Under the pieces are notes generated by a model. It was given only the letters and a program-made list of their open reading frames with translations. It made no database searches and had not been told where the DNA came from. The translations under genes were made by a program, and so were the position numbers. From Salinihabitans flavidus (GTDB lineage Bacteria > Pseudomonadota > Alphaproteobacteria > Rhodobacterales > Rhodobacteraceae): 64,000 bases of DNA. Positions 1-64,000 of this stretch are shown piece after piece; within the stretch, counting starts at the first letter, position 1; the number at the start of each line of letters is the position of its first letter. The stretch spans positions 124,001 through 188,000 of the forward strand of contig NZ_FODS01000003.1 in the NCBI RefSeq assembly GCF_900110425.1, in the 5' to 3' direction.

Positions 1-2
1 TC

Positions 3-566
3 GGCCACAGCTACGGCGGCGCCGTGGCGCTGGCGTGGGCGGTGCATCATCCCGACCGCATTGCCGGGCTTGTGCCGCTGTCGGCGGCCTCGCACCCCTG
101 GGACACCCCGCTCGATCCCTATTACCGGCTGACATCGCATCGCTGGCTCGGACCGCTTGCGATCCCGCTCATCACGGCATGGGTTGACGAAAACAGGGTC
201 ATGCGCGCCATGCGGGAGGTGTTCGCGCCCCAGGCCCCGCCCGAAGGGTATGCCGCGCATTTCGGCCCCGGCCTGACGCTGCGCCGCAAAAGTCTGCGCG
301 CCAATGCCCTGCAACGCGCCGGGCTGCTTGGCGAAATCGAGGCGTTGCACAGGCGCTACCCGGGCATCGCCGTGCCCACCGAGATCCTGCACGGCGACGC
401 CGATACCACAGTCGGTCTCGACATTCACGCCCGCCCCCTCGTGCGCGCGATTCCCGGCGCCACGCTGACGGTGCTCGACGGGATCGGGCACATGCCGCAT
501 CACGCAGCGCAGGACGATGTCATGGACGCGCTGCACCGTGTCGCGGAACGCGCCGGATTGCGCTAG
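3..566 (+). CDS. alpha/beta hydrolase, 5'-truncated by window edge
   Basis: This is the C-terminal 187 residues of an alpha/beta-fold hydrolase whose start lies before the window. The visible part opens with the nucleophile elbow G-H-S-Y-G-G (Ser at fragment residue 3). A G-D-A-D-T-T segment near fragment residue 131 has the context of the acid residue. The catalytic His is probably in G-H-M-P-H-H near residue 162. The region between is the cap. The substrate cannot be told. The stop lies 42 bases before ppk2 on the same strand, so the two may be cotranscribed. Fold assignment is firm; family membership (haloperoxidase or lipase-like) is inference. Confidence 0.85.
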   Translation, partial: GHSYGGAVALAWAVHHPDRIAGLVPLSAASHPWDTPLDPYYRLTSHRWLGPLAIPLITAWVDENRVMRAMREVFAPQAPPEGYAAHFGPGLTLRRKSLRANALQRAGLLGEIEALHRRYPGIAVPTEILHGDADTTVGLDIHARPLVRAIPGATLTVLDGIGHMPHHAAQDDVMDALHRVAERAGLR

Positions 567-608
567 CGGGCCGACAAGGCCATAGTCGTTCGAAAACGGA
601 GAGGTTTC

Positions 609-1478
609 ATGGAGTTGCCCTTTGACGGCGCGATCAGCGCCTTCCACAAAAACGAGGCCCCGGAGGAGATCCGCGACGCCATCGTCCGGGCCGGCAAGGG
701 TGACATTCTCTCGGACGACTACCCCCATCCCGCGCGCATGAACAAGACAGCCTACAAGGCGGAGCTTGAGGCGCTTCAGATCGAACTGGTGAAATTGCAA
801 GCTTGGGCGAAAGACAGCGGAACCCGCATCGCCATCGTGTTCGAGGGCCGCGATGCCGCCGGAAAGGGCGGCACGATCAAGCGATTCCGGGAATACCTCA
901 ACCCGCGCGGCGCGCGCGTCGTGGCCCTTCCCAAACCCTCGGACACGGAGCGCACGCAGTGGTATTTCCAGCGCTATATCGACCACCTGCCCTCGGGCGG
1001 GGAAATCACCTTCTATGACCGAAGCTGGTATAACCGCGCCGTTGTGGAAAAGGTTTTCGGTTTTTGCACCGATGACGAGCGCGAGCATTTTTTCAACCAG
1101 GTGCCTGACTTTGAGCGGATGCTGGTGGACGAGGGTATCCTGCTTTTCAAACTCTGGCTCAATGTCGGGCGTGGCGAGCAGCTCCGCCGCTTCCTCAAGC
1201 GTGAAAGCAACCCGCTCAAGCAGTGGAAGATCAGCCGCATCGACGTGAACGGGCTGCATCTTTGGGACGCCTACACCGAGGCGATCGGCGAAACCTTCGA
1301 GCGCAGCCACACCGGCCCGGCCCCCTGGACCGTGATCCGAAGCGACGACAAGCGCCGCGCCCGCCTCAACGCGATCCGACAGGTTCTGTGCAACATCGAC
1401 TATGCCCGCAAGAACGCGGCCGCGGTTGGGGCGATCGACCCGCTCATCTGTGGCGACCCGGGTATCTGGAATGGCTAA
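609..1478 (+). CDS. ppk2: polyphosphate kinase 2
   Basis: A 289-residue PPK2-family enzyme, which transfers phosphate between polyphosphate and nucleoside di- or monophosphates in the cytoplasm. A P-loop is visible as [10 protein letters not shown] (residues 80-89), and the Walker B/lid signature D-R-S-W-Y-N-R is at 137-143. The length fits a single-domain PPK2. The start at 609 follows GGAGAGG at a good distance. The last codons overlap the ATG of the downstream tetR-type gene by 8 bases, so translation is probably coupled. Whether it favours ADP, GDP or AMP cannot be read from sequence by eye. Confidence 0.95.
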
Positions 1479-2088
1479 ACGCGGCTATCATCACGGCAAT
1501 CTGCGCCAGGCTTTGGTGGAGGCGGCGCTCCGTTTGATCGAGGCGCGCGGCCCGATGGGCTTTACCCTGACGGAGGCGGCCAAACAGGCCGGCGTGACCC
1601 CGGCCGCCGTCTATCGTCATTTCGAGGGGCGCGAAGACCTCATCGCGGAAGCGGCGCGTCAGGGCTATGAGATTTTTACCGATGTGATGCAGTTCGCCTA
1701 CGAGAAAGGGCAGCCCTCCGCGCTCGCCGCGTTCGAGGCGACAGGCCGAGCCTATCTCGCGTTCGCGCGCAAATACCCCGGCCACTACATCGCCATGTTC
1801 GAAAGCGGTATTTCGGTGAACCGCACGCCCGAACTTGCGGCGATCGCCACCCGCGCACGCGCCGTTCTGGAACGTGCCGCCGAAGATCTTTCACAGCATA
1901 TTCCGCCCGAAAAGCGCCCCCCCGCCTCGATGTTCTCGGCCCACATCTGGGCCATGAGCCACGGCGTTGTGGAGCTTTTCGCCCGCAACTCCCCCGGTAC
2001 GCAAAGCCCTTTTCCGCCAGAGGATCTTCTGGAAACGGGCATCGGCATCTATCTCAGGGGGCTTGGCCTCATCCCGCCGGATGAGTGA
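1471..2088 (+). CDS. TetR/AcrR family transcriptional regulator
   Basis: A 205-residue one-component regulator. The N-terminal helix-turn-helix is recognisable ([10 protein letters not shown] start, then [20 protein letters not shown] near residues 28-47), followed by a helical ligand-binding domain with the TetR_C/WHG-like pattern. The start was set at 1471, not the upstream in-frame start at 1402, because the protein begins with the typical basic TetR tail there. It overlaps the ppk2 stop by 8 bases. Its ligand and targets are unknown; the overlap suggests it may control its own operon with ppk2. Confidence 0.9.
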
Positions 2089-2133
2089 ATGGGCGATTTC
2101 GCGCGCGCCTTCAAATCGCGCTCACGTCCATAC

Positions 2134-2167
2134 GAAAACGGACCGCGGCGGAAACCACGGCCCGTTC
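2134..2167 (-). terminator. possible rpsI terminator
   Basis: On the minus strand, just past the rpsI stop, AACGG pairs with CCGTT across one mismatch and then CGG/CCG. The hairpin is followed by TTTT. It is modest in strength but correctly placed for the end of rplM-rpsI. Confidence 0.45.
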
Positions 2168-2189
2168 TGCAATTGGAATTCGAAACAGC

Positions 2190-2678
2190 TTAACGCTTCG
2201 AGAACTGGAAGCTGCGGCGTGCCTTGCGGCGGCCGAATTTCTTGCGTTCCACCACGCGGCTGTCACGGGTCAGGAACCCGGCGGCCTTGAGCGCGCCGCG
2301 CAAGCTCGGCTCATAGAGTTGCAGCGCCTTCGAGATGCCGTGCTTGACAGCACCGGCCTGCCCCGAAAGCCCACCGCCCTTGACGGTGGCATAAACATCG
2401 AACTCGTTTTCGACCCCGGCCACCTGAAACGGCTGACGCAGGATCATCTGAAGCACAGGACGGGCAAAATACTTGTCCATCGTCTTGCCATTCACCTCGA
2501 CCTTGCCGGAACCCGGCTTGATCCAGACACGGGCCACGGCGTCCTTGCGCTTGCCGGTGGCATAGGATCGACCAAGGGAATCGCGCTCCGGTTCACGTGG
2601 GGTTTCGTCGGCGACAGACACTGTCTCCACACCGGCAACGGCACTCAGCTCTTCGAGCGAATTGATTTGATCAGCCAT
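2190..2678 (-). CDS. rpsI: 30S ribosomal protein S9
   Basis: A 162-residue S9 with the family's C-terminal sequence ending S-F-Q-F-S-K-R, which reaches the P-site tRNA in the ribosome. The S9 core [17 protein letters not shown] starts near residue 34, preceded by an acidic N-terminal extension of about 30 residues. Such an extension is common in alphaproteobacterial S9. It lies 3 bases downstream of rplM, the conserved two-gene ribosomal operon. Confidence 0.98.
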
Positions 2679-2681
2679 TGA

Positions 2682-3143
2682 TTAGCTCCGCGTGTTCTTG
2701 GAGTTCATGGATTTGACGTCCAGCTCTTCGGGCTGCTGGGCCTCATGCGGATGATCCGTCCCGGCATAAACGCGCAGGTTGGTCATTTGCTGGCGCGAAA
2801 GGCGGTTGCCCGGAAGCATGCGCTTGACGGCAAGTGTCACGACGCGCTCGGGATATTTACCTTCCAGCAATTGTCCGGCGTTACGGTGCTTGATGCCGCC
2901 GGGATGGCCGGTGTGCCAGTAGTAATTCTTGTCGGTGCGTTTCTTGCCCGTAAGCTGCACCTTGTCCGCGTTGATCACGATGACATTGTCACCGACATCC
3001 ATATGCGGAGTGAAGGATGGCTTGTGCTTGCCGCGCAGGCGCATGGCGATGATCGACGCAAGACGACCCAGAACAACGCCTTCGGCGTCGATCAGGATCC
3101 ATTTCTTGTCGATATCTGCCGGAGTAGCAGAGTAGGTTTTCAT
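2682..3143 (-). CDS. rplM: 50S ribosomal protein L13
   Basis: A 153-residue L13, an early assembly protein of the large subunit. The start M-K-T-Y-S-A at 3143 gives the normal length; the ORF runs 16 codons further upstream but those residues are not L13-like. Core motifs such as [17 protein letters not shown] and the W-H-T-G-H-P-G-G stretch are present. A good sigma-70 promoter lies about 66 bases upstream. It is followed directly by rpsI. Confidence 0.98.
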
Positions 3144-3208
3144 ATCGGTCCACCCGGAGTTTGGTTGACAGATGCACGGACCCCCGCGCATCAGAATGTG
3201 ATGGGCGG

Positions 3209-3236
3209 GTTATAAAGGGTTCGCCGCTCTGGTCAA
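3209..3236 (-). promoter_or_regulatory. sigma-70 promoter for rplM-rpsI
   Basis: On the minus strand TTGACC (3231-3236) and TATAAC (3209-3214) are separated by 16 bases. The predicted transcript starts about 60 bases before the rplM ATG. The upstream region 3248-3298 is AT-rich and carries two inverted repeats (CCTAATT 3248-3254 with AATTAGG 3280-3286; GGTAT-CATA-ATACC 3285-3298). These could serve the end of the upstream thioesterase gene or rplM control. Confidence 0.7.
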
Positions 3237-3301
3237 GGCGAGTCTTTCCTAATTAATCATTACAAAACAGTGCGTTAGAAATTAGGTATCATAATACCCC
3301 A

Positions 3302-3721
3302 CTATTTTGGTGGCAAGGAGTAGGTCATCGTCGCGCGCGCCACGGGCGCGTCGGCCCCGTCCGAGAAGATCAGCACATCCGTCACTGAAAGCGTGCGCCC
3401 GAGCTTCAGAAGCCGCGCGCGCGCGATCAGGTCCGCCCCCGCCGCCGGTTTGCGCATGAAATCCATCGAACAGCTCGTGGTGACGGCCAGCGCCTTTTTA
3501 CCGACGCGCGCCATCGTCGCAATATAGGCCGTCACATCGGCCAGCGCAAACATCGACGGCCCCGAAACCGTGCCGCCCGGGCGCAGGTGGCGCTCGGCGG
3601 TGAGCAGGCGCACCACCGTCTCGGTGCCGTCCATATGCTCGACCGCGAAATCGTCCCGCACCTGCGGAAAGACCTCCGCCAGATAATCCATCATTTCCTG
3701 CACCGTCATGACAGCGGACAT
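3302..3721 (-). CDS. PaaI-type hotdog thioesterase
   Basis: A 139-residue single-hotdog protein of the PaaI/YdiI thioesterase superfamily, predicted to hydrolyse acyl-CoA thioesters. The central helix region G-G-T-V-S-G-P-S-M-F-A-L-A-D-V-T-A-Y (about residues 48-65) holds the usual Asp/Gly-rich active-site neighbourhood. The T-T-S-C-S-M-D-F-M-R-K-P pattern follows. It is divergent from an enoyl-CoA hydratase gene 57 bases away, and a joint role in acyl-CoA metabolism is plausible but inferred. Confidence 0.85.
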   Translation of the reverse strand: MSAVMTVQEMMDYLAEVFPQVRDDFAVEHMDGTETVVRLLTAERHLRPGGTVSGPSMFALADVTAYIATMARVGKKALAVTTSCSMDFMRKPAAGADLIARARLLKLGRTLSVTDVLIFSDGADAPVARATMTYSLPPK

Positions 3722-3778
3722 GCTTTACCTCCCTCGTTCTGCACGGCTAAGGTTGCGGTAATCATGAGGGAGGGCAAG

Positions 3779-4564
3779 ATGACAATTCTGGAACGTCACG
3801 ACACAAACGGGGTCGCGCACCTGCGCATGAACGCGCCGGACCGGCTCAACGCACTCTCCGACGAGATGCTGGCCGCCCTTTCATCGCAGATCGACGCGCT
3901 GTCGCAGGACCGCTCCGTGCGCGCCGTGGTGCTTTCGGGCGAGGGCAAGGCATTCTGCGCCGGCCACGACCTGAAGGAGATGACCGCCGGGCGACAGGCC
4001 GAGGATGGGGGCCGCGCCTATTTCAAGGACCTGTTCGACCGCTGTAGCCGGGTGATGATGGGGCTTCAGGCCCTGCCGCAGCCGGTGATCGCACAGGTTC
4101 ACGGTATCGCCACCGCCGCAGGCTGTCAGCTTGTGGCCACCTGCGACATGGCCGTCGCCGCCCACGGCACGCGCTTTGGCGTGAACGGGGTGAACATCGG
4201 TCTGTTCTGCTCCACCCCCATGGTCGCATTGAGCCGGAATATCCCGCGAAAACATGCGCTTGAGATGTTGACCACGGGCGCTTTCATCGACGCGGAGAAG
4301 GCCGAGCGCCTGGGCCTCATCAATTATGCGGTGCCGGGGGAAACGCTTGAAGCGACGACCGCGCAGCTGGCGGAAGCCGTCGCGAGCAAGGCGGGCAAGG
4401 TGCTCAAGATCGGCAAGGCTGCATTCTACGGTCAGGCCCAGATGCGTGTTGAGGATGCCTATGCCTATGCCGGAGAGGTGATGGTCGAGAACATGCTGTT
4501 CTCCGAAACCGAGGCCGGTATCGACGCCTTTCTCAACAAGCGAACGCCGAAATGGGATCAATGA
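3779..4564 (+). CDS. enoyl-CoA hydratase/isomerase family protein
   Basis: A 261-residue crotonase-superfamily protein. The oxyanion-hole segments A-F-C-A-G-H-D-L-K-E-M (about residues 58-68) and the helix G-I-A-T-A-A-G-C-Q-L-V-A (about 107-118) are visible. The positions of the two catalytic Glu residues of classical hydratases are not both evident, so isomerase-like or other crotonase activity is possible. The start at 3779 follows GAGGGAGG at about 6 bases; an alternative ATG at 3764 would add five residues. The gene is divergent from the PaaI-type thioesterase. Confidence 0.85.
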   Translation: MTILERHDTNGVAHLRMNAPDRLNALSDEMLAALSSQIDALSQDRSVRAVVLSGEGKAFCAGHDLKEMTAGRQAEDGGRAYFKDLFDRCSRVMMGLQALPQPVIAQVHGIATAAGCQLVATCDMAVAAHGTRFGVNGVNIGLFCSTPMVALSRNIPRKHALEMLTTGAFIDAEKAERLGLINYAVPGETLEATTAQLAEAVASKAGKVLKIGKAAFYGQAQMRVEDAYAYAGEVMVENMLFSETEAGIDAFLNKRTPKWDQ

Positions 4565-4828
4565 CCATTGTCCCCGATTCCGGCATGATTGTTTCCGGAC
4601 TTTCGCCGATTTTCGTCTGACTGGGGCTATTCGAAGGCAGCGGCTCATGGCATAACCCTGCCATCGTCACAATCCGGGTCGCTGCCGGCGGAAGGTCCCT
4701 CCTGGGTCAACCTCTCTCTGGCCATGACATCCCCGCCGCAGTGGCCCGACTGCTCTTTCAACCAGATTCGAAACTGCGGATGCAGCCTGCCCCTTTCCAA
4801 CGCCTTGCGACTGGCCTAAATGCGGCGC
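4565..4828 (+). other. intergenic region upstream of trmFO
   Basis: About 260 bases between the hydratase stop and trmFO. A long frame without stops crosses it, but it has no ribosome-binding site and no protein-like composition. I see no clear terminator or promoter. Confidence 0.4.
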
Positions 4829-6175
4829 ATGAGTGATGAATTGCATATCGTAGGCGGCGGCATGGCCGGGTCCGAGGCCGCCTGGCAGGCGGCGCAGATG
4901 GGCGTGGAGGTCGTGATTCACGAAATGCGCCCCACGGTGGGCACCTTCGCGCACAAGACCGGCGATCTTGCGGAGATGGTCTGCTCCAACTCTTTCCGCT
5001 CGGACGACGACGAACAGAACGCTGTCGGCCAGTTGCATTGGGAAATGCGCGCCGCGGACGGGTTGATCATGCAGACGGCAGATCAGCACCGCCTGCCCGC
5101 AGGCGGGGCCCTCGCGGTGGACCGCGATCCTTTTGCCCGGACCGTCACTCAGACGTTGAAGTCCCATCCGCGCATTCGCGTGGAATATGGCGAAATCAGC
5201 CACCTGCCGGAGGGCGGGCAATGGATATTCGCAACCGGCCCCCTCACCTCCCCCGCGCTGGGTGAGGCTATCCGGGCGGAAACCGGCGCCGCCGCGCTTG
5301 CCTTTTTCGATGCCATCGCCCCTATCGTCTATGCCGAGAGCATCGACATGGACACCGCTTGGTTGCAGTCACGGTATGACAAGGGCGAGACCGAGGACGA
5401 ACGCCGCGCCTATATCAACTGCCCGATGACCCGCGACGACTACGAAGCCTTCATCGATGCGCTTCTGGCTGCCGATAAGACCGAATTCCACGAGGGCGAG
5501 ACTGCCAAGTATTTCGATGGCTGCCTGCCGATCGAAGTGATGGCAGAGCGGGGGCGGGAAACTCTGCGGCACGGCCCGATGAAGCCCGTCGGCCTGACGA
5601 ATCCGCACAAGCCCGATCAGAAGCCCTATGCCGTTGTGCAGCTTCGCCGTGATAACGCATTGGGAACACTTTATAATATCGTGGGCTTCCAGACGAAGAT
5701 GAAATATGGTGCGCAGACCGACGTGTTTCGCATGATCCCCGGTCTGCACGAGGCGCGCTTTGCCCGGCTGGGAGGTATCCACCGCAACACCTTCCTCAAT
5801 TCGCCCACGCTATTGGATGGTCAGATGCGGCTCCGGTCCCGTCCCAATATCCGCTTTGCCGGACAGGTCACCGGGGTGGAAGGCTATGTCGAAAGCGCGG
5901 CAATGGGACTTCTTGCGGGGCGTATGGCCGCCGCCGAACTTCTTGGGCGTGAGGTGCCGGCGCCGCCGCAATCCACTGCCATGGGCGCCATGGTCACGCA
6001 TATCACCGGCGGTGCGGATGCGAAAACCTTTCAGCCGATGAACGTCAATTTCGGACTGTTCCCTCCGGTGGAGGGGCTCAAGGGCGGGCGGCGCGGACGC
6101 AAGGACCGCTACAAGGCCTATACCGATCGTGCCAAAAGCGATTGGCGCGACTGGCTCGACGCGTTTGACGGCTGA
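4829..6175 (+). CDS. trmFO: tRNA U54 C5-methyltransferase TrmFO (folate/FAD-dependent)
   Basis: A protein of about 448 residues of the GidA-related TrmFO family, which makes ribothymidine at position 54 of tRNA using methylene-tetrahydrofolate and FAD. The FAD-binding dinucleotide motif [11 protein letters not shown] is at the N-terminus. The C-S-N-S-F-R-S-D-D segment near residue 54 carries the conserved cysteine region. The C-terminal M-N-V-N-F-G-L-F-P family motif is present. The start is either 4829 (used here) or 4820; neither has a strong Shine-Dalgarno. Confidence 0.95.
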
Positions 6176-6213
6176 GACTGGACCAGCGTTCCCTACCGCG
6201 CTACGCTCTGTTT

Positions 6214-6825
6214 ATGACTGATAAATTTCTGGACAAGGCCTATGGCCTCGATGGCGCCGACGACATGCGGGGCTTTTATGATCAATGGGCGGCCAGCTAT
6301 GAGGATGAGGTGGCCGAATACGGCTACACCACCCCGGGCCGCTGCGCCGACGCACTCAAGCAGCATTGCCGGACTCTGGATGAGCCGGTTCTCGACTTCG
6401 GCTGCGGCACCGGCCTCTCCGGCCTCGCCCTTCGGTGGGCCGGGTTCAAGGTGATCGACGGTGTGGACATTTCCGCCGAGATGCTCGAGGGCGCACGAAG
6501 CAAGGACGTGTACCGAGACCTGCGCCAGATCACAGCCGATGAGCCGCCCAGTGAACCGGGCGTATACGGTCGCATTGCTGCAATCGGTGCGATTGGTGCG
6601 GGCGCGGCACCGCTCGGTTGTTTCGACACGTTGATGGACGTGCTGGCCACAGGCGGCAAGATCGTGTTGTCTTTCAACGATCACACATTGGAAGATCCGA
6701 TCTATGAGGCGCGCATCAATGAATACCTCGATGGCGGTTTCGCAAGTCTGCTCTTTCGTGAACACGGCGATCACCTACCCGGCCGAAACGTGAAATCCAT
6801 CGTCTACGTCATTGAAAAAAAGTGA
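6214..6825 (+). CDS. class I SAM-dependent methyltransferase
   Basis: A 203-residue protein with motif I as L-D-F-G-C-G-T-G-L-S-G (about residues 60-70) and the acidic strand D-G-V-D-I-S-A-E-M-L at about 82-91. It belongs to the Methyltransf_11/25 type, whose substrates range from small molecules to quinones. Its substrate cannot be named. The TGA overlaps the GTG start of gluQRS (GTGA), so the pair is translationally coupled. Confidence 0.85.
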   Translation: MTDKFLDKAYGLDGADDMRGFYDQWAASYEDEVAEYGYTTPGRCADALKQHCRTLDEPVLDFGCGTGLSGLALRWAGFKVIDGVDISAEMLEGARSKDVYRDLRQITADEPPSEPGVYGRIAAIGAIGAGAAPLGCFDTLMDVLATGGKIVLSFNDHTLEDPIYEARINEYLDGGFASLLFREHGDHLPGRNVKSIVYVIEKK

Positions 6826-7670
6826 GAATCACGACACGATTCGCCCCATCTCCGACCGGGCCGCTTCATCTCGGACACGCGTTTTCCGCGCTTTTGGCCA
6901 ACGACATGGCGCGGGCATCAGAAGGTGTTTTCCTGCTCAGGATCGAGGATATAGACCAAGGCCGGGCGCGCGATCACTGGGAGAGGCAGATTTATGACGA
7001 TCTCACATGGCTTGGCCTGCGCTGGCCGCAGCCGGTCATGCGTCAATCGGAGCGGATGAGCCGATATGCCGCCGCGCTCATAGAACTCGAGGCGCTCGGG
7101 CTGACCTACCCTTGCCGTTGCAAGCGCGCAGACATTGAACTCGCCGCCGGGGCCCCCCAGGAAGGCGTGCCGCACTTCGGCCCCGACGGGCGCATCTACC
7201 CCGGAACCTGTCGCACACGCCCGATGTCGGACCGGAAGGCAGGGGACGTGATCCGGCTCAATATTGCCCAAGCTGCGGCGCTCCATCCCAATCTCGACTT
7301 TAAGGAAACTGCTCCCCGGCACATTGGACGGCACCGGATCTCCCCGGAAACGCTTTGCCGCGAGGTGGGGGACATCGTTCTGGTGCGACGGCAGATGGGC
7401 AGTTCCTATCACCTCTCGGTCGTGGTGGATGATGCCGATCAGGGCATCACCCATGTCACCCGCGGCGAGGACCTTTTCGACGCGACACAGATCCACGTCC
7501 TGCTGCAGCACCTTCTCGGACTGCCGACGCCAATCTACCATCACCACCGACTGGTACGGGATGAGGCCGGCAAGCGGCTGGCCAAACGCGACGACGCCCG
7601 TGCCATTGCAACCTATCGCGAAGCCGGCAAAACGCCCAATGGCATTCGCGCCATGGTCGGTCTGGCCTAG
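6822..7670 (+). CDS. gluQ: glutamyl-Q tRNA(Asp) synthetase
   Basis: A 282-residue truncated glutamyl-tRNA synthetase paralogue that attaches Glu to queuosine-34 of tRNA(Asp). The class I signature appears as P-T-G-P-L-H-L-G-H-A near residues 10-19. A Cys-rich zinc site (C-R-C near 98 and Y-P-G-T-C near 128) and a KMSKS equivalent (K-R-L-A-K-R near residue 250) are visible. There is no anticodon-binding domain, as expected for GluQRS. The start is GTG, overlapping the upstream methyltransferase stop by four bases. Confidence 0.95.
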   Translation: MRITTRFAPSPTGPLHLGHAFSALLANDMARASEGVFLLRIEDIDQGRARDHWERQIYDDLTWLGLRWPQPVMRQSERMSRYAAALIELEALGLTYPCRCKRADIELAAGAPQEGVPHFGPDGRIYPGTCRTRPMSDRKAGDVIRLNIAQAAALHPNLDFKETAPRHIGRHRISPETLCREVGDIVLVRRQMGSSYHLSVVVDDADQGITHVTRGEDLFDATQIHVLLQHLLGLPTPIYHHHRLVRDEAGKRLAKRDDARAIATYREAGKTPNGIRAMVGLA

Positions 7671-8026
7671 ACCATAGGCGCCATCAACTCCACCTCCACA
7701 CCGTCGCGTATGGCCGTGTAAAAACAAGTTCGGCGGTTGGTGTGGCAGGCCGGACCCTCCTGTCGCACAAAGATCAGAAGGCAATCACGGTCGCAATCCA
7801 CGCGCATTTCCACCAAATGCTGCAAATGCCCACTCGTCTCCCCTTTCACCCAGAAGGTCTGCCGCGAGCGCGACCAGTAGGTGACCTTTCCCGTCTCAAG
7901 CGTGCGAGCGACTGATTCGGCATTCATCCACGCCAACATCAGCACCTCACCGCTCGCGGCATCCTGTGCAATGGCAGGCAGCAGCCCCGAGGAGTCAAAT
8001 TTCAGGGCATTCGGATCAAAAGTCAT
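7667..8026 (-). CDS. hisI: phosphoribosyl-AMP cyclohydrolase
   Basis: A 119-residue stand-alone HisI, which opens the adenine ring of PR-AMP in histidine synthesis. The metal and zinc ligands are visible in V-D-C-D-R-D-C (about residues 76-82) and the later C-H-T-N-R-R-T-C-F-Y segment (near 94-103). The W-S-R-S-R motif precedes them. The stop overlaps the 3' end of convergent gluQ by four bases. No other his gene is nearby. Confidence 0.96.
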   Translation of the reverse strand: MTFDPNALKFDSSGLLPAIAQDAASGEVLMLAWMNAESVARTLETGKVTYWSRSRQTFWVKGETSGHLQHLVEMRVDCDRDCLLIFVRQEGPACHTNRRTCFYTAIRDGVEVELMAPMV

Positions 8027-8090
8027 ATGGAACTCCTTTGCAACTCGGCCATTGCCATCTATCTAGAAAAGACGACCGGAAGGGAACGAC

Positions 8091-8543
8091 ATGTCAGGCG
8101 AAAATGACCTCATCAAGCTGTATTCGGGCCGCATACTTTCGTTGGCGGCGGATATTCCCAATACCGAACGCCTCGAAAACCCCGACGCCACGGTGAAACG
8201 CCGCTCACCGCTATGTGGTTCTACGATCACGGTGGATGTGAAGGTAGAGGATGGACGGATCACTGACTACGGTCAGGACGTAAAAGCCTGCGCCCTTGGT
8301 CAGTCGGCAGCCGCGATCGTTGGGGCCCATGCCATCGGCTGCACACGCGCCCAAATCCAAGAAGCACGCGACGCACTCAAAGAGATGCTGAAATCCGATG
8401 GGCCGACGCCCCCGGCTCCCTTTGATGAACTTGAGGTTCTGCGCCCCGCGCGGGACTACAAGAACCGGCACGCCTCCATCATGCTCGCGCTTGAGGCAAC
8501 GACCGAAGCGATGGAAAAGGCCGCTCAGGAAAACTGCGCCTGA
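8091..8543 (+). CDS. NifU/IscU-like iron-sulfur cluster scaffold
   Basis: A 150-residue protein of the NifU_N family (SufU/IscU-like), expected to hold or transfer nascent Fe-S clusters. The first two conserved cysteines are in S-P-L-C-G-S-T (about residue 44) and K-A-C-A-L-G-Q-S (about 66). The position where classical scaffolds have the third Cys here reads N-R-H-A-S-I-M-L; the only other Cys is the penultimate residue. It is a monocistronic-looking gene divergent from hisI. Function as a scaffold or a carrier is uncertain. Confidence 0.85.
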   Translation: MSGENDLIKLYSGRILSLAADIPNTERLENPDATVKRRSPLCGSTITVDVKVEDGRITDYGQDVKACALGQSAAAIVGAHAIGCTRAQIQEARDALKEMLKSDGPTPPAPFDELEVLRPARDYKNRHASIMLALEATTEAMEKAAQENCA

Positions 8544-8545
8544 TC

Positions 8546-8592
8546 ACCGAAACAAAAAAACCGCCGCACATTCCAGTAGGAAAGGCGGCGGT
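8546..8592 (-). terminator. Rho-independent terminator, minus strand
   Basis: Eight base pairs (8560-8567 with 8585-8592, GC-rich ACCGCCGC/GCGGCGGT) close a 17-base loop. On the minus strand the stem runs into a run of seven Ts. The plus side has no T-run, so it ends leftward transcripts: the 40-aa SOS ORF and perhaps ligA-recG. Confidence 0.85.
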
Positions 8593-8731
8593 CAGTGTTG
8601 CGTTCCGGGACAGGCCGACGGATGCGATGGGGGAGAGTGAGGCAGACCCCCAAGGACTTCGGGACAGGCAGTGTCAGTCTCAGCGCATCGGTTGGGACAG
8701 GATGCAGCGATCCCGGAACGCAGGCAGGTCT
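8593..8731 (-). ncRNA. structured 3' region or possible small RNA
   Basis: Between the 40-aa ORF and its terminator lies a 12-base perfect inverted repeat, TGCGTTCCGGGA (8599-8610) with its complement at 8711-8722, closing about 100 bases. The minus strand also shows CCTGTCCC three times (plus-strand GGGACAGG at 8607, 8661 and 8694) and a six-pair G/C hairpin inside. It may be a 3' UTR element or a processed small RNA of about 170 bases. I do not recognise a known family. Confidence 0.35.
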
Positions 8732-8854
8732 TCAGGATAATCCTGGCAAATGCAGTGCGACGACAAGAAGAACCATCAACGCCACCCCCCCAAGCACATC
8801 CTGCACAAGATGGGGTTGGGCGTTTCGGATCACGCTACGAAACTGTGTAAGCAT
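8732..8854 (-). CDS. 40-aa single-span membrane peptide, SOS box upstream
   Basis: An ORF of 40 residues beginning M-L-T-Q-F-R-S-V-I-R. It has a polar N-terminus with several Arg, an H-L-V-Q-D-V linker, then a hydrophobic stretch G-G-V-A-L-M-V-L-L-V-V-A-L near residues 22-34 and a short H-L-P-G-L-S tail. AGGAGG sits 5 bases before the ATG, the best Shine-Dalgarno in the neighbourhood. A perfect GAAC-N7-GAAC SOS box lies 66-80 bases upstream, and a strong terminator follows. The size, single membrane span and SOS control parallel Caulobacter SidA and E. coli TisB in design, not in recognisable sequence. Function is inferred only. Confidence 0.75.
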   Translation of the reverse strand: MLTQFRSVIRNAQPHLVQDVLGGVALMVLLVVALHLPGLS

Positions 8855-8884
8855 TATGGCCTCCTGCACTCAATCCTGTAAGTT

Positions 8885-8910
8885 GCCTCTTTGTTCTCAT
8901 TTTTAGAGGC
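8885..8910 (-). other. leader hairpin before the 40-aa ORF
   Basis: GCCTCT (8885-8890) pairs with AGAGGC (8905-8910) around a 14-base loop in the presumed 5' UTR of the small ORF. It could be a leader structure or a weak recG end signal; there is no T-run. Confidence 0.4.
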
Positions 8911-8919
8911 ACCTGTAAA

Positions 8920-8944
8920 GAACTTTTTAGGAACATTTGAGAAC
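8920..8944 (-). promoter_or_regulatory. LexA SOS box, triple half-site
   Basis: Plus strand reads GAAC (8920-8923), seven bases, GAAC (8931-8934), six bases, GAAC (8941-8944). On the minus strand this is GTTC-N7-GTTC, the LexA site known from Rhodobacter and other alphaproteobacteria. A possible core promoter, TTCGCT-N17-TAAAAA on the minus strand, overlaps it. It sits between the recG stop and the 40-aa membrane peptide. Confidence 0.75.
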
Positions 8945-8962
8945 AGAGCGAAACATTTTCGA

Positions 8963-13191
<4,229 letters not shown>

Positions 13192-13260
13192 TCAAGTGAT
13201 AGGGTCGGGGCGCGGCAAGGTCCAGATCAGAGTGATCACACTAAAGGCGGTTCAGATCGA

Positions 13261-13980
13261 TCAGGCCCGTAGTGCCAGGGATTCATCGTTGCCGCGTCCG
13301 GTGGCTTCAAGGTTGCGCAACACATAGCCTCGTCCCCAGACCGTCTCTATGTAGTTGTCGCCGCCTGTCGCCTCGCTCAGCTTCTTGCGCAGCTTGCAAA
13401 TGAATACGTCTATGATCTTCAGTTCAGGTTCATCCATTCCACCATAGAGATGATTCAGGAACATTTCCTTGGTCAGCGTCGTGCCCTTACGAAGCGACAG
13501 CAGTTCCAGCATCTGATATTCCTTGCCAGTCAGGTGAATCTGCTTTCCATTTGCCTCTACCGTTTTGGCATCGAGATTGACGGAGATGCATCCGGTTCGG
13601 ATCACCGACTGCGAATGTCCCTTCGAGCGACGGATAATTGCGTGAATCCGGGCCACCAACTCTTCACGGTGGAACGGCTTGGTCAGATAGTCATCGGCAC
13701 CAAAGCCGAATCCCTTCAGTTTGCTTTCCGTATCGTCGGCCCCCGACAGAATGAGAATTGGCGTCTCCACACGACTGAGCCGCAACTGACGCAACACGTC
13801 ATGACCGTTCATGTCAGGCAACCCGAGATCCAGCAGGATGAGATCGTAGTCGTAGAGTTTTGCCAGATCTACGCCCTCCTCACCCAGATCGGTCGCATAG
13901 ACGTTGAGATTGGCATGGGTCAGCATCATTTCGATGCTTTTCGAGGTGGTCGGATCGTCCTCTACCAACAGAACACGCAT
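13261..13980 (-). CDS. ctrA: cell cycle response regulator CtrA
   Basis: A 239-residue OmpR-type response regulator with very high resemblance to CtrA. The receiver starts M-R-V-L-L-V-E-D-D, the phosphoacceptor is Asp51 in [12 protein letters not shown], and the conserved Lys is in Y-L-T-K-P-F. The winged-helix domain contains [10 protein letters not shown] and the [20 protein letters not shown] block typical of CtrA. In Rhodobacterales CtrA controls motility, gene transfer agent and cell-cycle-linked genes. A CtrA-like box lies in its own upstream region. The sciP gene is the next gene upstream on the same strand. Confidence 0.97.
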
Positions 13981-14033
13981 ATTTCTAATCTCCGCTATGG
14001 GCCGCTACGGGAATTTATCGTGAACAAAAATGG

Positions 14034-14048
14034 TTAATCCCAGGTTAC
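14034..14048 (+). promoter_or_regulatory. putative CtrA-binding site upstream of ctrA
   Basis: TTAA-N7-TTAC, one base from the CtrA consensus TTAA-N7-TTAA, lies 54-68 bases before the ctrA ATG. It is the only near-consensus site I found in the window, consistent with autoregulation. Confidence 0.55.
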
Positions 14049-14073
14049 CTTTGTTATCACTTCCAAACTCAAC

Positions 14074-14352
14074 TTAAAGATGTCTGAACTTTTGTAAAGC
14101 CGTTGCTTTGAGAGCCTCTTCCCCGTGTTCCGTGACTGCACACACCCACTCATGAAACTCTTCTTTTCTGAGGGCATAGCGACAAAGTGCTTCATCCTGC
14201 GAGATCAGCCCGTAGACCACACCGCGTACCACCGCGAGCTTGCGCGAAGCGACCCATCGTTTGGTGCTGGCAGGCGGCAGGTCGGCGCGGGTCATTACCG
14301 TGCCATCGCTCAATGAGACAGCCCGGGGACCATCAACCTTTTTCAGATACAT
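14074..14352 (-). CDS. sciP: DUF1153 protein, CtrA inhibitor SciP
   Basis: A 92-residue DUF1153 protein. It begins M-Y-L-K-K-V-D-G-P-R-A-V and includes the family core V-M-T-R-A-D-L-P-P, T-K-R-W-V-A-S-R-K, and a helix-turn-helix-like segment ending F-H-E-W. In Caulobacter the DUF1153 protein SciP binds CtrA-dependent promoters and CtrA and blocks activation. The start was placed at 14352, since the longer ORF would run over the mnmA promoter and start. It lies 93 bases upstream of ctrA on the same strand. Residue identity and the ctrA linkage make the assignment strong; activity here is inferred. Confidence 0.9.
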   Translation of the reverse strand: MYLKKVDGPRAVSLSDGTVMTRADLPPASTKRWVASRKLAVVRGVVYGLISQDEALCRYALRKEEFHEWVCAVTEHGEEALKATALQKFRHL

Positions 14353-14419
14353 TACGTCGACCCTCAATACTTTTGACAAATGCTGGATCAACGCGCTTAA
14401 CGCAGGATGAAACCGGGTC

Positions 14420-14447
14420 TTGAGAGTATCTAGGATTTTCCTATATT
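14420..14447 (+). promoter_or_regulatory. sigma-70 promoter for mnmA
   Basis: TTGAGA (14420-14425) and TATATT (14442-14447) with a 16-base spacer, about 27 bases before the mnmA ATG and its AAAGGAG ribosome site. Confidence 0.65.
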
Positions 14448-14473
14448 CTTGGCCACTTCCAAAGGAGATTCGC

Positions 14474-15622
14474 ATGGCGCTCGACCGCAGCCCGACACTT
14501 AATTCGCTTGGTTTTTCCAAGCCCCCATCCGAAACCCGCGTGGTCGTTGCCATGTCGGGTGGCGTGGACAGTTCCGTGGTCGCCGCGATGCTCTCGGATG
14601 AGGGATATGATGTCGTGGGCGTTACCCTGCAACTCTACGACCATGGCGCAGCGCTGGCGAAAAAGGGGGCTTGCTGTGCCGGAATCGACATTCACGACGC
14701 ACGCCGCGTTGCGGAAGAAAAGGGATTTCCGCACTACGTGCTGGACTATGAAAATATCTTTCAGGATGCGGTGATTGACGAATTTGCCGACAGTTATCTC
14801 GCGGGTGCGACACCGGTGCCCTGCATCCGCTGCAATGAGCGTGTGAAGTTCAAAGATCTTCTGGAAACCGCGAAGGATCTGGATGCCGATTGCATGGCCA
14901 CCGGACACTACATTCAGCGCAAGATGGGCGAAGAAGGACCTGAGCTTCATAGCGCCGCCGATCCAACGCGCGATCAGAGCTATTTCTTGTTTTCCACGAC
15001 ACCCGAACAGCTTGACTACTTGCGTTTTCCGCTTGGTCATCTGCCGTCCAAGGATGACACGCGGCGGTTGGCGGCAAAATATGGGCTGGCCGTGGCGGAC
15101 AAGCCGGATAGCCAGGACATATGCTTCGTGCCGAATGGCGACTATGCCAGCGTGATTGAGAAGCTGCGCCCCGGCGCGGCGGAACCGGGTGAAATCGTGG
15201 ACAGCACGGGAAATGTGCTGGGGCGCCACAACGGGGTCATCCACTATACGATCGGTCAGCGGCGAGGACTCGGCATCGGTGGATTATCCGACCCGCTCTA
15301 CGTGGTGAAGCTCGATGTGGATAATCACCGTGTCGTAGTTGGCCCCAAGGACATGCTCTCCACACGCACTATTCCGGTTCGGGAAATCAACTGGCTGGGC
15401 GATGAGCCTTTCGCATCTAAAGATGAGTGGCCGGTTGCGGTCAAGGTCCGCTCCACCCGCCCGCCGCGGGAGGCGATCCTGCGCCCTCTTGGACCGCACA
15501 CGGCGGAGGTGGAGCTTTTGACACCAGAGGAAGGTGTCTCACCGGGGCAAGCATGTGTCTTCTACGAGACAGAGGGAAGCCGCATCCTCGGAGGGGGCTG
15601 GATCTGGCGTGGCGTCGTGTAG
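14474..15622 (+). CDS. mnmA: tRNA-specific 2-thiouridylase
   Basis: A 382-residue MnmA, which thiolates U34 of tRNA(Lys, Glu, Gln) using ATP and persulfide sulfur. The PP-loop M-S-G-G-V-D-S-S-V is near residues 28-36. The catalytic Cys pair is represented by [10 protein letters not shown] (about 118) and D-S-Q-D-I-C-F-V-P (near 213). The start at 14474 follows AAAGGAGA at 7 bases; the ORF's earlier start lies inside the promoter. Confidence 0.97.
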
Positions 15623-15634
15623 CTCGTCACTGAT

Positions 15635-16795
15635 CTAGGCCTCTCTCAGACCATGCACAACGGCGCGCGCAGCGCGCAGGCCCGGATCCTCTTGTCCCTT
15701 TCCCAGAAGGGTCATGCAGCGCACCATGGCTTCTCTCTGAGCTGTGGGATCGCGAAGAACATCCAGCATTGCCGGCCCGATGGCCTCTGCACGGCATGCC
15801 CTTCCGATGAATTCGGGCACTGCACGAGTCCGTGTGACAAGATTCACCAGTGTTACCGTGTCCACCTTCAGCATTCTGCCGATGATCTGCCTGCTCAGCC
15901 AGTTCATGTCATAGGCGATAACCATCGGTGTTCCCGCCGCCGCAAGCTCCAGCGAGACTGTGCCAGAGGCCGCAAGCGCCCCCTGGGCCGCACGGAACGC
16001 GGCGCGTTTATCGGTGGCAGCCTGTTCCGGATCGGCGGCGCTTGGGTCGAGGATCAGTGGCGGCACGGGCCAGTCGGCCGTCATTTCACGCACCACGGGT
16101 GCCACGGACGCGGCTGCGGGCAGCACGATACGGGCCTGAGGATGCGCGTCGATGATCGGCCCCAGCGTGGCCCCGAATATCGGCGCCATGCGCGACACCT
16201 CCGCCCTGCGAGATCCGGGGAGCACCAATACAACAGGCGCGTCGCCCAGAGTGTGACGACGCCTGAATTCTCTCACCTCCGCGTCGCTCGCCACGGGCTC
16301 TGCCACGACGGGATGACCGACAAAATCACAGCGTATTCCCACCGCTTCCATGTAGGGCGGCTCAAACGGGAAAAGGGCCAGAACCTGATCAATTTTCCCG
16401 ACCATTTTCGCCGCCCGGCCCGCGCGCCAAGCCCAGACCGTCGGGGCAACATAATGCACTGTGCGGACGGAACTGGCCGCCTTCACACGACGCGCCACGC
16501 GCAGGCCGAAATCGGGGCTGTCAATCGTGATGAGCACATCTGGATTCATGGCGAGGACAGCCTCGGCCGTCTCGACGATCCGGCGCTTCAGGTGGCGGTA
16601 CTTCGGCAAAACCTCGGCAATCCCCATTACGGATAACTCATCCATGGGAAAACGGCTGTTCAGCCCCTGCTTCGCCATCTGTGGGCCGCCGACCCCCTTG
16701 ATCTCAAGGTCGGGGTCAAGCTGATGAAGCCCTGCCAGAAGCGCTCCGCCGAGCCTGTCCCCGGAGGGCTCTCCGGCAACGACAAAGACCTTCAT
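15635..16795 (-). CDS. lpxB: lipid-A-disaccharide synthase
   Basis: A GT19 enzyme of 386 residues that condenses UDP-2,3-diacylglucosamine with lipid X to form the lipid A disaccharide at the inner face of the inner membrane. It starts M-K-V-F-V-V-A-G-E-P-S-G-D and has L-P-G-S-R-R-A-E-V near residue 199 and the later S-G-T-V-S-L-E-L-A family block. The ATG at 16795 overlaps the lpxI stop (ATGA); a GTG two codons earlier is possible. It is the last gene of the envelope cluster. Confidence 0.97.
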   Translation of the reverse strand: MKVFVVAGEPSGDRLGGALLAGLHQLDPDLEIKGVGGPQMAKQGLNSRFPMDELSVMGIAEVLPKYRHLKRRIVETAEAVLAMNPDVLITIDSPDFGLRVARRVKAASSVRTVHYVAPTVWAWRAGRAAKMVGKIDQVLALFPFEPPYMEAVGIRCDFVGHPVVAEPVASDAEVREFRRRHTLGDAPVVLVLPGSRRAEVSRMAPIFGATLGPIIDAHPQARIVLPAAASVAPVVREMTADWPVPPLILDPSAADPEQAATDKRAAFRAAQGALAASGTVSLELAAAGTPMVIAYDMNWLSRQIIGRMLKVDTVTLVNLVTRTRAVPEFIGRACRAEAIGPAMLDVLRDPTAQREAMVRCMTLLGKGQEDPGLRAARAVVHGLREA

Positions 16796-17601
16796 CGACA
16801 CCGCTCCGCGAAAAGGAAAAGACCGGTTTCATCGAGTGCCTGCATGATCGAGTCACGCTCCAGAACAAGCACCGTCCCTGCACCGATCACGATTCCGTCG
16901 AGCCGTGCAGCCGCCGCGTTTCGAACTGTCGCGGGACCGATCGCCGGCATGTCCGCGCGCAGATCCTGCCCGATCTTGGGAGCCTTCGCCAGCACTCCAC
17001 CCCCAGGGTGTACTTCGGTCGGGGTATCGGCCACGAAACGCAACAACGCATCGGTTCCTTGCAGCGTTTCAACCCCCAGACACAGGCCTCGCGCCACCAC
17101 AGCGCCCTGCCCCACGTCCAGCGGTGAAAGCGCCTCAAGTATATCCAATGCCCGCGCCGCATCAATTCGGTTCTGATCGCTGGGTAAGGTTCCGAAGATC
17201 ACTCCTTCGGGCACGGTAAGGTCAGGCAGCAGCTCATGGGCGCCGACTACTTCCAGATCCTGCTCTTCAAAAAGCGCAATGACCTCGCGCAGGAGCGCAT
17301 CATCCCCTGTTCGCATCGCGGCAATCAGTCGTGGCGCGACCCGCACCATGTAAGGGTCGAATTGCGCCGGATCCAGAGACGGGCGAGACACAGCGCCCGC
17401 CAACACGACCTGACCGATTTCATGTTCAATCAAAAAATCAAATAAATCGCCCAATCGATTGAAATCATGCTCAAATACGGAACCTGAGTGATCGTGTTTC
17501 TCCCCCCGGAAAACCACGCGCAATGCATCCGGTCGCGCTTCGGCAAGCCGCTGTGGAAGCCCTCCGGAACCTGAAAGAATCGCAAGCCCCACGATTTTCA
17601 C
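16792..17601 (-). CDS. lpxI: UDP-2,3-diacylglucosamine pyrophosphatase LpxI
   Basis: A 269-residue DUF1009/LpxI protein, which hydrolyses UDP-2,3-diacylglucosamine to lipid X. Alphaproteobacteria use it in place of LpxH. The N-terminal G-L-A-I-L-S-G-S-G-G-L-P motif and the C-terminal D-M-P-A-I-G-P-A-T-V block are typical. The GTG start overlaps the lpxA stop, and its own stop overlaps lpxB, so lpxA-lpxI-lpxB are tightly coupled. Confidence 0.95.
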   Translation of the reverse strand: MKIVGLAILSGSGGLPQRLAEARPDALRVVFRGEKHDHSGSVFEHDFNRLGDLFDFLIEHEIGQVVLAGAVSRPSLDPAQFDPYMVRVAPRLIAAMRTGDDALLREVIALFEEQDLEVVGAHELLPDLTVPEGVIFGTLPSDQNRIDAARALDILEALSPLDVGQGAVVARGLCLGVETLQGTDALLRFVADTPTEVHPGGGVLAKAPKIGQDLRADMPAIGPATVRNAAAARLDGIVIGAGTVLVLERDSIMQALDETGLFLFAERCR

Positions 17602-18395
17602 CCAGGCGTCAGGAAAGATCGGTCGCTCTCTCCGAGCACAAATTCGACGATCTCCCGCACATAGGCGCTTTCACTTTCCTCGCCGAGACGGCGCGCACGA
17701 TCGGCAAAGGTGCCATCACCCTGTGCGAGCATCTGGAACGCCGCGCGCAGGGCCGTGATATCGGCGCGCCCCACGCCGCGGCGCTTCAGGCCTACAAGAT
17801 TGAGGCCATCAAGCGCCCCGCGCGGTCCCTGAACAAGGCCGTAGGGGATCACATCATTTGTCACCATGCTGAGCGCACCAATGATTGCCCCGCGACCGAT
17901 ACGCACCCATTGATGAATACCGCACAAGCCACCGATGATGACGTCGTCCGAGATCACGCAATGGCCCGCCACAGCCGCGGAATTGACCATGATCACCCGG
18001 TCGCCCAGAATCACATCATGGGCAATATGACAGCCCGCCATGAAGAGCCCGTCATCGCCCACACGGGTCACGCCGCCACCGTGTTCTGTCCCTGGATTCA
18101 TGGTCACATGCTCGCGGATTCGATTGCGTTGACCAATCACAAGAAGGGTTTTTTCGCCTTTAAACTTAAGGTCTTGCGGAACTTCACCAATCACCGCGAA
18201 TGAGAAGATCTGCGTTCCCGCGCCGATCTCTGTATTGCCGGTTATGACCACGTGAGACTTGAGTTCGACGTCTTCTTTCAGGACCACATGCGGGCCGATC
18301 ACGCAGAACGGACCGATCACGCAACCATCCGCGATCCGCGCGCCGTCCTCTATCACGGCACTGGAGTGGATCCGGGCGTTGGGGGAGATGCTCAT
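17598..18395 (-). CDS. lpxA: UDP-N-acetylglucosamine O-acyltransferase
   Basis: A 265-residue LpxA, which adds the first acyl chain in lipid A synthesis. The left-handed beta-helix hexapeptide pattern runs from about residue 10 to 190 ([11 protein letters not shown] and following). The C-terminal helical domain follows. The catalytic His is in the [16 protein letters not shown] region near residues 120-130. It starts four bases inside the end of fabZ. Confidence 0.97.
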
Positions 18396-18865
18396 CGCCG
18401 GTATTCTCCGGGCAGGTCCATCATGGCGGTGAACTCGGCTTCGGCGGCCATGTCACCCTCGACTTCGGCCACGCCGGAAAATTTCCAAACCTTCGCGCCG
18501 GGTTTACCCCTCAGGGTGGTCAAATTCAATTCCAGAACATCCCCCGGGATCACCATGCGGCGGAACTTGCACTTGTCGATTGCCATGAAATATACAAGCA
18601 TTTCACGGTCTTGCATGCCGAGAGCGGTGCCGACCATGACGGCAGCGGTCTGGGCCATCGCCTCAACGATGGTGACGCCGGGCATGATCGGTTTTCCCGG
18701 AAAATGCCCCTGAAAATGCGGCTCGTTCATGGTGACGTTCTTGATGCCGCGGGCCGATGAAAACCCATTGATATCAATGACTTTATCCACCAGGAGAAAC
18801 GGATAGCGGTGCGGGATGATCCGCTGGATCATATGGATATCAGCGGTCTTGGTCGGCTCGCTCAT
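18392..18865 (-). CDS. fabZ: 3-hydroxyacyl-ACP dehydratase FabZ
   Basis: A 157-residue hotdog dehydratase of type II fatty-acid synthesis. The active-site His is in [11 protein letters not shown] (about residues 54-64), and the Glu is in I-V-E-A-M-A-Q. It is placed directly before lpxA, where it shares hydroxyacyl-ACP substrates with lipid A synthesis. In many genomes lpxD sits between skp and fabZ; here that place is empty. Confidence 0.97.
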
Positions 18866-18956
18866 ATTGGGCTCCTGAGAAATGTCACCGACCTTTGCCT
18901 AGCAACCCGACGGGACCGGGGCAAGCGTGCAGGGCGCAGGGCGGCAGGAATCCGGT

Positions 18957-19000
18957 GTCTGTATCGCGTCGGTATAACGTCGGTATTTTGTCGGTACTGT
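18957..19000. repeat. four 11-bp phased units, array 1
   Basis: Four consecutive 11-base units: GTCTGTATCGC, GTCGGTATAAC, GTCGGTATTTT, GTCGGTACTGT. They lie in the gap between skp and fabZ, 92 bases upstream of fabZ. The same unit, again four times, occurs at 59026-59069. The period is about one helical turn. Confidence 0.75.
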
Positions 19001-19025
19001 TTCCCGACACGGCCCGGCCAGCCAA

Positions 19026-19646
19026 TCAATCGGTATTCTGTAGAGGCGGCACCTGCTCATCGCTGCCGCCCACGTTCTCGCTGTCCTCGTCCACTTCCTG
19101 CAGGAGGTCCGCCCCCTCCCCTATAGCCTCGTTGATCCGGTCGATGGCGCGATCGGTGATGTCGATGGATTCATCGAGCAGGAAAACGGAATTGCGTTCG
19201 AAGATCACATTCGCTCCGGAGTTCTGCATGATCTCCCCCAGAACCGGCGTTGCGGCCCGCAAAAAGGCGACACGCGCCCTGTCGCGCCGCTGAACGATCT
19301 TCCGGGCCTTCTCATCCTGTATGCGGCGGATTTCCTGCACCCGGTCATCAAACGCATCGGCCTCGGCGCGAAAATCGCCGGGGTCCATCTCGGGGCGCTG
19401 TTCGGTGAGGCGTTTTTCCTCGGCCGTCAACTCCGCCTCAATCTTGCGGTTCTCGGCCAAATGCCGGGCCTGATCGGCCTCGATCTCGCTGCTCACGCGC
19501 TGTCCGAACTCTGACTGGGCGAAAAGCTCTTCGGAGTCGATAACCAGAACCGAACTGACCGTGGTGCCGAAGGTCTGCGCAGCGAGCCCGCCTGCCATCA
19601 GCAGGACTGTGGCAAGGGTGGCTATGATCCGACGCACGGCACGCAT
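19026..19646 (-). CDS. skp: OmpH/Skp family periplasmic chaperone
   Basis: A 206-residue protein with an N-terminal signal peptide (hydrophobic run to A-A-Q near residue 24) and a long charged alpha-helical, coiled-coil middle (about residues 45-120) rich in Glu, Arg and Ala, as in Skp tentacles. The C-terminus is extended and acidic. Skp guides unfolded outer-membrane proteins to the Bam complex, and this gene directly follows bamA. Confidence 0.88.
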   Translation of the reverse strand: MRAVRRIIATLATVLLMAGGLAAQTFGTTVSSVLVIDSEELFAQSEFGQRVSSEIEADQARHLAENRKIEAELTAEEKRLTEQRPEMDPGDFRAEADAFDDRVQEIRRIQDEKARKIVQRRDRARVAFLRAATPVLGEIMQNSGANVIFERNSVFLLDESIDITDRAIDRINEAIGEGADLLQEVDEDSENVGGSDEQVPPLQNTD

Positions 19647-19653
19647 GGGGCGA

Positions 19654-21999
19654 TCAGAATTCGGTCTGGATGGTCAGGTTGAAGAGTTGTTCGTTGTCGT
19701 ATCTTTCCTTTTTCAGCGCCTTGGAGAAGTTGAAGCGCAGCGGCCCCACCGGCGTGTTCCAGAAGAGCGAGAAACCCACTACATGGCGCAGCGCGAAATC
19801 TTCCTGAACAACACTGGTCGAGGTCGTATCAAGCCCCCAGACCGACCCCATGTCGTAAAACAGACCGCCTGTAATGCCGTATTCCTCGGGCAGGCCAAGG
19901 GGGAATTCCGCCTCAAACCGCGCGACCGCAAAGTATGTACCGCCGAGCGGATCGTTCTGTCCCGTGGACACCTCACGCGGGCCGATGCCATAGGGCTCAA
20001 ACCCGCGCATCCGGCGGCCGAAGAAGTTGAACCTGTCGGTCACGCGCGAGTCGTCGTTGGGCGAATAGAGCATCCCGCCTTCAAGCGCGGCGCGCAGCGT
20101 CACCTCTTCGTTGAGCACCTTTGTCTGGGCAACGGCCCGACCTGTTGTCGAGATATAGGTATAATCGCCGCCCAAGCCGCCGAAGTCCTGTCCAAACTCG
20201 AACAGGTAACCGGCATTCGGGTTAAGCCCGGTCGTGCGAGAATCGTAGGTGTAGCGATAGCCGACCTCGCTTTTCCAGATATCGCCGCGGGCATCTTCTG
20301 CGTCGATTAAAGATCCGCCGATCTTGTTTGGCGGGTCGATGACCAGTTGATCGAGGCTCAGCGAATAGTGCACGCCAAGGCGGCTGTTTTCACCGACCGG
20401 GAAGTTGAGCGATGGACGGAACTGCCCCGACAGCACGTCGAAGCGGGTGAAACTGCTCTCCGACTCGCGATAGAGCAGATCAAGCCCAAACCGCAGATCC
20501 CGTCCAAGAAGGTTAGGCTCCGCAAACTGAATGCCATAGTCGGTCACATCCTCGGCGGCGGAGAACGACAGCCGAAGCTGCTGTCCGCGGCCAAGAAAGT
20601 TCCGCTCGGAAAACTGCACGACGGCGCCAAAGCCGCTGTTGGTCGAATAGGTCCCCCCGAGTGAGAGGGAGCCGGTCGGCTCCTCCTCAAGATCGACGTC
20701 GATGATCACCTGATCGGGGCTGGACCCTTCGCGCGCGTTCACCTCGGCTGTTTGGAAGAAGCCCAGGGCGCGGATACGCTCCGCCGCCTCGCGGATTTCG
20801 CGCGGGTTGAAGGGGTCGCCCTCCACCGTGTTGAACTGCTGCCGCACAACGCGGTCGAGCGTGGTGGTGTTACCCTCGATATCGATCCGCTCGACAAAGA
20901 TTCGCTCTCCGCGGACGAGGACGAATTCCACATCCAGCGTCAGATCGCGGTCATTGCGCGTGATGCGCGGTTCTGCCCGCAGAAAATCGAACCCTTTACG
21001 CGTGGCGAGACGTTCCAGACGGGTGATCGAATTCTCCACGAGACCGGGACGATAAACCACCCCCTCGCGAATTCGCAGCGACTCCTGAAACTCCTTGGCG
21101 TCGGCGCCCTTGTATTCGCTCACCGTGGTGATCTTGCCAAAGCGGAACTGCTGCCCTTCCTCGACATGCAGGGTCATGTAATAGCCGTCACGGGCACGCG
21201 ACAGTTCGGACGTGACGTTGGTCACGCGAAAATCCACATAGCCGCGGGAAAGATAGAAATCGCGTAGCACCTGCTTGTCGAACTCGATTCGGTCTTCGAT
21301 GAAGGTATCGGATCGGATGAAAGCGCGGAGAATTCCCGCCTGCTTGGTGTTGAGCACACGGCGCAGCCGGTTGTCCGAGTATTCCTGATTGCCGACGAAG
21401 CTGATGCTTTGCACCTCGACCACGCCACCTTCGAAAATCTCGAAGATCAGGTCGGTGCGGTTATCGGACCGGCGGATGATTCGTGGTGTCACACGCGCTG
21501 CAATCCGCCCTTCGGCCACATAGGCATCGACGATCCTGGCCACGTCGCGTTCGACCACGTCAGGGTTGAGCACACGGCGGGAACGCGATTCGACAATTTC
21601 AGTGAGCGCGTCGTCCTTCAGCCGCCGGTTGCCCTCGAAGCTGACGACATTGATCGTGGGATACTCTTCGACCCGGATCACCAGACGGTTGCCCTGCGGC
21701 ACCATTTCGACGCTTTCGAACAGGCCACTGGCAAGAACGCGCTGATAGGCGTCGTTCAGCTCGGACGCGCTGACGGTCTGACCGCGGGCGATTCCGGCGT
21801 AGTTCACGATGGCAGAGGGGTCGATCCGCTGATTGCCTTCGATCGTAACCGAAGAAAAGCGATAGCTCTGGGCTTCGGACACCTGCGGCAAGGCAATGAA
21901 AGCCATCGAAATCAAAAGAACAAATGCAAACAAAAATCTGCATCCGGGGCCTTTCCGGCCGGTTGGCAAAGACGCTCGCGCGCCCGCAAGGTCGGTCAT
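19654..21999 (-). CDS. bamA: outer membrane protein assembly factor BamA
   Basis: A 781-residue Omp85 protein. A signal peptide (hydrophobic segment near residues 21-43) is followed by five POTRA-type repeats up to about residue 440, then the C-terminal beta-barrel that ends in aromatic F as outer-membrane barrels do (T-I-Q-T-E-F). The barrel carries the V-R-G-F-like R-M-R-G-F motif of loop 6. BamA folds outer-membrane proteins with BamB, whose gene is at 43119-44432. Confidence 0.97.
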   Translation of the reverse strand: MTDLAGARASLPTGRKGPGCRFLFAFVLLISMAFIALPQVSEAQSYRFSSVTIEGNQRIDPSAIVNYAGIARGQTVSASELNDAYQRVLASGLFESVEMVPQGNRLVIRVEEYPTINVVSFEGNRRLKDDALTEIVESRSRRVLNPDVVERDVARIVDAYVAEGRIAARVTPRIIRRSDNRTDLIFEIFEGGVVEVQSISFVGNQEYSDNRLRRVLNTKQAGILRAFIRSDTFIEDRIEFDKQVLRDFYLSRGYVDFRVTNVTSELSRARDGYYMTLHVEEGQQFRFGKITTVSEYKGADAKEFQESLRIREGVVYRPGLVENSITRLERLATRKGFDFLRAEPRITRNDRDLTLDVEFVLVRGERIFVERIDIEGNTTTLDRVVRQQFNTVEGDPFNPREIREAAERIRALGFFQTAEVNAREGSSPDQVIIDVDLEEEPTGSLSLGGTYSTNSGFGAVVQFSERNFLGRGQQLRLSFSAAEDVTDYGIQFAEPNLLGRDLRFGLDLLYRESESSFTRFDVLSGQFRPSLNFPVGENSRLGVHYSLSLDQLVIDPPNKIGGSLIDAEDARGDIWKSEVGYRYTYDSRTTGLNPNAGYLFEFGQDFGGLGGDYTYISTTGRAVAQTKVLNEEVTLRAALEGGMLYSPNDDSRVTDRFNFFGRRMRGFEPYGIGPREVSTGQNDPLGGTYFAVARFEAEFPLGLPEEYGITGGLFYDMGSVWGLDTTSTSVVQEDFALRHVVGFSLFWNTPVGPLRFNFSKALKKERYDNEQLFNLTIQTEF

Positions 22000-22033
22000 G
22001 ATTCAAATCCCGTGCGACATCCCAGATGAATTG

Positions 22034-22062
22034 TGACTAGCGGGATTGCGCCGCCTTGTCAA
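22034..22062 (-). promoter_or_regulatory. sigma-70 promoter for bamA-skp
   Basis: On the minus strand a consensus TTGACA (22057-22062), a 17-base spacer and TAGTCA (22034-22039) lie 35 bases before the bamA ATG. It would give the bamA group its own start inside the cluster. A perfect hairpin ACCGGG-CAAA-CCCGGT lies further upstream (22113-22128). Confidence 0.55.
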
Positions 22063-22159
22063 AAGCGCGTTATGGCGCTTGCGGAATGATTGCAAAATCA
22101 CAATGGCGCGCCACCGGGCAAACCCGGTTCACAAACGTGGCGTCAAGAGCTTTATAGGC

Positions 22160-22294
22160 TCAGAAAAGGCCGATTGACCGGCCAAAGGCCGCAAGCATCA
22201 ACCCTGCAACGATGGCCGCAGGAAACAGCATGCGGTCCCAGTTGGTTTCCACCATTTCCTCGAGCGCGCGATAGCCTTGCTGTAGCGTTTGCAT
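22160..22294 (-). CDS. 44-aa putative small membrane protein
   Basis: A short ORF in the rseP-bamA gap: M-Q-T-L-Q-Q-G-Y-R-A-L-E-E-M-V-E-T-N-W-D followed by a hydrophobic segment F-P-A-A-I-V-A-G-L-M-L-A-A-F near residues 24-37 and a G-R-S-I-G-L-F end. The amphipathic N-terminus plus one membrane span is gene-like, and it is in the direction of the cluster. The ribosome site is weak (GGAAAGG about 8 bases upstream). I do not recognise a family. Confidence 0.55.
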   Translation of the reverse strand: MQTLQQGYRALEEMVETNWDRMLFPAAIVAGLMLAAFGRSIGLF

Positions 22295-22371
22295 GGCAAC
22301 AGTGCCTTTCCCATTGCAGATAAGACAACGTTACCAACCAATTAGGGCAGGATTGCGGCGATCTTGCAACC

Positions 22372-23718
22372 TCAGGGACAGAATAGATCGTTGGTCACAC
22401 CGAAGGTCATGAGGCCCAGAACCAGGGCGAGGCCGATGGTCATCAGAATCCGCACGGCACCATCGCTTGGCGGACGCCCCACGACCGCCTCATAGGCATA
22501 GAACACCAGATGGCCACCATCGAGCACCGGAATGGGAAAAAGGTTGAGAAGCCCGATCGCCGCGGAAAGCACGGCGATAAACCAGATGAAGCTCTGTGCA
22601 CCTTGGCTGGCCATCGCACCGGAGGTCTGGGCGATACCGATGGGTCCGGAGAGGTTGCAACTGCTGATGGCGCCCGTGATCATGTGATAAAGACCGGAGA
22701 CCGAGCCTTCCATGATACGCCATGTCTGCGTTGCTCCGCCCAGAAGGGCCGTTCCGACGCCCGGCGTCTCGGTCGCGGGATCGAAGGCGAGTCCGCCGCC
22801 GATGCCGATACGCCAATGGGTGTCAAAGCCTCCGCCGGGCTGCGGTTCATCCACGCGGCGGGGGACCAAGGTGAATTGCAGCGTCTCACCGTCGCGCCAG
22901 ACATCGAGCAGAAGCGGGCGGCCCTTGCCATCTTCAACGGCCTCCTTGAGCTGCGAGAAGCCCACGATGGGGCTGCCATCGATGGCGGTGATGACATCGC
23001 CGACCTTGAGGTTGACAGAATAGGCGGCCGATTGCGGGGCCAGATGCTGAATCAACGGCGGATAGAGGTAGGGGCCGCTGACGACCTGTTCCCGGCCGTT
23101 GCGACGCACGCGGTAGTCGAGCGGGTTTTCCAGCGGCAGCGCATCGGTAAACTCCCTGAACGTCTCTGCGTCATCGAAACCGGGCACACGCGCGCCGGCC
23201 ACGGCAAGCACCTCGTCGCCTTCACTCAACTCATACGCCGGGGGCGGCAGGTCGCGCAGTTCCCCGACGACGAGCGTGTCGCCCACCTGCCCGCGGGCCA
23301 TGAGAACGGCGGCAAAGATCAGGATCGCGAGCACGAAGTTGAAGAGCGGACCGGCGGCCACAGTGGCGGTGCGCGCCCAGAGCGGGGCGCCGTGCATCGA
23401 ATGGCGCCGGGTGTCGTCGTCCATCGTCTCGATCGCCTCGGCATCCTTGCCGCTGGCGGCGTCGGAATCGCCCATGAAGCGAACGTAGCCGCCAAAGGGC
23501 AGCGCGGCGACCTGCCATTTCGTACCGCGCCGGTCCATGCGGGACCAGAGGACAGGGCCGAAGCCGAGAGAAAACACCTCTGCATGGATGCCCGACCAGC
23601 GCCCGACAATGTAGTGACCGTATTCGTGAATCGCCACGATGATCGACAGCGCCACGATGAACGCCAGCACAGTCATCGCCATGCCGCCGAATGCGGGAAG
23701 AAGTGCAAAAATATCCAA
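22372..23718 (-). CDS. rseP: site-2 zinc metalloprotease RseP
   Basis: A 448-residue M50 intramembrane protease. The zinc-binding H-E-Y-G-H is in the first membrane span (about residues 31-35). One or two PDZ-type regions lie in the periplasmic middle, and the third metal ligand is in P-I-P-V-L-D-G-G near residue 400. RseP-type enzymes cleave anti-sigma factors and remnant signal peptides. It sits between dxr and bamA as in many proteobacteria. Confidence 0.96.
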   Translation of the reverse strand: MDIFALLPAFGGMAMTVLAFIVALSIIVAIHEYGHYIVGRWSGIHAEVFSLGFGPVLWSRMDRRGTKWQVAALPFGGYVRFMGDSDAASGKDAEAIETMDDDTRRHSMHGAPLWARTATVAAGPLFNFVLAILIFAAVLMARGQVGDTLVVGELRDLPPPAYELSEGDEVLAVAGARVPGFDDAETFREFTDALPLENPLDYRVRRNGREQVVSGPYLYPPLIQHLAPQSAAYSVNLKVGDVITAIDGSPIVGFSQLKEAVEDGKGRPLLLDVWRDGETLQFTLVPRRVDEPQPGGGFDTHWRIGIGGGLAFDPATETPGVGTALLGGATQTWRIMEGSVSGLYHMITGAISSCNLSGPIGIAQTSGAMASQGAQSFIWFIAVLSAAIGLLNLFPIPVLDGGHLVFYAYEAVVGRPPSDGAVRILMTIGLALVLGLMTFGVTNDLFCP

Positions 23719-23726
23719 AACCGTTC

Positions 23727-24899
23727 CTATGCCTGCCGTTCTGCCATTATCGTATCCGCCGTCTTCCGGGCGATTTGGTCCGTTTGCGCGACGGTATCAA
23801 GGGTCAACGCGGCATTTGTAAGGCCGCATTCTGATGACAATCGAGTCAGGACTTCTTCCACAACCTCGGCCATCTGCAAGAATCCGATGCGCCCGTCCAG
23901 AAATCCGTCCAACGCGCGCTCCTTGGCCGCATTAAACACCGCGCCCGTCAGCCCCCCCGCCGCCATCACCTCGCGCGCGAGTCGAAGCGCCGGGTAGCGC
24001 GCCTCGTCCGGGGCGCGGAAATTGAGCTGCCCGACGCGCGCCAGATCGAGCCGTTCGACCGGCAGCGCGCGCCGCTCCGGCCAGTGGAGGGCATAGCCGA
24101 TGGCGTGGCGCATATCGGAACTACCCACATGCGCCATAAGCGCCCCGTCCGTGAAGCCGACCAGCGCGTGAACCAGCGATTCGGGATGCACGAGCACCTC
24201 GATCTGATCCGGTGCGCACCCGAAGAATTCCTTGGTTTCAATGATTTCCAGGGCCTTGTTGAACATGGATGCGGAATCGATCGTAATCCTCTGTCCCATG
24301 TCCCAGTTGGGGTGTTTGGCCGCCTCGTCGGGGGTGGCGCGGGCCATTTGCTCACGCGTCCAGTCTCGGAAGGCACCGCCCGAGGCGGTGATGACAATGC
24401 GTTCAACGGCGGACATCTCTTCGCCCCTGAGAGCCTGAAACACCGCCGAATGTTCGCTGTCCACCGGCAGGAGCGTTGTCCCATGCCGGCGCGCGGTCTC
24501 CAGCACGAGCGGCCCGGCGGTCACGAGCGATTCCTTGTTGGCAAGGGCCAGGGTACCGCCCTGTTCGATCGCCTTGAGCCCCGGTGCGAGACCCGCGGCG
24601 CCGACGATGGCGGACATGATCCAGTCGGCCGGACGGCTCGCCGCCTCCAGCAGCGCGGCGGGGCCGGCGGCCACCTCCACCCCAGAGCCTTCCAGCGCCT
24701 GCATGAGCGGCGCGCGCAGGTCTTCATGCGCGGTGACCGCGATCTCTGCGCCCAAGGCACGGGCATCTGCGGCCAGCCGCGTGATGTTACTTCCGCCGGT
24801 CAACGCCACAACTTGATAGTCCTGCGGCGCGCGGGCGATCAGGTCGATCGTATTCTGCCCGATCGAGCCTGTCGCCCCGAAGATTGAAACCCGTTTCAT
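23727..24899 (-). CDS. dxr: 1-deoxy-D-xylulose 5-phosphate reductoisomerase
   Basis: A 390-residue MEP-pathway enzyme that makes MEP for isoprenoids. The NADPH-binding motif G-A-T-G-S-I-G is at residues 7-13. The metal/substrate regions include V-D-S-E-H-S-A-V-F and S-M-F-N-K-A-L-E-I-I-E. The start is at 24899; the ORF's extension upstream belongs to the cdsA reading region. ATG overlaps the cdsA stop by four bases. With uppS it links isoprenoid supply to envelope building. Confidence 0.97.
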   Translation of the reverse strand: MKRVSIFGATGSIGQNTIDLIARAPQDYQVVALTGGSNITRLAADARALGAEIAVTAHEDLRAPLMQALEGSGVEVAAGPAALLEAASRPADWIMSAIVGAAGLAPGLKAIEQGGTLALANKESLVTAGPLVLETARRHGTTLLPVDSEHSAVFQALRGEEMSAVERIVITASGGAFRDWTREQMARATPDEAAKHPNWDMGQRITIDSASMFNKALEIIETKEFFGCAPDQIEVLVHPESLVHALVGFTDGALMAHVGSSDMRHAIGYALHWPERRALPVERLDLARVGQLNFRAPDEARYPALRLAREVMAAGGLTGAVFNAAKERALDGFLDGRIGFLQMAEVVEEVLTRLSSECGLTNAALTLDTVAQTDQIARKTADTIMAERQA

Positions 24900-25669
24900 C
24901 CGACCCCCGGCAATCCGGTCGTCACACCCACAAGAAGGACAAACAAGGCCGCCCCCATCATCGCATCGAACCGATCCATCAGTCCGCCATGTCCGGGGAT
25001 GAGGGCGGAGCTGTCCTTGACCCCTGACCGGCGCTTGATCGCGCTTTCTGCGATGTCGCCCATTTGAGCGGCGATCGCGGTCAGAACGCTGAGTACGACC
25101 ACCCCCGGCCCGAGCAAGGCCCAGCCTACCAGCGCCGCACCAATCCAGCCGGCAACGGTGCCGGACCATGTCTTCTTGGGGCTCACGCGCGGCCAGACCT
25201 TGGGCCCGCCCAGCATCCGGCCCGCAAAATAGCCGGCCACATCCGAGGCGATGACCACCGCGACAAGCCAGACGACCCAGTCAACCCCCCGGAAATCACG
25301 CAATGCCGCCAGGCCAAAGCACGCCAGAAGAAGCAGTGCAGAGTAGCCTGCGAAAATCGCCCGCTCGCGGGAAATCTGCGTTGCCCCGACGAGCACCGGC
25401 GCAATCAGAACCGGCAGTGTCAACAGACCGATCCCATATGTGGCAATCAGCAGGACGCCCGTGCCCAGAATCCCCATCTGCACCGCCAGCGCGGATTTCT
25501 CCGGTGCAAGGATGCGTGTCAGTTCCCATAGCATACCGCCGCATATCAAGGCGCACAGCAGGCGAAACCAAAGTCCGCCAAGCCAGAGCGCAACTGCGCC
25601 GATGGTCACCATCACCACCGCTGAGCCGACGCGCGCGGGCAGATCGCCCCATTTGCCCCCGTCGCTCAT
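24896..25669 (-). CDS. cdsA: phosphatidate cytidylyltransferase
   Basis: A 257-residue multi-span membrane enzyme that makes CDP-diacylglycerol. The signature S-P-K-K-T-W-S-G (near residue 160) and the C-terminal K-R-R-S-G-V-K-D-S, G-H-G-G-L-M-D-R-F-D block are present. Overlapping start and stop codons connect it to uppS and dxr. Confidence 0.96.
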   Translation of the reverse strand: MSDGGKWGDLPARVGSAVVMVTIGAVALWLGGLWFRLLCALICGGMLWELTRILAPEKSALAVQMGILGTGVLLIATYGIGLLTLPVLIAPVLVGATQISRERAIFAGYSALLLLACFGLAALRDFRGVDWVVWLVAVVIASDVAGYFAGRMLGGPKVWPRVSPKKTWSGTVAGWIGAALVGWALLGPGVVVLSVLTAIAAQMGDIAESAIKRRSGVKDSSALIPGHGGLMDRFDAMMGAALFVLLVGVTTGLPGVG

Positions 25670-26397
25670 ACGCTTGCGGCACCAAAGCGGCGATCCCGCT
25701 GACAGAAGGATTGAACCACGCGGCGGAACTCCTCGGGCGTAAAATCGGGCCAGAGCGTATCGATAAACTCATATTCGGAATAGGCCGACTGCCAGAGCAG
25801 AAAGTTGGAGACGCGGGCCTCCCCACTGGTGCGGATCACCAGATCGGGATCGGGCAGAACGTAGGTATCGAGGTACTTGGGCAGGGTTTCCTCATCTATG
25901 TCGTCGGGATCGAGGTGCCCCGCCGCCACATCGCGGGCAAGACGCTTGGTGGCGCGTGCCACTTCATCCCGTCCCCCGTAATTCAGTGCGATGGTCAGAT
26001 GCGTCGTGTCATTGTCGGCTGTCATCAGCTCAAGCTCATCCATGAGCGCCACCAGCTTCTCGTCAAGCCTGACCCGATCACCGATGAAGCGCACACGCAC
26101 GCCTTCGGCCTTCAGCGCGCGGGCCTCCTTGCGGATATACTGGCGAAACAGGCTCATCAGCCCGGCCACTTCAGACTGGGTGCGTTTCCAGTTCTCGGTC
26201 GAGAAGCCGAAGATGGTCAGATATTTCACGCCCAGTTCCGGGCAGGCGCGGACATTTTCCTTGACCCGCTTTGCGCCGGCGTGGTGACCGAAAAGCCTCG
26301 GCCGCCCGCGCGCCTGCGCCCAACGACCGTTGCCGTCCATGATGATGGCCACATGGCGCGGGCCGGAACGCAGTTCCCGGGACGTGTCAGCGGCCAT
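25666..26397 (-). CDS. uppS: undecaprenyl diphosphate synthase
   Basis: A 243-residue cis-prenyltransferase that makes the C55 lipid carrier for peptidoglycan and LPS sugars. The substrate-binding I-I-M-D-G-N-G-R-W-A is near residues 19-28, and the C-terminal R-T-S-G-E-A-R-V-S-N-F-L-L-W-Q block is intact. It is coupled to cdsA by a four-base overlap. Confidence 0.97.
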   Translation of the reverse strand: MAADTSRELRSGPRHVAIIMDGNGRWAQARGRPRLFGHHAGAKRVKENVRACPELGVKYLTIFGFSTENWKRTQSEVAGLMSLFRQYIRKEARALKAEGVRVRFIGDRVRLDEKLVALMDELELMTADNDTTHLTIALNYGGRDEVARATKRLARDVAAGHLDPDDIDEETLPKYLDTYVLPDPDLVIRTSGEARVSNFLLWQSAYSEYEFIDTLWPDFTPEEFRRVVQSFCQRDRRFGAASV

Positions 26398-26521
26398 TCA
26401 TTATCTCCTTCGCAGGCGAGGCCCGGCGTTTCCGTCCGGGGTTGCGCCATTGTCTGTCGCGGGTGCTACGGGTTCGGCCCCTCGGCGGAACACGGCCTGT
26501 CGGGATCGTGACAGGCGCCGG

Positions 26522-27088
26522 TCACACCTGCATGATCTCGCCCTGCTTGGTTTCCAGCGCCTCGTCCACCCGCGCGATGTAGCGGTCGGTCAATTCCTGC
26601 ACCTCGGTTTCCCAGAATTTCTGGTCGTCCTCGGACATGCCGTTGCTCTTGGCTTTCTTGATCTGATCCATGCCGTCGCGTCGCACGTTGCGCACGGACA
26701 CGCGGGCGTGTTCGGCATATTGCGCAGCCACCTTGGTCAGTTCCTTGCGGCGTTCCTCGTTCAACTCGGGGATGGGCAGCATGATGATCGTGCCGTTCAG
26801 CTGCGGGTTGATGCCCAGCCCAGACTGGCGGATGGCCTTTTCAACCTTGTTGACGAGCCCCTTGTCCCACACGTTGATGGTGACCATGCGCGGCTCTGGC
26901 ACATTCACGGTTCCGACCTGGTTGATCGGGGTCATCTGGCCGTAAGCGTCAACCTGAACCGGCTCCAGCATGGAGGCGGAGGCGCGGCCGGTGCGCAGGC
27001 TTGCAAATTCGACGCGCAGATTGGCGATTGCCCCTTCCATCCGGCGTTCCAGATCTGCGGTGTCGATCTCTATTTCATCTTCGGACAT
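26522..27088 (-). CDS. frr: ribosome recycling factor
   Basis: A 188-residue RRF, which splits post-termination ribosomes with EF-G. It has the typical L-R-T-G-R-A-S segment near residue 31, the beta-rich domain with N-P-Q-L-N-G-T-I, and a long helical C-terminus. The gene is 60 bases downstream of pyrH in the standard pyrH-frr order. Confidence 0.98.
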
Positions 27089-27148
27089 GGCTCTTGCTCT
27101 TGTTGAAAGGGGGATTTAGCCCCAGTTTCGCGGATCACTCTAACGGGT

Positions 27149-27880
27149 TTACCTGACAGTTGTATAGGTGCCCTTCCCCGCGAGGATACCGCGCAGGCCG
27201 CCGGGTTCATCCAGTGAGAACACGATGATCGGCAGGTTGTTTTCCCGCGCCAGCGCGATGGCGGACGCATCCATGACCCCCAGCCGCTTGGCCAGCACGT
27301 CATCATAGCTCACCGTGTCATAGCGCACGGCGTCGTCGAACTTGTGGGGATCCTTGTCATAGACCCCGTCCACCTTCGTGCCCTTGAAGATGGCTTCGCA
27401 GTTCATTTCGTTGGCGCGCAGCGTGGCGGCGGTATCGGTCGTGAAATATGGGTTGCCGGTGCCCGCGGCGAAGATGCAGATGCGTTTCTTTTCAAGGTGT
27501 CGCACCGCCCGGCGGCGGATGTAAGGCTCTGCCACTTCGTCCATGCGGATCGCCGAGATAACGCGGCAGTACGCGCCCAGCCCCTCCAGCGCCGATTGCA
27601 TCGCCAGCGCATTCATCACCGTGGCGAGCATGCCCATGTAGTCGGCGGTGGTTCGTTCCATCCCTTGTGCGGAGCCTTGCAGCCCCCGGAAGATGTTGCC
27701 GCCACCAATGACCATGCAGATCTCAACCCCGAGATCGTGGACGGATTTCACTTCCTGCGCGATGCGCTGCACCGTCGGCGGGTGCAGCCCGTACCCTTGA
27801 TCGCCCATCAGCGCCTCACCCGATATCTTGAGCAACACCCTGCGAAAGGTGGTCTTTGTCTCGGGGTCGGCCTCGTTCAT
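27149..27880 (-). CDS. pyrH: uridylate kinase
   Basis: A 243-residue UMP kinase of the amino-acid kinase fold. K-I-S-G-E-A-L-M-G near residue 14 and [10 protein letters not shown] near 59 are family motifs, with the D-G-V-Y-D-K-D-P block near residue 170. rpsB-tsf, which often precede pyrH, are not here; a divergent miaA follows instead. Confidence 0.98.
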
Positions 27881-28008
27881 GTTGCACTCCGTCGCGGCTG
27901 GATCTTAGGATCGCGCGCAAGATGTCGGAAAACACGGGCGGGTTCAATGCGTGATATGATCGAAAACGGGCGGAGACCCGCGCGCGTCAGACGCGCCGGC
28001 GCGACGCC

Positions 28009-28896
28009 ATGAACGCGTTGCGCGACCTTGATCCCGACCGCCCGGTCCTGATCGCCGGGCCGACGGCCAGCGGCAAGAGCGCGCTGGCGCTTCGGATCGC
28101 AGAGACGCAGGGCGGCGTGATCGTCAATGCCGACGCGATACAGGTCTATGAAAACTGGCGCGTTCTGACCGCGCGTCCCTCGCCGGAGGAGGAGGCCCGC
28201 GCGCCGCACCGGCTTTATGGGCATGTGGCCTTTGACGCGGAGTATTCGGTCGGGCACTGGCTTCGCGAGGTGGCGCCGATTCTTCAGGATTCCCGGAGGC
28301 CGATCATCGTGGGGGGCACCGGGCTCTATTTCACCTCACTGACGCAAGGACTTGCCGAGATCCCCCCCACTCCGGCGGACATCCGCGCCCAGGCCGACGC
28401 TCGGGTCGCCGCAGAGGGGTTCGAAAGCCTTCTGGCCGAGCTTGACAGCAGAACGCGGGCGCGCATCGACTGCGCCAACCCGATGCGCGTGCAGCGAGCC
28501 TGGGAGGTCTGGCGCACCACGGGTCGGCCGATGGCGCAATGGCACGACGAGACGCCGCCGCCGCTTCTGCCCGAAGAGGAATGCACGCCGATCCTGTTCG
28601 ATGTGGACGTGAACTGGCTCCGTGCGCGCATTGCCTGGCGATTTGACCGAATGCTCGATCAGGGCGCATTGCAGGAAGCGCGCGAAAACCTGCCGCGATG
28701 GGATCCCACGCATCTGTCATCGAAGGCCATTGGCGCCCCCGAACTCATCGCACATCTGCGCGGCGAAATCACGCTCGACCAAGCGCGCGAGCGCGCGACA
28801 ATCGCGACGCGGCAATTCGCCAAGCGACAGCGCACATGGTTTCGAGGCCGGATGAAAAACTGGCAAGCATGGTCTCCGGAGCAGAGCTTCACTTGA
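28009..28896 (+). CDS. miaA: tRNA dimethylallyltransferase
   Basis: A 295-residue MiaA that prenylates A37 of tRNAs reading UNN codons. The P-loop A-G-P-T-A-S-G-K-S is near residues 16-24, followed by the conserved N-A-D-A-I-Q-V-Y (canonical D-S-x-Q-V/Y here altered to A-D-A-I-Q). G-G-T-G-L-Y-F is near residue 103. Its TGA stop is formed inside a pentanucleotide tandem repeat. Confidence 0.95.
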
Positions 28897-28915
28897 CTTG
28901 ACTTGACTTGACTTG
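28891..28915. repeat. (ACTTG)5 tandem repeat at the miaA stop
   Basis: Five perfect copies of ACTTG. The first copy supplies the miaA TGA, so copy-number change would not alter MiaA; it would change only the spacing to the downstream regulator start at 28995. Confidence 0.95.
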
Positions 28916-28994
28916 TCCAAATCTGATTTAAAGCACACTTGACCCTCTGCGCACAGTGGGATTTCATTCACTATTCAGGCATTTGCGGAGCTCC

Positions 28995-29834
28995 ATGTCC
29001 GAGGCCACCCCAATTCAGGTTCTGTCTCTGGCACAGCTTGCGCAATGGGCGCCGGGTTCACTTGCGCGATTGCATGTTCGGCACGATCACCTGTTTCTTT
29101 GGATCACCCGGGGACAGGGGCGGATTGTCCTGCACGGTCTGCGTCGGGGGTTTGGCGCCCATAACGCGATTTTCGTTCCGGCGGGTCGACTTTTGGCCAT
29201 CGAAGCCGGGCGGCAGATGATCGGTCATGCGGTCCTGATCCCGGATGACAACCAGGTGACACTACCGGATCGCTGCCATCACCTGCGGGCGCAGGACGTG
29301 ATGGTGCAATCGGAACTGACCGGACTGATCGAGGAAATGCGGCGCGAGCTGGATGCGAACCGCCCCTTCTTGTCCGAAGCGATGATCGCCCGGGCGCAGC
29401 TTCTGGCGATCTGGCTGAAACGGCAGATGCGGGGGGCCGAAGACCCGGCCCGCGCCGACGCTGGCGAACGCCTTGTTCGGCGCTTTGCCGATCTGGTGGC
29501 CACCGATTTCCAGACCGGACAAAGTCTGGCCGATTATGCCGACCGGCTTGATATCACACCCACCCACCTCAGCCGTGCCTGCCGCAAGGCCAATGGCATG
29601 ACCGCGAGCGACATGCTTTCGCAATGTCTCGAATACGAGGCGCGCAGGCGGCTGGTCGCGACAGAACAGCCGGTTCAGGACATCGCGCAGGATCTCGGCT
29701 TTGGCAGCGCGGCCTATTTCTCGCGGTTCATGCAGCAGCGATGCGGCCTGCCACCAAGCCAATTGCGCAAGTCCTCCTCGCCGCACTCCGGTGTGAGGGT
29801 GGGCAATGAAACGCGGCCGCTTCCGTCGTGGTGA
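28995..29834 (+). CDS. AraC family transcriptional regulator
   Basis: A 279-residue regulator. The N-terminal half is a cupin-like sensor region (strands around residues 20-75). The C-terminal half has the double helix-turn-helix of AraC/XylS: S-L-A-D-Y-A-D-R-L-D-I-T-P-T-H-L-S-R near 178-195 and I-A-Q-D-L-G-F-G-S-A-A-Y-F-S-R-F near 228-243. The start at 28995 follows GCGGAG. A terminator follows directly. It precedes a peptide-type ABC importer in the same direction, which it might control; this is inference. Confidence 0.9.
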   Translation: MSEATPIQVLSLAQLAQWAPGSLARLHVRHDHLFLWITRGQGRIVLHGLRRGFGAHNAIFVPAGRLLAIEAGRQMIGHAVLIPDDNQVTLPDRCHHLRAQDVMVQSELTGLIEEMRRELDANRPFLSEAMIARAQLLAIWLKRQMRGAEDPARADAGERLVRRFADLVATDFQTGQSLADYADRLDITPTHLSRACRKANGMTASDMLSQCLEYEARRRLVATEQPVQDIAQDLGFGSAAYFSRFMQQRCGLPPSQLRKSSSPHSGVRVGNETRPLPSW

Positions 29835-29844
29835 TGTCGCTTTC

Positions 29845-29867
29845 ACGACAGGCGAATGTCGTTTTTT
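29845..29867 (+). terminator. Rho-independent terminator after the araC-type gene
   Basis: ACGACA (29845-29850) pairs with TGTCGT (29857-29862) around a six-base loop, followed by six Ts, 11 bases after the stop. Confidence 0.85.
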
Positions 29868-30240
29868 CACCCGCGAATGGCGGTGACATCTGTTGACGCG
29901 GCTGCATTTCTGGTGCCGAATACCTGCCACAGACGCCAGAACCGCAATGCCGCCTGAGAACGGGCACGGCATGGAATAGCCCCTGCAAGAGGGCATCTGG
30001 CTGCTGAAGGACCGTGTCACAGGGGAGTAGCGACATGCCAGGCAAGCCGACATGAAGAGACCCTTCCACAATGCCGCAAGAGGCCGGGACAGTTCCGATC
30101 AGTGTCCACAGATCAGAGGCAACCCCAATTTAGCAAAAGCCCCGCAAACCGCCTGACATGATGCCACGGCGGTTTTCGATATCCTGGCGCGCGGACGGTC
30201 CGCTGCCCAACGAAACAATAACAGACCAACAGAGGACTTC
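29868..30240 (+). other. intergenic region before the ABC operon
   Basis: About 370 bases without a convincing gene. A second terminator-like hairpin, AAACCGCC (30146-30153) with GGCGGTTT (30168-30175), ends in TTTT. A 34-codon frame from 30051 that stops inside this hairpin has no ribosome site. The usual binding-protein gene of such ABC operons is absent. Confidence 0.5.
30146..30176 (+). terminator. terminator-like hairpin upstream of the ABC operon
   Basis: Eight base pairs with a 14-base loop and a short T-run, 65 bases before the first permease gene. Its transcript source is unclear: an unseen small RNA, or read-through from the regulator gene. Confidence 0.45.
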
Positions 30241-31326
30241 ATGGGACTGTTTATCCTACGACGACTCGGGGTGATGCTGATCACGGCGTTGTGTCTGACG
30301 TTTGTGGTCTTCTTTCTCACGAATCTCTATCCCAATCTCGAGAAGCTGGCCAAGACGCAGGGCAATTTCCGCATGTCTGATGAAGCGGTGGAAAGCTGGC
30401 TTGAAAACCGCGGTCATCTTCAACCCATGCCGGTGAAATACGCCCAATGGCTCGGTGTGCTGCCCGGCTTTGTCAATGAGTTGCAGAACGGCACGGTTCT
30501 CGGAAAATGCGTAAAGCCGGGCATGGAACCCGATGAAATACCACGGTTTTGTGGTGTGTTGCAGGGCGACTGGGGCTTTTCGACCGTGTTCCGCGAAGAT
30601 GTCTCCGAAATCCTCGCCACGCGATTGGGGCTGACCGGGATTCTCATGTTCTGGGTGATGGTCCTGATGGTGCCTTCCGCGCTCATCATCGGGGTGCTTG
30701 CGGGGATGCGTGAGGGAAGCCGGGCAGACCGATCCCTCTCAACTGTGTCGATCCTGTCCACGGCCACACCGGAATACGTCTCGGGCGTGATCTTCATCGC
30801 GCTGCTGGCCTCGTCGCGGTATGGGCTCGGCCCGCTATTGAACGACTGGGGCCTGATCGAGGGCAACGCACCGTTCAAAGGCACGGCGACAAGCGCGATG
30901 GAAAATCCCACCTTCGAGAACTTCTTTCTGCCCGTGTTGACCATCGCGCTTTACGGGACGGGTTACATTGCGCGGATGACACGGGCGAGCATGGCCGAAG
31001 TGATGACAGCGCAGTATATCCGGACCGCGCGGCTCAAGGGGGCCACATTCCGCAACATTGTCTTGCGACACGCCTTGCGCAACGCCCTCATCGCGCCCTT
31101 TACCGTAATCATGCTGCAGTTTCCCTGGCTGCTGAACGGTGTGGTGATTGTCGAGACGCTCTTCAACTACAAGGGCTTCGGCTGGACGCTGGTGCAGGCT
31201 GCCGGCAACAATGACATCGAGATGCTTCTGGGGGTTTCGGTGGTCTCGGTCTTCGTGGTGCTGGCGACACAGCTGATCTCCGATATCGGCTATGTCTACC
31301 TGAATCCGCGTATCCGAATTACCTGA
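30241..31326 (+). CDS. peptide/nickel-type ABC transporter permease (DppB-like)
   Basis: A 361-residue inner-membrane permease of the OppB/DppB family. A first span at residues 8-28 is followed by a periplasmic loop of about 120 residues, longer than usual, then five further spans. The EAA loop is visible as Y-I-R-T-A-R-L-K-G-A near residue 260, contacting the ATPase. AGAGGA lies 4 bases before the ATG. It is first in an operon with a second permease and a fused ATPase. Confidence 0.92.
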   Translation: MGLFILRRLGVMLITALCLTFVVFFLTNLYPNLEKLAKTQGNFRMSDEAVESWLENRGHLQPMPVKYAQWLGVLPGFVNELQNGTVLGKCVKPGMEPDEIPRFCGVLQGDWGFSTVFREDVSEILATRLGLTGILMFWVMVLMVPSALIIGVLAGMREGSRADRSLSTVSILSTATPEYVSGVIFIALLASSRYGLGPLLNDWGLIEGNAPFKGTATSAMENPTFENFFLPVLTIALYGTGYIARMTRASMAEVMTAQYIRTARLKGATFRNIVLRHALRNALIAPFTVIMLQFPWLLNGVVIVETLFNYKGFGWTLVQAAGNNDIEMLLGVSVVSVFVVLATQLISDIGYVYLNPRIRIT

Positions 31327-31341
31327 GAAGGCGAGAGCATC

Positions 31342-32538
31342 ATGGAACCTTTGAGCTGGACTCAAATCATCCTGAACATCCTGTTTCAGTTCTCGCCGGT
31401 CTGGATCGCACTGATCGTGACCTTCCTCGTTTCCATCGTCTACAAACGCCGGCTTGGCCTTTATGGCAAGCTGTTCGACAGCACGATCGGCATGATCGGC
31501 TTCGGTCTGGTGATGTTCTGGGTCTACACCGCGATCTTCGCGGGGGTATTCGACCTGGTATACACCCACGATCCGCTTTCCCAGGTCTCCGGCATGAAAA
31601 ACAAGCTGCCCGGTGAGCCGCTTCGCAGCGCCGAGGAAGGCGAGTACGCCTATTACTTGCTGGGCGGAGACAATCTGGCGCGCGATGTCTTCAGCCGCAT
31701 GGTGACGGGAAGCTGGGTGGTGGTTCAGATCGCGCCGCTGGCCACGCTGTTCGCCTTCATGGTCGGGATCACGCTGGGTTTGCCGGCGGGGTTTTACGGC
31801 GGGCGGCTGGATACCTTCCTGTCGTTTCTGGCCAACCTGATCCTCGCCTTTCCGGTGATTCTGCTCTTCTACCTGCTGGTCACACCCGAGATTGTTCAGA
31901 CCGGGATTCCCAACTACATGGCGATGGTTCTTTTCATGTTTCCGATCATCTTTGTGACGGTGCTGCTGAATTCACGCTTCTACACAAGGCCCACGTTGCG
32001 AACGCCGCTTCTGGCGGCGGTGCTTCTGGTGATGTTCTGGATCTATCTCAGCGTGATCTCGGCCAAAGGCACGGTGGTCAGCGTTCTGCCGTCCTTTCTC
32101 GATCTGTTCGACATTCCGGGCGGAATTCTCGTCGTCTTCGTGTCGGTCGTCTTCGTGAACTCGCCAACGGTCTTCCGGATCGTGCGCGGGCTGGCGATGG
32201 ACATCAAGACACGCGACTACGTGGCCGCGGCCCAGACGCGCGGCGAGGGGCGGTGGTATATCATGCTGTGGGAGATTCTGCCCAATGCGCGCGGGCCGCT
32301 GATCGTCGATTTCTGCCTGCGCATCGGGTATACAACGATCCTGCTTGGAACTTTGGGTTTCTTCGGGCTGGGCCTTCCGCCGGAAAGTCCGGACTGGGGC
32401 TCCACGATCAACGAGGGACGCAAGCTTCTGTCAATCTATCCACATCCTGCATTGCCGCCGGCCTTCGCGCTTCTGAGCCTCGTTCTGGGGCTTAACCTTC
32501 TGGCGGACGGGCTACGCGAGGAAAGCCTGCGCGACTGA
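31342..32538 (+). CDS. peptide/nickel-type ABC transporter permease (DppC-like)
   Basis: A 398-residue partner permease of the OppC/DppC family with an extended N-terminus carrying two spans (about residues 15-35 and 50-72). The EAA-like loop D-Y-V-A-A-A-Q-T-R-G near residue 295 is intact, as is the C-terminal G-L-G-L-P-P-E-S-P-D-W-G-S motif. It begins 15 bases after the first permease gene. Confidence 0.92.
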   Translation: MEPLSWTQIILNILFQFSPVWIALIVTFLVSIVYKRRLGLYGKLFDSTIGMIGFGLVMFWVYTAIFAGVFDLVYTHDPLSQVSGMKNKLPGEPLRSAEEGEYAYYLLGGDNLARDVFSRMVTGSWVVVQIAPLATLFAFMVGITLGLPAGFYGGRLDTFLSFLANLILAFPVILLFYLLVTPEIVQTGIPNYMAMVLFMFPIIFVTVLLNSRFYTRPTLRTPLLAAVLLVMFWIYLSVISAKGTVVSVLPSFLDLFDIPGGILVVFVSVVFVNSPTVFRIVRGLAMDIKTRDYVAAAQTRGEGRWYIMLWEILPNARGPLIVDFCLRIGYTTILLGTLGFFGLGLPPESPDWGSTINEGRKLLSIYPHPALPPAFALLSLVLGLNLLADGLREESLRD

Positions 32539-32646
32539 CGAAACGGGCGGAACCGGGGGTCAGCCTCCCGGACCTTCCGAAGTGTGTGAATCAAGAAGAC
32601 GATCAGGGCCACCCCTCTGATCCGAGGCTCCAAAGGGAGACGACGA

Positions 32647-34740
32647 ATGACCGAACCGGCAGATCACGATGGCCCGATCCTGGAGATCGACAAGCTGTCG
32701 ATCTCTTTCTTCACCCGCCTGCGCGAGATTCCGGCGGTGATGGATTTCACGGTGCATGTCCAACCCGGCGAAGCTGTGGGCCTTGTGGGGGAATCGGGCT
32801 GTGGCAAATCGACGGTGGCGCTTGGTGTCATGCGCGATCTTGGCAAGAACGGAGCGATTGTCGGCGGCTCTGTGAAGTTCAAGGGGCGCGACATGGCCGA
32901 CCTGAACGACGAAGAGCTGCGCGAGATCCGCGGCAATGAGATCGCCATGATCTATCAGGAACCGATGGCCAGCCTGAACCCCGCGATGAAAGTCGGCAGG
33001 CAACTCATGGAAGTGCCGATGATCCATGAGAACGTAAGCCAGAAAGAGGCTCGCAAACGCGCGCTCGAGGTTATCACCGATGTCCGTCTGCCGGACCCGA
33101 AGCGGATTCTCGACGCCTATCCGCACCAGTTGTCGGGCGGCCAGCAGCAGCGCATCGTGATTGCCATGGCCCTGATGTCAAAGCCGTCGCTTCTTATCCT
33201 GGATGAGCCGACCACCGCGCTCGACGTGACGGTGGAGGCGGCAGTGGTCGAACTGGTCAGGGATCTGGGCAAGAAATACGGAACCTCGATGCTGTTCATC
33301 AGCCACAACCTTGGGCTCGTGCTGGAAACCTGCGACCGGATCTGCGTGATGTATTCCGGCGAGGCGGTGGAGCGCGGCTCCATCGAGGATGTGTTCGATC
33401 ACATGCAGCACCCTTATACACAGGCGCTTTTTCGCTCGATCCCGCTTCCGGGGGCGGACAAGAACTCACGCCCGCTGATCGCCATTCCGGGGAACTTTCC
33501 ACTTCCCCATGAACGCCCCCCTGGATGCAACTTTGGCCCGCGTTGCAACTATTTCGTCGAAGGGATCTGCGACAAGGAAGAAACCATTCCGATGATCCCG
33601 GTCGAAGGCTATGAACGGCATGAGAGCCGATGCCTGCGCTTTGAGGAAATCGACTGGAACGCCCCGCTGGAACTGGCGCAGACCAAGACCAAGGGAGAGA
33701 TCGGCCGGGTCGTTCTGAAGATGGACAAGCTCAAGAAATATTACGAGGTCGCGGCCAACGCGCTCTTTGGGAGCAGTGGCGACTTGAAGGTTGTGAAGGC
33801 CAATGAAAGCCTCAGTTTCGAAGCGCATGAATCCGAAACGCTCGCCATCGTGGGGGAATCGGGATGCGGCAAGTCGACCTTCGCCAAGGTGCTGATGGGG
33901 CTTGAGACGGCCACCGACGGGCAGATCCTGCTCGACAATCGCAATATCGAACAGATCCCTATCGAAAAGCGCGACACCCAGACAGTGGCGGACATTCAGA
34001 TGGTGTTCCAGAACCCGTTCGACACACTCAACCCGTCGATGACGGTGGGTCGGCAGATCATGCGGGCGCTGGAGATTTTCGGTATCGGTGCGTCTGAGGC
34101 CGATCGGCGCAAAAGGATGCTGGACCTGCTCGATCTCGTGAAGTTGCCACGCGAGTTTGCCGACCGGATGCCCCGGCAGCTTTCAGGCGGGCAGAAACAG
34201 CGTGTCGGCATCGCGCGGGCCTTTGCCGGGGATGCGCGGATCGTCGTGGCCGATGAGCCCGTCTCGGCGCTTGATGTTTCGGTGCAGGCGGCTGTGACCG
34301 ATCTGCTCATGGAGATTCAGCGCGAGCACAAGACCACGTTGCTTTTCATCAGCCACGATCTTTCGATCGTACGCTATCTCTCTGACCGGGTGATGGTGAT
34401 GTACCTTGGCCATGTGGTCGAACTGGGCACCACGGATCAGGTCTTCAGCCCGCCGTATCACCCCTATACGGAGGCGCTATTATCCGCCGTGCCGATTGCG
34501 GACACCAAGGTGGAGAAACAGCATATCGTGCTGGAAGGTGACATCCCGTCGGCCATGGACCCGCCTTCGGGATGCCCCTTTCAGACGCGTTGCCGCTGGA
34601 AATCTGAAGTGCCGGGCAATCTCTGCGAGACGGAGGTGCCGCCAGTGCGTGATATGGGCGACGGGCATCAGGTGAAGTGCCATCTGGACGACGAAATCTT
34701 CAAACGCATGGCACCAGTGATCAAGATCGCGGCGGAGTGA
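32647..34740 (+). CDS. fused dual ATP-binding protein of peptide-type ABC importer
   Basis: A 697-residue fusion of the two oligopeptide-type ATPases (DppD-DppF-like). The first half has Walker A G-E-S-G-C-G-K-S-T (about residues 48-56) and the L-S-G-G-Q-Q-Q-R signature near 160. The second half repeats these as G-E-S-G-C-G-K-S-T near 403 and L-S-G-G-Q-K-Q-R near 514. Each half ends in a Cys-rich oligopeptide-transporter C-terminal segment. Both ATP sites look intact. No binding-protein gene accompanies the operon; a family 5 binding protein is encoded at 53348 and could serve it, but this is inference. Confidence 0.93.
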   Translation: MTEPADHDGPILEIDKLSISFFTRLREIPAVMDFTVHVQPGEAVGLVGESGCGKSTVALGVMRDLGKNGAIVGGSVKFKGRDMADLNDEELREIRGNEIAMIYQEPMASLNPAMKVGRQLMEVPMIHENVSQKEARKRALEVITDVRLPDPKRILDAYPHQLSGGQQQRIVIAMALMSKPSLLILDEPTTALDVTVEAAVVELVRDLGKKYGTSMLFISHNLGLVLETCDRICVMYSGEAVERGSIEDVFDHMQHPYTQALFRSIPLPGADKNSRPLIAIPGNFPLPHERPPGCNFGPRCNYFVEGICDKEETIPMIPVEGYERHESRCLRFEEIDWNAPLELAQTKTKGEIGRVVLKMDKLKKYYEVAANALFGSSGDLKVVKANESLSFEAHESETLAIVGESGCGKSTFAKVLMGLETATDGQILLDNRNIEQIPIEKRDTQTVADIQMVFQNPFDTLNPSMTVGRQIMRALEIFGIGASEADRRKRMLDLLDLVKLPREFADRMPRQLSGGQKQRVGIARAFAGDARIVVADEPVSALDVSVQAAVTDLLMEIQREHKTTLLFISHDLSIVRYLSDRVMVMYLGHVVELGTTDQVFSPPYHPYTEALLSAVPIADTKVEKQHIVLEGDIPSAMDPPSGCPFQTRCRWKSEVPGNLCETEVPPVRDMGDGHQVKCHLDDEIFKRMAPVIKIAAE

Positions 34741-34801
34741 TCCGGGCAGTCCCCATATAGAGCACCGCGCGCCGCTGTTGACCCCCGGGGAGCTGTGACG
34801 G

Positions 34802-35401
34802 TCAGCTTCCCCAGATCACAAGAACATAGTTCCGGGTTTCCTGATAGGGCGGCACGCCGCCGTGCTTGACCACGGCCTCCGGCCCGGCGTTGTAGGCCGC
34901 AAGCGCCAGCCGCCACGAGCGGAACTTGCCATACTGCCTGGCAAGATAGCGCGCGCCGCCCTCGAGATTCTGTTTCGGGTCGAGCGCATCGACACCCAGC
35001 CTGCGCGCGGTTTCCGGCATGAGCTGCGCAAGACCAAGCGCCCCCTTGTGCGATTTGGCCCGCGGGTTCCAGCCTGATTCCTGCTCCACAAGCCGCAGGA
35101 AGAGGTCGACGGGAATGCCGTGACGCAGCGCAGCGTCGCGCGCCATGTCGAGGTAGGGACCGCGATAGGAGCCTTCGTAGCCTTGCGCGCCCCATTTGCT
35201 CGGCGTGTGGATCGCCTGCGGTTTCAGTCGCACAGATCCATTATACTGCTGACTTGCGCGGTTATCGAGAACGTTGGTCTGCGATTCAAATAGCTTGAGA
35301 CGCGATTTCGTGGACAGCACATCCGCCGCAGCCGGACTGGCCGAGACAAACGCGGCCGCCAGCATTGCCGTGACCCAGTGTTTCATATTGAACTGTCCCA
35401 T
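34802..35401 (-). CDS. lytic transglycosylase (SLT domain)
   Basis: A 199-residue secreted protein with a signal peptide (hydrophobic run ending S-P-A-A-A near residue 26) and a C-terminal SLT domain. The catalytic Glu is in V-E-Q-E-S-G-W-N-P near residue 109; [10 protein letters not shown] and A-A-Y-N-A-G-P follow. It cleaves peptidoglycan glycan strands. The start at 35401 has AAGGAG at 5 bases; 35386 is an alternative. It is convergent with the ABC operon. Confidence 0.92.
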
Positions 35402-35628
35402 TTCCGCTCCTTCCCGACTATACCAGCCCAGTGCGCAATTTCCAGCACCCAAAGCGTCGCGCGGCGTGTCAGGGCAAGCGATCGCCCGCGCTCTGGAACT
35501 GAGCAAACCTGCCGGGAGCAGCTTTACAACATGGAAATGGGTAGGTTAACGAAATTTTTGGCTTTCCCTCGCAGGAACAGAGTGGTGTAAGCTGGATGTG
35601 AAGTGACGGATTCTGAGGGAGAAGCGAC

Positions 35629-36099
35629 ATGGCCGGATCAGTCAATAAAGTCATCCTGATTGGAAACCTGGGCCGCGATCCCGAGGTGCGCAGCTTTCAG
35701 AACGGTGGCAAGGTGTGTAACCTGCGCATCGCAACATCAGAGCAATGGAAAGACAAGAACACCGGAGAGCGGCGCGAGCGGACTGAGTGGCATTCGGTCG
35801 CAATCTTCTCCGAAGGGCTTGTCCGAGTGGCAGAGCAATACCTGCGGAAAGGCTCCAAGGTCTATCTCGAAGGCAAGTTGCAGACCCGCAAATGGCAGGA
35901 CCAGAATGGGCAGGACCGCTACAGCACAGAGGTGGTGCTGCAAGGGTTCGACGCCACGCTGGTGATGCTGGATGGTCGCGGTGAAGGCGGCGGCCAGCAG
36001 AGCGGCGGCGGCGATGACAGAGGCAATGACACAGGCTATGGCGGGCCGAGCGGCGGCGGTGCCCCCTCGCGCGATCTGGACGACGAAATCCCGTTCTGA
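35629..36099 (+). CDS. ssb: single-stranded DNA-binding protein
   Basis: A 156-residue SSB with the OB fold starting [15 protein letters not shown] Gly/Gln-rich flexible linker follows (about residues 112-148), and the acidic tail D-D-E-I-P-F binds partner proteins. No SOS-box match was seen in its 227-base upstream region. Confidence 0.98.
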
Positions 36100-36177
36100 T
36101 TTTCGCATCACAGGGATGGTCTTGTCCCGTCCACCCCCTTAGGTTGGGACGGCACCTGAACTGTTGAGGCACTCCCC

Positions 36178-37254
36178 ATGCGCTGGTCATTTCCCATTGG
36201 TCATTTGTTCGGCTCGCAGCTTCGTGTGCATGCGACGTTTTTCCTTTTGCTGTTGCTGATCGCTGCCATCGCCTATCAAGAGGGCGGATTGGCGGCGGCA
36301 GCCCTGAACACGACCTTTGTTCTCGTGCTCTTTGCTTGCGTAATCGCCCATGAATTCGGCCATGCGCTCACGGCTCGGCGGTTCGGAATTCGCACTCCGG
36401 ATGTGACGCTCCTACCCATCGGCGGGCTGGCCCGGCTCGAACGGATGCCCGAAAATCCACGCGAGGAGATTCTCGTCGCCCTGGCGGGTCCGGCGGTCAA
36501 TGTGGTTATCTGGGCGGTACTTTCGGGTTTCTTCGGGCTGCGCACGGATCCGTCGGTGATGGCGGATTTTGACATTACGCCCCAAGATTTCCTCGCCCGC
36601 GTGGCCATGATCAACCTGTTTCTGGCGGTTTTTAACATGATCCCTGCCTTTCCGATGGACGGTGGCCGGGTGCTGCGCGCTGTGCTGTCGGTCTTCGTCG
36701 ACCGGGTGCAGGCGACAAAAGTGGCGGCCTCCACTGGGCAGATCCTCGCCATTGTCTTCGGTTTCATCGGGCTGACCAGCGGGAATATCGTGCTGATCCT
36801 GATCGCTGTATTCGTGTTCGTGGCCGCCGAGGCCGAAAGCAGCAGTGTTTCGCTTCATGCGGCCGCCCGGAACATGTTGGCGCGGCAGGCGATGATCACC
36901 GAATTCGAGTGCCTGACACCTGGAGATGGGCTTCAGGCCGCCTCCAGCGCGCTGATCCGAACGACGCAACAGGAGTTTCCGGTCCTGGACGCAGAGGATC
37001 GACTTCTCGGCGTGCTGACGCGTGATTCACTATATGCCGCATTGATGGGCGACAGGCAGGGGGCCACCGTGGGTGATCTGATGACCGGGGATATACCCAC
37101 GGCCCGGTTGACCACCCGCCTCGACAAGGTGCTTGACCTGTTGCATGGCGGAAATGTTCCAGCAGTCGCGATCGAGAACCACGAGGGCCGCTTTATCGGC
37201 TATGTGACCGTTGCCAACCTCGGCGAAAGCCTTGTGGTCCATGGGCGGGGCTGA
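36178..37254 (+). CDS. M50 site-2 protease with CBS domains
   Basis: A 358-residue SpoIVFB-type intramembrane zinc protease. H-E-F-G-H is in a membrane span near residues 57-61, and the third ligand is in M-I-P-A-F-P-M-D-G-G near 154-163. Six or so spans end near residue 220, followed by two C-terminal CBS domains (about 235-355) that probably bind nucleotides and tune activity. Its substrate is unknown; it is not the RseP orthologue, which is at 22372-23718. Confidence 0.92.
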   Translation: MRWSFPIGHLFGSQLRVHATFFLLLLLIAAIAYQEGGLAAAALNTTFVLVLFACVIAHEFGHALTARRFGIRTPDVTLLPIGGLARLERMPENPREEILVALAGPAVNVVIWAVLSGFFGLRTDPSVMADFDITPQDFLARVAMINLFLAVFNMIPAFPMDGGRVLRAVLSVFVDRVQATKVAASTGQILAIVFGFIGLTSGNIVLILIAVFVFVAAEAESSSVSLHAAARNMLARQAMITEFECLTPGDGLQAASSALIRTTQQEFPVLDAEDRLLGVLTRDSLYAALMGDRQGATVGDLMTGDIPTARLTTRLDKVLDLLHGGNVPAVAIENHEGRFIGYVTVANLGESLVVHGRG

Positions 37255-37457
37255 CAGCGAGGGCAGCCCCCGGAGCCGACCAAGCGCAGGCAATTGTATG
37301 TCAAACACCTGAACGCAATGGAGCAGCGGACGCGGAGGTGTCGGTTCCATCGCGATAGCAGCGAAGTTTTCCTGCGCGACGCCCCCGCCGGCCGCCCCCC
37401 TTGCAGCGCGCCCCCATCCCCTCTACATCAATATCAAGACGAACAGGGAGTTCCGAA

Positions 37458-37700
37458 ATGGCGATACAAGCCCATGAAATAGAGGCGCTGATCCGCGCAG
37501 AATTTCCCGATGCCAAGGTGACGATCACCGATCTTGCGGGCGACGGAAACCACTATGCCGCAGAGGTGATCGACGAGAGCTTTCGGGGCAAGAACAGGGT
37601 TCAGCAGCAGCGCGCCATCTATGCCGCCCTCAAGGGCAAGATGGATGGCCCTGCCGGCGACCTGCACGCCCTCGCCCTGACCACGAAGGCCCCCGACTGA
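37458..37700 (+). CDS. BolA family protein
   Basis: An 80-residue BolA-type protein with the V-x-S/F-x-G-K-N/R pattern seen as S-F-R-G-K-N-R-V-Q-Q-Q-R near residues 36-47. The invariant His is toward the C-terminus in L-H-A-L-A. BolA proteins pair with monothiol Grx4 to bind a [2Fe-2S] cluster, and the Grx4 gene follows three bases downstream. The start is 37458; the upstream part of the ORF is not BolA-like. Confidence 0.93.
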   Translation: MAIQAHEIEALIRAEFPDAKVTITDLAGDGNHYAAEVIDESFRGKNRVQQQRAIYAALKGKMDGPAGDLHALALTTKAPD

Positions 37701-37703
37701 TTC

Positions 37704-38315
37704 ATGCCCGAGCCGACGCTCATCACGCACAACCCCTTGATTGTCCTTCTTGTACTACCCTTTCTTGTTGTATTTGTCTGGGCGACATGGCTGGAGGTTC
37801 GGCGTTGGTGGCGATACGGACCATCGGGCAACAATCGCGCGGCATTCCCGATCGACGAAACCGCGCCCAGCTATGAGCCGCCCGCACCGGAGGGCGACCC
37901 CGACGCTCAGGACGTGAACACCCCAAACGAACACAGCATAGAGGCCGAGACCATGACCGACGCCAAGACCCAGATCAACGAAACCGTGAAGTCCAATGAT
38001 GTCGTGCTCTTCATGAAGGGCACCAAGGAGATGCCGCAGTGCGGGTTCTCCTCTCGCGTAGCAGGCGTTCTGAATTTCATGGGAGTGGATTTCACCGAAG
38101 TGAACGTGCTCGCCGATGAGAATATCCGCCAGGGTATCAAGGACTATTCCGACTGGCCCACCATCCCGCAACTCTACGTGAAGGGCGAATTTGTGGGAGG
38201 CTGCGACATCATCACCGAAATGACCCTTTCGGGAGAGTTGGACCAGCTATTCGAGCAGAGCGGCGTGAACTATGACAAGGACGCCGCCGACAAGATCCGC
38301 GAAGCGAACGGATGA
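37704..38315 (+). CDS. grxD: monothiol glutaredoxin Grx4 in frame with a membrane anchor
   Basis: An uninterrupted 203-codon frame. Residues 10-30 are a strong membrane span ([13 protein letters not shown]), followed by R-R-W-W-R-Y-G-P, an acidic Pro-rich linker (about 45-80) and a complete Grx4 domain from M-T-D-A-K-T at residue 84. The C-G-F-S active site is near residue 114. Grx4 carries [2Fe-2S] clusters with BolA. An internal ATG at 37953 would give a normal soluble 120-residue Grx4; it has only a weak GAGG about 9 bases upstream. Either a membrane-tethered Grx4 is made, or two products arise. A terminator follows. Confidence 0.9.
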
Positions 38316-38352
38316 TATCGGGCTCGCCCGAACGACACTGAATTTGAAGACG

Positions 38353-38386
38353 AAAAGGCGCGTGGCGATGTTCCGCGCGCCTTTTT
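38353..38386. terminator. bidirectional Rho-independent terminator
   Basis: AAAAGGCGCG (38353-38362) pairs over ten bases with CGCGCCTTTT (38376-38385). The T-run on the plus side and T-run from the A side on the minus side suit convergent grxD and zapA. Confidence 0.85.
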
Positions 38387-38422
38387 CATCGCCTTTGCCC
38401 GCTGAACCACCCCGGCACGGGA

Positions 38423-38833
38423 TTATCCTTGCGCGGATTTACCCTCGACCTTCTCTTCTACCTCATCGGCGAGTGCTTCCGCGCGCGCAGCCAATTCGGC
38501 CAGGCTTTCGGTCACATCCTGCGGCACGACCGGAACCTCGATCCGTTCGGGCTCGGGCGCGGGGGCTGCGCGTAGTGCCTCAAGCTCGGCGGTCTGCTCT
38601 GAAAGTCGGGCCTCCATCTCGCGCAGCCGGTCCTCCATCCCGGCGGTCTTGTCCGCCAGCATCAGCCCCGCCATCAGAAGCATGCGCGATTCCGGGATGC
38701 GCCCGATCTGCTGGGCAAGCACCTGCGCCTCGTCGTCGAGCATTTTCGCTGCCGCTTGAAGGTATTTTTCCTCGCCCTCCTGACACGCGACCTCGAAAAC
38801 CCGTCCACCGATGTTAATTTCCACCTCCGGCAT
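38423..38833 (-). CDS. zapA: cell division protein ZapA
   Basis: A 136-residue ZapA. The N-terminal V-E-I-N-I-G-G-R-V-F-E-V strand and the helical dimer/tetramer region with M-L-L-M-A-G-L-M-L-A-D-K (about 49-62) are typical. A coiled coil and a Glu-rich tail follow. ZapA bundles FtsZ filaments in the Z-ring. The stop of the upstream coiled-coil gene directly abuts its ATG. Confidence 0.92.
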   Translation of the reverse strand: MPEVEINIGGRVFEVACQEGEEKYLQAAAKMLDDEAQVLAQQIGRIPESRMLLMAGLMLADKTAGMEDRLREMEARLSEQTAELEALRAAPAPEPERIEVPVVPQDVTESLAELAARAEALADEVEEKVEGKSAQG

Positions 38834-39343
38834 CTATGCACCCTCCGTTACGGTATCGGTACTATCCCCGGCGGAGTCCTCGGCAAGGAGCGGCCGCATT
38901 GCCGCGAGAATCAGATCAGCCTCTGCCCGATCTGCCTCCTGCGTGGCGCGCAGCGCCTCGAGCTCTGCCAGCATCGACTTATTGATCAGATGCGGATCGG
39001 CCCCTTCGCTCTCTTTGGCCTCGCGAAGGGCCTGGTTGACCTCACGCATCTGCTGATTGGCCTTGCGCAACCGCTGCAATCGCGCGTCAAGCGTCTGTAT
39101 CGCTCCGCGTTGCTTGTCGGCGCGCGCCTGCAACTCTTCGATCTCGCTAGCCTGACGCGCGTGCAATGTTTTGACACGTTCTTCGAGCTGCGCGCTCACA
39201 AGCCTTTCGTCCTCAAGCGCGGCGCGCAGTTGCGCCAGCTCGTCAGGGTCGGCACTTCGGGCCTCCTGCAAGGTTTCCATGCCCCGGCCAATCCGCTCCA
39301 TCGCGGCGGTCAGCCTGCCCTCAAGTTCACTGAGTTCGCTCAT
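38834..39343 (-). CDS. coiled-coil protein, candidate ZauP (ZapA partner)
   Basis: A 169-residue protein made almost wholly of heptad-like helix (about residues 1-150), rich in Glu, Arg, Ala and Leu, with no membrane span or signal. It is immediately upstream of zapA with no gap. In Caulobacter the coiled-coil protein ZauP is encoded with zapA and works with ZapA to focus the Z-ring. The position and architecture make this a good ZauP candidate; sequence homology was not tested. Confidence 0.75.
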   Translation of the reverse strand: MSELSELEGRLTAAMERIGRGMETLQEARSADPDELAQLRAALEDERLVSAQLEERVKTLHARQASEIEELQARADKQRGAIQTLDARLQRLRKANQQMREVNQALREAKESEGADPHLINKSMLAELEALRATQEADRAEADLILAAMRPLLAEDSAGDSTDTVTEGA

Positions 39344-39551
39344 GCCCTCATCCTCGTTTTTTCGACCCGCGCATGCCCAAATGCGCAGACCCGCGGCGGC
39401 GAATCGGCCCCGCGCAGGCGTTCCCCGAGTTTACCTAAAGGACTGGCAAATTGCGCCCCCTTTGGTTTCAAGCACTTGACCCATCCGCTTGATCTTCACC
39501 CAGAGCCTGATAGGAACGCTCCGAACATCACCTGATCAAAGGAATCCGCCC

Positions 39552-41567
39552 GTGGATATTGCCGCGCTGCAAACAAGAAATTCCGCGCACTGGAAAAAGG
39601 CGACCGCCATCCGTGCCCTGACCCTCGATGCCGTCGCGGCCGCCAAATCCGGTCATTCCGGCATGCCGATGGGAATGGCGGATGTCGCGACGGTTTTGTT
39701 CGAAAAGCATCTCAAATTCGATGCGAGCACCCCGAAATGGCCCGACCGCGACCGCTTCATCCTGTCTGCCGGGCATGGCTCCATGCTGATCTATTCACTG
39801 CTGCATCTTCTCGGCGACGCGCAGGTCACCCTCGATGAGATCAGGAACTTCCGGCAGCTTGGCGCGAAAACGGCAGGACACCCGGAGAATTTTCTGCTCG
39901 ATGCCGTTGAGACGACCACCGGCCCGCTGGGTCAGGGGATCTCCAACGCCGTCGGCTTCGCCATGGCAGAGGAAATCCAGCGCGCGCACTACGGGCGCAA
40001 GGTCGTGGACCACCATACCTATGTCATTGCCGGCGACGGGTGTCTCATGGAAGGCATCAGCCAGGAGGCCATAGGCCTTGCCGGTCGCCACCAGTTGGGC
40101 AAGCTCATCGCTTTCTGGGACAACAACAACATCACCATCGACGGAGAAGTGGGTCTGTCGGACCGCACCGATCAGGTAAAGCGCTTCAAGGCGTCGGGCT
40201 GGCATGTGCAGGAAATCGACGGGCACGATCCCGACGCCATCGACGCCGCTATCAACGCGGCAAAGAAGTCCAAGAAACCCTCGATGATCGCCTGCAAGAC
40301 CCATATCGCACTCGGTCACGCCGCGCAGGACACGGCCAAGGGACACGGCGCGCTGACCGATATGGATCAGCTCGCCGCGGCGAAAAAGGCCTACGGCTGG
40401 CCGCATGGTCCGTTCGAAATCCCCGCCGACATCAAGGCCGAATGGGAAGAGATCGGACGCAAGGGCGCGGCGCAGCGGCAGGCATGGCAAGCCCGTTTCG
40501 ATACTCTTTCGGCGCAAAGACAGGCGCAGTTCAACCGCGCCTATGCCTGCGAGGTCCCGAAGAAACTCGCATCGGTGGTTCGCGCCCTGAAAAGGCAGGT
40601 CTCCGAAAGCAAACCCAAGATCGCCACTCGAAAGTCGAGCGAGATGACGCTGGAGGTGATCAACCCGATCATGCCTGAAACCGTGGGCGGCTCGGCCGAT
40701 CTGACCGGCTCCAATAACACGCTTACGGGCGACATGGGTGTCTTCGACGTGGACAACCGCAAAGGCCGCTACATCTATTGGGGCATCCGCGAACACGGTA
40801 TGGCCGCGGCGATGAACGGTATGGGGCTTCATGGCGGCATCCGCCCTTATGGCGGCACCTTCATGTGCTTCACAGACTACGCCCGCCCCGCCATGCGCCT
40901 CGCCGCGCTGAGCAAGGTGCCAACTGTATTTGTGATGACTCATGACAGCATCGGACTGGGCGAGGACGGGCCCACCCATCAGCCGGTGGAGCATCTGGCG
41001 ATTTCGCGCGCCACGCCCAACACCCTCGTGTTCCGCCCCGCCGATACGGTGGAGACTGCCGAAAGCTGGGAAATCGCACTGAACCAGAAGGCCACGCCGT
41101 CAGTGCTGTCACTCACCCGGCAGAGCCTGCCCACGGTGCGGGTCGAACACAAGATGAAGAACCTCACCGCGCAAGGCGCCTATGTTCTGGCCGAGGCCGA
41201 GGGCAAGCGCCAGGCGATCCTGATCGCCACCGGCTCCGAGGTATCGGTTGCGATGGCCGCGCGCGACATGCTTCAGGCGGAGGGGATTGGAACGCGTGTC
41301 GTCTCCATGCCCTGCATGGAGCTTTTCGCGCAGCAGGAGGAAGGCTACCGCAGGCGCATCCTGCCCGCCGGCCCGGTCCGTGTCGGCGTGGAGGCCGGTG
41401 TGCAAATGGGCTGGGATCGCTGGCTTCTGGGCGAGCGCGGGCGCGAGGCGAAAGCTGGTTTCATCGGCATGAACAGCTTTGGTGCATCCGCGCCGGCCGA
41501 GGCTCTGTTCGAGCATTTCGGAATCACCGCCGACGCCGTGGTTGCAAAGGTCAACGACCTTCTATGA
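39552..41567 (+). CDS. tkt: transketolase
   Basis: A 671-residue thiamine-diphosphate enzyme of the pentose phosphate and Calvin-type carbon rearrangements. The transketolase block G-H-S-G-M-P-M-G near residue 34, the ThDP motif G-D-G-C-L-M-E-G...N-N (about 155-187) and the catalytic region with G-I-R-E-H-G-M (about 412) are all present. The start is GTG at 39552 after AAAGGAA; the longer ORF start lacks family residues. Confidence 0.95.
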
Positions 41568-41574
41568 AAGATTT

Positions 41575-41599
41575 GCGGCCCCGGTCAAGCCGGGGCCGC
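41575..41599. terminator. perfect GC hairpin between convergent tkt and der
   Basis: Ten perfect base pairs, GCGGCCCCGG with CCGGGGCCGC, around TCAAG. Neither side has a T-run, so it may act as a 3'-end stabiliser or a Rho-assisted terminator. Confidence 0.6.
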
Positions 41600-41622
41600 T
41601 CCGCTGCTTGGCCGCTTCTGAT

Positions 41623-43068
41623 CTATTTATCGAGGTGTTTGCGAAGCCGCGAGGGCGTGGATTTCTTGCGCCCCTTGTAAGGATTCCTGTCCCCCTGCCC
41701 CCGCATCGTGAGACGAATGGGTGTGCCGGGCATGTCGAAATCGTCACGAAGCCCGTTCACGAGGTAACGTGAATAGCTTTCGGGCATCTTGTCGGGCTGA
41801 GAGCACATGACGACAAAGCCCGGCGGCCGGGTCTTGGCCTGAGTCATGTAGCGCAGTTTGATTCGGCGGCCTTGCGGCGCGGGGGGAGGATGCGCCTCGA
41901 TCATGCCCGACAGCCAGCGGTTGAGCTTTGCCGTGCTCACCCGGCGGTTCCAGACATCATGCGCCCGCAGGATCGCATCTTGCAGCCGGTCCAATCCACG
42001 CCCCGTCTTGGCCGACACCGTCACCAGAGGCGCACCGCGCAACTGTGGTAAAAGCCGGTCGAACGCTTCTTTCAGCGCGCGCAACTTGCCCTGTTTGTCT
42101 TCTTCCACATCCCATTTGTTGACCGCCAAGACCACGGCGCGGCCCTCGCGTTCGGCCAAATCGGCAATCCGAAGATCCTGCTGCTCGAACGGTATCGCGG
42201 CATCAAGGAGCACCACCACCACTTCGGCGAATTTCACCGCCCGCAGCCCGTCGGAAACCGAGAGCTTTTCAACCTTGTCCTGCACCTTCGCCTTTTTGCG
42301 CATTCCCGCAGTGTCGAAAATGCGCATTGGGGTGTTGTCCCAGATTGTGGCCACGCTGATCGCATCGCGGGTAATTCCGGGTTCGGGCCCGGTCAGAAGG
42401 CGGTCTTCACCGAGAATCCGGTTGATCAGCGTCGATTTGCCCGCATTCGGGCGGCCGACCACCGCGATCTGAAGCGGTTTGGCAACGGTGGGCACCGGCG
42501 CTCCGTCGTTTTCGGGTTCCTCGGACACCTCGACATCGGTTTCCGGGGCGCTTTCCTGCTCACGCTCTTCAAAATCATCCGCAAGTGGCATCAGCACCGA
42601 ATAGAGATCATTGAGCCCCTCGCCATGTTCGGCGGACAGACGAATGGGCTCTCCAAGTCCTAGATTGTAGGCTTCCAGCACACCGGCATCGGCGGCGCTG
42701 CCCTCGCTCTTGTTGGCGGCGAGGATCACATGGGCGGACCGTTTGCGCAGGATTTCGGCGAACATCATGTCGATGGAGGTGATACCAGCGCGGGCGTCGA
42801 TCATGAACAGGCAAACGTCGGCCATATCCACCGCACGCTCGGTCAGCCGCCGCATCCGTCCCTGAAGGGAATCGTCGGTGGTGTCCTCAAGCCCTGCCGT
42901 GTCGATTACGGTAAACCGCAAATCACCAAGTCGCGCCTCGCCCTCGCGCAGATCGCGCGTGACCCCGGGCTGATTGTCCACCAGCGCCAGTTTCTTGCCC
43001 ACAAGGCGGTTGAACAAAGTGGATTTGCCCACATTCGGGCGCCCCACGATGGCGAGGGTAAAGCTCAT
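41623..43068 (-). CDS. der: ribosome biogenesis GTPase Der
   Basis: A 481-residue double GTPase needed for 50S assembly. G1 motifs are G-R-P-N-V-G-K-S-T (residues 8-16) and G-R-P-N-A-G-K-S-T (about 205-213). The G3 D-T-A-G and G4 N-K-x-D motifs follow in both domains (the first G4 reads N-K-S-E). A KH-like C-terminal domain is present. An acidic linker of about 30 residues separates the two. It is third in a yfgM-bamB-der arrangement. Confidence 0.97.
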
Positions 43069-43118
43069 CGGTCACACTCCGTCACGATCCGAAAGTGCGG
43101 CGATACAGCAATTCACGC

Positions 43119-44432
43119 TCAACGGAAAGCGTGCAATTGCCCCTCGGCGCCCAGCACATAAAGCGTGCGCCCCGCCACAATCGGGTTGGAGGCCGCGCCA
43201 TCCGGAATCGGGGTATCGTAAAGCAGTGCGCCGGACTCGGGATCATAGCTGCGCAGACGCCCATCCGAAGAGGCGACAATCACCCGGCCGCCGGCGATGA
43301 CCGGGCCATAGTGCTCATGCATGGATTTCATACGGCGCGGGCGATCCTGCACGAAAAGCGGCAACTCCTGTTCCCAGATCACCTCTCCGTCACTGGCGTT
43401 GATCCGCACCAGCTTGTTACGCTCTGTCACCATGAAAAGAGAGCCTCCGGCAGGCCAGACCGGCGACAGCGTGCCGCGTTCAATCGTCCATTTGCGCTGG
43501 CCGGTATCGAGATCCATCGCCACAAGCCGGCCGGTATGGTTCGCCGCGTAGAGCGTGCCGCCGTCGATAACCGGATCACCCGAGATGTCTCCTACGGTGT
43601 TGATCGCGCGGCCCGGACGCTGGCCCGTAATGCTCACATTCCAAAGCCGTGTACCGCCCTCGCGGAATACGGCGTTCATCTCACCGGAACCAAAGCCAAA
43701 AATCGCAAGCCGGTCTGTCAGCGCCGGAGCGGTTGGGGCCTGAAGGCTGGCCACAGAGGGCAACGCGCCGAGACGCCAGTCCACCCGACCCGTCGCGGCA
43801 TCCACCGCCCACGCGGTTTCGTCCCCCGCCACGACATAAACGCGACCCTTGTAGAAGGTTGGGGTGGAATTGCCCACGGCGAGCAGCTTCTGCTCCCAGA
43901 TCACGTCACCCGTCGCCGGGCTCAAGGCCATCAGAACGCCGAACCCGGTAACGACATAGAGCCGACCGTCACCATAGCTGAAGCCGCCGGACGTCGCTTC
44001 GCCCCTGCGATCTTGCGGTGGCGTCATGTCGCGGAACCAAACCTGTTCGCCCGAGGTCGACGTTGCCACTAGCTGCGATTCGCTATCGAGGGTGAAGATT
44101 CGTCCATCGGCAACGATAGGATCGGTATTGAGCCTCTGCCGTTTGCCCATCCCCGATCCTACATCCGCGCTCCACTTCAATTTGGGCGTTTGGGACAGGG
44201 CCGGATGCGTGGTGCGGAATGCGGGTGTGCCAATACGGTGGGTCCAATTGGCGTTCACGCTCTGTTGCGCAAGCCGGATTGGTGCGGCGCGGTTCACGAT
44301 CTCGCCTTGCGCCGTGGCGGCCTCACCGCTGCGCAACTCCTCCCGTTCCCCAGGCAGGATGAATTGCGGTTCGGTGCATCCCGCGATCAGCACGGCCCCC
44401 GTCAGCGCCAGGATCCAGTTGTGATTTAGCAC
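43119..44432 (-). CDS. bamB: outer membrane assembly lipoprotein BamB
   Basis: A 437-residue PQQ-like beta-propeller lipoprotein. The lipobox L-I-A-G-C lies near residue 19 after a short hydrophobic signal. The propeller blades repeat patterns such as G-R-V-Y-V-V-A-G-D and G-x-L-Y-V/A from residue 90 to the end. BamB supports BamA in barrel folding. The GTG start at 44432 gives the normal lipoprotein signal; the longer frame upstream overlaps the preceding gene. Confidence 0.93.
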   Translation of the reverse strand: MLNHNWILALTGAVLIAGCTEPQFILPGEREELRSGEAATAQGEIVNRAAPIRLAQQSVNANWTHRIGTPAFRTTHPALSQTPKLKWSADVGSGMGKRQRLNTDPIVADGRIFTLDSESQLVATSTSGEQVWFRDMTPPQDRRGEATSGGFSYGDGRLYVVTGFGVLMALSPATGDVIWEQKLLAVGNSTPTFYKGRVYVVAGDETAWAVDAATGRVDWRLGALPSVASLQAPTAPALTDRLAIFGFGSGEMNAVFREGGTRLWNVSITGQRPGRAINTVGDISGDPVIDGGTLYAANHTGRLVAMDLDTGQRKWTIERGTLSPVWPAGGSLFMVTERNKLVRINASDGEVIWEQELPLFVQDRPRRMKSMHEHYGPVIAGGRVIVASSDGRLRSYDPESGALLYDTPIPDGAASNPIVAGRTLYVLGAEGQLHAFR

Positions 44433-44454
44433 GTCCTTGCCCCCTATCGGTAGC

Positions 44455-45123
44455 TCACTGCCCGGTGCCGGACCCGAGTTCGCCCCCAAGGGCCACAATC
44501 AACTGAGACGCGCGTCGACGCAAGCCCGGCGACACATTCGCGGCGTCCACGATCCCTTGCAGACGGGTCAGCGCCGCCTCGGTGCGGCCTTCTTCGACAT
44601 CCACAAGCGCAAGTTGTTCTTCGGCCAGAAGGGCGAGAGGCCCGCCCGAACTTGCCAGCGCCTCCATGCGGACCCGCCGCTCCTCCGGCGGCAGGCGCGT
44701 CCCTGCAGCCAGCACCGCCTTGAACGCGGCAATCTCACGGTAAATCTCCGGCGCCTCTCCGCTGGTCGATGCCACCGCACCAAGCGTCTCGGTGGCGGCC
44801 TCGGCGCGACCGGCCTCAAGCGCCTCGCCTGCGGCCAGCAGGTCCACAACGATCTGCGCCTCTTCGGACGGGGCGTCGAATGCGCCCAATGCCTCGGCGC
44901 GTGCGGCCGCATCATCACGGTCGAGCGCCTCCAGAAGTGCGTCCCCCGTAGCCTGCGCCTCCGCGCGATTCTCGCTTTTGCGGTATTCATTCCAGGCCGC
45001 GCCCCCGACGATGAGCAGGACCGCAAGAATGGCAATCCATCCATAGCGGCGGAACAACGCGAACAGACGATCCCGGCGGACCTCCTCGGTAACTTCCTGA
45101 ATAAAGCTGTCGGTTTCGCTCAC
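44455..45123 (-). CDS. YfgM-like tetratricopeptide membrane protein
   Basis: A 222-residue protein with a cytoplasmic N-terminus (S-E-T-D-S-F-I-Q-E-V-T-E-E-V), one membrane span (about residues 27-46: Y-G-W-I-A-I-L-A-V-L-L-I-V-G-G) and a TPR_21-type helical periplasmic domain. YfgM associates with the SecYEG/PpiD exit. The GTG start at 45123 follows AAGGGGGA. It precedes bamB and der, the conserved order. Confidence 0.85.
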   Translation of the reverse strand: MSETDSFIQEVTEEVRRDRLFALFRRYGWIAILAVLLIVGGAAWNEYRKSENRAEAQATGDALLEALDRDDAAARAEALGAFDAPSEEAQIVVDLLAAGEALEAGRAEAATETLGAVASTSGEAPEIYREIAAFKAVLAAGTRLPPEERRVRMEALASSGGPLALLAEEQLALVDVEEGRTEAALTRLQGIVDAANVSPGLRRRASQLIVALGGELGSGTGQ

Positions 45124-45231
45124 GCGGCTTCCCCCTTGATTTGCCTCCTCATAACCTGAAGACAGCAGCATGCCAAGGGCCGCCATCCCGCACTTGCGAG
45201 TGCTTGCACATGTGGCGGAAACGCCATAAAG

Positions 45232-45247
45232 TGAACCGATCAGTTCA
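45232..45247. promoter_or_regulatory. palindromic operator-like site before the RND operon
   Basis: TGAACCGATCAGTTCA is a near-perfect palindrome: arms TGAAC/GTTCA, centre GATC. It overlaps a possible -35 (TTCAGA, then a 16-base spacer and TATGCA). The form resembles TetR-family operators of efflux genes. No regulator gene is adjacent. Confidence 0.45.
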
Positions 45248-45325
45248 GAATTCGCGCTGACACCCTATGCATTCTTACGCAAAGCTACTAATTGCGCTCT
45301 CGAAACCTCGCAAGGACACCCCGAG

Positions 45326-46624
45326 ATGCGACTTGTTCCGGTCCTGACCGCCATCGTGGTTGTCGCGTTCCTCTACATGATCGTGGTGGAGCGGGATCGG
45401 CTTATAGAGTTTGCAGGCGGAGGCGCGGCGGAAAGTGCTGCGACGCAGCCTCAGGACGAGAGCGTCGCCCCTGACACGGCTGTGCCATCCGACAAAGGTG
45501 CGGTCGGTGTCATAGCGGTGAAATCCCGATCCCAGGTCACCGACAGCGCCGTGATCCTGCGCGGCCAGACCGAAGCGCTGCGCCAGGTGGACGTCATGGC
45601 CGAAACCTCCGGCAAGGTCGTTTCCGATCCGCTGCGCAAGGGTAGCGTCGTGGAGGAGGGCGATGTTCTTTGCAAACTCGATCCCGGAACACGGCGCATC
45701 AGTCTCGATGAGGCGGAGGCACGGCTTGCCGAGGTGCAGGCCCAAAAGGGAGAGGTCGAAGCCCGCATACCAGAGGCAGAGGCCCGCGTGGAAGAAGCAC
45801 GTGCACGGTTGGAAGAGGCAAGGATCAATGCCAACGCGGCGCAAAAGCTGAGTGAGAGTGGCTTTGCATCTCAGACCCGCGTCGCCAACACGAATGCCGC
45901 CAAGCGCTCCGCCGAGGCGGGGCTTGTCAGCGCGCAGGCCAGCCTGAAGGCCGCACGCGCCGGGATGGAAAGCCTGCAAGCCAACAAGCAGGCCGCCGAG
46001 GCCGCAGTGGCACGGGCGCAAACCGACATCGACCGGCTCACGATCAGGGCGCCTTTTGCCGGACTGCTTGAATCCGACACCGCGGAACTTGGTAGCCTGA
46101 TGCAGCCGAAGGGCGGCTCTGCACATTGCGCGACGATTATTCAGCTTGATCCGATAAAGCTGGTGGGCTTCGTGCCGGAAACGCAAGTGAACCGCGTGCA
46201 TGTGGGCGCGATGGCGGGTGCCCGACTCGCGGCGGGCGAACAGGATGTGCGTGGGCGTGTCATCTTTCTGTCACGCTCTGCCGATCCACAGACCCGCACC
46301 TTCCGGGTCGAGGTGGAAGTGGCCAATCCCGACATGGCCATCCGCGACGGGCAGACCGCGGAGATCATGATCGCCTCGGACGGCAAGAACGCGCATCTGG
46401 TGCCACAATCTGCGCTGACGCTAAATGATGAGGGCACGCTTGGTGTGCGCATTGTCGACAGCGAAAGCCGCGCCACTTTCGTCGCCGTCGATCTGATGCG
46501 AGACACGGTCGATGGCGCATGGGTCACCGGGCTTCCGGAGGAGGCCGATGTGATCGTCGTCGGGCAGGATTACGTCACCGAGGGAGTGCCCGTCGCCCCG
46601 CGCTTTCAGGAGCCCGGAAAATGA
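45326..46624 (+). CDS. RND efflux periplasmic adaptor (membrane fusion protein)
   Basis: A 432-residue HlyD/AcrA-type adaptor. An N-terminal membrane anchor (residues 2-18) is followed by a lipoyl-like half, then a long alpha-hairpin (about residues 125-225, rich in Ala, Glu and Arg). The second lipoyl motif I-R-A-P-F-A-G-L-L comes next, and beta-barrel domains follow. Its stop overlaps the start of the pump gene by four bases. Confidence 0.92.
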   Translation: MRLVPVLTAIVVVAFLYMIVVERDRLIEFAGGGAAESAATQPQDESVAPDTAVPSDKGAVGVIAVKSRSQVTDSAVILRGQTEALRQVDVMAETSGKVVSDPLRKGSVVEEGDVLCKLDPGTRRISLDEAEARLAEVQAQKGEVEARIPEAEARVEEARARLEEARINANAAQKLSESGFASQTRVANTNAAKRSAEAGLVSAQASLKAARAGMESLQANKQAAEAAVARAQTDIDRLTIRAPFAGLLESDTAELGSLMQPKGGSAHCATIIQLDPIKLVGFVPETQVNRVHVGAMAGARLAAGEQDVRGRVIFLSRSADPQTRTFRVEVEVANPDMAIRDGQTAEIMIASDGKNAHLVPQSALTLNDEGTLGVRIVDSESRATFVAVDLMRDTVDGAWVTGLPEEADVIVVGQDYVTEGVPVAPRFQEPGK

Positions 46625-49600
46625 ACAGGGTGGTGGACTGGGCCGCGACACGCGCCCGCATGGTGATCGCCTTCATCGTCCTTTCGATTGCGGTGGGCGG
46701 GTTCTCTTATTTCAACCTGCCGAAAGAAGGCGAGCCGGATATCGAAATTCCGGCGCTTTTCGTTTCGGTGCCCTTTCCCGGCATTTCGGCAGCGGATTCC
46801 GAAACGCTTCTGGTCAAGCCGATGGAAACTGAACTGGCCGATCTCGATGGCCTGAAGTCCATGACCGCCACAGCCGCCGAGGGCTACGCCGGGATTGCGC
46901 TCGAATTCGAGTTCGGATGGGACAAGTCGAAGATCATGGCCGATGTGCGCGAGGCCATGAACACCGCCGAAAGCAAGTTTCCCGACGGTTTCGAGAAATA
47001 TTCCATCAATGAAATCAACTTCTCCGAGTTTCCGATCATCATCGTCAATCTGACCGGCGCCGTTCCCGAACGCACGATGTTCCGCGTCGCGCGTGATCTT
47101 CAGGAGCGGCTGGAAGCCATGGACTCGGTGCTTGAGGCCGGGATTGCCGGAAACCGCGAGGAGATGCTCGAAGTGGTGATCGATCCGCTCCGGCTCGAAA
47201 GCTACAATGTCACCGCGGGGGAGCTGATCAACGTTGTGCAGAACAACAATCAGCTTATCGCCGCCGGAGAAGTCGAGACCGCGACAGGGAAGTTCGCTGT
47301 CAAGATTCCGTCGAGTTTCGACGAACCGCGAGACGTCTATGCACTTCCGGTCAAGACCAACGGGGATCGCGTGGTGACGCTCGGCGATCTGGCCGAGATC
47401 AACCTGACATTCGAGGATCGCACAGGCACGGCGCGTTTCAACGCGCAGAAGACCGTCGCGCTTCAGGTGGTGAAACGAAAGGGCTTCAACCTGATTGACA
47501 CCGCCGATGCGGTCAAGCGCGAGGTGGCCGAGGCCGAAGCCGATTGGCCCGAGGAACTCCGCGCGGCCGTGGAAGTTGGCACCTCCAACGATCAGAGCCG
47601 CATCGTCGGCTCCATGGTCAGTCAGTTGGAAGGCTCGGTGCTGACCGCCATCGCGTTGGTGATGATCGTCGTGCTCTCGGCACTTGGCAGTCGTGCGGCG
47701 CTTCTGGTGGGGTTTGCTATCCCGACCTCCTTCCTGTTGTGTTTCGCGCTGCTGGCCGCAATGGATGTGACGATATCCAACATCGTGATGTTCGGGTTGA
47801 TCCTCGCGGTGGGGATGCTGGTGGACGGGGCCATTGTCGTGGTCGAGTACGCCGACAAGCGTATCCGTGACGGGATCGGACCGATGCACGCCTATGTGGA
47901 GGCAGCCAAGCGGATGTTCTGGCCCATCGTCTCCTCCACCGCCACCACGCTTTGTGCCTTCCTGCCGATGCTGTTCTGGCCAGGCGTTGCCGGTGAATTC
48001 ATGGGGATGCTTCCCATCACGCTCATCTTCGTGCTGTCGGCGTCTCTTGTGGTCGCACTCATCTATCTGCCCGTGATGGGGGGCGTCTCCGGCCGGTTGA
48101 GCCGCCTGTTCCACCGCGCGTCCAATGGGCTGCGCGCGCGGTTGCCTTGGGTGGTGCGCGCGCTTCTGGTTCCGCCGTCTCTCTATCTCATCTTTCTCGG
48201 CGCCATGCAGACCCTTAACCCCGGGTATCTTTTCGGGGGCGAGGCGCCGATCGAGGGCCGGGCCGCGATCCTGCCGGGGATTGTCCTGTTCATTGCGGGC
48301 GCCTTTGCCGGGTCGATCACGCTCGACGCCGCCCGCATTCAGCGGCGGGTCAGGCGCATCCGGGCCGGTCGGCGGCTGTCACCCTTCGGTTGGCTGATCC
48401 GTGGTATCGCCTCCAATCCCATCATGCCGCTGGTGTCGATCGGCGCGGTCATCTTCGTCGTTGTCAGTGTTTTCGCGTATTTCGCCGAGAACAACCGCGG
48501 CGTGGATTTCTTTGTCGAAAGCGAACCGGAACAGGCCATCGTCTATATCCTCGCGCGCGGGAACCTGTCGTTGGAGCAAAAGGATTCGCTCATCCGCGAA
48601 GCCGAAGCGATCGTCCTGGATCATCCCGGGATCGAGACCGCCTTTGCCTTTGCGGGAGAAGGCGGGCTTGATGCCAACACCGGGGGCGCGCAACCGCCCA
48701 AGGAAACCATCGGCCAGATCCAGCTTGAGACGATACGGTGGGAAGACCGTCCCGACACGGTGGAGCCGTGGTTCACCGTACCCTTCACCGACTTCGTGGT
48801 GAATCGCAGGGTGAAAGACCCGGCGTATGATGGCAACCGCGTCATAGAGGAACTGACCGAGTCGCTTGGGCAAATCCCGGGCACCCGGATCGAAATCCTT
48901 GGCGCGGATCGCGGACCGTCGAGCGGCAAGCCTCTGCACCTGCGTGTCAAGGGCAACGACTGGGAGAGCCTGCTGGCTGCCGCCGAACAGGCCAGAAAGC
49001 GGTTCGAGGACACGCCCGGCCTTTTCCTGGTCGAGGACACCCGCCCCCTGCCCGGCATTGACTGGGAAATTGACGTGGACGTTGAGAGGGCGGGTCGCTA
49101 CGGCGCCGATGTGGCCACCGTGGGCGCGATGGTGCAGCTTGTCACCCGGGGCATCCTTCTCGATACAATGCGCGTCGATTCCAGCGACGAGGAGATCGAG
49201 ATCCGCGTGCGGCTTCCGGAACGGGACCGGGTCCTTTCGACCCTCGATTCGCTCAAGGTGCGCACAAATGACGGGTTGGTGCCGCTGTCCAACTTCATCA
49301 CCCGCGAACCTGTGCAAAGCCTCGCGGAGATCACCCGCGTGGGGCAGAAACGCTATCTCGATATCAAGGCCGACGTGTCCTCGGGCCAGACCGCTCTCAT
49401 CCCGCCCGACGGTGGTGAGCGCGTGGTCGTGTCCACATCCGAGTGGCAGGGCGATGAGGATTTGCGGGCGCGCTATCTCGATGAGGGGTACAGCGTGCAG
49501 CCGGTCAACGCCAACGAACGGATCGCGGCCCTGACCCAATGGCTCGAGACGGAGCCCCTGCCCCAAGGCATCGACTGGGAATGGAGCGGCGATCAGGAAG

Positions 49601-50334
49601 AGCAGGCCGACAGTCAGGCCTTCCTGATGAAAGCTTTCGCCGGGGCGTTGGGACTGATGTTCATCATCCTGCTGGCGCAGTTCAACAGCTTCTACAATTC
49701 GGTTCTTGTTCTTCTCGCGGTGGTTCTGTCCACCACCGGGGTTCTGATCGGAATGCTGGTGATGGAGCAGCCCTTTTCGATCATCATGACCGGCACCGGG
49801 ATTGTCGCGCTGGCGGGCATCGTGGTGAACAACAACATCGTGCTGATCGACACCTATCAGGAATACAGCCGCTACATGCCCCGGATCGAGGCCATCGTGC
49901 GCACCGCGCAGGACCGTATTCGCCCGGTACTTCTGACCACGATCACGACGATGGCGGGGCTTGCGCCGATGATGTTCGGTCTCAGCCTCGATTTCATCGG
50001 CGGCGGGTATTCCATCGACAGCCCCACCTCCCTGTGGTGGAAGCAACTCGCCACGGCCGTGGTGTTCGGGCTTGGCGTTGCCACGATGCTGACGCTGGTG
50101 TTCACTCCGTCGATGCTGGCGCTTCGGGTCTGGGCAGGACGCTATGCGATGTGGCTTGCCATGCTTCTGGCGCGGCTCTCGATGGGCCGGTCCAGCCGTG
50201 CCGCCCGTGACTGGGCGCTGCGCCGCGCGGCCAAGAAGGTCCGGCATCCCGAAATTCTGTGGGTCGATGAGACCGAGAAGAAAGCGAACGGCACATCCAC
50301 TCTCGCGGGCGCGAGACTGCGCGCGGCCGAATAG
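46621..50334 (+). CDS. RND efflux transporter, AcrB/HAE1-like with an extra insert
   Basis: A 1237-residue inner-membrane proton-driven exporter. The RND halves are recognisable. TM4 reads G-M-L-V-D-G-A-I-V-V-V-E (Asp402, Gly403) where AcrB has D407-D408, and TM10 reads V-V-N-N-N-I where AcrB has Lys940. It is about 190 residues longer than AcrB. Two additional hydrophobic segments (about residues 510-530 and 550-575) lie between the halves, and there is a basic C-terminal tail of about 80 residues. Its ATG overlaps the adaptor stop. No outer-membrane TolC partner is nearby. Substrate unknown. Confidence 0.92.
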   Translation: MNRVVDWAATRARMVIAFIVLSIAVGGFSYFNLPKEGEPDIEIPALFVSVPFPGISAADSETLLVKPMETELADLDGLKSMTATAAEGYAGIALEFEFGWDKSKIMADVREAMNTAESKFPDGFEKYSINEINFSEFPIIIVNLTGAVPERTMFRVARDLQERLEAMDSVLEAGIAGNREEMLEVVIDPLRLESYNVTAGELINVVQNNNQLIAAGEVETATGKFAVKIPSSFDEPRDVYALPVKTNGDRVVTLGDLAEINLTFEDRTGTARFNAQKTVALQVVKRKGFNLIDTADAVKREVAEAEADWPEELRAAVEVGTSNDQSRIVGSMVSQLEGSVLTAIALVMIVVLSALGSRAALLVGFAIPTSFLLCFALLAAMDVTISNIVMFGLILAVGMLVDGAIVVVEYADKRIRDGIGPMHAYVEAAKRMFWPIVSSTATTLCAFLPMLFWPGVAGEFMGMLPITLIFVLSASLVVALIYLPVMGGVSGRLSRLFHRASNGLRARLPWVVRALLVPPSLYLIFLGAMQTLNPGYLFGGEAPIEGRAAILPGIVLFIAGAFAGSITLDAARIQRRVRRIRAGRRLSPFGWLIRGIASNPIMPLVSIGAVIFVVVSVFAYFAENNRGVDFFVESEPEQAIVYILARGNLSLEQKDSLIREAEAIVLDHPGIETAFAFAGEGGLDANTGGAQPPKETIGQIQLETIRWEDRPDTVEPWFTVPFTDFVVNRRVKDPAYDGNRVIEELTESLGQIPGTRIEILGADRGPSSGKPLHLRVKGNDWESLLAAAEQARKRFEDTPGLFLVEDTRPLPGIDWEIDVDVERAGRYGADVATVGAMVQLVTRGILLDTMRVDSSDEEIEIRVRLPERDRVLSTLDSLKVRTNDGLVPLSNFITREPVQSLAEITRVGQKRYLDIKADVSSGQTALIPPDGGERVVVSTSEWQGDEDLRARYLDEGYSVQPVNANERIAALTQWLETEPLPQGIDWEWSGDQEEQADSQAFLMKAFAGALGLMFIILLAQFNSFYNSVLVLLAVVLSTTGVLIGMLVMEQPFSIIMTGTGIVALAGIVVNNNIVLIDTYQEYSRYMPRIEAIVRTAQDRIRPVLLTTITTMAGLAPMMFGLSLDFIGGGYSIDSPTSLWWKQLATAVVFGLGVATMLTLVFTPSMLALRVWAGRYAMWLAMLLARLSMGRSSRAARDWALRRAAKKVRHPEILWVDETEKKANGTSTLAGARLRAAE

Positions 50335-50362
50335 CGCCGCACCTGTGGTGGCGGCGGTCCCC

Positions 50363-52186
50363 TCAGGCCGCCTCCTCTTCTTCGGCCTGCTGCCGTGCCC
50401 AGAGTTGGCTATAGCGACCCCGCCGCGCCAGCAGATCGGTATGGGTGCCTTCCTCGACGATCTGCCCGTGTTCCAGAACGATGATCCGGTCCGCCTCGGC
50501 GATCGTGGACAGGCGATGCGCGATGGTGAGCACCGTACGCCCCTCGGCGGCACGGTTCAGCGCCACCTTGATCTCCTGTTCGGTCTCTGTATCCAGCGCG
50601 CTTGTCGCCTCGTCGAGCAGAAGGATCGGCGGATTCTTCAGAAGGGTGCGGGCAATGCCCACGCGTTGTTTTTCCCCACCGGAAAGTTTCAGGCCCCGTT
50701 CGCCCACCATCGTGTCATATCCCTGAGGCAGTGAGATGATGAAATCATGGATCTGGGCCGCCTGCGCTGCGGCTTCGATCTCTTCTTCGCTCGCCCCGTC
50801 GCGACCATAGGCAATGTTGTAGCGGATGGAATCGTTGAACAGGACCGTATCCTGCGGCACCACGCCGATGGCGTCGTGCAGGCTTGTCTGGGTGACATCG
50901 CGTATATCCTGCCCGTCAATCCGAAGCGCACCGCCGCCCACATCGTAGAACCGGAACAGGAGCCGCCCGATGGTCGATTTGCCCGATCCCGAGGGACCGA
51001 CAATCGCCACGGTCTGCCCCCCTTCGACCACAAGGCTCACCCCCTGAAGGATCGGGCGTTCGGGATCATAGCCGAATTCCACATTGTCCAGCTCGACCCG
51101 CCCTTCGGATACCACCAGATCATGCGCGCCGGGTTTGTCGGACACTTCGGCGGGTTGCTCCAGCAGGTCGAACATCTCGCCCATGTCCACGAGGCTCTGC
51201 CGGATTTCGCGGTAGACCGTGCCGAGGAAGTTGAGGGGCATGGTGATCTGGATCATGTAGGCATTCACCATGACGAAATCCCCCACCGTGAGCGCGCCCG
51301 ACTGCACCCCCAGCGCGGCCAGAACCATCACCCCCACAAGACCGGAGGTGATCAGAAACGACTGCCCGGTGTTGAGAAAGGCCAGCGAATACGAGGTCTT
51401 GAGTGCCGCTGTTTCATAGCCTTCCATGGAGGCGTCATAGCGCGCCGCCTCGCGGGCCTCGGCGCCGAAATACTTGACCGTCTCGAAATTGAGCAGGCTG
51501 TCGATGGCCTTCTGGTTGGCGTCGGTGTCCTGATCGTTCATTTGGCGGCGCAGCTTCACCCGCCATTCCGTCACCTTGAAGGTAAACCAGATGTAGGCCG
51601 CGATCGTGCCTGTCACCACCGCCAGATACCACACGTCAAAGAGGAAGAAGAGCACCCCGGCAATCAGCACAAGTTCAAGAACGAGCGGTCCGATGGAAAA
51701 CAGAAGAAAGCGCAGAAGGAACTCCACCCCTTTCACCCCGCGTTCGATCACGCGGCTCAATCCGCCGGTCTTGCGGGTGATGTGATAGCGCATGGAAAGC
51801 CGGTGGATATGCTGGAAGGTCTCCAGCGCCAGTCGCCGCAGCGCCCGCTGTGCGACCCGCGCAAAGATCGCATCGCGCAGTTGCTGAAACCCGACCGACA
51901 TCAGCCGCGCCATGCCATAGGCCACCGTCAGACCGACCGCGCCAAGCATCAGATCCGATGCGCCCTCCCCCGACAGATCGTCCACGGCCATCTTGTAGAT
52001 CATTGGCACGCCGACGGCGATAAACTTGGCCGCGACCAGCATCGCAAGCGCGAGGATCACGCGCCGCTTCACCCATGTCTGCCCCTCGGGCCAGAGGTAG
52101 GGCGAGACCCGGCGCACCGTCCGCCATCCCGAACGCTGTTCTGCCCGGGCCAGTTCATCCTCGGATGCGGTATGCCATTGTCTCAT
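50363..52186 (-). CDS. Atm1/HMT-type ABC exporter (half transporter)
   Basis: A 607-residue ABCB-type fusion of six spans (about residues 45-330) and one ATPase. Walker A is G-P-S-G-S-G-K-S-T near residue 395, the signature is L-S-G-G-E-K-Q-R near 500, and Walker B is I-L-L-L-D-E-A-T-S. The segment D-S-L-L-N-F-E-T-V-K-Y-F-G-A-E matches the mitochondrial Atm1/bacterial Atm1 group, which exports glutathione-linked sulfur or metal conjugates. It lies 104 bases downstream of 3-hydroxybutyrate dehydrogenase, unrelated in function. Confidence 0.92.
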   Translation of the reverse strand: MRQWHTASEDELARAEQRSGWRTVRRVSPYLWPEGQTWVKRRVILALAMLVAAKFIAVGVPMIYKMAVDDLSGEGASDLMLGAVGLTVAYGMARLMSVGFQQLRDAIFARVAQRALRRLALETFQHIHRLSMRYHITRKTGGLSRVIERGVKGVEFLLRFLLFSIGPLVLELVLIAGVLFFLFDVWYLAVVTGTIAAYIWFTFKVTEWRVKLRRQMNDQDTDANQKAIDSLLNFETVKYFGAEAREAARYDASMEGYETAALKTSYSLAFLNTGQSFLITSGLVGVMVLAALGVQSGALTVGDFVMVNAYMIQITMPLNFLGTVYREIRQSLVDMGEMFDLLEQPAEVSDKPGAHDLVVSEGRVELDNVEFGYDPERPILQGVSLVVEGGQTVAIVGPSGSGKSTIGRLLFRFYDVGGGALRIDGQDIRDVTQTSLHDAIGVVPQDTVLFNDSIRYNIAYGRDGASEEEIEAAAQAAQIHDFIISLPQGYDTMVGERGLKLSGGEKQRVGIARTLLKNPPILLLDEATSALDTETEQEIKVALNRAAEGRTVLTIAHRLSTIAEADRIIVLEHGQIVEEGTHTDLLARRGRYSQLWARQQAEEEEAA

Positions 52187-52290
52187 GCGTGTCTTCCCCG
52201 ACTCTTTCCCTGTCAGGTATGCCGTGCAGGATCAAAAGGCCAGAGAGGGGCGCCACGGACGGGCCCGTCCTCTCTCGCCTGGCCAACGCC

Positions 52291-53064
52291 TCAGAGCGCG
52301 GTCCAGCCGCCATCAATGCTGATCGTCGTTCCGGTGATCTGCGCCGCGGCATCAGAGCACAGGAACGTCGCCGTGCCGCCAATCTGCTCCACCGTGGCGA
52401 ATTCCCTCGAGGGTTGCCGCGTCAGCATCACGTTCTTGATGACCTCTTCGCGGGTCATATCGTATTCCTTCATGGTGTCGGGAATCTGCGCCTCGACCAG
52501 CGGGGTCAGAACGTAGCCCGGGCAGATCGCGTTGGCGGTGATCGCCTCCTCGGCGGTTTCAAGGGCCACCGTCTTCGTCATGCCCACAATGCCATGCTTT
52601 GCCGCGACATAGGCCGATTTGTAGGGAGAGGCCGTCAGCCCGTGCGCCGAGGCGATGTTGATCACCCGACCCCATCCGCGTGCCCGCATCCCCGGCAAGG
52701 CGGCCGCCGTGGTGTGAAAGGCGGAGCTCATGTTAATCGCGATGATGGCGTCCCATTTGTCCACCGGGAATTCCTCGATCGGCGCGACATGCTGAATCCC
52801 AGCGTTGTTGATGAGGATATCGCAGATGCCCGCCTTGGCAATGAGCTTGCGGCACTGTTCGCCTTTCGACATGTCGGCCTGAATGTAGCGCGCCGACACC
52901 CCGAATTCCTTGGCGATGCCATCGGCCAGCGCGTGGTCCTCCTCGCTGTCCGTGAAGGAGTTGAGCGCGACATCGGCCCCTGCCCGCGCCAGTTCCCGCG
53001 CGATTCCCAGACCGATTCCCGAATTGGACCCGGTGATGATGGCCGTTTTTCCCGAAAGCGTCAT
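52291..53064 (-). CDS. bdhA: 3-hydroxybutyrate dehydrogenase
   Basis: A 257-residue short-chain dehydrogenase. The NAD motif is T-G-S-N-S-G-I-G-L-G-I (about residues 11-21), N-N-A-G-I-Q-H-V is near 88, and the catalytic S-A...Y-x-x-x-K appears as Y-V-A-A-K-H near 153. The N-N-A-G-I-Q-H-V and A-H-G-L-T-A-S-P-Y-K-S-A-Y blocks are those of D-3-hydroxybutyrate dehydrogenases, which turn over ketone bodies and PHB. The start at 53064 removes a non-family extension. Confidence 0.92.
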   Translation of the reverse strand: MTLSGKTAIITGSNSGIGLGIARELARAGADVALNSFTDSEEDHALADGIAKEFGVSARYIQADMSKGEQCRKLIAKAGICDILINNAGIQHVAPIEEFPVDKWDAIIAINMSSAFHTTAAALPGMRARGWGRVINIASAHGLTASPYKSAYVAAKHGIVGMTKTVALETAEEAITANAICPGYVLTPLVEAQIPDTMKEYDMTREEVIKNVMLTRQPSREFATVEQIGGTATFLCSDAAAQITGTTISIDGGWTAL

Positions 53065-53156
53065 TGAGTTGCCCCTTGGTTTGAGTTGCCCGCACCATAG
53101 CATGCTGCATCAGCAAAATAAGGGGGAACGGGGGAAAAGGCAGCCATGAGGCGCAC

Positions 53157-53185
53157 AAAAAAAACGCCCGCACAAGGCGGGCGTT
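53157..53185 (-). terminator. strong Rho-independent terminator, minus strand
   Basis: Nine base pairs, AACGCCCGC with GCGGGCGTT, around a five-base loop, followed by eight Ts on the minus strand (two in the stem). It lies 93 bases before bdhA, so it ends an unannotated leftward transcript. Confidence 0.9.
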
Positions 53186-53233
53186 AAGTTATTGAGGCAG
53201 GTTTCATACAGGCAAGAAACCTATCGAGCAGTG
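53157..53233 (-). ncRNA. candidate intergenic small RNA
   Basis: A predicted leftward transcript of about 77 bases. It has a 5' stem-loop, AGGTTTC/GAAACCT (53199-53205 with 53216-53222), then a 13-base single-stranded A/U-rich linker and the strong terminator 53157-53185. A promoter with TTGGAC and TATACA precedes it. This is the canonical Hfq-type sRNA layout. No ORF of merit fits: the overlapping 74-codon frame has no ribosome site and stops before the stem-loop. It is divergent from a peptide-binding protein gene. Confidence 0.6.
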
Positions 53234-53238
53234 ACTCC

Positions 53239-53268
53239 TGTATAAGCAATCCAGCGTCCGGAGTCCAA
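53239..53268 (-). promoter_or_regulatory. sigma-70 promoter for the candidate small RNA
   Basis: On the minus strand TTGGAC (53263-53268), an 18-base spacer and TATACA (53239-53244). Predicted start is near 53233. Confidence 0.6.
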
Positions 53269-53277
53269 GGTAAAAGT

Positions 53278-53306
53278 TTGAAAACTCACGATTCCGGGGG
53301 TAGCCT
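53278..53306 (+). promoter_or_regulatory. promoter for the binding-protein gene
   Basis: TTGAAA (53278-53283), a 17-base spacer and TAGCCT (53301-53306). The predicted transcript starts near 53313, which favours the ATG at 53348 over that at 53315 as the start codon. Confidence 0.5.
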
Positions 53307-53347
53307 GACCGCCAATGAACAATGACAAGAGCAGGATTGTTGCCAGA

Positions 53348-55171
53348 ATGCGCCCGTTGAATTTTCCCCGATGGTGCCGGATTGGCGCCATCATCACACT
53401 AGTTTTGCTGCCTGTGAAAGGGCTCGCGGATCCTTCACATGGCATAGCTATGTATGGGGACCCCGCCCTGCCACCGGATTTTGTGTCTCTGCCCTATGCC
53501 AACCCGCAGGCCCCCAAGGGGGGGCGGGTCGTCACGGGCAACACGGGGGGGTACGATTCGCTCAACCCATTCATCCTGAAAGGCACCGCCCCGTGGCAGT
53601 TGCGATTTCTTGCCGCCGAATCGCTCATGGGACGAAACTGGGATGAACCGTTCACGCTCTACGGACTTCTGGCCGAATCGGTCGAGACCGGACCAGAGCG
53701 CGAATGGGTGGAATTCACCCTTCGCCCCGAGGCGCGATTCTCCGATGGCAGCCCGGTGACGGTGGAGGATGTGATCTGGTCCTACGACGTTCTGGGCACC
53801 GAGGGTCACCCACGCTATCATGGGTTCTGGTCCAGGGTGGAGCGGATCGAACAGACGGGCGAACGCAAGGTCAGGTTGACCTTCGAGACACCGGACCGCG
53901 AGCTTGCCATGCTGGCCGGTATGCGCCCCATTCTCAAGAAGACGCAATGGGCGGGCAAGGATTTCAGCCAGTCCACGTTGGAGGATGTGCCGATCACCAC
54001 CGCCCCCTATGTGATCGCGGATTTCGAACCGGGGCGCCATGTCACCCTGCACCGCGATCCCGACTACTGGGGCCGCGATCTGCCATTTCGCCGAGGCACG
54101 CATAACCTTGACGAAATCCGCATCGAATTCTTCGGCGATGGCGATGTTCTATTCGAGGCCTTCAAGGCTGGTGATCTGTCCTACATCCGCGAGTTCAACG
54201 CCGAAGCTTGGGCCAATCGGTATGATTTCCGTCGTGTCCGCGAAGGCGACATCGTCAAATCCGAAATCCCGCATCAGAAACCGTCGGGAATGACCGGGTT
54301 GGTGATGAATACCCGGCGCGCGCCCTTTGACGATATTCGGGTGCGTGATGCCCTTCTACACGCGTTTAATTTCGAATTCGTAAACGACACGCTCACGGGA
54401 GGACGTCAGCCGCGGATCACCTCGTATTTCTCTAATTCCATTCTGGCCATGCGCCCCGGTCCGGCCGAGGGACGGGTGGCGGAGTTGCTGACGCCTTATG
54501 CCGAGGCATTGCCGCCCGGAACGCTGGAGGGGTATACACTGCCGCAAAGCGATGGCACCTCCCGCAACCGTGGCAATCTGCGCAAGGCGCTGCGCCTTCT
54601 GGCAGACGCGGGCTGGACCGTGCAGGAGGGGCGGCTGGCCAATGAGGCCGGAACGCCGATGCGGTTCGAGATTCTCCTGCGTCAGGCCGATCAGCAGACG
54701 CAGGCCATCGCGGACATTTACAGCCAAGCGCTGGAACGGCTGGGCATCGACGTGCGGCAAACCACGGTGGACAACGCGCAATACACCCGGCGGATCAACG
54801 CGTTCGATTTCGACATGACGGACTTCCGCCGCTCCCTGTCGCTCAGCCCCGGCAATGAGCAGCGGCTCTACTGGGGTTCGGAGGCCGCCACGCAGGAGGG
54901 CAGCCGCAACCTGATGGGGGTGCGCTCAAAGGCTGTGGACGAGGTGATTGACGCGCTTCTGGCCTCGGAAAGCCGCGAGGATTTCCTCTCGGCGGCCCGT
55001 GCGCTTGACCGGGTGCTCACGGCGGGGCGTTATGTGATCCCGATCTGGACCTATGCCGTGGGGCGGATTGCGCATGTCAAGGAGCTGAAGTATCCCGATA
55101 CCGTGCCGATCTATGGCGACGGGGCGGAATGGATGCCCGCGACATGGTGGTATGAGGAGACGGAAGAATGA
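53348..55171 (+). CDS. family 5 extracellular solute-binding protein (YejA/OppA-like)
   Basis: A periplasmic peptide-type binding protein of about 607 residues. The signal peptide has a basic start and a hydrophobic core I-G-A-I-I-T-L-V-L-L-P (about residues 12-22), cleaved after G-L-A. SBP_bac_5 features include the N-terminal G-G-Y-D-S-L-N-P-F region and F-S-D-G-S-P-V-T-V-E-D-V near residue 140. The size is that of YejA. Starts at 53348 or 53315 are possible. No permease or ATPase follows; the nearest such operon is at 30241-34740. Its stop overlaps the next small lipoprotein gene (ATGA). Confidence 0.92.
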   Translation: MRPLNFPRWCRIGAIITLVLLPVKGLADPSHGIAMYGDPALPPDFVSLPYANPQAPKGGRVVTGNTGGYDSLNPFILKGTAPWQLRFLAAESLMGRNWDEPFTLYGLLAESVETGPEREWVEFTLRPEARFSDGSPVTVEDVIWSYDVLGTEGHPRYHGFWSRVERIEQTGERKVRLTFETPDRELAMLAGMRPILKKTQWAGKDFSQSTLEDVPITTAPYVIADFEPGRHVTLHRDPDYWGRDLPFRRGTHNLDEIRIEFFGDGDVLFEAFKAGDLSYIREFNAEAWANRYDFRRVREGDIVKSEIPHQKPSGMTGLVMNTRRAPFDDIRVRDALLHAFNFEFVNDTLTGGRQPRITSYFSNSILAMRPGPAEGRVAELLTPYAEALPPGTLEGYTLPQSDGTSRNRGNLRKALRLLADAGWTVQEGRLANEAGTPMRFEILLRQADQQTQAIADIYSQALERLGIDVRQTTVDNAQYTRRINAFDFDMTDFRRSLSLSPGNEQRLYWGSEAATQEGSRNLMGVRSKAVDEVIDALLASESREDFLSAARALDRVLTAGRYVIPIWTYAVGRIAHVKELKYPDTVPIYGDGAEWMPATWWYEETEE

Positions 55172-55281
55172 AGACACTCATGTTGGCAGGGCTCGTTGCA
55201 CTGCTCGCCGGGTGCGCCACGATCGAGGGTGTGGGGCACGACATCTCTGGCGGGGCACGCACCGTTCAGGGCTGGTTCTGA
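55168..55281 (+). CDS. entericidin-like small lipoprotein
   Basis: A 37-residue lipoprotein. The signal is M-K-T-L-M-L-A-G-L-V-A-L-L-A-G-C with lipobox L-A-G-C (Cys16), then A-T-I-E-G-V-G-H-D-I-S-G-G and a short end in W-F. The G-x-G-x-D-I-x-x-G-G pattern is that of the entericidin A/B family. Its ATG overlaps the binding-protein TGA, so it is translationally coupled. In E. coli entericidins form a stress-regulated toxin/antidote lipoprotein pair; here only one is present. Confidence 0.85.
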   Translation: MKTLMLAGLVALLAGCATIEGVGHDISGGARTVQGWF

Positions 55282-55284
55282 TAG

Positions 55285-56634
55285 CTAGCGCGGATCGAGA
55301 CGGAGCCAGATCCCGTCCCGCGAGCGCACGGTGAGATGCGCCACCGGCACCGGCTCCTGCCCGGGCACTGCGGAGACGCGGAAATGCCGCAGCAGCATGG
55401 ACAGGATCAGCGGCCCCTCCACCATCGCAAAACCCGCCCCCGTACAGACCCTCGGCCCCGCGGAAAACGGTATATAGGCGTCGCGCAGGCAGGCCTTGCC
55501 GTTGTCGGTGGTCCATCGCCCCGGATCGAAGTCGTCTGGCCGGTCCCACAGGCGGCTGTGGCGATGCAGGTGCCAGGGTGACAGCACCATCTGGGAGCCG
55601 GGGCGGATCGTGCGGTCGCGGAAGCGTTCCGAACAGGTGGCCTGCCGCACCATCATCGGCACCGGAGGATAGAGGCGCAGCGCCTCGCGAAAGACATCAC
55701 GGCTTGTGCGCAAGCGCGACATGACACTGAAATCGCAGGACTCGAGAGCGGCGGCCTCTTCCGCCACCCGATCCTGCCAGTCGGGGAAAATCGCCAAGAG
55801 ATACAGCGTCCAGGCCAGCGCGGAGGCGCTTGTTTCATGTCCGGCCAGAAAGAAGATCGCGACCTGATCGACCATCTCCTCGGTGCTGAAGGTCTCGCCC
55901 GTCTGCGGGTCCGCCGTTGTCATGATCTTGGTGGCCAGATCGTCAGGTGCGGTGCCATCGCGGATCGCCGCCATCCGATCCGTGGTCAGGCGGGTGATGA
56001 GGGCCCGGATGGATTGTGCGGTCTGGCGTGTGCGGCGGCGGTGGAGGCGCGGCAGGAAACGTGGCAGCGGAATGAATGCGGCAACATTGAGGATCGGCTG
56101 GCTGCGCTGATAGTCGCGGAACTGCGAGAAGACCTGCGCCGCGACCTCGTGTTCGATGGGAATTGAGAAAAGGGTGCGAAAGATCACATCGGCGGCGACG
56201 TGGCTGGTTTCGGCCTCGATCTCGATGGGGTGGCCCGTGCGCCCCTTCAGCCGGACCACCGCCGCCTCTGCCGCCGCCCACATCGCGGGAAAGGTGTCGC
56301 GCAGGCGCCCCCCCTCGAACGCCGGGTCGATGATGCGACGCTGCTGTTTCCAGACCGCACCGTTGGTCAGGAACACGGAGTTGCCCAGAAGCGGGCGGAG
56401 CCCCTCGCTCACCCGGCCGGACTTGGGGAAATCGTCGGGCCGGTCCTTGAGCACGGTTTTCACCAGATCGGGCTGATTGAGCAGGTAGGAGCGGAAAAAC
56501 GGCGTGCGGAATTCGGCCATCCATGCCCGGTAAAGCCGTGCGGGCTGCGCCGAGAGGATGTCCTGCCGGAAGAGCCGCGCATACCGCCAGAGCGAAACCC
56601 GATTGGGGCGGGAGGTTGGCTTGGGCGGGATCAT
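55285..56634 (-). CDS. cytochrome P450
   Basis: A 449-residue P450. The heme-binding loop F-S-A-G-P-R-V-C-T-G has the Cys ligand near residue 396. The I-helix oxygen motif A-G-H-E-T-S is near 260 and the K-helix E-x-x-R (E-A-L-R) near 315. The N-terminal W-x-x-x-R-R motif of the C-helix is also visible. No reductase or ferredoxin gene is adjacent. The start at 56634 overlaps the stop of the upstream membrane hydrolase gene (ATGA), so both are coexpressed. Substrate unknown; a fatty acid or terpenoid hydroxylase is possible. Confidence 0.93.
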   Translation of the reverse strand: MIPPKPTSRPNRVSLWRYARLFRQDILSAQPARLYRAWMAEFRTPFFRSYLLNQPDLVKTVLKDRPDDFPKSGRVSEGLRPLLGNSVFLTNGAVWKQQRRIIDPAFEGGRLRDTFPAMWAAAEAAVVRLKGRTGHPIEIEAETSHVAADVIFRTLFSIPIEHEVAAQVFSQFRDYQRSQPILNVAAFIPLPRFLPRLHRRRTRQTAQSIRALITRLTTDRMAAIRDGTAPDDLATKIMTTADPQTGETFSTEEMVDQVAIFFLAGHETSASALAWTLYLLAIFPDWQDRVAEEAAALESCDFSVMSRLRTSRDVFREALRLYPPVPMMVRQATCSERFRDRTIRPGSQMVLSPWHLHRHSRLWDRPDDFDPGRWTTDNGKACLRDAYIPFSAGPRVCTGAGFAMVEGPLILSMLLRHFRVSAVPGQEPVPVAHLTVRSRDGIWLRLDPR

Positions 56635-57842
56635 GCGGCCACCCCGGTGAACTTGTTGACCGGCACCTCGATCCGCGATTTCGAGGCCGGGCGCCCCGCG
56701 TAGCGGTCCGCCAGTGTTCTCGGGCCCGCGGTGATCTGGAAATAGTCGTAATCGCCGGGGCGGTCGAAGGCGCAAAGATATTGGAAATGCAGCCGGAAAA
56801 ACCGCCAGCGCAATTCCCTCCAGCGCGCAGGGCTGAGCGTCTTGGTAAAGGCTGCCGAGATCACAAGCGGCCAGCGTTTTGCGGGCGTGGCCATTCCGCT
56901 GACCGCGACCGGATCGCAGAGCGCGAAGGCGCAGCCGTCGCCCGGGGCGGTCACGTCCACCCATGCAAGTTCGTCGCGCTCCGACAGGAAGCGCAGATCG
57001 GCGCGCAGGCGGTGAGCCTCCGGCAGGAAGGACACCATCGGCACCACCTGCCCCAGCGACAGGAACCCAAGGGCCGGGCCGTCCACAGGCACCCGCCCCG
57101 CGCGGATCAGGTCGGCCAGCACGGACACCGCCAGATGCGCGCCGGAGCTGTGGCCGACCACCAGAACCTCGTCCGCATCGGTGCTGAGCGCTTCTGCGAT
57201 AGTATCGGCGAACCGGCGCATCCGCACCTCGAGCTCGGGCGGGTTGGCACCGTTGGAGGCGGCGGAATAGGCGTAGTCATGCATCAGGTAATAGGCGAAA
57301 AACCGGCTGTCCATTCGCCGGAACCAGTTCAGGATGAAAGGCACCACGGCGAGGCCAAGAACCGCCGTCCAGCCGGGTAGCGCGAGCGTCAGAAGACGGC
57401 CCAGCCCCCATGCCACCAGAAGCGCCAGAACCAGTTGAACGAGAAGGAAAACCACCGGGTAGAGCGCGGCGATCACCGGCCCCTTGCGAAGCCGCATGAG
57501 CCGCCAGAGCGCACCGGAGGCGATATAGGTCCAGGCGGTGATGGCAAGCTGCCGGTAGGTGGCGAGAATGCCCTGCTCCATGCTGTCGCGCACGATGTCG
57601 GACCAGACCAGAACCTCCACATCAACGGTCACGTCCGCACCGTCGATCCGGCCCGTGACATGCCAGCCATAGGGGCCCTCGGTCTGCTTGGGGCGAAGCG
57701 CAATGTCATAGCCGGAAATGGCCGACTGCGCGGCGGATTCCTTGCGGTAAAGCTCGCGATAGCGGCGGGGATGAATCGGATCATAGCCGGGGATGTAGAA
57801 CACCCGGCGCCGGCGCACGATCCTGTTCTCTGCTCTGCCCAT
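56631..57842 (-). CDS. membrane-associated alpha/beta hydrolase-like protein
   Basis: A 403-residue protein that I do not recognise as a named family. It has an N-terminal soluble part starting R-V-F-Y-I-P-G-Y-D-P (about residue 14), two to three membrane spans (about residues 117-175), and a C-terminal part with the nucleophile-elbow-like V-V-G-H-S-S-G-A-H (Ser near residue 230). This suggests a serine hydrolase, with an unplaced Asp/His. The start at 57842 follows AGAGGG; an in-frame TTG at 57884 is less likely. It is coupled to the P450 gene, so hydrolysis and oxidation of one lipid-like substrate is a reasonable guess. Confidence 0.75.
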   Translation of the reverse strand: MGRAENRIVRRRRVFYIPGYDPIHPRRYRELYRKESAAQSAISGYDIALRPKQTEGPYGWHVTGRIDGADVTVDVEVLVWSDIVRDSMEQGILATYRQLAITAWTYIASGALWRLMRLRKGPVIAALYPVVFLLVQLVLALLVAWGLGRLLTLALPGWTAVLGLAVVPFILNWFRRMDSRFFAYYLMHDYAYSAASNGANPPELEVRMRRFADTIAEALSTDADEVLVVGHSSGAHLAVSVLADLIRAGRVPVDGPALGFLSLGQVVPMVSFLPEAHRLRADLRFLSERDELAWVDVTAPGDGCAFALCDPVAVSGMATPAKRWPLVISAAFTKTLSPARWRELRWRFFRLHFQYLCAFDRPGDYDYFQITAGPRTLADRYAGRPASKSRIEVPVNKFTGVAA

Positions 57843-57920
57843 GCCTGCCCTCTTTTCAGGCAGGGTAACGGGGTTTTGCGGCAAGAGTAAGGGGAATGCG
57901 CGGCCCGGATCTGACCCCGA

Positions 57921-58673
57921 TCAGCCCAGAAGCGCGAGCGCCGGGAATGTCTCCAGAAGCCAGTAGGAAAAGGCCGAAAAGCCCCCCGTGAGCATCAGCA
58001 GGCCGATGGTCCACAAAAGCAGGCCCATGATCCGTTCGATCCGGTCCATGTGCCGCTTCATCCAGCCCATGAGCCCGCCCAGTCGCGGCAGGTAGGCCGC
58101 CACGAGCAGGAAGGGAATGCCAAGCCCCCCGGCATAGATCGCCAGCAGGAAGGTGCCCCGGCTCACCGACGCCTCGGAGGCGGCGAGCGACAGGATCGCA
58201 CCGAGTTGCGGGCCGATGCAGGGGGTCCAGCCGAAGGCGAAGGCGAGGCCCATGATATAGGCCCCGAAGGAGGTGCCGCCCCGATCTCCGGCCTCAAGCC
58301 GCGCTTCGCGGTCAAGGAACCCGATGCGATAGATCCCGATGAAATGCGCCCCGAAAAACATCACCAGAATCCCGGCTAACGCATTGAACCAGCTTTGATA
58401 TTGCAGGAACAGCGTGCCGATGGCGGAGGCCGTGAAGCCAAGCAGAAGAAAGACCGTGGACAGGCCCAGAACGAAGAACAGCGCCGGCAAGAGGGCGCGG
58501 CTTCGGTGGCTTCGGTCCTCGCTCAGGTCGGTGACGGACACGCCGCTCATATACGCCAGATAGGGCGGCACGATGGGCAGGACGCAGGGGCTCAGAAATG
58601 AGATGAGGCCGGCGAAAAGCGCCGCGATCATGGCGGGGATCAGCCCCGCGTCGATGATGTCGATTCCGAACAT
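57921..58673 (-). CDS. ccdA: cytochrome c biogenesis protein CcdA
   Basis: A 250-residue six-span thiol-disulfide transporter (DsbD transmembrane-domain type). The paired Cys residues are in S-P-C-V-L-P-I-V-P (about residue 29) and G-W-T-P-C-I-G-P (near 148), which carry electrons from thioredoxin to periplasmic thiols for cytochrome c maturation. The start is 58673; an upstream TTG at 58691 is possible. It is divergent from a TusA-like gene. Confidence 0.93.
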   Translation of the reverse strand: MFGIDIIDAGLIPAMIAALFAGLISFLSPCVLPIVPPYLAYMSGVSVTDLSEDRSHRSRALLPALFFVLGLSTVFLLLGFTASAIGTLFLQYQSWFNALAGILVMFFGAHFIGIYRIGFLDREARLEAGDRGGTSFGAYIMGLAFAFGWTPCIGPQLGAILSLAASEASVSRGTFLLAIYAGGLGIPFLLVAAYLPRLGGLMGWMKRHMDRIERIMGLLLWTIGLLMLTGGFSAFSYWLLETFPALALLG

Positions 58674-58765
58674 GACACCGGCATATGCCAAAGCAGGCCC
58701 GGCGTCACGGGGCCGATTGTCACAACCTTGTGGACAGGTTGAAACATGAAAGCTAAGGGATTGTC

Positions 58766-58999
58766 ATGGAACAGGAACTCGATGCGATCGGGCTGCTTTG
58801 CCCCCTACCCGTCCTGAAGCTGCGCAAGCGTCTCAAGGCCCTGCCGGAGGGCGCGCGGCTGCGGCTTCTGGCGGACGATCCGGCGGCCGTGGTGGACGTG
58901 CCGCATTTCTGCGCCGAGGCCGGTCACAGGCTTGTGGAAACGCGCGAGGATGGGGCGATTCTGGTGTTTATCGTCGAGAAATGTGCGAATCAGGGTTAA
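58766..58999 (+). CDS. TusA-like sulfurtransferase
   Basis: A 77-residue SirA/TusA-family protein. The active-site Cys is in G-L-L-C-P-L-P-V-L (about residue 12, C-P-x-P). The remaining fold is short and compact. TusA proteins shuttle sulfur for tRNA thiolation or other pathways; MnmA at 14474 could be a downstream user in the cell. AAGGGA lies 5 bases before the ATG. Confidence 0.9.
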   Translation: MEQELDAIGLLCPLPVLKLRKRLKALPEGARLRLLADDPAAVVDVPHFCAEAGHRLVETREDGAILVFIVEKCANQG

Positions 59000-59025
59000 C
59001 GCACTGATTTCGCTAAAAATCGCCT

Positions 59026-59069
59026 TTCGGTAAAACGTCGGTATTACGTCGGTATCGCGTCGGTGCCGG
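59026..59069. repeat. four 11-bp phased units, array 2
   Basis: Units TTCGGTAAAAC, GTCGGTATTAC, GTCGGTATCGC, GTCGGTGCCGG, consecutive and in the same phase as the array at 18957-19000. It lies in the 255-base gap between the convergent tusA-like gene and rne. The rest of that gap shows nothing I can name. Confidence 0.75.
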
Positions 59070-59254
59070 TTTTCAGGCCCACCGCGTTTTGGACATGATG
59101 AAGGCAGCGCGCGTTGCAAGATGCGGTCAGAACGCCATCATCCGAACCAGTGGATCACACAACGGACCGCGAAAATCTCCTCGCTCCTGTCGCAAAACGC
59201 CACCCGGAAATCTCCCCGGGCGGCGCTGCGCATGTCAGGACATAACGACGTGGA

Positions 59255-62194
59255 TCAGCTTCCCAGCGACCACCAGCCGCGACGTTTGCTGGCGGGCTTC
59301 TTCTTCTTTTCAGCGGCCGGTTTTTCCAGCACCTCGCCCTTTGAGTCAGCTGTTGTGTCGCTGTCGTTCGTGGCACTTTCCGGCTCTGCCTCTGCCTCGG
59401 CCGGTTCGTCCGGCGCGGTTGGGGCCTTCTGCTCCGGTTGTTCCGGTTCGGCCGGGGACGGCGCGGAGTCCGCCGGGGTCTGTTCCGGCTGTTCCACCGT
59501 CCGGGCCGCTTCGGCAGGTGCCGTTTCCGCCTCATGCGCGGCGGTGGCCGGCGTCGTGTCGGGGGCGGGCTCCGGCTTTGCCGGTGCGGCCGTGTCTGCC
59601 CCGGTCGCCTCGGGCGTGGGCGCTGCGACCTCCTGCGGTGCGGTGTCGGCCTTTGCGGGCTTCCTGCGGGTGCGGGTGCGGCGCTTTTTCGGCGCGGGCT
59701 CCGCGGCCTCGCCGGCCTCCTCGGGCGCCGTGTCGGCATCGCTGTCAACCGCGACCGCCTTTTGTGCCGAAGGCTCCGGCGTTGGGGCGTCGCTGCCGCT
59801 TTGATCCGGGGTATCGGGCGATGCTGCCTCGCCGCTCTGAGCGGTGCTGTCGCTGCTGTTGTCAGTCCCGTTGCCGTCGGCCTGATCCCCGTTGCCGGTT
59901 TTCTTCTTGCTGCGGCGACGGCGGCGACGCTTTTTCCTGGGCTTGTCGTCGCTCTCGGCCTGCGGCTGCTCCGGCTCCGGCTCTGGCCGGGGTTCGGTCA
60001 CGACATCCGCCTCTTCGACGATGTTGTCGTCGTCGTCGATCTGTCCCATCAGGGCGGCATCGGCGGACACCACCGGCACGACCTCGGGCACGGTGCGGGT
60101 GGCGGTCTTGAATTTCTCAAGGCTGAAGTCGGGGGAGATCAGCATGGGATCCCCCTCGATGCGCACCGACAGGCCATAGCGCGCCTCGATCATCGCCACA
60201 TGTTCGCGCTTGTGGTTCATGAGGTAGTTGGCAATCCCGATAGGTGCCTTGACCAGCACTTCGCGCGAGCGGCGGCGGGTGCCCTCTTCCTCGATCTCGC
60301 GCAGGATCGAAAGCGCAAGATTGTCGTCGGAACGGATCAACCCGGTGCCGTGACAATGCGGACAGGGCTGTGTCGTGGCCTCGATCATGCCGGGGCGCAA
60401 ACGCTGGCGCGACATCTCCAGCAAGCCGAAGCCCGAGATGCGGCCCATCTGGATGCGGGCGCGATCCGTTTTCAGCTTGTCCTTGAGCATCTTCTCCACG
60501 GCGGCGTTGTTCTTGCGTTCATCCATGTCGATGAAGTCGATCACGATGAGGCCCGCAAGGTCACGCAGGCGCAGTTGGCGGGCCACCTCTTCGGCGGCCT
60601 CCAGATTGGTCTTGGTCGCCGTCTCCTCGATCGAGCCTTCCTTGGTGGCGCGACCGGAGTTCACGTCGATGGCCACGAGCGCCTCTGTCACGCCGATGAC
60701 GATATAGCCACCTGACCTGAGCTGCACCGTGGGGTTGAACATCGACGACAGGTAGCTTTCGACCTGAAAACGCGCGAAGAGCGGGAGCGAGCCCTCGTAT
60801 TTCTTCACGTTCTTGGCATGGGACGGCATGATCATCTTCATGAAGTCCTTGGCGATGCGGTAGCCGCGGTCGCCCTCCACCAGAACCTCGTCGATGTCGC
60901 GGCTGTAGAGGTCGCGGATCGAGCGTTTGATCAGGTCGCCCTCTTCGTAGATCTTGGCCGGCGCGATGGATTGCAGCGTCAGCTCGCGGATCTGTTCCCA
61001 GAGCCGTTGTAGGTATTCATAGTCGCGCTTGATCTCGGCCTTGGTGCGGTTGGCCCCGGCGGTGCGCACGATGAGCCCCGCGCCCTTGGGCACGTCGATC
61101 TCCGAGGCGATGGCCTTGAGTTTCTTGCGGTCCACGGCATTGGTGATCTTGCGGCTGATGCCGCCGCCACGGGCGGTGTTGGGCATGAGCACGCAGTAGC
61201 GGCCCGCGAGCGAAAGGTAGGTGGTCAGCGCCGCGCCCTTGTTGCCGCGTTCCTCTTTGACCACCTGCACCAGCATGATCTGGCGGACCTTGATCACCTC
61301 CTGGATCTTGTAGCGGCGCGGGCGGGCCTTGCGCGGCGGGCGGATGTCGTCGGTATCGTCATCATCGGCCACCGATTCAATGGTGTCATCCTTGGACGCG
61401 GCGTCGGAACGGCGCCGGCTGCCACGGCGATTGCCATTGTCGTCATCGCCGTCCGTGCCGTTATCCTCGGTTTCTTCGCCGGTGCCGGGATCGCGGGTGG
61501 CGAGCGCATCGCCGTGATCGGCGTTTGCGGCCATCGTCTTGCCACCGGAGCTGCCGGATGTATCGGAATCGTCGCCATCGTCGTCCGCGGAAGGCTCTTG
61601 CCCGGATGTGTCGTCCGGGGCATCGGGATTCGCGGATTGGGGCTTGGACTTGTCCTCGACCAGCGCCGAGGTTTCGGCGTCCGTGTCTTGCGAGGTGTCG
61701 AGGTCGATCGTTTCCATGCCGGAAATCTGACCGCTTTGCGGGGCTGAGTCTTCCGGTGCGTCATTCGACTCCGCTTCCGGTGCCGCCCCTTTCGGTGCGT
61801 CATCGGTTTCGGGCTTGGCCTGCTTGGGCTTTCGCGCACGGCTGCGGCGGGCGCGGGCCGGTTTGGGGTTGTCCTCTTCCTCGTCGCGCTCTTTCTGGGC
61901 CTCGGCCAGAGCGCGCTCTTCCTCCATCAGCGCCTCGCGGTCGGCGACGGGGATCTGATAGTAGTCGGGATGAATCTCGGAAAACGCGAGAAACCCGTGC
62001 CGGTTGCCGCCGTAATCGACGAAGGCCGCCTGAAGCGACGGTTCGACCCGCGTTACCTTTGCGAGATAGATATTGCCAGCAAGCTGGCGCTTGTTTTCGG
62101 ATTCAAAATCAAATTCCTCGACTTTGTTTCCATCCACCACAACAACGCGGGTTTCTTCCGCGTGCGTGGCGTCTATGAGCATTTTCTTTGCCAT
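59255..62194 (-). CDS. rne: ribonuclease E
   Basis: A 979-residue RNase E/G, the mRNA-decay and rRNA-processing endonuclease. The S1 domain begins near residue 38 but is interrupted by an acidic, Ser/Asp/Glu-rich disordered insert (about residues 80-290), as in alphaproteobacteria. The catalytic domain holds A-I-D-V-N-S-G-R and I-V-I-D-F-I-D-M. The zinc link C-P-H-C-H-G-T-G is near residue 613. The C-terminal 270 residues are disordered, rich in Pro, Ala, Glu and Arg, and suit RNA and partner binding. The start M-A-K-K-M-L-I-D at 62194 is preferred to 62209. Confidence 0.97.
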   Translation of the reverse strand: MAKKMLIDATHAEETRVVVVDGNKVEEFDFESENKRQLAGNIYLAKVTRVEPSLQAAFVDYGGNRHGFLAFSEIHPDYYQIPVADREALMEEERALAEAQKERDEEEDNPKPARARRSRARKPKQAKPETDDAPKGAAPEAESNDAPEDSAPQSGQISGMETIDLDTSQDTDAETSALVEDKSKPQSANPDAPDDTSGQEPSADDDGDDSDTSGSSGGKTMAANADHGDALATRDPGTGEETEDNGTDGDDDNGNRRGSRRRSDAASKDDTIESVADDDDTDDIRPPRKARPRRYKIQEVIKVRQIMLVQVVKEERGNKGAALTTYLSLAGRYCVLMPNTARGGGISRKITNAVDRKKLKAIASEIDVPKGAGLIVRTAGANRTKAEIKRDYEYLQRLWEQIRELTLQSIAPAKIYEEGDLIKRSIRDLYSRDIDEVLVEGDRGYRIAKDFMKMIMPSHAKNVKKYEGSLPLFARFQVESYLSSMFNPTVQLRSGGYIVIGVTEALVAIDVNSGRATKEGSIEETATKTNLEAAEEVARQLRLRDLAGLIVIDFIDMDERKNNAAVEKMLKDKLKTDRARIQMGRISGFGLLEMSRQRLRPGMIEATTQPCPHCHGTGLIRSDDNLALSILREIEEEGTRRRSREVLVKAPIGIANYLMNHKREHVAMIEARYGLSVRIEGDPMLISPDFSLEKFKTATRTVPEVVPVVSADAALMGQIDDDDNIVEEADVVTEPRPEPEPEQPQAESDDKPRKKRRRRRRSKKKTGNGDQADGNGTDNSSDSTAQSGEAASPDTPDQSGSDAPTPEPSAQKAVAVDSDADTAPEEAGEAAEPAPKKRRTRTRRKPAKADTAPQEVAAPTPEATGADTAAPAKPEPAPDTTPATAAHEAETAPAEAARTVEQPEQTPADSAPSPAEPEQPEQKAPTAPDEPAEAEAEPESATNDSDTTADSKGEVLEKPAAEKKKKPASKRRGWWSLGS

Positions 62195-62637
62195 TTTGTC
62201 CGTTTGCACCCGTACGACACCCGCGCCCGGGGGGCGCGAGTGTCGCGTCGGGGTGTCTTGTCAGGGCGAATGATGGCGCGCGGCAGACAGGGCCGCTTGC
62301 GGCCTCTGCTCTGACACTCATGTTTTGCGCGCGCTTCATCGCGGTTCTTCTCCGACGCTCGGCCCCTTGCGGGAGCACCGCGCCTGTTGCATGCCCGCCG
62401 CTTGCGCGATCCGGGCGACTTTCCGGCCTCATTTTCAAGTAAGGCCTAATCGGTCCGACCGGGCGACCGCGGGGTTTAAGGCCCCGTGCGGTCAGGGTCG
62501 GCGAAACTCTTGCGGACCGGTTCAAATCCACCGGACTCCGTCTTTCTCAACATAAGGCCAGCGCGCGGGCAATTACAATGGGCAAAACCCAAGAAATGGC
62601 GCGGTGGAAATATGCAACCATCGCGCGAGCGGAACGT
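62195..62637 (-). other. long rne leader with structured segments
   Basis: 443 bases between rne and the upstream regulator gene. Long frames here lack ribosome sites. The region holds several stable hairpins, above all that at 62449-62521. A long structured leader fits the known autoregulation of rne through its 5' UTR in enterobacteria, but no recognised motif is seen. Confidence 0.5.
62449..62521 (-). ncRNA. multi-branched RNA structure in the rne leader
   Basis: CGGTCCG (62451-62457) pairs perfectly with CGGACCG (62513-62519), closing a loop with two inner hairpins. The first is GACCGC-GGGG with CCCC-gt-GCGGTC (62465-62493, loop TTTAAGG). The second is AGGGT with ACTCT (62494-62509). On either strand this is cloverleaf-like but lacks a tRNA acceptor and T-arm. 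Confidence 0.4.
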
Positions 62638-63972
62638 TCAGATATAATCGGAGCGTTGCAGGCCGTATTTGGCCATCTTCTCGTTCAGGGTGCGGCGCGG
62701 CAGGCAAAGCTCCTCCATCACGGCAGCGATGGAGCCACGGTGGCGGCGCATCGTGTTGTCGATGAGCATACGTTCGAACGCTTCCACATATTCCTTAAGC
62801 GGTTTGCCGTCGGTGGTCATCACGGGCTGCATCTCGTCGTGATCGGACATCAGCAGAGAGGCGATGGTCCCCTCGCCCCTGCGCGATTGCAGCACCGCGC
62901 GTTCGGCCAGATTGATGAGTTGGCGCACGTTGCCCGGCCAGGGCGCCTGAAGAAGTTGCGCGGCTTCCTGCGCGCTGACCTTGGGGGCGTCGCAGCCATA
63001 TTCTTCGGCGAATTGCTCTGACATGCGGGTGAAGAGGGTCAGAATATCCTCTCCGCGCTGGCGCAACGGCGGCACGGTGATGCGCAGCGCGGCCAGACGG
63101 TAATACAGATCGGGGCGCAGCGCGTCCTCGCAGGTGCGGTCCTGTTCCTGAAGGTTGCAGATTGCGATGATGCGGGTTTCGGCGGGGGTGCCCTGTTCGT
63201 TGATCACGCTGAGAAGCCGCGCCTGGAGCGTATCGCTCAGAGCCTCGACCCCCTCCAGGACAAGCGTGCCGCCGCGCGCCTCCTCGATGGCGGGAAGCTG
63301 GCTGTCTTCGGGTTGCATCGGTCCGAAAAGCCGCTTGGAAAGCGCCTCTTCTTCCCATGCCGAACAGCTTACCAACACGAATTTCCGTCCCGCGCGGCTT
63401 CCGACCGCATGCAGGGCATGGGCCACCAGCGTCTTGCCCGTGCCGGTTTCCCCGTCGATGAGCACATGGCCGTCGGCCTGTCCGAGATCGAGGATATCCT
63501 CGCGCAGGCGCTGCATCGCCGGGCTGGCGCCGATCAGTTTCTTCATGAGTTGCCCGCCATCAGACAATTCGCGCCGCAACGCGCGGTTGTCGAGGGTCAG
63601 GCGGCGGGCGTTGGCGGCCTTCTTGGCAAGCTGGCTCATCCGGTCGGGGTTGAAGGGTTTCTCAAGAAAATCAAAGGCCCCGATGCGCATCGCCTCCACC
63701 GCAATCGGGACGTCGCCGTGGCCGGTGATCATGATCACCGGCAGCGCGGAATCGCTGCCCATGAGTTTTCTGAGGAACTGTATCCCGTCCATGCCGGGCA
63801 TCTTGATGTCGGAAATGACAATGCCGGGATAATCCGGGCCCAGGGCCTTGAGCGCATCCTCTGCGCTGGCGAAGGTCTCGGTGTCATACCCCGAGAGGGC
63901 GAGCCACTGGCTGATTGACTGACGCATATCCTGTTCGTCGTCGATGATCGCGATTTTCATTGCCTGAGCCAT
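62638..63972 (-). CDS. NtrC/DctD-family response regulator, atypical
   Basis: A 444-residue response regulator with a receiver (D-D-E near residue 11-14, phosphoacceptor Asp in V-I-S-D-I-K-M-P near 55, K-P-F near 106), a AAA+ domain and a C-terminal Fis-type helix-turn-helix (about 405-440). Order and sequence resemble DctD, the regulator of C4-dicarboxylate uptake. Walker A G-E-T-G-T-G-K-T is intact. The GAFTGA loop is missing: L-F-G-P-M-Q-P-E-D-S-Q appears there. Walker B reads G-G-T-L-V-L-E-G-V instead of the usual L-D-E. Direct sigma-54 activation is therefore doubtful. The partner kinase would lie beyond the window end. Confidence 0.88.
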   Translation of the reverse strand: MAQAMKIAIIDDEQDMRQSISQWLALSGYDTETFASAEDALKALGPDYPGIVISDIKMPGMDGIQFLRKLMGSDSALPVIMITGHGDVPIAVEAMRIGAFDFLEKPFNPDRMSQLAKKAANARRLTLDNRALRRELSDGGQLMKKLIGASPAMQRLREDILDLGQADGHVLIDGETGTGKTLVAHALHAVGSRAGRKFVLVSCSAWEEEALSKRLFGPMQPEDSQLPAIEEARGGTLVLEGVEALSDTLQARLLSVINEQGTPAETRIIAICNLQEQDRTCEDALRPDLYYRLAALRITVPPLRQRGEDILTLFTRMSEQFAEEYGCDAPKVSAQEAAQLLQAPWPGNVRQLINLAERAVLQSRRGEGTIASLLMSDHDEMQPVMTTDGKPLKEYVEAFERMLIDNTMRRHRGSIAAVMEELCLPRRTLNEKMAKYGLQRSDYI

Positions 63973-64000
63973 CTGCGTTCCAATTCCTATTCCGCCGCCT

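Follow-up and report, generated by a model that had tools for sequence, protein, structure and literature searches.

A putative LexA-controlled membrane peptide gene with a structured 3'UTR RNA behind recG in Rhodobacteraceae

Introduction

SOS division inhibitors are known from a few model bacteria. Among the Alphaproteobacteria, SidA of Caulobacter crescentus is a 29-residue SOS division inhibitor (PMC4211646, PMC12700426). YneA, SosA, and ChiZ are SOS-controlled single-span division inhibitors (PMC13396833, PMC6851548); the transmembrane helix of YneA binds TM7 of FtsW, and the same authors predict, at low confidence by their own account, that SidA, SosA, and ChiZ also contact FtsW (PMC13396833, PMC6851548). 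Unrelated small SOS membrane proteins of other bacteria block division, several of them via FtsW (PMC4211646, PMC12700426, PMC13396833, PMC6851548). TisB and DinQ of Escherichia coli are LexA-controlled membrane peptides of 27-29 residues (PMC3567139). Finally, Pos19 of Rhodobacter sphaeroides, which is under RpoE, combines a small ORF and an RNA structure on one transcript (PMC5036791).

The Rhodobacteraceae, to which the roseobacters, Rhodobacter, and Paracoccus belong, form a large family of ecological importance. No SOS effector of such kind was found described for this family in the libraries and papers searched. Here, we analyze a locus of Salinihabitans flavidus that a preliminary description, made from the sequence alone, had proposed to encode one.

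Locus Organization

The window is the 64,000-nucleotide stretch of S. flavidus DNA that was analyzed. It contains a short transcription unit on the minus strand, 28 nt past the stop codon of recG (8963..11053, minus strand, recognized as an ORF), the upstream neighbor and synteny anchor. The unit, all of it on the minus strand, opens with an extra GTTC half-site (8941..8944), followed after N6 by the main LexA box GTTC-N7-GTTC, GTTCCTAAAAAGTTC (8920..8934, GAAC-N7-GAAC on the plus strand). The box is abutted by TTTACA (8914..8919), a probable -35 element, and at a fixed distance downstream lies the conserved element TGAGAACAAAGAGGCAAC (8882..8899), probably an extended -10/start region. Next come a Shine-Dalgarno sequence AGGAGG (8860..8865), an AGGA/GGAG-type site preceding nearly all homologs, and an ORF of 40 codons plus stop (8732..8854, ATG at 8854), MLTQFRSVIRNAQPHLVQDVLGGVALMVLLVVALHLPGLS. 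The ORF is followed by a structured 3'UTR RNA of about 135 nt (8597..8731) and an intrinsic terminator, ACCGCCGC...GCGGCGGT (8554..8592), an inverted repeat forming a GC-rich hairpin (8592-8560) ahead of a T run (8559-8554). A terminator-like structure was seen in 157 of 163 relatives. Beyond the terminator, a convergent gene (8091-8543, plus strand) and then hisI are located.

All parts listed in the preliminary description, namely the SOS box, a third half-site, the ribosome site, a 40-codon ORF with one membrane span, and a strong terminator, were found, the terminator lying outside the coordinates given there. Two conserved elements came in addition to that list, the structured 3'UTR RNA and a second, imperfect LexA site: the inverted box GAAC-N7-CAAC (8896-8882, minus strand) within TGAGAACAAAGAGGCAAC, to which LexA is presumed to bind.

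Promoter and LexA Control

Taken singly, the GTTC-N7-GTTC box occurs at chance level: the window holds two matches vs. 1.7 expected, and the genome 95 vs. 85 for a reversed control pattern. The other match of the window is at 55264-55278, its presence being in line with the chance expectation. In contrast to the single box, the whole module recurs with fixed spacing as GTTC-N6-GTTC-N7-GTTCTTTAC-N15-TGAGAACAA-N5-CAAC. The core pattern GTTCTTTAC-N12..18-GAACAA-N5-CAAC was found in 166 of 296 Rhodobacteraceae genomes, once per genome among the matches listed, and its reversed-pattern control gave one match. In the promoter logo, GTTCnCAAAT-GTTCtcAAAAA-GTTCTTTAC-N15-aTGAGAACAAAgnGgCAACA, the spacing is fixed, including that between the main box and the downstream element; the extra half-site is about 90% conserved at the N6 spacing (88-94% for each base), and TTTAC is 87-100% conserved per base. 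When named genomes were scanned with the promoter only, using no peptide information, all matches among those listed carried Rhodobacteraceae or higher-rank metagenome labels.

The source genome contains LexA; SulA (PF03846) had no match in it. With a GTTC-N7-GTTC operator placed in the promoter and conserved among relatives, the tiny gene is very probably controlled by LexA, the DNA-damage repressor. The inverted box of the second element probably overlies the extended -10 and the start, and LexA might sit on both boxes at once. If both were occupied, repression would be tight, as expected of a growth-arresting product.

Distribution of the Locus

Promoter and peptide are coupled. In total, 164 pooled loci contain both box and ORF, with recG directly upstream in 160 of them, and all complete promoter loci examined encode the peptide. 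Four loci had no ORF found; two of these end at contig edges, and in the other two the peptide has 31 residues (one of them reads MTREFIHDLVGIAALTVTTVIVLWLPAILQA). The peptide is also held by locus L109. A search with a single peptide sequence gave matches in most Rhodobacteraceae genera sampled; a profile of 26 sequences matched 278 of 296 Rhodobacteraceae genomes at E<=1 and about 257 at E<=1e-3. The peptide family is present in about 87% of the genomes of the family. The remaining ~13% have no confident homolog, and most of them have LexA.

In a class-wide sample of 289 alphaproteobacterial genomes, real matches to the peptide profile were confined to Rhodobacteraceae; one further weak match fell within an open frame of 290 residues. 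Neither the box nor a membrane sORF was found behind recG in 28 genomes from other families of the class, and a broader alphaproteobacterial synteny was rejected.

Two side observations concern the margins of this distribution. First, among 39 genomes in which no peptide was identified with confidence, 8 (G033, G083, G146, G219, G257, G008, G029, and G191) lacked a match to the LexA DNA-binding domain, vs. 0 of 16 with the peptide; since several of these genomes are incomplete, a joint loss of peptide and LexA is only hinted at. Second, Paracoccus-type loci (L155, L178, L209, L097, and G023, the last being L210) keep the promoter and have a shortened or altered peptide of 31-43 residues that ends in LWLPA.

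The Peptide

According to the preliminary description, ORF, AGGAGG, and SOS box should be conserved together in Rhodobacteraceae, the frame should change mostly by synonymous substitutions, and the gene should be undescribed. The comparison bears out the first two points, the joint conservation extending to the fixed promoter spacing, and the searches given below agree with the third. Among 83 pairs with 72-99% nucleotide identity, dN/dS was below 1 throughout, with a median of 0.20, and the information per codon position was 0.78/1.21/0.44 bits. The peptide is under purifying selection. In 117 distinct 40-codon ORFs, D19 and G22 are invariant, and L26, L30, L34, and P37 nearly so.

A 19-mer with hydrophobicity at transmembrane level is present in 162 of 163 sequences; the flank on the N-terminal side of this helix has a median net charge of +1, and the last 20 residues are uncharged, again in 162 of 163. 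An AlphaFold model computed with 93 sequences has predicted helices 3-11 and 14-39, with a mean pLDDT of 82. Along the transmembrane helix, conserved positions recur most strongly with a period of 100 degrees per residue (p=0.005), and the hydrophobic moment of this part is low. The uncharged transmembrane helix has one conserved face (D19, G22, L26, L30, L34, and P37). This one-sidedness suggests a specific helix-helix contact and not a charged pore or an anchor that faces the lipids, and the conserved face may serve for docking on a specific partner.

As for known families, the peptide has no match in Pfam (SulA PF03846 included) or NCBIfam, no PADLOC defense family matches it, and a sequence search of the structure library gave nothing meaningful. 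PHROGs gave only scattered sub-significant matches, and, with no tblastn match either, a phage or plasmid origin was rejected. The passages found on Dinoroseobacter LexA and on small RNAs of Ruegeria and Rhodobacter do not mention the locus, and no paper describing the gene was found. "Undescribed" therefore means absent from the sources searched, a scope that excludes subscription papers and RefSeq annotation.

The Structured 3'UTR RNA

The ~135-nt 3'UTR is well supported as a covarying structured RNA, in which a long closing stem encloses three hairpins with predicted exposed CUGUCCC/CUGCCU loops (in the window CUGUCCC, CUGCCUGUCC, and UGCCUC). Several lines of evidence bear on it. First, the 3'UTR of the window folds with z=-4.7. 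Second, CTGTCCC is found in 108 of 158 3'UTRs vs. 0 of 157 recG-coding controls; there are 3.2 CTGYCY motifs per 3'UTR, compared with 0.5 after dinucleotide shuffling, and their probability of being unpaired is 0.72 vs. 0.49 for other pyrimidines. Third, an alignment-free test gave a probability of 0.80, vs. 0.23 in shuffles, for pairing between the end of the element and the segment that follows the first CUGCC motif; the difference went the expected way in 123 of 127 sequences, which supports the closing stem. Finally, a covariance model built from 13 sequences, the window sequence not being among them, matched the window at E=1.6e-9; across 85 sources it yielded 66 matches at E<0.1, consistently behind the peptide. 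In these 66 matches, 27 of 28 pairs changed on both sides, with 363 double-change cells vs. 109 after shuffling; the covariation score was 0.45 vs. 0.15 for shuffled alignments and <=0.095 for slid structures. Having been fitted to the structure, the 66-sequence alignment is biased in its favor, but RNAalifold, predicting a structure of its own on that alignment, recovered 17 of the pairs, and the result of the alignment-free test is in agreement.

Under strict filters, 56 of 149 genomes had a match to the RNA. It appears reduced in Paracoccus-like loci, where a hairpin loop CGCCUGU follows the peptide, and absent in locus L013. Some lineages thus retain the peptide with a reduced RNA or none, which makes the peptide the more constant product.

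The region of the window had no covariance-model match in Rfam 15 at E<=1. In six relatives, Rfam gave only sub-threshold matches to Ysr141, which lie in the recG portion of the loci, away from the 3'UTR RNA. These weak matches to a Yersinia sRNA model (L040:18-272, L031:87-346, L003:2756-2987), far below the gathering score and on the strand opposite recG, probably reflect recG sequence similarity rather than an RNA. Covariance-model searches gave no convincing second copy of the RNA elsewhere. Pairing of the 3'UTR in cis with its own ribosome site was rejected, as the 5'UTR and 3'UTR of the same locus paired no more strongly than swapped ones. Identity with the 67-nt sRNA UdsC (RSP_7527) was also rejected, since UdsC is RpoHII-dependent and much shorter.

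Discussion

The gene, its operator architecture, coding selection, transmembrane helix, and structured 3'UTR are well supported by the sequence comparisons. By analogy with the described systems, the peptide gene probably serves to halt the cell in an emergency, most likely at division. The explanation that we favor, and to which we give about an even chance, is a LexA-controlled SOS membrane peptide acting as a division checkpoint in the manner of SidA or YneA, possibly on a dual-function RNA. We infer the damage induction, topology, partner, division block, and role of the RNA, as follows. In the absence of DNA damage, LexA would sit on the GTTC boxes that cover the -35 and start regions and keep the promoter shut. 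Upon damage, RecA would trigger LexA cleavage, and the promoter would open to give a transcript of about 340 nt, with its start expected near the GAGAACAAAG element. The first product would be the peptide of about 40 residues, inserted in the inner membrane N-in/C-out. Its conserved helix face would dock on a membrane partner, the likeliest being the septal peptidoglycan synthase complex (FtsW/FtsI/FtsN), and division would be delayed until the DNA is repaired, as by SidA in Caulobacter and YneA in Bacillus. The 3'UTR RNA could make the messenger more stable or, like Pos19, work in trans.

The division-checkpoint reading is favored by the coupling of a LexA-type promoter to the peptide, purifying selection, the predicted helices, with a hydrophobic span that lacks charge in the last 20 residues and has a positive N-terminal flank, the conserved helix face, the presence of LexA and absence of a SulA match, and the division block exerted by unrelated small SOS membrane proteins of other bacteria. 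Against it stand the lack of the locus behind recG in the 28 genomes of other families and of a confident homolog in ~13% of the family, most of which have LexA. Also against it, YneA requires a LysM domain besides the transmembrane helix, and the peptide has no LysM.

A reading compatible with this explanation, and a possible though tentative one, is that the transcript is also an SOS RNA whose CUGUCCC/CUGCCU loops pair with mRNAs or bind a protein in trans, as in RNAIII and Pos19. A conserved RNA structure does stand beside the ORF, with strong covariation, motif enrichment and loop exposure, an alignment-free closing stem, and no Rfam family, and coding sRNAs are known in Rhodobacteraceae (Pos19). 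However, an exact search of the genome itself for the complement of the H2 loop gave 15 matches, including the gene itself, none of them a convincing target; the RNA, not being kept in all peptide-bearing lineages, is not the constant product; and a role in stabilizing or processing the messenger would likewise explain the structure. The site upstream of Hsp20 (L216) had no match to the RNA model. In its widest form, this would give Rhodobacteraceae an undescribed SOS transcript with two functions, found throughout the family: a single RNA under LexA control combining a division-checkpoint membrane peptide with a new structured RNA class that rewires expression in trans during DNA damage through several exposed CUGYCY motifs; we put this forward with some reserve.

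The peptide could instead modulate another membrane protein during DNA repair, such as a transporter, a membrane protease, or the respiratory chain, and not division. Small single-span proteins often modulate larger ones, and the conserved face does not name its partner; yet small membrane proteins induced in the SOS response act recurrently as division inhibitors, and we consider this alternative somewhat unlikely.

A toxin that depolarizes the membrane and drives dormancy during SOS, like TisB or DinQ, would share the LexA-type control, small size, and single membrane span, TisB and DinQ being SOS-controlled peptides of similar size. TisB, however, is charged and amphipathic, and the peptide has no charged amphipathic membrane helix, its last 20 positions being uncharged in nearly all sequences and its transmembrane hydrophobic moment low. 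In addition, no antisense antitoxin was recognized, a simple scan of the opposite strand giving no promoter-like site for an antisense RNA, and the one-sided conservation suggests a specific partner. Such a toxin is unlikely. Lastly, a chance box beside a non-coding ORF, which the chance-level frequency of the single box might suggest, is refuted by the comparative data and has a negligible probability, the composite module being far above chance and the family-wide fixed-spacing promoter, reading frame, dN/dS, and RNA structure all being conserved.

The locus is a strong family-wide candidate for an SOS effector: its promoter is defined, the helix face is conserved and open to mutation, and the covarying RNA structure can be examined independently of the peptide. 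Should the RNA act in trans, the SOS response of Rhodobacteraceae would gain a post-transcriptional arm.

Among described RNAs, Pos19 and RNAIII resemble this locus in having a small ORF and RNA structure on one transcript, and RNAIII of Staphylococcus has C-rich loops, as does the 3'UTR RNA. The fold differs, however, and Pos19 is under RpoE, whereas the gene described here has a LexA-type promoter. The Cuckoo RNAs and CcsR of Rhodobacter sphaeroides, which have the loop motif CCUCCUCCC, are likewise Rhodobacteraceae RNAs with pyrimidine-rich loops and an adjacent small-protein gene; the 3'UTR RNA lacks CCUCCUCCC loops and instead presents CUGUCCC/CUGCCU in a closed multibranched fold. Among described peptides, TisB and DinQ are similar in LexA-type control and membrane location and differ by the charged transmembrane face. 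YneA, SosA, and ChiZ have larger extracellular parts (with LysM in YneA and ChiZ), whereas the peptide is almost only a membrane helix. SidA shares with it the alphaproteobacterial origin, GTTC-N7-GTTC control, and a very small single-span peptide, the Paracoccus-type version having 31 residues. It differs in that the peptide is unseen behind recG outside Rhodobacteraceae and comes with an N-terminal helix and a structured 3'UTR. Contact with FtsW and a division block would be shared with SidA by analogy. Of the two models named in the preliminary description, the SidA-like one fits the sequence better than the TisB-like one.

Follow-up and report, generated by a model that had tools for sequence, protein, structure and literature searches.

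A Rhodobacteraceae-wide small RNA gene with conserved complementarity to the leader of the dcw division cluster, most likely distinct from StsR

What is encoded by the short stretch between a 3-hydroxybutyrate dehydrogenase gene and a divergent peptide-binding protein gene in Salinihabitans flavidus, and on which RNA would its product act? We analysed a 64,000-nt stretch of this genome (contig NZ_FODS01000003.1, positions 124,001 to 188,000; hereafter the window), in which a preliminary description had proposed a small RNA (sRNA) gene with its own promoter and terminator. Conservation and structure strongly support such a gene (Table 1).

On the minus strand (53233-53157), the unit consists of stem-loop 1, an unpaired linker and a terminator, about 77 nt in all and non-coding. 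Its predicted fold has an energy of -25 kcal/mol compared with -14.0 +/- 2.5 for dinucleotide shuffles (z -4.4), and none of 200 shuffles matched the native value. The terminator stem shows covariation, with two-sided changes that keep pairing at six of its eight predicted pairs. Stem-loop 1 shows none because its pairs hardly vary (seven of nine predicted pairs were unchanged in all 37 sequences). The terminator had been proposed as a 9-bp stem with a long T-run, and we recovered 9 bp and eight T. The first stem-loop is also present, but with 8 bp and a 10-nt loop, not with the 7 bp first given for it. The unit had been described as lacking an ORF, and we found no credible one: the internal ATG opens a frame of 7 codons whose stop is lost in two copies (L024 and L028, by eye).

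The proposed promoter, TTGGAC-N18-TATACA, agrees exactly with the minus-strand letters at 53268-53263 and 53244-53239. It is weak against the bare sigma-70 consensus (7/12) and was absent from the promoter scan output. Its support is conservation, not consensus strength, as 83 of 91 copies retain the core TTGGnn-N15-19-TATA and 74 have an exact upstream box. The TTG-type -35 element is compatible with RpoH or sigma-70.

Table 1 Features of the sRNA locus in window coordinates.
Feature	Position	Strand	Remarks
Putative sRNA gene	53157..53233	-	Predicted transcript ~72-77 nt, both ends predicted
-35 element TTGGAC (family form CTTGG)	53263..53268	-	CTTGG in 79/91 copies
-10 element TATACA (family form TATAA)	53239..53244	-	18-base spacer from -35; read by eye
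CAAACTTTT box	53272..53280	-	Directly upstream of -35; exact in 74/91 copies, <=1 mismatch in 79/91
Stem-loop 1	53198..53223	-	8-bp stem, 10-nt loop UUGCCUGUAU
16-nt seed (loop + 3' arm of stem-loop 1)	53198..53213	-	Complementary to the mraZ/UpsM leader
Rho-independent terminator	53163..53185	-	9-bp stem, 5-nt loop, then 8 T; T-run to 53157
3-hydroxybutyrate dehydrogenase gene	52291..53103	-	Downstream of the sRNA, same strand; TIGR01963 366.6 bits, cut-off 307
Extracellular solute-binding protein, family 5 (peptide/nickel type)	53315..55171	+	Divergent from the sRNA; PF00496 222 bits

Comparison of the region among relatives, suggested in the preliminary description as a check, favoured the gene and showed it to be ancient. 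Besides conservation of the promoter core, a search with a 114-base query was positive in 289 of 295 family genomes (258 of 260 with at least 90% completeness and at most 5% contamination), usually with a single copy. A 161-base query gave matches at E < 1e-15 in 35 of 36 other family genomes and at E < 1e-3 in none of 24 genomes from other families of the class. The sRNA was present in all 12 named genomes, with Cereibacter johrii, Rhodobacter capsulatus and Thalassobacter stenotrophicus among them. A covariance model derived from 37 copies scored the window's sRNA at 107 bits and matched all 149 genomes of an order-level sample, all from this one family, with a best score of at least 86 bits per genome. 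In a class-wide sample of 240 genomes, three family members each scored above 100 bits, and the 237 genomes of other families gave no convincing match. Weak matches in 28 of these 237 (E up to 0.05) reached at most 32 bits, and four core words tested were absent from all 12 such loci examined; we rejected these matches as homologues.

A 41-nt core, ACTGCTCGATAGGTTTCTTGCCTGTATGAAACCTGCCTCAA, was exact in 79 of the 91 copies; eight carried a final T instead and four differed, so that the core is essentially invariant in 87 of 91. This set excludes five loci that hold the leader rather than the sRNA, and two of its rows (G115 and G322) are probably one genome. A core that is nearly unchanging in almost every genome examined across the family points to unusually strong constraint. 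For the six family genomes without a match, all of them drafts (70-530 contigs, 71-92% completeness), loss of the gene is not established. Three of them (G157, G190 and G260) still have the leader site described below, and the comparison gave no demonstrated co-loss of sRNA and site.

The partner RNA was suggested by a secondary match in the window's own genome. It lies in the mraZ leader and is the reverse complement of the loop and 3' arm of stem-loop 1; a stronger secondary match spans the terminator part of the query only. A search of 100 family genomes for the 16-nt word GCCTGTATGAAACCTG, allowing one mismatch, was positive in 97, most of which had one match in the sRNA and another elsewhere. 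The reversed word gave a single match across all 100. We located mraZ (PF02381) in 75 of 80 chosen genomes and compared 68 leaders: 60 of the 64 regions from the mraZ table, those of the window's genome and of Rhodobacter sphaeroides, and six from named genomes that were included because the site already matched there. The site has no or one mismatch in 49 of the 68 leaders (0 in 32, 1 in 17), two in 5, three in 4 and four in 1. An ungapped site is missing from nine, of which two are cut by contig ends, five lack one or two site bases and two (G029 and G008) have none. The 11-nt core of the site, TTCATACAGGC, occurs without mismatch in 53 of 66 full leaders. In an alignment restricted to the 62 site-bearing leaders, it forms a conserved island within the poorly conserved 5' part. 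Leaders of the Cereibacter group carry an A-C mismatch within the site.

The predicted duplex between seed and leader in the window's genome has an energy of -28.9 kcal/mol (net -16.4), computed, like the other pairing energies given here, with a home-made accessibility-plus-duplex script rather than IntaRNA and without a shuffle control. A net value near -16 is not unusual by itself, since an unrelated terminator stretch gave -15.7. The case for the predicted pairing rests on conservation, not on energy. No compensatory changes between seed and site were found in G029 (no clear site), G017 (leader truncated) or G083 (leader not found). G083 is a natural seed variant, and two other near-matches examined there had no adjoining mraZ. 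The 5' end of the sRNA, CACUGCUC, can also pair with the terminator loop of UpsM, the RNA derived from this leader (-14.0 in the window, -8.4 in R. sphaeroides). We rejected this pairing as a conserved feature, as it is possible in 26 of 58 leaders and the sRNA shows no compensating change. The loop itself, CAGTGGCAGC (L003, ~1626-1650), was recovered with up to two mismatches from 58 of 66 leaders despite variation in the underlying stem, and our searches found no partner for it.

The sequence comparisons establish that the gene is present, that it is conserved and that its loop plus 3' arm has a conserved 16-nt complementarity to the leader. The sRNA is confined to the family (237 genomes of other families compared), and the long mraZ leader is described as restricted to the same family (PMC5089854). 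UpsM (RSs0682), the predicted partner RNA, shares this restriction; it differs from the sRNA in being a 206-nt RNA derived from a 5' UTR, without an independent gene. A binding site for the sRNA would explain why a conserved island lies in a region for which the discoverers of UpsM reported hardly any conservation, and it would make the leader of an essential division cluster the conserved partner of this sRNA.

In R. sphaeroides (G075), the sRNA gene lies on chromosome 1 at 1,443,994-1,444,071, between the same two neighbours as in the window. The published UpsM cleavage coordinate agrees with this genome, which is probably that of strain 2.4.1. The predicted seed site of the sRNA is UpsM nt 55-70 (694,690-694,705). 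RNase E has been reported to cleave UpsM at 694,720 (PMC6238624), which corresponds to nt 85 by position, or to about nt 76 if judged by the 130-nt length of the product. The predicted duplex would thus end 6-15 nt before the cut. Blocking nt 54-71 in a folding model left the cleavage region unchanged (unpaired 0.15 before and after). As gene, target and mapped RNase E site occur together in R. sphaeroides, a harmless laboratory species, the idea is directly testable there.

We interpret the locus as probably encoding a trans-acting sRNA that pairs with the dcw leader and UpsM and is distinct from StsR, with lowered readthrough into the division genes through RNase E as the likeliest outcome. 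The RNA would be transcribed from the CTTGG/TATAA promoter, may bind Hfq and would pair with the leader at nt 55-70 (R. sphaeroides numbering). By pairing there, it would steer how RNase E, acting a few bases further downstream, turns over the leader, and would most likely reduce readthrough into the division genes. As in trans-acting sRNAs of the Hfq type, the unit has a conserved promoter, a U-tailed Rho-independent terminator, no conserved ORF, and a seed that, like its target site elsewhere in the genome, is conserved. The Hfq-dependent sRNAs MicC and RyhB guide RNase E and have their own promoter, a seed, a U-tailed terminator and a cleavage site beside the duplex. The sRNA resembles them in all these respects, the duplex beside the mapped cleavage site being a predicted one, but its seed lies in the loop and arm of a stem-loop.

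The main alternative is that UpsM, being abundant, acts as a sponge that titrates the sRNA, whose true mRNA targets would lie elsewhere. The invariant loop seed is what one expects of an RNA with many targets. However, no other extended complementarity to the 16-nt word recurs across the 100 family genomes, a search to which short multi-target seeds would be invisible. We consider titration possible, at clearly lower odds than direct action on the leader.

An sRNA that binds this leader has been published. StsR, described as dependent on RpoHI/RpoHII, is 72 nt long and binds UpsM and the dcw 5' UTR (PMC8307010, PMC8625941). Its former name, RSs0827, appears to correspond to the array element IGR_0827, a name that occurs in PMC6509803. 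Our initial working view was that the sRNA is StsR, the published binder that triggers RNase E cleavage of this leader. Both are short orphan sRNAs conserved in the family; the sRNA is predicted to share the partners of StsR, UpsM and the dcw leader, and the match of its seed to that leader is conserved. Its predicted length is 72-77 nt depending on the 3' end; if it ends after four U it would measure 72-73 nt, and the published length would then fit it at least as well as the element at 858 kb that we consider next.

This element (R. sphaeroides chromosome 1, ~858,053-858,138; L239:8053-8138) lies downstream of an rRNA-methyltransferase-like gene and is our candidate for StsR. If the RSs numbers follow position, a rule that we infer, interpolation between RSs0682 (694.6 kb) and RSs1624 (1,724.5 kb) places number 827 at about 853 kb, whereas the sRNA at 1,444 kb would be numbered about 1367. 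The element pairs with rpoE exactly 10 nt after the GTG (hybrid -16.9), as published for StsR, when the rpoE start of the close relative C. johrii is used. The nearest rpoE duplex of the sRNA has 8 bp (net -4.9) and begins 14 nt past the GTG. When UpsM nt 9-22, the predicted site of the element, are blocked in the folding model, the cleavage region opens (the unpaired value rises from 0.15 to 0.41); the element thus fits the structural change published for StsR, which the sRNA's site, nt 55-70, does not. Among 18 terminator-ended stretches (chromosome 1, 790-910 kb; chromosome 2, 863-943 kb), the one at 858,132 gave the best predicted pairing with UpsM (-15.9); six further stretches lie in 1,434-1,454 kb. 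The locus number, the rpoE site and the folding of UpsM led us to drop the initial view, and identity of the sRNA with StsR now seems improbable.

The element is itself conserved. Its core, UUCACUGUCCCUCGUUCCG, is shared without change by five Cereibacter-group copies and by the copy in the window's genome. The latter, a putative StsR gene (E 7e-5), lies at G000:C32:72436-72487 (L398) and has no Rfam match. With a cut-off of E = 1, each of the 40 genomes searched gave some match to the element, many of these matches being weak.

Judged against the published descriptions of StsR, the sRNA most likely represents a second and so far undescribed RNA acting on the dcw leader. Literature text searches with core strings, RSs numbers near 1367 and the terms sRNA, mraZ, dcw and Rhodobacterales returned no description of it. 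The 2009 R. sphaeroides sRNA list and the NAR 2021 StsR paper were outside their scope, so an RSs number for it may already exist. We tentatively suggest, at somewhat less than even odds, that the dcw leader is a hub of two family-wide sRNAs, where StsR would open the 5' domain of UpsM and the second sRNA would dock inside it by the RNase E site, jointly setting division output, or where UpsM would sponge both.

The genes beside the sRNA are also conserved. The binding-protein gene adjoins it in 88 of 91 loci and the dehydrogenase gene in 73 (both in 71, binding protein alone in 17, dehydrogenase alone in 2, neither in 1; flanks of 0.7-1.5 kb, with genome G031 counted twice). The adjacency to a peptide-binding gene noted in the preliminary description is thus real and kept, and a binding-protein transcript starting before 53233 would overlap the sRNA. 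Control of this divergent gene, GcvB-like as had been suggested or through antisense overlap, is nevertheless very unlikely, as the two genes diverge, the best start-region pairing outside the shared DNA has 6-7 bp, with net energies of -9.9 in the window and -6.4 in R. sphaeroides, and the GcvB model RF00022 scores 16.1 bits against a gathering threshold of 42. A role in peptide uptake is not supported; these comparisons predict that the conserved antisense partner is not the neighbouring gene but the mraZ/dcw leader, at a distant place in the genome.

The dehydrogenase gene recalls MmgR/suhB (RF00519), a 77-nt alphaproteobacterial sRNA tied to PHB storage. The sRNA is similar in length and adjoins a gene of 3-hydroxybutyrate metabolism, but its stem-loop 1 sequence does not match and it scores 24.2 bits against a cut-off of 41. 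No Rfam family covers the sRNA. Sub-threshold matches (Hrs13, suhB and Leu/Trp leaders) were far under the cut-off and rested mainly on the hairpin-plus-terminator architecture; we discarded them.

The window holds a further sRNA match, to the Ruegeria cis52 sRNA RF02647, at 30903-31081 on the minus strand (90.2 bits, cut-off 56, full length). About 6 kb from the sRNA, an RNase E/G family gene occupies 59255-62209 on the minus strand (PF10150, 328 bits), the type of enzyme proposed here to act on the partner RNA.
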